Below, one piece after another: positions 1-13,212 of a stretch of 13,212 nucleotides of DNA. Position numbers and translations under genes: made by a program. Source of the DNA: an uncultured Ignavibacteria bacterium (GTDB taxonomy: Bacteria; Bacteroidota; Ignavibacteria; Ignavibacteriales; Melioribacteraceae). The notes beneath the pieces are model-generated. The model was not told the DNA's origin. It did no database searches and saw only the letters and a list, made by a program, of their open reading frames with translations. The DNA lies in contig CALGLM010000269.1 of NCBI GenBank assembly GCA_937930275.1, positions 1 to 13,212 on the forward strand. Direction: 5' to 3'. Every line of letters starts with the position of its first letter. Position 1 is the stretch's first letter.

Positions 1-1
1 A

Positions 2-442
2 CAAAAAGTAGAAGAACTATCACAGCTTATTTGTCATCTTACACGAAGATGTAATTTGAAAGAAGATTTTTTTGCGGCTTCGTTTAATTTATCCCCGACT
101 GAAGTACGCTTACTTAGGTTATTTAACTACTCGGTAACTTATACCGTAAAAGAATTAAAAGATCGACTTCAATTAACCTCTGGCAGAATTACTCACATTA
201 TAAGTTCTTTAGAAAAAAAGAAGTTAATAATAAGAACTCAAGATAACGAGGATAAAAGGAATGTTTCGGTTTCTCTTTTACCTAAAGCAGAACCATTAAT
301 AAATAACCTGCAAAAAAGCTATCAAGATTTGCATCAAACCATCTTACAAAATATTCCCGAATCTGAAATTGATAAAATGACCGAAGCAATTACTTTACTT
401 GTTGGTGTTTTTGATAAATGGGTGGATGAAAAAAACTTTTAG
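2..442 (+). CDS. MarR-family transcriptional regulator, 5' end cut by the window edge
   Basis: A winged-helix regulator of the MarR type, probably controlling the redox/sulfur operon that follows after 37 bases. The reading frame is open to the left edge. The TTG at 56 could be taken as a start, but the frame continues upstream as QKVEELSQLICHLTRRCN, which fits the first MarR helix, so TTG 56 is internal. Visible are the helix-turn-helix (YTVKELKDRL then LTSGRITHIISSLEKKKLI, about nt 140-235) and the wing, with DKRNVSVSLLPKAE matching the family pattern D-x-R-x(3)-V-x-L-T. The 146 visible codons are already near full MarR length (140-150), so only a few residues are missing. Two cysteines (nt 32-34 and 50-52) lie in the N-terminal helix; they could be redox or sulfur sensors, but this is inference. 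The ligand and operator are not visible. Confidence 0.88.
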   Translation, partial: QKVEELSQLICHLTRRCNLKEDFFAASFNLSPTEVRLLRLFNYSVTYTVKELKDRLQLTSGRITHIISSLEKKKLIIRTQDNEDKRNVSVSLLPKAEPLINNLQKSYQDLHQTILQNIPESEIDKMTEAITLLVGVFDKWVDEKNF

Positions 443-479
443 ACTATAAAACAATTTTATAAACAAAAAGAAGTATGAT

Positions 480-2060
480 ATGAAAAAAATAGTAATAGTA
501 CTCTCGGTAATAAGTCTGGTTCTTATTGTACTATACGGTTCGTTAGTACAAAAAGATATTGAACCTACAAAACTGATGGAACTTAAGCAAAAATACTCGG
601 CAAAACCGACAAAAAAAGTTGACCATTCGGCTTTTGCCTCTTTAAATCAAAAATTCACTTCTCCGCATCAAATAACACAACAATGTATTATTTGTCACAA
701 TAAAACGGACAAAGAGGTAATGAATTCCAACCACTGGAATTGGGAAAGACCTGAATACATAAAAGGACGCGGAATTGTTTACTTAGGTAAAAAAAATGCA
801 ATTAACAACTTTTGTATCGGAACGCAAGGAAATGAAGAAAGCTGCGGAAAATGTCATATCGGATACGGTTTGGATCAAGCCGGAAAAAGTTACACTGATA
901 GCACAAACGTTGACTGCTTAGTATGTCATGATAATACCGAAACTTACACAAAAGCAAATGAAATGGGCGGTGCGCCGGTAATGACTTTAGACTTTAATAA
1001 TATTGCAAAAAATGTAGGACGTCCTAAAAGAAGTAATTGCGGTGTTTGCCATTTTTACGGCGGCGGCGGTAACAACGTAAAACACGGTGATCTTGAAATG
1101 GCAATGTTTGAAACCACAAAAGACGTTGATGTTCATATGGGTACAGATGGCATGAATATGGATTGTGTTGATTGCCATACTACCCATAATCACGTTATTG
1201 ACGGAAAACTTTATTCCTTATCTTCAATGAATAGAAATAGGGTTACTTGCGAACAATGTCATACCGAAACTCCGCATGAAGACGATATATTAAACGAACA
1301 TACCGTAAAAGTAGCTTGCCAATCTTGTCATATCCCCGAATATGCAAAAGTTAATTCAACTAAAATGTATTGGGATTGGTCAACTGCTGGTAAATTAAGA
1401 AACGGTGAACCTTACGAAGAAGACGATAGCTTAGGTAATCATACATATTTATCTATTAAAGGTTCGTTTAAATGGGCAAGAAACGTTAAACCAGATTACA
1501 TTTGGTTTAACGGAACAGCTTCGCATTATTTAGAAGGAGATGTTATAGAGGATACAACTAAAGCATTAGTTCTAAATCCGCTTTACGGTTCATACAGCGA
1601 TCAAAATTCTAAAATTACTCCGGTAAAAATTCACGTTGCCAACCAACCATTTGATCCGGTTAACAGGATGTTAATTCAACCTAAATTATATAGCCATTAT
1701 AAAGGAGACGGAGCTTTTTGGAAAGACTTTAACTGGCTTGAAGCAGCAAAAAAAGGAATGAATGACGTAGGTTTACCTTTTAGCGGCAAAATTTCATTTA
1801 TTACAACAAAAATGTATTGGCCAATTAACCACATGGTTTCCACTAAAGATAAAACCGTAGGATGCAATGAATGCCACGTTAGAGAAAACGGACGTTTAGC
1901 CGGTCTTAACGATTTTTATATGCCGGGTAGAAATTATTCTTCTATTGTTGAAACTATGGGTAAATTATTGATTATCTTTTCAATAATTGGTGTATTGCTA
2001 CACGGAACAATAAGATTTATTTCTTACCGTAAACTAAACAAAAAAGGCGGTGTAAAATGA
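480..2060 (+). CDS. Membrane-anchored octaheme c-type cytochrome, tetrathionate reductase (OTR) family
   Basis: A multiheme cytochrome of 526 residues with exactly eight CXXCH haem sites, with first cysteines at residues 69, 122, 146, 187, 229, 257, 280 and 462. The first seven are packed into about 215 residues and the eighth is far downstream, followed by a C-terminal membrane helix. This arrangement fits the octaheme tetrathionate reductase family. The Shewanella OTR enzyme reduces tetrathionate and, in vitro, nitrite and hydroxylamine; the physiological substrate here is unknown. An N-terminal hydrophobic segment (3-23) lacks a clear signal-peptidase site and probably stays as an anchor. 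A second helix (about 494-513) ends in a basic tail, so the haem domain should face the periplasm. The start has an AGAAG ribosome site six bases upstream. The gene overlaps the cytochrome b gene by four bases (ATGA), implying co-translation and a functional pair. The OTR active-site haem is lysine-ligated; I cannot assign that lysine here. Confidence 0.87.
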   Translation: MKKIVIVLSVISLVLIVLYGSLVQKDIEPTKLMELKQKYSAKPTKKVDHSAFASLNQKFTSPHQITQQCIICHNKTDKEVMNSNHWNWERPEYIKGRGIVYLGKKNAINNFCIGTQGNEESCGKCHIGYGLDQAGKSYTDSTNVDCLVCHDNTETYTKANEMGGAPVMTLDFNNIAKNVGRPKRSNCGVCHFYGGGGNNVKHGDLEMAMFETTKDVDVHMGTDGMNMDCVDCHTTHNHVIDGKLYSLSSMNRNRVTCEQCHTETPHEDDILNEHTVKVACQSCHIPEYAKVNSTKMYWDWSTAGKLRNGEPYEEDDSLGNHTYLSIKGSFKWARNVKPDYIWFNGTASHYLEGDVIEDTTKALVLNPLYGSYSDQNSKITPVKIHVANQPFDPVNRMLIQPKLYSHYKGDGAFWKDFNWLEAAKKGMNDVGLPFSGKISFITTKMYWPINHMVSTKDKTVGCNECHVRENGRLAGLNDFYMPGRNYSSIVETMGKLLIIFSIIGVLLHGTIRFISYRKLNKKGGVK

Positions 2061-2716
2061 AAAAAACAAAAATTTTAGTTTATAAATCATTTGAAAGATT
2101 TTGGCATTGGCTTCAAGCTATCCTTATTTTCTTTTTAGCTTTTACAGGATTTGAAATTCACGGTGCTTATACATTTTTTGGCTTTAGAGATGCGGTTCGT
2201 TATCACAATGTTGCTGCATATATGCTTATTGCATTAATTATTTTTGCAATATTTTGGCACTTTACTACAGGAGAATGGAAACAATATGTGCCGACATTAA
2301 AAAATATTAAAGCACAATTAGACTATTATTTGTTTGGTATTTTTAAAAATGCTCCCCACCCTACTAAAAAAACAGTACTCAGTAAATTAAATCCATTGCA
2401 AAAATTAACATATTTCGGATTAAAAATATTGGTTATACCTGTTGTTGTTACAAGCGGATTATTGTATATGCTTTATCGTTATCCGCAAAAACATGGAATT
2501 GAAGGCTTAAATGTAGAATCATTAGAAGTTATAGCAATTGTTCATACTATCGGAGCATTCTTATTGTTAGCTTTTATTATCGTTCACTTATATTTAATAA
2601 CAACCGGCGAAACTGTAACTTCAAACCTAAAGGCGATGTTAACCGGTTATGAAGAACTTGAAGACGAGGACGAAGAAGATGAACACTCGGAAAATAAACT
2701 TGAAGGAAAGAGGTAA
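2057..2716 (+). CDS. Four-helix di-haem cytochrome b, formate dehydrogenase/hydrogenase gamma-subunit type
   Basis: An integral membrane protein of 219 residues with four hydrophobic helices at about 18-34, 50-69, 118-140 and 158-182. Histidines in or next to the helices (H17 in RFWHWLQ, H50, H68 in FWHF, H163 and H177 in VHLYL) are good haem b ligands and match the pattern of the cytochrome b561-like family that includes FdnI and HydC. Such subunits carry electrons between the quinone pool and a partner on the outer face of the membrane. The ATGA overlap with the octaheme cytochrome gene makes that protein the obvious partner. The C-terminus is very acidic (ELEDEDEEDEHSE) and probably cytoplasmic. 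The direction of electron flow (quinol oxidation to reduce a sulfur compound, or the reverse) cannot be read from the sequence. The family call is firm; the exact subfamily is not. Confidence 0.86.
   Translation: MKKTKILVYKSFERFWHWLQAILIFFLAFTGFEIHGAYTFFGFRDAVRYHNVAAYMLIALIIFAIFWHFTTGEWKQYVPTLKNIKAQLDYYLFGIFKNAPHPTKKTVLSKLNPLQKLTYFGLKILVIPVVVTSGLLYMLYRYPQKHGIEGLNVESLEVIAIVHTIGAFLLLAFIIVHLYLITTGETVTSNLKAMLTGYEELEDEDEEDEHSENKLEGKR
2706..2713 (+). promoter_or_regulatory. Ribosome binding site fixing the start of the first YeeE gene
   Basis: GAAAGAGG lies seven bases before the ATG at 2721. An earlier in-frame ATG at 2649 would add 24 very basic residues that overlap the acidic end of the cytochrome b gene and look nothing like a YeeE N-terminus. 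The start at 2721 is therefore preferred. Confidence 0.75.
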
Positions 2717-2720
2717 TAAA

Positions 2721-3236
2721 ATGGAACAGAAACAATATATGAACCCTTATTTAGCGGGATTTTTATTAGGGTTATTGCTAATAGCTACTATTTATATAAC
2801 CGGAAGAGGATTAGGGGCAAGCGGTGCATTTAAAAGTTTTACTGTTGCAACGGTTGAAACTGTTACTCCGGGACATGCTGAAAATACAAAATTTTATGAT
2901 GAATATTCTAAAGAACACGCCGGAAACCCGCTTATGAACTGGTTGGTTTTTGAAGTTGTAGGTGTTATAATAGGTGCATTTTTATCAGGATTAATTTCAA
3001 ACAGACTTGATCTAAAACTTGAATTTGGTCCTCATTCAACAGCAAAAATTAGAATTGCAGGTGCATTAATCGGCGGTTTATTATGGGGTATAGGTTCCCA
3101 ATTAGGCAGAGGTTGTACCAGCGGAGCTGCTTTAAGCGGAATGGCCGTTCTTTCTACAGGCGGAATTATAACAATGATGGCTATTTTTGCAGGTGCTTAT
3201 ATGTTTGCTTACTTTTTTAGAAAATTTTGGATTTAA
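2721..3236 (+). CDS. YeeE/YedE-family membrane protein (thiosulfate-transporter type), first half
   Basis: A membrane protein of 171 residues with helices near 8-26, 72-92, 112-127 and 143-165. It contains a glycine-rich motif twice: GRGLGASG at 28-35 and GRGCTSG at 129-135, an internal duplication typical of YeeE/YedE proteins. Cys132 in the second copy is the kind of conserved cysteine that, in the characterised thiosulfate importer TsuA/YeeE, contacts the substrate. At about half the size of YeeE (about 350 residues) it must work with a second half, and the next gene supplies one 12 bases later. The likely role is transmembrane movement of thiosulfate or another small sulfur compound for or from the octaheme cytochrome system. 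The substrate and direction are inferred from the family and from gene order only. Confidence 0.85.
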   Translation: MEQKQYMNPYLAGFLLGLLLIATIYITGRGLGASGAFKSFTVATVETVTPGHAENTKFYDEYSKEHAGNPLMNWLVFEVVGVIIGAFLSGLISNRLDLKLEFGPHSTAKIRIAGALIGGLLWGIGSQLGRGCTSGAALSGMAVLSTGGIITMMAIFAGAYMFAYFFRKFWI

Positions 3237-3248
3237 TAGGAGTTTAAT

Positions 3249-4439
3249 ATGGGACCATTAGTGCCAGATATAATTAGTAATGATTTAAATTTTATTGTTG
3301 CGCTTATTATAGGTATTTTATTCGGTGCAATTTTAGAACAAGCCGGTTTTTCTACTTCCAAAAAATTAGTAGGTTTGTTTTACGGCTATGATTTTACGGT
3401 TTTAAGAGTATTTTTTACTGCCGGTGTCGTAGCAATGATAGGTGTTTTAGCACTTGTTCATTTCGGCTATTTGGATATGAACTTAGTATATATTAATCCT
3501 ACTTTCCTTTGGTCTGCCATTGTGGGCGGCTTAATAATGGGATTAGGATTTGTAGTTGGAGGATTTTGTCCGGGTACAAGTGTTTGTGCAGCTTCAATCG
3601 GCAAAATTGATGCTATGATTTTTGTTGCCGGATCCGCAATAGGCGTTTTTATTTTTGCCGAAGCTTACCCAATTTTTGAACCTTTATATAAAGCAGCAAA
3701 TTTAGGAAGTCCCCAAATTTTTGAAACTCTCGGAATGTCTCAATCTCTTTTTGCATTTTTATTAGCAGTAGTAGCACTTACGGCATTTTGGGCAGTTTCA
3801 ATAATTGAAAATAAAGTAAATAAAATTGAAGAACCAAGCATTAAATTTACGCCTTATTATATAAGTTTAGCAGCAATCGGATTATTAATATCTATTTCTG
3901 CATTTGTTTTTACAAATAAAGAAGATGACATGATAAGCAAAGTTCAAGATTCTTCATTTGTTAATTCGTTTACAATTAATTATATTGATAGTGATGAATT
4001 AGCTTTCAGATTAATTGATAAAGACACAAAAATTCAAATCTTGGATTTTAGGACAGGTAAAGAATTTGATAAATTTAAATTACCCGCCTCTACATTATTA
4101 ACCGTGAATAATCTTTTTGAAAAAGAGCCGAATCAAATTTTAAGAATTAAGGGAATTGAAAGGATTGTAGTTGCTGAAAACGAAAAAGAAGCTGTTAAAA
4201 ATGCCGTCATTTTAACCGAATTAGGATACAAAAACATAAGAGTGTTAAAAGGCGGATTAGAACAATTTAATAAGGATATTTTAAGTTTCAAAAAAACAGA
4301 CGAGCCCAAAAATAAATTAGAAGCTGATAAAATAAGATTTAGAACTTTAGCTGCTTCTGTTCTACCTAAACTTATTGAAGAAAATAAAAAGTCCGGTCCT
4401 GTTGAAAAGAAACAAAAGCGTTTAATAGGCGGTTGTTAA
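3249..4439 (+). CDS. YeeE/YedE-family membrane protein fused to a degenerate rhodanese-like domain
   Basis: A protein of 396 residues. The N-terminal part (1-222) has about six helices (13-33, 52-73, 86-104, 121-139, 166-184, 203-222) and two YeeE-like repeats: LEQAGFSTSKKLVGLFYG at 29-46, and GFCPGTSVCAASIGK at 105-119 with Cys107 and Cys113. It should pair with the preceding half-size YeeE protein. Residues about 245-345 form a rhodanese-like fold: ILDFRTGKEFDKFKLPAS matches the D-x-R...F...H-I-P-x-A element, and ELGYKNIRVLKGGLEQF matches the end of the domain. The catalytic-loop cysteine is absent: IVVAENEKEA puts Glu310 where Cys would be, so sulfurtransferase activity is unlikely by the normal route. 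The protein ends in a lysine-rich tail closing with Gly-Gly-Cys. The start has AGGAG six bases upstream. It is the last gene of the operon, followed by a strong terminator. Confidence 0.85.
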   Translation: MGPLVPDIISNDLNFIVALIIGILFGAILEQAGFSTSKKLVGLFYGYDFTVLRVFFTAGVVAMIGVLALVHFGYLDMNLVYINPTFLWSAIVGGLIMGLGFVVGGFCPGTSVCAASIGKIDAMIFVAGSAIGVFIFAEAYPIFEPLYKAANLGSPQIFETLGMSQSLFAFLLAVVALTAFWAVSIIENKVNKIEEPSIKFTPYYISLAAIGLLISISAFVFTNKEDDMISKVQDSSFVNSFTINYIDSDELAFRLIDKDTKIQILDFRTGKEFDKFKLPASTLLTVNNLFEKEPNQILRIKGIERIVVAENEKEAVKNAVILTELGYKNIRVLKGGLEQFNKDILSFKKTDEPKNKLEADKIRFRTLAASVLPKLIEENKKSGPVEKKQKRLIGGC

Positions 4440-4449
4440 TAGAAATTAA

Positions 4450-4490
4450 AAAAACTCCTATACTATCATAACAAACGTATAGGAGTTTTT
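4450..4490. terminator. Strong bidirectional intrinsic terminator ending the octaheme/YeeE operon
   Basis: A perfect 14-base inverted repeat, AAAAACTCCTATAC at 4450-4463 and its complement at 4477-4490, encloses a 13-base loop. The arm ends in T's on the + strand and, by symmetry, on the - strand. It begins 10 bases after the stop of the YeeE-rhodanese gene and separates two convergent operons. Confidence 0.88.
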
Positions 4491-4566
4491 ATTTTTAAAA
4501 ATCTTAAAAATTTGAAGTTCTTCTTTTTTCCTGCCTTAAATAATAAAATATAAAAAAAAATTAAAA

Positions 4567-4593
4567 TTTTACATTTTATGTATAAACGTAAAA
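4567..4593 (-). terminator. Probable intrinsic terminator of prfC
   Basis: On the - strand an AU-rich hairpin (TTTTACGTTTAT pairing, with one bulge and one G-U pair, with ATAAAATGTAAAA) starts about 13 bases after the prfC stop. It is followed by a long T-rich run (4540-4566 on the + strand is A-rich). The stem is weak, so the call is moderate; the stronger 4450-4490 hairpin would also stop this transcript. Confidence 0.5.
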
Positions 4594-4605
4594 ATCTAAC
4601 ATTAT

Positions 4606-6213
4606 TTAGTCAAACTCTATTTCAACAGTTTGGTCATTGTGCTCAATACTAAATAAAAATTCGGCTTTAGGATTTTTTTGTCTTGCCATGTTCAATGAAA
4701 ATTCTGTTTCGGCTATATAAACCAAATTTTTATTTTTATCATAAAATAAATTATTTGAACGTAATCTTGTTAATTCTTCAATCTCGGATTCATCTTGGTA
4801 ACGAACCCAACAAGCACGATATGAATGGTACGGTATAAAATCACAACTTGCACCAAATTCGTGTAACAATCTATATTTTATAACGTCAAACTGCAATTCT
4901 CCTACAACACCTATTACTTTTCTATTTCCGTAACTATGAATAAAAAGTTGGGCTAACCCTTCATCAGTTAGCTGACTTATGCCCTTTTCTAATTGCTTAG
5001 TTTTAAATGGATCTGTATTTCTTAATTCACTAAATATTTCTGGCGAAAAACGAGGAATCCCTTTAAACATAAATTTGGAACCCTCTGTTAATGTATCACC
5101 AATTTTAAAAATATTGCTATCATATAAACCAATAACATCACCAGGATAAGCATCTTCAATTAAATTTTTGCTTTGTGCCATAAAGCTTGCGGGATTAGGA
5201 AATTTGATATCTCTATCGAGTCTAACATGATGATAAAATTTATTACGCTCAAATTTTCCGCTGCAAACTCTAAAAAAAGCTATTCTATCTCGGTGTCTTG
5301 GATCAAGATTTGCTTGTATTTTAAATACAAAACCGCTAAACTCTTCACTTGTAGGTTGCAAAAGTCCTTCGGTTGTTAATCTTGGTTTTGGTGCCGGTGC
5401 TATTGTAACAAAAGTATCCAATAATTCTTTAATGCCAAAATTATTTAATGCGCTTCCGAAAAATACTGGTGATAATTCTCCTTCCTTATATAACATTTCG
5501 TTATAAGGATGATACACCCCGTCAATAAGCTCAATATCTTCTTTCAATTTTTCGGCTTCTATTCCAAATAAACTAATCAATTCCGGATCATCAAGACCGT
5601 TAAATGTTTGTACTTCATCTTCAACTTTTTGTTTATTGGAAATAAAAAAGTTAAAAGTATTTTTATATATATTATACACTCCCTTAAAACTTGCTCCCAT
5701 ACCCAACGGCCAAGTCATAGGTCTCGTATTTATCCCCAGTTTCGCTTCAATTTCATCTAATAGTTCAATAGGAGGACGACCTTCTCTATCTAATTTATTT
5801 ATAAAAATAATAACGGGCGTATTACGCATCCTACATACATTCATCAATTTTTCAGTTTGCTCTTCAACCCCTTTAACACAATCTATAACTAATATTACAC
5901 TATCAACAGCCGTTAATGTTCGGTAAGTATCTTCGGCAAAATCCTTGTGTCCCGGAGTATCCAATAAATTTATTTTATAACCTTCGTATGAAAAAGAAAG
6001 AACTGAAGTTGCTACCGATATTCCCCTTTGTTTTTCAATTTCCAAAAAATCTGAAGTTGCAGTTTTTGTAATTTTATTTGATTTAACTGCACCTGCAATA
6101 TTTATTGCACCGCTATAAAGTAACAGTTTTTCGGTAAGTGTAGTTTTTCCCGCATCGGGGTGGCTAATAATTGCAAATGTTTTTCTCTTGTTTATTTCTT
6201 TTTCTATACTCAT
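4606..6213 (-). CDS. prfC: Peptide chain release factor 3 (translational GTPase)
   Basis: A 535-residue GTPase that recycles RF1/RF2 from the ribosome after termination. It resembles E. coli RF3 (529 residues) along its whole length. GTPase motifs are intact: P-loop SHPDAGKTT at 17-25, switch I around [12 protein letters not shown] (60-71), DTPGH at 85-89 and NKLD at 139-142. RF3-type stretches follow, such as [36 protein letters not shown] in domain [15 protein letters not shown], and [14 protein letters not shown] near the C-terminus. The length and these stretches separate it from EF-G and TypA. It is the last gene of the - strand run crcB-DUF190-PAP2-prfC, 75 bases after the PAP2 gene, and may be part of that transcript or have its own promoter. 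Nothing unusual was seen in it. Confidence 0.96.
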
Positions 6214-6288
6214 ACTAAAATTTTGCCGATAAAATTTTTAAATAGCCTTTAAAATACCACTTTTTTAATTAAATTAAAAGTCACTAAT

Positions 6289-7071
6289 TTAGAACAAAGG
6301 TACTGAAAAACTTATTAAGTCCGATTGTTGCGGAATTGCTGTTTGTTCTAATTGTGGAAAATCATGAAGTGAATGCACAAATCTTGCCGTAAAATAACCT
6401 ATAGTTGCACCTAAAAAAACATCGCTTAACCAATGTTTGTTTTGTGCTACACGGGACGCTGCCGTAAAAAGTGCAGGAACAAAATAAATTACTTTCATAA
6501 CATCATTTTTTGAGTTCAGTGATAATGTTGTGAATAGCGCAAAACTTAAAGTTGTATGTCCAGAAGGTAACGATAATTTAGAGTCGTCAAATGAAGAAAA
6601 CGGATGGAAATCGCTATTCCCCAGGCTTTGATAAGGTCTGCTTCTACCAAAACAAATTTTTACAAAGCCGGATGTAACCCCTGAATAAAAGATTGATTGT
6701 AAAATTTCAAAACCAAGTCTTTTATTACTATTATTATCCGTTACCGAGCCGTTAATTAGTAAAATTGTACCTATTATCGGCGAAAAATATGGTTCGCCAA
6801 AGACTCTGGCTGTTTCATAAATGATAGTCTTATTTTCATTTCCGCTTTTAACAACATAATTATTAAGATTCTCATCCGTCTGCATTAATAAGTACGTTGA
6901 AGCGGCAACCGAACTTAAAATTATAAAATCTTTTGCTTGCCAATTAATCGGTGCTTTAAAATACTCTTTAGTTTCGTTATAAAACTGAACTCCGTTATAT
7001 ACATAATTTTGAGCATAAACCGAATTAATTAAAATTAATAATAAAGATAACCGAAAAAATATTCTATACAA
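6289..7071 (-). CDS. Secreted or membrane PAP2-family acid phosphatase
   Basis: A PAP2 (phosphatidic acid phosphatase type 2) protein of 260 residues with all three phosphatase signatures: K138-x6-R145-P146 (in KICFGRSRPY), P169-S-G-H172 (in LPSGHTT), and S206-R-x5-H213-x3-D217 (in SRVAQNKHWLSD). H172 and H213 would be the catalytic pair. A signal peptide (1-20, ending SVYA before Q) directs it to the envelope, so it probably removes phosphate from a lipid or isoprenoid pyrophosphate on the periplasmic side; the exact substrate is not readable. The start codon is TTG at 7071: an in-frame stop lies a few codons upstream and no ATG or GTG lies between, while the TTG gives an exact signal peptide. 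The gene starts seven bases after the DUF190 stop, so it is probably co-transcribed with crcB. Confidence 0.9.
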   Translation of the reverse strand: MYRIFFRLSLLLILINSVYAQNYVYNGVQFYNETKEYFKAPINWQAKDFIILSSVAASTYLLMQTDENLNNYVVKSGNENKTIIYETARVFGEPYFSPIIGTILLINGSVTDNNSNKRLGFEILQSIFYSGVTSGFVKICFGRSRPYQSLGNSDFHPFSSFDDSKLSLPSGHTTLSFALFTTLSLNSKNDVMKVIYFVPALFTAASRVAQNKHWLSDVFLGATIGYFTARFVHSLHDFPQLEQTAIPQQSDLISFSVPLF

Positions 7072-7078
7072 TAATATC

Positions 7079-7435
7079 TCAGCCTTTTTTACTTTTTACG
7101 TATTTAATTATTTCAGCTTTTTCTAATGTAATTAACCCGCCGCAATTACTCTCTTCAAAAAGTTTATCAACTAAAGGAATAAAAGATTCTATTTTTGAAA
7201 CTTCGTCAACAATTTCAATAATTACGGGTAAATCAGCCGAAATAGTTAATAATTTTGAAGAATGAATAGTTGTGCTATTTCCTCCAAAACCCATTACTCC
7301 TTTAAATACCGTTGCACCGGCTAAACCAAATTTTTTAGCTTCCACAACTATCTTTTCGTATAAACTGACTGAATTTAATTTATCACTTTCACCAATAAAA
7401 ATACGTAATAGTTTAGCTTCCCCTTCAATTTTCAT
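7079..7435 (-). CDS. DUF190 protein, small cytosolic PII-like partner of CrcB
   Basis: A small soluble protein of 118 residues of the DUF190 family, recognised from KIEGEAKLLRIFIGESDK at the start and GLAGATVFKGVMGFGGNS in the middle, both hallmark stretches. The family has a PII-like (ferredoxin-like) fold and is often encoded beside crcB, suggesting a role in sensing or tuning ion transport; the function is not established. An ATG seven codons upstream (7456) is in frame, but the ATG at 7435 is preferred: it has an AGAGG site five bases before it, begins with the family's usual first residues, and sits one base after the crcB stop (TGATATG), giving tight translational coupling. Confidence 0.85.
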   Translation of the reverse strand: MKIEGEAKLLRIFIGESDKLNSVSLYEKIVVEAKKFGLAGATVFKGVMGFGGNSTTIHSSKLLTISADLPVIIEIVDEVSKIESFIPLVDKLFEESNCGGLITLEKAEIIKYVKSKKG

Positions 7436-7436
7436 A

Positions 7437-7805
7437 TCAACCTCTAAAGATAACATACGCTAAATATACACCTAAAATCGTTAAAATAATTGAAAGAAGC
7501 AAATTTAACCCACCTAATAAGAACTCTGAATTTTTGAATAATTGAAGTGTTTCATAAGAAAACGTAGAAAAAGTTGTGAATCCTCCGCATACCCCCACTG
7601 TTAAAAATAATTTCATATCGCTATTAATGATTTGTTTATCTGCCAAACCAAAGATTATCAGACCAATCAAAAAACTCCCTATTACATTAACAACTAAAGT
7701 GCCCAAAGGGAAAAAAGGGAAAAATTCGTTAATTTTTGACGAGAATAATAATCTAAACACTCCGCCTAAACCCGCTCCCAAAAATACAAGAATATACTTA
7801 CTCAT
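7437..7805 (-). CDS. crcB: Fluoride channel of the Fluc/CrcB family
   Basis: A four-helix membrane protein of 122 residues that exports fluoride as a dual-topology dimer. Family motifs are all present: GAGLGGVFR near the start, GTLVVNVIGSFLIG (about 35-48, with the channel asparagine), and GVCGGFTTFSTFSYE (about 71-85), which holds the phenylalanine/threonine/serine track and the central Na+ site region. The length is normal for the family. It is the first gene of a - strand run with the DUF190 gene directly behind it. No fluoride riboswitch was recognised upstream (7806-7990), which is nearly all A and T. Confidence 0.94.
   Translation of the reverse strand: MSKYILVFLGAGLGGVFRLLFSSKINEFFPFFPLGTLVVNVIGSFLIGLIIFGLADKQIINSDMKLFLTVGVCGGFTTFSTFSYETLQLFKNSEFLLGGLNLLLSIILTILGVYLAYVIFRG
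7441..7445 (-). promoter_or_regulatory. Ribosome binding site fixing the DUF190 start
   Basis: AGAGG on the - strand lies five bases before the ATG at 7435 and inside the last codons of crcB. It supports the shorter DUF190 protein. Confidence 0.6.
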
Positions 7806-7840
7806 AACTAAATCAACAATAAAAAATATATTTTAATATA

Positions 7841-7878
7841 CAAATATAATAATTTATTAATTAAGACTTAACACCAAA
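7841..7878 (-). promoter_or_regulatory. Possible Bacteroidota-type promoter for crcB-DUF190-PAP2
   Basis: On the - strand TATATTTG (7841-7848) matches the Bacteroidota -7 box TAnnTTTG and lies about 35 bases upstream of crcB. A TTTG at 7875-7878 could be the -33 box, but the 26-base spacer is longer than the usual 19-21. The base composition makes chance matches likely. Confidence 0.35.
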
Positions 7879-7921
7879 AATGATTAACTATTTTTTGTAT
7901 TTGTAAAGTATATTTTAAAAG

Positions 7922-7961
7922 TTTCCCCTTTCAAATTGATCTAAATTTTTGAAAGGGGAAA
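7922..7961 (-). terminator. Intrinsic terminator of the TonB-dependent receptor operon
   Basis: A perfect 14-base inverted repeat, TTTCCCCTTTCAAA at 7922-7935 and its complement at 7948-7961, with a 12-base loop. It starts 31 bases after the receptor's stop codon on the - strand and is followed there by CTTTTAAAATA. The four G-C pairs plus the C-G pair make it stable. Confidence 0.82.
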
Positions 7962-7992
7962 TAGAGGTGAGATAATATTAAATTAAATTAAA

Positions 7993-10110
7993 TTATTTAA
8001 TTGCAAAATTTAGTGAAAACACAAAATTACGTTCCAATCCCGGTTCAATGTAAATTGGCGCTTTTGTTTTGCTATCTAAATCCGGATTAATGAATGCACT
8101 TGCAACATATTTTTTATTAGTCAAATTATTCACAGAAATAAAACAACCTACATCCAAATGATCTTTAACTAAATTAAAATCTTTTATACCTAAATTAGCA
8201 TTAATTATTCCGTAATTAGGAACTTCGATTGTATTTGCGTCATCAACAAAATACTTACCCATTCCGTTAAAAGTTACGCTAACAAGTGCATTTTTAAAGA
8301 ATTCGGGTGAATAAGATAATGTAGCTGAATAAAACATATCCGGTACACCAGCAACTTTATTATCTTTGTAATTTGCATAAGTTCCGTACATCGGATCAAT
8401 AATATATTCATCATATTTATTAGAGGAGTAAGTTAAGGTACCCGAAAAATTAACACCGTACTTTGTTGTCAAACTTGTACTTAATTCAGCTCCCATTCTG
8501 TGTGTTTTACCTGCCGTTATATAAAATTTTCCGCTATTATACGGAATAATATCATTCTTGATATTAATATAATATAATGCGATATCATAAGTAACAGATT
8601 GAATAGTATTTTCTTTTCCGATAAAATAAATATGTTTTGTCCCCAATTCATATGTAGTTGATACTATCGGGTCTAACAAAGGATTCAATAAATCAATTCC
8701 TGTAATTGCCGGATCTGTTTCGTTACCTGCCGGTACTTCAACACCGCCGCCTAAATTAAAATATACACTATGCGATGGATTAAATAGATAAGTAACTCCT
8801 GCTTTAGGTGTAAAATGCTCAAAAGATTTTTTCTGTAATCCTAATTCCGGATCAATAAAACTTTCACTATAATAAGTAACATTATCATAACGACCGCCAA
8901 CTAAGGCACTAAATTTCTCATTAATTTTTAACTCATTTTGAAAAAATGCACCGAAGGTATTTGCACCTTCTCTTTTATTATCCTTTAAAGTTTCGCCTCT
9001 TCCTTGCGTAGCAGAAAGGTTATAAAATAGTATTGCGCCGTCTTGATATGCTTCATCTAAACCGGCACTAAAACTATTATGCAAATTTTCGTTAAAGTTA
9101 TATGTGTTGCGAAACACTATATTTCCGCCAAAATGATAACGAGTAAAATCTCTAAAAGTATTTCTTTCCGAACGTTGTAAGTATTTAGGATTAACAAACA
9201 GCATAGAAGAAATTTCGTTGTTTGCATTTAACTTGTGTTCAAATGTAACACCCATTCTTCCTAATCTATTATACCTGCGTTCATCTCGTTTTAAGTAAGT
9301 AGAATTTGCCAAAGTTTGATCATTGTTGTATTCTTCTAATGTTAAAGGTCCCGGTATTCTAAATAAATTACTTGTTCCTACTGCAAAAAAGCCCAATTTT
9401 GTAACATTACTTAAATCAGAAATAACGCCCAAATTTACAACCGTTCTTTTTCCGCTACTATGAACTCTCCAACCGTCAAAATTACTTTGTGAATAAGAGC
9501 CAAATATTTTTCCGTTAGAAAATTCAGATCCGGCTTGAACATTAATTTTTTTAAACCCAAAACTTCCCGTAAATCCTTTTATATTAAAAAAGTAATTATC
9601 AAATTCCGGAATTGTCGAAATATTCACAATACCGCCGGCTGCATTTCCCCAAAGAGAAGAAGCGTTTGATCTAATAATTTCAATATTTTCTGCATTGGTA
9701 ATATCTATATTATCAAATGATGTTCTTCCGTCCGGTTCTGTCTCCGGAATTCCGTCCATCATTACTCTAATTCCTCTGGAAGTTCCGCTGTTAGATCTAT
9801 CGCCTGCCCCTCTTGCACCAAACCCTCTAATTACTATTCGCACATCCTGTGTACCCGCACGTGATTGTGTTAACACACCCGGAACACTGTTTAGTACTTC
9901 ATCTAAGCCATAACCTTTTGTTAAGGTTAATTGATCTTTGGGTAAAATGGTAACCGCATAAGGTATTTCTATAGTGTTTTCGGCATATCTTGTAGCTGTT
10001 ACCGTAATAGGTGCCATTTGATATTTCATAGTATCTGTTTTTGAAACGGTTTGTCCAAACGTAAGTCCGCCTATAAAAATAAGCAAAACTATGTACTTTA
10101 TTTTTTGCAT
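7993..10110 (-). CDS. TonB-dependent outer membrane receptor
   Basis: A 705-residue outer membrane transporter. A signal peptide (1-19, ending TFG before Q) is followed by a TonB-box-like stretch (APITVTATR, 33-41), a plug domain (about 44-166) with RIVIRGFGARGAG, a GIRVMMDGIPETEPDGRTSF element and IIRSNASSLWGNAAGGIVNI, and then a 22-strand-type barrel rich in alternating aromatic residues. The C-terminal strand reads RNFVFSLNFAIK. The length is normal for siderophore or metal-complex receptors of the FecA/OprC kind. There is no SusD partner and no carboxypeptidase-like N-terminal extension, so a glycan receptor is unlikely. The substrate is not readable; iron or copper chelates are the default guess. 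A weak GGCGG ribosome site lies six bases before the ATG. The upstream membrane-protein gene (95-base gap) is probably co-transcribed. Confidence 0.93.
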   Translation of the reverse strand: MQKIKYIVLLIFIGGLTFGQTVSKTDTMKYQMAPITVTATRYAENTIEIPYAVTILPKDQLTLTKGYGLDEVLNSVPGVLTQSRAGTQDVRIVIRGFGARGAGDRSNSGTSRGIRVMMDGIPETEPDGRTSFDNIDITNAENIEIIRSNASSLWGNAAGGIVNISTIPEFDNYFFNIKGFTGSFGFKKINVQAGSEFSNGKIFGSYSQSNFDGWRVHSSGKRTVVNLGVISDLSNVTKLGFFAVGTSNLFRIPGPLTLEEYNNDQTLANSTYLKRDERRYNRLGRMGVTFEHKLNANNEISSMLFVNPKYLQRSERNTFRDFTRYHFGGNIVFRNTYNFNENLHNSFSAGLDEAYQDGAILFYNLSATQGRGETLKDNKREGANTFGAFFQNELKINEKFSALVGGRYDNVTYYSESFIDPELGLQKKSFEHFTPKAGVTYLFNPSHSVYFNLGGGVEVPAGNETDPAITGIDLLNPLLDPIVSTTYELGTKHIYFIGKENTIQSVTYDIALYYINIKNDIIPYNSGKFYITAGKTHRMGAELSTSLTTKYGVNFSGTLTYSSNKYDEYIIDPMYGTYANYKDNKVAGVPDMFYSATLSYSPEFFKNALVSVTFNGMGKYFVDDANTIEVPNYGIINANLGIKDFNLVKDHLDVGCFISVNNLTNKKYVASAFINPDLDSKTKAPIYIEPGLERNFVFSLNFAIK

Positions 10111-10205
10111 AAAAATTCCGCCATTTTGTTTTAAAATGAAAAGTGAATATTTTTAAAATAAAACCGATTTTATTATTCGATTTTTAAAACTATTAAAGAA
10201 TAGAA

Positions 10206-10829
10206 TTAAGCAAAATTTTTAGGCGGGGGTGCCGGAATATCCAAAACGTTTTCAAGAGGATAAGCAAATATATGGGGATATTCTTTGCTTATGTCTTGAA
10301 TATTCGGCAATTTTAACATTTCATCAATATATCCGTCAAAATGTAACTTTTCTACAATGTTTTTTAAGGGTTGGCTTTTTGAATTATTACCTTTTTCTGC
10401 AAAATAATGCTCTAAAAACGATTTTTCCAGCATATCCTCATTTTTATCGCTAATGCATAAAAAATAAATAGTATCACCAACCTGTTTTTGTTTAATAATA
10501 TCAAACAGTTTACCAAAGTATTTAACCTCATGTTTTTTAATGAACATAAAATCATCACTTTTTCCGTAATAAACCGATTTATGTATTTTTAGTATATTAA
10601 GGTACTGTTTATTAACTATACTCAATGAATCAAAGGAATTAATAAAATCAAAATTTTTTATAGCTCTATTAGTCGCATATTGTCTAATCTTTCGTACGCC
10701 GGCTTCCTTAAACTGAATATGTAAACCCGAATATATTATAACATATCCGAAAGAATAAAATAATACGCAGATACCTAAAATTGCAATAAAAAAATATTTA
10801 ACTAATGAATGTTTAATGGGTAAACTCAT
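10206..10829 (-). CDS. Uncharacterised single-helix membrane protein upstream of a TonB receptor
   Basis: A 207-residue protein with one strong N-terminal membrane helix (about 11-35), a mixed polar domain and a proline-rich end (IPAPPPKNFA). The middle (KYFGKLFDIIKQKQVGDTIYFLCISDKNE, in pieces) resembles, from memory, a family of unnamed Bacteroidota proteins that sit next to TonB-dependent receptors. Those proteins share one N-terminal helix, a lysine-rich segment followed by DT-hydrophobic-C, and a terminal PPP motif. I do not know a function. The most likely place is anchored in the inner membrane with the domain in the periplasm. Gene order suggests a part in uptake or handling of the receptor's substrate. 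The gene starts at an ATG just after an AT-rich divergent promoter region. Confidence 0.7.
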   Translation of the reverse strand: MSLPIKHSLVKYFFIAILGICVLFYSFGYVIIYSGLHIQFKEAGVRKIRQYATNRAIKNFDFINSFDSLSIVNKQYLNILKIHKSVYYGKSDDFMFIKKHEVKYFGKLFDIIKQKQVGDTIYFLCISDKNEDMLEKSFLEHYFAEKGNNSKSQPLKNIVEKLHFDGYIDEMLKLPNIQDISKEYPHIFAYPLENVLDIPAPPPKNFA

Positions 10830-10906
10830 TTAAAATAATTAAAACCTTTAATTGCAATATAAATATTTTTTTTATTTTATTAGCATTATTGGAACAATTT
10901 TTATAT

Positions 10907-10936
10907 TTTGTTGTTAATAAAAATATGTTATATTTA
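10907..10936 (+). promoter_or_regulatory. Possible promoter for the 84-residue hypothetical gene
   Basis: TTTG at 10907-10910, an 18-base spacer and TATATTTA at 10929-10936 approach the Bacteroidota -33/-7 pattern (TTTG...TAnnTTTG), with one mismatch. It would give a leader of about 80 bases to the ATG at 11024. The whole 10830-11023 gap is a divergent promoter region; the - strand promoter for the membrane-protein/receptor pair could not be pinned down. Confidence 0.35.
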
Positions 10937-11023
10937 AAATGTAAAAATTTTTGATAATTCGGAGGTTTATAGACACGTAATATCTACTGTTTAATTCAAC
11001 AATCATTTAATTGAGAGGGAAAA

Positions 11024-11278
11024 ATGTTGCACCCTGACGAAAGAAACAGCAGTAATAATCCATTATCGGATTTAATTAGCGATGATATTTACGATTTATT
11101 GGAAAGTAAAGGACTAATTAACGAAAAATCCGTTCGTGACTATATTATTCGTAAAAAATTTAAAAATCTTCGTGACGAAAAACTAAGTGCATCAGATGCT
11201 ATTGATGCTTTAAGAAACGAATACCCTTATTTACAGTTTGATACAATTAGAAAAATCGTATATCAGATTAATAAATAG
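11024..11278 (+). CDS. Small hypothetical protein, helical, possibly DNA-binding
   Basis: An 84-residue soluble protein that I do not recognise. A good ribosome site (GAGAGGGA) lies five bases before the ATG, and the codon use is like its neighbours, so it looks real. The N-terminus is acidic (DLISDDIYDLLESKG), and the C-terminal half is basic and helical: KSVRDYIIRKKFKNLRDEK, then SASDAIDALRNEYPYL, then FDTIRKIVYQINK. The last two helices, with their spacing and a final lysine, loosely recall a helix-turn-helix or CARD-like bundle, but no signature residue proves it. It has its own leader and is followed by a separate leader for the next gene, so it is probably transcribed alone or read through into the dprA group. 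Confidence 0.7.
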   Translation: MLHPDERNSSNNPLSDLISDDIYDLLESKGLINEKSVRDYIIRKKFKNLRDEKLSASDAIDALRNEYPYLQFDTIRKIVYQINK

Positions 11279-11323
11279 TTTTATTAAGTTGTAAAATTTT
11301 ATTAATTTTGTGATTATAAATTA

Positions 11324-11341
11324 CGCCCGTAAACGCGGGCG
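11324..11341 (+). other. GC-rich hairpin in the leader of the DUF3098-like gene
   Basis: CGCCCG at 11324-11329 pairs with CGGGCG at 11336-11341 around a six-base loop (TAAACG). It is all G-C in a surrounding that is about 80 per cent A+T. No T-run follows, so it is not a standard terminator; it ends 26 bases before the ATG at 11368. A TAATTTTG box at 11303-11310 lies just upstream, without a -33 partner at the right distance. Confidence 0.45.
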
Positions 11342-11367
11342 GTACTATTAACAATTGTCGGTAAATT

Positions 11368-11646
11368 ATGTCAAAAGTAAAGAAAGTTGTAAAAACTACA
11401 AAAGCAGCAAAACCTTCCCCATTTGAAAACTATTGGACTAAAAACAATATAGTTTTAACCATTGTATCGGTAGTATTGTTAACATTTGGATATATTTTAA
11501 TGTCAAAAGGCCCATGGGATAACCCGGTTTCATTAACTTATTCTCCTATTGTTTTAATAATTGCGTATGTTATAGTAATTCCTATCGCAATAATGTTTTT
11601 TGGCAAAAAGAAAGAATCGTCAAACAACCCAGATTCAGCTGAGTAA
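11368..11646 (+). CDS. Small two-helix membrane protein, DUF3098-like
   Basis: A 92-residue protein with a basic alanine/lysine N-terminus (MSKVKKVVKTTKAAKPS), two membrane helices (about 28-46 and 60-78) and a lysine-rich end. The layout NYWTKNNIVLTIVSVVLL, then FGYILMSKG, then a short polar loop, then SPIVLIIAYVIVIPIAI resembles the DUF3098 family of Bacteroidota (helix, G-x-x-L-M, loop, S/R-x-x-L-A/S-P-I-V-L helix). DUF3098 proteins have no known biochemical role; in Bacteroidetes they are often near cell-division or cell-wall genes. The stop overlaps the start of the EutN-like gene by one base (TAATG), so the two are translationally coupled. The ribosome site is weak. The family call is from memory and moderate. 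Confidence 0.72.
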   Translation: MSKVKKVVKTTKAAKPSPFENYWTKNNIVLTIVSVVLLTFGYILMSKGPWDNPVSLTYSPIVLIIAYVIVIPIAIMFFGKKKESSNNPDSAE

Positions 11647-11924
11647 TGTTTTTAGCAAAGATTAAAGGGAATATTGTTTCAACCCAAAAGGACGAATATT
11701 TAGTCGGTCAAAAATTATTATTAGTACATCAAATAGATTTAAACGGAAATTTTGTAGGTACTAAAGATTGGATTGCATTGGATTTAATTGATAGCGGAAT
11801 CGGTGATACGGTGTTGGTCTGTCAAGAAGGAGATGCGGTTCAACAAATTTTAGGTCATAAGAAATCACCGGCTAATACAATGATTATTGCAAATATTGAT
11901 GATATTGATATTCCGGAAAATTAA
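11646..11924 (+). CDS. EutN/CcmL-type microcompartment vertex (BMC-P) homologue, orphan
   Basis: A 92-residue protein matching the EutN/CcmL/PduN pentamer family, which caps the corners of bacterial microcompartments. The N-terminal part is near canonical: FLAKIKGNIVSTQKDEYL then VGQKLLLVHQID (family pattern A-K-V-x-G-x-V-V-S-T-x-K-x(4)-G-x-K-L-L-L-V). IALDLIDSGIGDTVLV matches the A-V-D-x-V-G-A-G-x-G-E-x-V-L-V strand. The next part differs: where family members usually have G-S-S-A-R there is EGDAVQQIL, and the usual P-V-D-A-A-I-V-G-I-V-D is here PANTMIIANIDD. No BMC-H or BMC-T shell protein or encapsulated enzyme is in the window. The gene is coupled to the membrane-protein gene (one-base overlap) and is 10 bases ahead of dprA, so it may act outside a microcompartment or serve a locus elsewhere. 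Confidence 0.85.
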   Translation: MFLAKIKGNIVSTQKDEYLVGQKLLLVHQIDLNGNFVGTKDWIALDLIDSGIGDTVLVCQEGDAVQQILGHKKSPANTMIIANIDDIDIPEN

Positions 11925-11934
11925 GTGAGTTAGT

Positions 11935-13050
11935 ATGTTAAAGGAAAGGGTTGAGTTTATTGCAACAATAAAAGCACTACTTTCTATTGAAGGAATAGGC
12001 ACTTCCAAATTACTTTCACTATATACTAAATTTAGTTCTTTTGAGAGCATACTAAACGCCCCTGTTAACTTGTTATGTAAAGTTGACTACATAAACACCA
12101 CACTTGCAGCCCGTATTTCAAAGATTAAATATGAAGTAGATAATTTTATTGAACTTACATTTAAGGAAATCGATGAATTAAATAAATACGGTGCAAATAT
12201 ACTTACTTTTTGGGATGACGAATTCCCTACATCGTTAAAAAGAATTTATTCCCCGCCACTGCTACTGTACTATATCGGTTCTTTGGAATTGTTAAATTCA
12301 GATTGTTTAGCAGTTGTCGGAACTCGCCAACCGACTGCATATGGTAAGTTAATTGCCGAAAAATTTACTAAAGAACTAATTACAAAAAATTTAACTATTG
12401 TTAGCGGCTTAGCAAGAGGAATTGACTCGATTGCTCATAGTACTGTCATTGCAAATTCCGGAAAAACTATCGCTGTTGTAGGAAGCGGCATTAATGTAAT
12501 ATATCCGCCTGAAAATAAAAAACTATTTAATTCTATAACCGAAACCGGTTTAGTTTTAACAGAGTACGCTTTAGATACTCGCCCTGATCCTCAAAACTTT
12601 CCCAAAAGAAATAGAATAATTTCGGGACTTTCATTAGGAACTTTGGTAATTGAAACAAAACTTAACGGCGGAGCTATACAAACAGCCGGATTTGCGCTTG
12701 ACCAAGGAAGAGAAGTATTTGCAGTTCCCGGTAATATCACCTCTCCGCAAAGTGAAGGAACTAATTATTTAATTCAAAGAGGTGAGGCAAAACCTGTTTC
12801 CAAAGCCGAAGATATTTTTGATGAATTAAACATACTGCATAATCCGCCGATTCCAATTAGGAAACCTATTTTTGATTTAAATTTGTTTGAACAGAGTATA
12901 ATTGATAATCTTTCGGATATACCTATTCATATCGATCAACTTTCCAATAATACCGGGTTTAGTACATCGGATTGCCTAATAAATTTATTATCGCTTGAGT
13001 TTAAAGGACTTGTAAAACAACTACCCGGAAAGATGTTTGTTAAAGAATAA
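11935..13050 (+). CDS. dprA: DNA-processing protein DprA (Smf)
   Basis: A 371-residue protein that binds incoming single-stranded DNA during natural transformation and loads RecA. Three parts are visible. A helix-hairpin-helix region lies at about 14-34 (LLSIEGIGTSKLLSLY). The Rossmann-like core (about 95-296) has LAVVGTRQPTAYGK, IVSGLARGIDSIAH, VVGSGINVIYPPENKKLF, NFPKRNRIISGLS, ETKLNGGAIQTAGFALDQGREVF (in pieces), AVPGNITSPQSEGTNYLI and RGEAKPV. A C-terminal winged-helix domain (about 315-371) completes it. All signature blocks are intact and the length is normal. It is the last gene of a three-gene coupled set. In many genomes dprA is followed by topA; that position is cut off by the window end or does not hold here. 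Confidence 0.96.
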   Translation: MLKERVEFIATIKALLSIEGIGTSKLLSLYTKFSSFESILNAPVNLLCKVDYINTTLAARISKIKYEVDNFIELTFKEIDELNKYGANILTFWDDEFPTSLKRIYSPPLLLYYIGSLELLNSDCLAVVGTRQPTAYGKLIAEKFTKELITKNLTIVSGLARGIDSIAHSTVIANSGKTIAVVGSGINVIYPPENKKLFNSITETGLVLTEYALDTRPDPQNFPKRNRIISGLSLGTLVIETKLNGGAIQTAGFALDQGREVFAVPGNITSPQSEGTNYLIQRGEAKPVSKAEDIFDELNILHNPPIPIRKPIFDLNLFEQSIIDNLSDIPIHIDQLSNNTGFSTSDCLINLLSLEFKGLVKQLPGKMFVKE

Positions 13051-13212
13051 CAGTTATGATTTGTGATTAATTTCTTATTAAATTTACCTCTTTAACCCCA
13101 CGCACTACTTATAATTTAATTAGTTTAACAAATCACCTAATAAAATGCTAAATAGTTTTTTATATATAAATAGTTTTTGAATAATTTTAATTACATGTTT
13201 TTATTACTTTTT
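13051..13212. other. AT-rich region after dprA, no gene seen
   Basis: No credible coding region or clear terminator hairpin was found. AAATAGTTTTT occurs twice 18 bases apart (13150-13160 and 13168-13178). This could be part of a promoter region for a gene beyond the edge, or simple AT drift. Confidence 0.4.

Follow-up and report, generated by a model that had tools for sequence, protein, structure and literature searches.

The operon described here joins an octaheme cytochrome c of the OTR family to a b561-type cytochrome b and to a split YeeE-type transporter, one half of which carries a rhodanese domain that has lost its catalytic cysteine and a C-terminal tail with a single conserved cysteine. 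We interpret it, with a probability of roughly 0.55 for the explanation as a whole, as a membrane-bound respiratory sulfur-handling module working in the reductive direction, in which the tail cysteine would form an arm between OTR and the YeeE channel. It is probable that the operon encodes a module for the redox conversion and transport of sulfur in which the tail thiol is functional, and the reductive direction is our tentative preference. The interpretation draws on what can be read directly from the sequences, namely gene content, order and spread, the tail cysteine, the lost cysteine of the rhodanese, and the replacement of OTR by a PhsA/NrfD-type enzyme. No description of a coupling of OTR, YeeE and a tail cysteine was found in the literature searched, in which supplementary neighbourhood figures could show parts of it.

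The operon and its octaheme cytochrome

The five genes lie on the forward strand at the 5' end of the window, which denotes the whole stretch of 13,212 nucleotides analysed. They encode a MarR-family regulator (2..442; PF01047, 41.6 bits), which has no start because its reading frame is cut by the 5' edge of the window, the OTR-family octaheme cytochrome c (480..2060), the b561-type cytochrome b (2057..2716; PF01292, 102.8 bits), a PmpA-like half of a split YeeE (2721..3236; Sulf_transp PF04143, 82.3 bits) and a PmpB-like YeeE half continued by the rhodanese domain and the tail (3249..4439; PF04143, 56.3 bits; PF00581, 33.0 bits). The start of the fourth gene was taken as 2721, matching the start of the protein that is conserved among relatives, in place of the mechanical ORF start at 2649, and with this start the intergenic spacings are 37, -4, 4 and 12 bases. 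An intrinsic terminator with a 14-pair stem, a loop of 13 and a T run follows on the same strand (4450..4497); the stretch 4436-4500 folds with -18.4 kcal/mol (z = -7.7 against 200 shuffles), and the hairpin is absent from a simple scan because that scan admits loops of 3-8. The reading frames, profile matches and folding confirm the five-gene, single-strand operon with these spacings and a strong terminator that had been proposed in a sequence-only reading of this DNA. The families named in that reading were also correct, but it overlooked that PmpA precedes PmpB, that the last protein contains a rhodanese domain and that this protein ends in GGC.

A crystal structure and activities in vitro have made OTR known for two decades, and its natural substrate is unsettled. 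The window protein belongs to this family, as it covers positions 1-440 of the model TIGR04315 with 557.5 bits (cut-off 375), and it also matches PF11783 and the structure of the Shewanella oneidensis (SO) protein (PDB 1sp3, E 1.8e-118). It has in common with the latter a full-length match, eight CxxCH motifs (at 69, 122, 146, 187, 229, 257, 280 and 462), Cys112 as the equivalent of SO Cys64, and Lys201 as the equivalent of SO Lys153, which we take to be the lysine ligand of the catalytic heme and which is a lysine in all 158 distinct loci. It differs in having a hydrophobic segment near each end (judged by eye), a b561 of its own, the YeeE-rhodanese transporter, and an asparagine, Asn198, for SO Asp150, presumably the residue beside the catalytic heme. 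Among 118 YeeE-linked OTRs this position is N in 103, Q in 10, D in 4 and M in 1, and it is Asn in 4 of 20 OTRs that occur with cytochrome b only; ancestry alone could be sufficient to account for the replacement in the YeeE-linked proteins.

The Shewanella OTR reduces nitrite and hydroxylamine, also tetrathionate, and its contact with STC, its reported electron partner, is interpreted as a route for nitrite (PMC4484225); the window OTR sits instead with a b561. The assertion in the sequence-only reading that OTR lacks a clear physiological role needs qualifying, as in a marine Acidobacteriota microcosm tetrathionate raised otr transcripts 36-fold at day 8 (PMC8528874). Two further reports place otr near a hydrogenase in Caldithrix abyssi (PMC5317091) and adjoining SoxY and SoxZ genes in the sulfur-oxidising symbionts of lucinids (PMC11237559).

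The b561-type cytochrome b keeps seven histidines in 80-81 of 81 aligned rows and is the likely quinone partner of OTR. Its best NCBIfam match is the PhsC-like family NF011582, at 110.2 bits against a cut-off of 204. A single locus (L224) was scored by script as lacking this gene only because its CytB match, which is present, falls in an over-long ORF.

The split transporter and its cysteine tail

The PmpA-like protein corresponds to the C-terminal half of PF04143 (175-309) and has a single cysteine, Cys132, in the motif GRGCTSG, and the PmpB-like protein corresponds to the N-terminal half (4-195), with Cys107 (in GGFCPGT) and Cys113. The assignment of the halves follows PMC11582611, and equivalents of the Cys293 and Cys91 that characterize the PmpA/PmpB split, recognized by motif and not by structure, are both present. 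The model for the undivided TsuA/YeeE (NF041049) did not find one full-length protein over its cut-off of 645, giving 23.4 and 22.9 bits. Published work reports that split YeeE pairs import zero-valent sulfur and require their conserved cysteines (PMC10812762), and that SoxT and YedE1E2 import sulfur (PMC11582611, PMC10812762). Like PmpA/PmpB and YedE1E2, the window pair consists of two proteins representing the C- and N-terminal YeeE halves, each with its conserved cysteine; unlike them, it is linked to OTR, its PmpB half has an additional TM segment, a rhodanese domain and a GGC tail, and its operon has no persulfide dioxygenase gene. The pairing of a YeeE-type channel with a separate thiol partner recalls YeeE/YeeD (TsuA/TsuB), but YeeD binds on the cytoplasmic side (PMC11073785), whereas the thiol arm of the window is predicted to be periplasmic, and TusA-family genes pass the cut-off in only 24 of 61 genomes here.

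Structural searches were aimed at the transporter part. A profile search of structures returned one weak YeeE chain (6leo, E 0.068, residues 19-108), a plain sequence search of the PDB with the PmpB-rhodanese protein gave no match at 0.001, and each of the Foldseek and VIA-align rows shown was either a rhodanese or another protein aligned to the rhodanese domain, leaving the membrane part unaddressed. The transporter part of the predicted model is of medium confidence only.

The rhodanese domain (PF00581, residues 258-342 of the PmpB-like protein) is TM-anchored and retains the rhodanese fold, with alanine (Ala309) at the position of the catalytic cysteine. A cysteine is found there in just 1 of 111 distinct YeeE-linked loci that have the tail cysteine, and in 0 of 120 among the database matches listed (identity at least 61%). 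The protein ends in a flexible basic tail with KRLIGGC as its last residues, whose codons for Gly394-Gly395-Cys396 (4428..4436) directly precede the stop codon (4437-4439). G394, G395 and C396 are invariant in an alignment of complete copies with 46 rows; 119 of the 120 listed database matches (identity at least 61%) end in GGC. Of 118 distinct YeeE-linked loci, 111 have a cysteine among the three final residues, and the seven exceptions are contig ends or split or altered genes. No part of the predicted model is less ordered than the tail (pLDDT below 50 at 386-388 and 390-396; 78-94 in the rhodanese blocks). Within a second clade of OTR loci the endings vary between GGCG, GGGCG, SGSCG and GGLCS. 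Within each clade, the residues of the tail are tied by shared ancestry. The rhodanese domain and tail are predicted to be periplasmic from the positive-inside pattern and from anchored stand-alone versions; the first of these arguments is not clean, because the segment after the last TM carries 3.0 Lys+Arg on average (net -0.5).

SoxY is a periplasmic protein with a single cysteine on a C-terminal GGCGG arm, a motif carried in the NCBIfam family name SoxY_true_GGCGG. The window tail would be comparable in having a single cysteine, a putative sulfur carrier, on a glycine-containing C-terminal arm that is probably also periplasmic. Unlike in SoxY, the arm sits on a dead rhodanese that is itself fused to a transporter, and no SoxY homology was found, as none of the 8 NCBIfam matches of the PmpB-like protein at E up to 0.1 is a SoxY model. 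The likeness to the GGCGG arm, together with the ability of b561-type subunits to run towards quinone, raises an oxidative alternative, in which a SoxAX-like OTR would oxidatively load the tail cysteine with sulfide, sulfite or thiosulfate, cytochrome b would pass the electrons to quinone and the transporter would import the sulfane sulfur for use in the cytoplasm. The otr genes adjoining SoxY and SoxZ in the sulfur-oxidising lucinid symbionts (PMC11237559) and the import of sulfur by SoxT and YedE1E2 (PMC11582611, PMC10812762) are in keeping with it. We nevertheless consider it unlikely, with odds of about one in four, as SoxY and dsrA each exceed the cut-off in 1 of 61 carrier genomes and TusA in 24, with 37 lacking it, so that the usual partners are mostly not found and no known downstream oxidation route is evident; these counts have no matched controls, the 14 named control genomes (11 of which match TusA) not being comparable organisms. 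The conversion of thiosulfate to tetrathionate, at +198 mV (PMC8528874), would also be too positive to reduce menaquinone. The presence of TusA in 24 of 61 leaves room for a cytoplasmic acceptor.

Spread of the locus and exchange of the redox enzyme

A search for the ordered set of OTR, cytochrome b and two YeeE genes, as the sequence-only reading had proposed, recovered the order OTR-CytB-YeeE_A-YeeE_B with conserved strand in 78 of the 80 nearest loci, the other two ending at contig edges. Evenly drawn samples of five phyla, each picked for containing a genome with the set, all included YeeE-linked OTR, which accounted for 56 of 95 loci over cut-off; such seed genomes supply 6 of the 95, and the count of 56 is a lower bound, since 7 of the 39 loci without YeeE have less than 2.5 kb of downstream DNA. 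Once duplicate genomes were removed, 158 distinct OTR loci remained, of which 118 were YeeE-linked and 40 had no YeeE nearby (at least 9 of these cut by a contig end), from which it is clear that the OTR family does not need the module. In the best OTR tree the YeeE-linked rows fall in two clades, of 34 rows (support 100/99) and 5 rows (100/98), leaving out of the count four rows at contig ends (L056, L202, L227, L236). An AU test does not reject one YeeE-linked clade (p 0.096), and whether the link arose once or twice is not settled. The two clades have different electron partners, and the ordered linkage is kept in both. The association, seen in 56 of 95 loci, five phyla and two clades, thus escapes the objection anticipated for it, that the families might rarely co-occur beyond close relatives.

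The same transporter is also encountered beside another enzyme. With one separate tailed rhodanese as the query, the best 30 loci all had both YeeE halves alongside and the tail cysteine (the query itself being tailed), and 19 of these 30 were not at OTR loci. Of the 20 non-OTR regions fetched, 15 have genes resembling molybdenum enzymes and NrfD upstream. PhsA was the best NCBIfam match, below cut-off, in the two scanned (L284 and L073). At L073 a PhsA/PsrA-family relative replaces OTR beside the YeeE pair and the tailed rhodanese, and gene size and order indicate the same replacement at L274, L276-L288 and L292. Relatives of PhsABC/PsrABC-type molybdenum sulfur reductases thus stand in for OTR, and the window has a c-type cytochrome enzyme where those loci have a molybdenum enzyme, an exchange also absent from the sequence-only reading. 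The catalytic cysteine is kept in 3 of 21 separate-type rhodaneses (duplicates included), and a second rhodanese at L073 (1391-1921) has no tail cysteine. Over 148 tails of both kinds, duplicates included, the last 22 residues have a median net charge of +5 (range -1 to +10).

These partners, as read from sequence, suggest a sulfur job for OTR. One could instead suppose, from the reduction of nitrite and hydroxylamine by the Shewanella protein (PMC4484225) and from the 40 of 158 OTR loci without YeeE, that OTR is a nitrite or hydroxylamine reductase or detoxifier merely sharing an operon with a sulfur-scavenging transporter. This we regard as improbable, the least favoured of the alternatives considered, given that the ordered linkage persists in both OTR clades despite their different electron partners and that PhsA-type enzymes are accompanied by the same transporter and tailed rhodanese. 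The Asn or Gln at the SO Asp150 position in 113 of 118 YeeE-linked proteins, against 4 Asn in 20, points the same way, a difference that ancestry could explain.

Proposed mechanism and the MarR regulator

Under the reductive reading, the b561-type cytochrome b would relay electrons from menaquinol to octaheme OTR in the periplasm, and the PmpA and PmpB halves would form one YeeE-type sulfur channel. The dead periplasmic rhodanese would serve to hold the basic flexible tail, whose single cysteine may act as a swinging arm like that of SoxY, carrying a persulfide, S-thiosulfonate or S-sulfonate. Such an arm could shuttle the sulfur group between the OTR active site, with its Lys-ligated heme and Cys64 equivalent, and the cysteine relay of the channel; OTR would cut S-S bonds of polythionate, thiosulfate or sulfane sulfur, either on the arm or with release to it, and the channel would probably bring the sulfur into the cell. 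The broader proposal of the sequence-only reading, that a flow of quinone-derived electrons by way of cytochrome b and OTR is tied to sulfur movement through YeeE, fits these findings. More speculatively, the loci may represent a new class of respiratory sulfur group translocation, combining a split YeeE and a tethered periplasmic cysteine arm with interchangeable redox heads, either octaheme OTR with cytochrome b or a PhsA/NrfD-type molybdenum enzyme, in which S-S bond redox and transmembrane sulfur transfer would share one covalent carrier. The partner set of OTR, comprising a sulfur channel, an invariant C-terminal thiol and an exchangeable PhsA-type enzyme, points to sulfur and names a residue to mutate. 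Organisms in which SoxY and dsrA were mostly not found may handle sulfur intermediates by a tethered carrier, which, if true, would be relevant to sulfur cycling in the sediments and groundwaters that are the apparent source of many carrier MAGs.

The MarR regulator, which the sequence-only reading had treated as part of the system, is not a fixed component: it was found directly upstream of OTR in 17 of 80 loci, and this number is a minimum because some contigs begin just before OTR. It bears on a further alternative, in which YeeE would import trace sulfur for assimilation or sensing, OTR and cytochrome b would constitute a co-regulated tetrathionate respiration, and the tail cysteine would be structural or regulatory. 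The two conserved cysteines of MarR and the link of SoxT transporters to signal transduction (PMC11582611) would suit such a role, which we judge to be quite unlikely in view of that 17 of 80, the near-universal tail cysteine, and the retention of this cysteine where the rhodanese has lost its own. In the sulfur-handling module as we propose it, MarR, where present, would probably sense the sulfur species. Upstream of MarR in several relatives there are candidate palindromes of the type TATTTTA-N3-5-TAAAATA, a lead only as to its operator in AT-rich DNA considered without a control set; the window stops short of this region. In the visible part of MarR, Cys11 is kept in 23 and Cys17 in all 24 aligned rows (the window included, three rows being duplicate genomes), making a thiol or persulfide sensor possible.

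Gene content and distribution of the set

The sequence-only reading described an operon of five genes on the forward strand (2..4439), and both the genes and their spacing match the ORF positions that we found. HMM scans identified the octaheme cytochrome (OTR; TIGR04315, 557.5 bits), a MarR regulator, a b561-type cytochrome b and two Sulf_transp halves of a YeeE transporter, with a strong terminator 3' of the last gene. The PmpA-like half (YeeE_A), matching the C-terminal half of YeeE, precedes the PmpB-like half (YeeE_B), matching the N-terminal half, an assignment based on passages of PMC11582611. The last protein of the operon carries an additional rhodanese domain (residues 258-342) and a C-terminal end reading KRLIGGC. 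Elsewhere in the window, overlapping DUF190 and CrcB genes on the reverse strand (7079-7805) presumably serve fluoride export, and a lone gene (11646-11924), with a small ORF on one side and dprA on the other, shows similarity to vertex proteins of bacterial microcompartments (CcmL 63 bits, below the cut-off of 125; EutN 38 bits).

With the OTR protein as query, 274 relatives were recovered from GTDB contigs, and in the best 80 of these the order OTR, cytochrome b, YeeE_A, YeeE_B on one strand was found in 78, the two exceptions (L040 and L056) both ending at contig edges. In most cases neighboring genes in the 80 loci overlap or lie tens of bases apart, with 1.4 kb separating cytochrome b from YeeE_A in L037. 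Because these loci represent close relatives, genomes were sampled evenly within each of five phyla, which were picked since one genome of each has the set (seed loci from Ignavibacteriales, Acidobacteriota, Elusimicrobiales, Deltaproteobacteria and Armatimonadetes/Chthonomonadia). TIGR04315 was over the cut-off in 41/296, 16/199, 3/149, 20/193 and 9/151 genomes of the five samples, and 56 of the 95 OTR loci over the cut-off were YeeE-linked (26/44, 4/18, 2/3, 16/21 and 8/9); six of the 95 belong to seed genomes, and 7 of the 39 loci lacking YeeE have less than 2.5 kb of downstream sequence present. In the Acidobacteriota sample, the OTR domains of L203-L207 lie within proteins of ~1,090-1,100 residues, with no YeeE or cytochrome b match within the available stretch. 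Loci with OTR and cytochrome b only (L111-L120) come from small genomes of 1.6-2.6 Mb, and a fragmented OTR with three in-frame TGA codons (G026:C42) might reflect decay, assembly error or recoding.

In a tree of 62 representative OTRs, the YeeE-linked forms fall into two clades of 34 (support 100/99) and five rows (100/98), between or outside which lie solitary OTRs, those with cytochrome b only and the Shewanella enzyme. The tree needs two state changes for YeeE linkage; a single common YeeE-linked clade was not rejected by the AU test (p-AU 0.096). Electron partners in the second clade differ from those in the first: the partner in L216, which was scanned, is a fusion of b561 with a multiheme c protein; L218, L219 and L223 have a match of similar size (~755 residues), L214 a separate seven-heme protein with b561, and L136 an eight-heme protein, placed after the transporter, whose b561 match is under the cut-off. 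Thus, the partner of OTR varies, and the YeeE pair and the cysteine-bearing tail are constant.

Exchange of the redox enzyme and placement of the tail

Using the separate tailed rhodanese of L073 as query against 247 genomes, we obtained matches in 177, the majority being weak and probably just ordinary rhodaneses; five genomes of the L111-L120 group gave no match. Among the best 30 matches given as loci, YeeE_A and YeeE_B adjoin and the tail cysteine is present in all 30, with 11 being OTR-linked fusions and 19 not linked to OTR. Wider regions were examined for 18 of these 19 (leaving out G025:C17) and for two further matches, and each of the 20 contains YeeE_A, YeeE_B and a rhodanese with a tail (GGC, EGC, DGC or MGC), which in L292 is fused to YeeE_B. 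Upstream in 15 of the 20 (L274, L276-L288 and L292) there are two proteins, one Tat-type and 729-761 residues long, the other of 310-323 residues, mostly with a visible Fe-S-sized protein, and we classify these as PhsA-like/NrfD-like clusters by size, order and N-terminal sequence, with L284 the one among them scanned by HMM. In L284 and in L073, also scanned, a molybdopterin oxidoreductase with PhsA as best NCBIfam match (503 and 461 bits, under the cut-off of 694) is accompanied by an Fe-S protein and NrfD; L073 has the OTR set as well. No molybdenum-type enzyme was found within the region in view in L289-L291. The separate-type rhodaneses have the tail cysteine in 21/21, as last residue in 20, and keep the catalytic cysteine in three of the 21. 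A second rhodanese of L073 lacks the tail cysteine, which counts against a simple rule.

The mean number of Lys+Arg per loop of YeeE_B (N-terminus 0; residues 32-49, 2.0; 72-86, 0.1; 105-119, 1.0; 148-164, 1.3; 186-204, 4.1) is consistent with the N-terminus lying outside and the loop that precedes the last TM lying inside. The charge case is not clean, as the stretch past the last TM (223-240) still has 3.0 Lys+Arg with a net charge of -0.5. In L073 and most of L274-L291, YeeE_B stops at the loop before the last TM, and directly 3' of it is a separate rhodanese of the same kind with, as judged by eye, its own N-terminal hydrophobic anchor. Because loop charges and anchored rhodaneses both point there, we infer that rhodanese and tail would be periplasmic, on the side of OTR activity.

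L278 encodes at 10066-10554 a MarR belonging to the family of the window's MarR (162 bits, C-x5-C kept by eye). Its location close to a PhsA-type set hints at a shared regulator. The AT-rich palindrome TATTTTA-N3-5-TAAAATA recurs upstream of MarR in L001, L002, L007, L030, L041 and L129, in DNA that is itself AT-rich, and is a possible MarR operator. A MerR regulator occurs in L284, and genes resembling it in L278, L281-L283 and L292. A protein with 11 CxxCH motifs is encoded just upstream in L278, L285 and L292.

Active site, direction and relation to known systems

Among 158 distinct OTR loci, Lys153 (Shewanella numbering) is kept in all, and Cys64 in 117 of 118 YeeE-linked (with one gap), 20/20 cytochrome-b-only and 17/20 solitary forms. 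At the position of Asp150, 113 of the 118 YeeE-linked OTRs carry Asn or Gln (10 of the 14 loci in the second clade have Gln), and Asp150 is retained in 15 of 20 cytochrome-b-only OTRs. The replacement suggests a different chemistry or substrate, although it could equally have been inherited from a common ancestor.

The electrons would pass from quinol through cytochrome b to OTR, and sulfur would be handled by a cysteine-bearing carrier on a tether and by a channel containing a cysteine relay. The outline of the sequence-only reading, in which quinol oxidation is coupled to passage of a sulfur compound through the YeeE pair, is kept; it left out the tail thiol and the exchange of redox enzymes, and is tentative as to direction and substrate. 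Transfer of electrons from menaquinol to tetrathionate is downhill, and menaquinone is not expected to be reduced when thiosulfate is oxidized to tetrathionate. Because of these energetics we tentatively favor the reductive direction (probability about 0.4) and regard the oxidative one as less likely. Over the cut-off, dsrA was found in one, SoxY in one and TusA in 24 of 61 YeeE-linked genomes (TusA in 11 of 14 controls), counts that are descriptive, the controls being unmatched and genome completeness not established. As SoxY and dsrA are mostly without match, classical Sox or Dsr oxidation is unlikely in most of these genomes; a TusA/YeeD-type partner of YeeE was also often not found among them.

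According to passages in the respective papers, split YeeE pairs import zero-valent sulfur and require both conserved cysteines (PMC10812762), and for full-length YeeE a relay of thiosulfate along cysteines has been proposed, with YeeD as recipient at the cytoplasmic face (PMC11073785). Among the papers listed by searches of the open-access literature, no listing describes a linkage between OTR and YeeE, or a YeeE protein bearing a rhodanese whose C-terminal tail has a cysteine. The dead rhodanese with its invariant tail thiol, combined with exchange of the redox enzyme, makes this a testable variant of known sulfur systems, which as far as searched is undescribed in that literature. In the Ignavibacteriae isolate Ch128a (L065, judging by its title), OTR is reported to cluster with cytochrome b561; YeeE genes lie downstream, and the passages on this cluster do not mention them, nor does the phrase "sulfur transport" occur in the text of that paper (PMC7509429). 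Excerpts from other studies place SoxY and SoxZ genes next to otr in lucinid symbionts (PMC11237559), which is a second, published link of OTR to a cysteine-arm carrier, and a hydrogenase near otr in Caldithrix abyssi (PMC5317091). Tetrathionate is described as inducing an otr, which may or may not be of the YeeE-linked type, in Acidobacteriota microcosms (PMC8528874, in part). Finally, both TIGR04315 and a YeeE GUxSG motif appear with selenocysteine forms in tables of a review on selenoproteins (PMC13188914), hinting that thiol chemistry may be important in OTR and YeeE alike.
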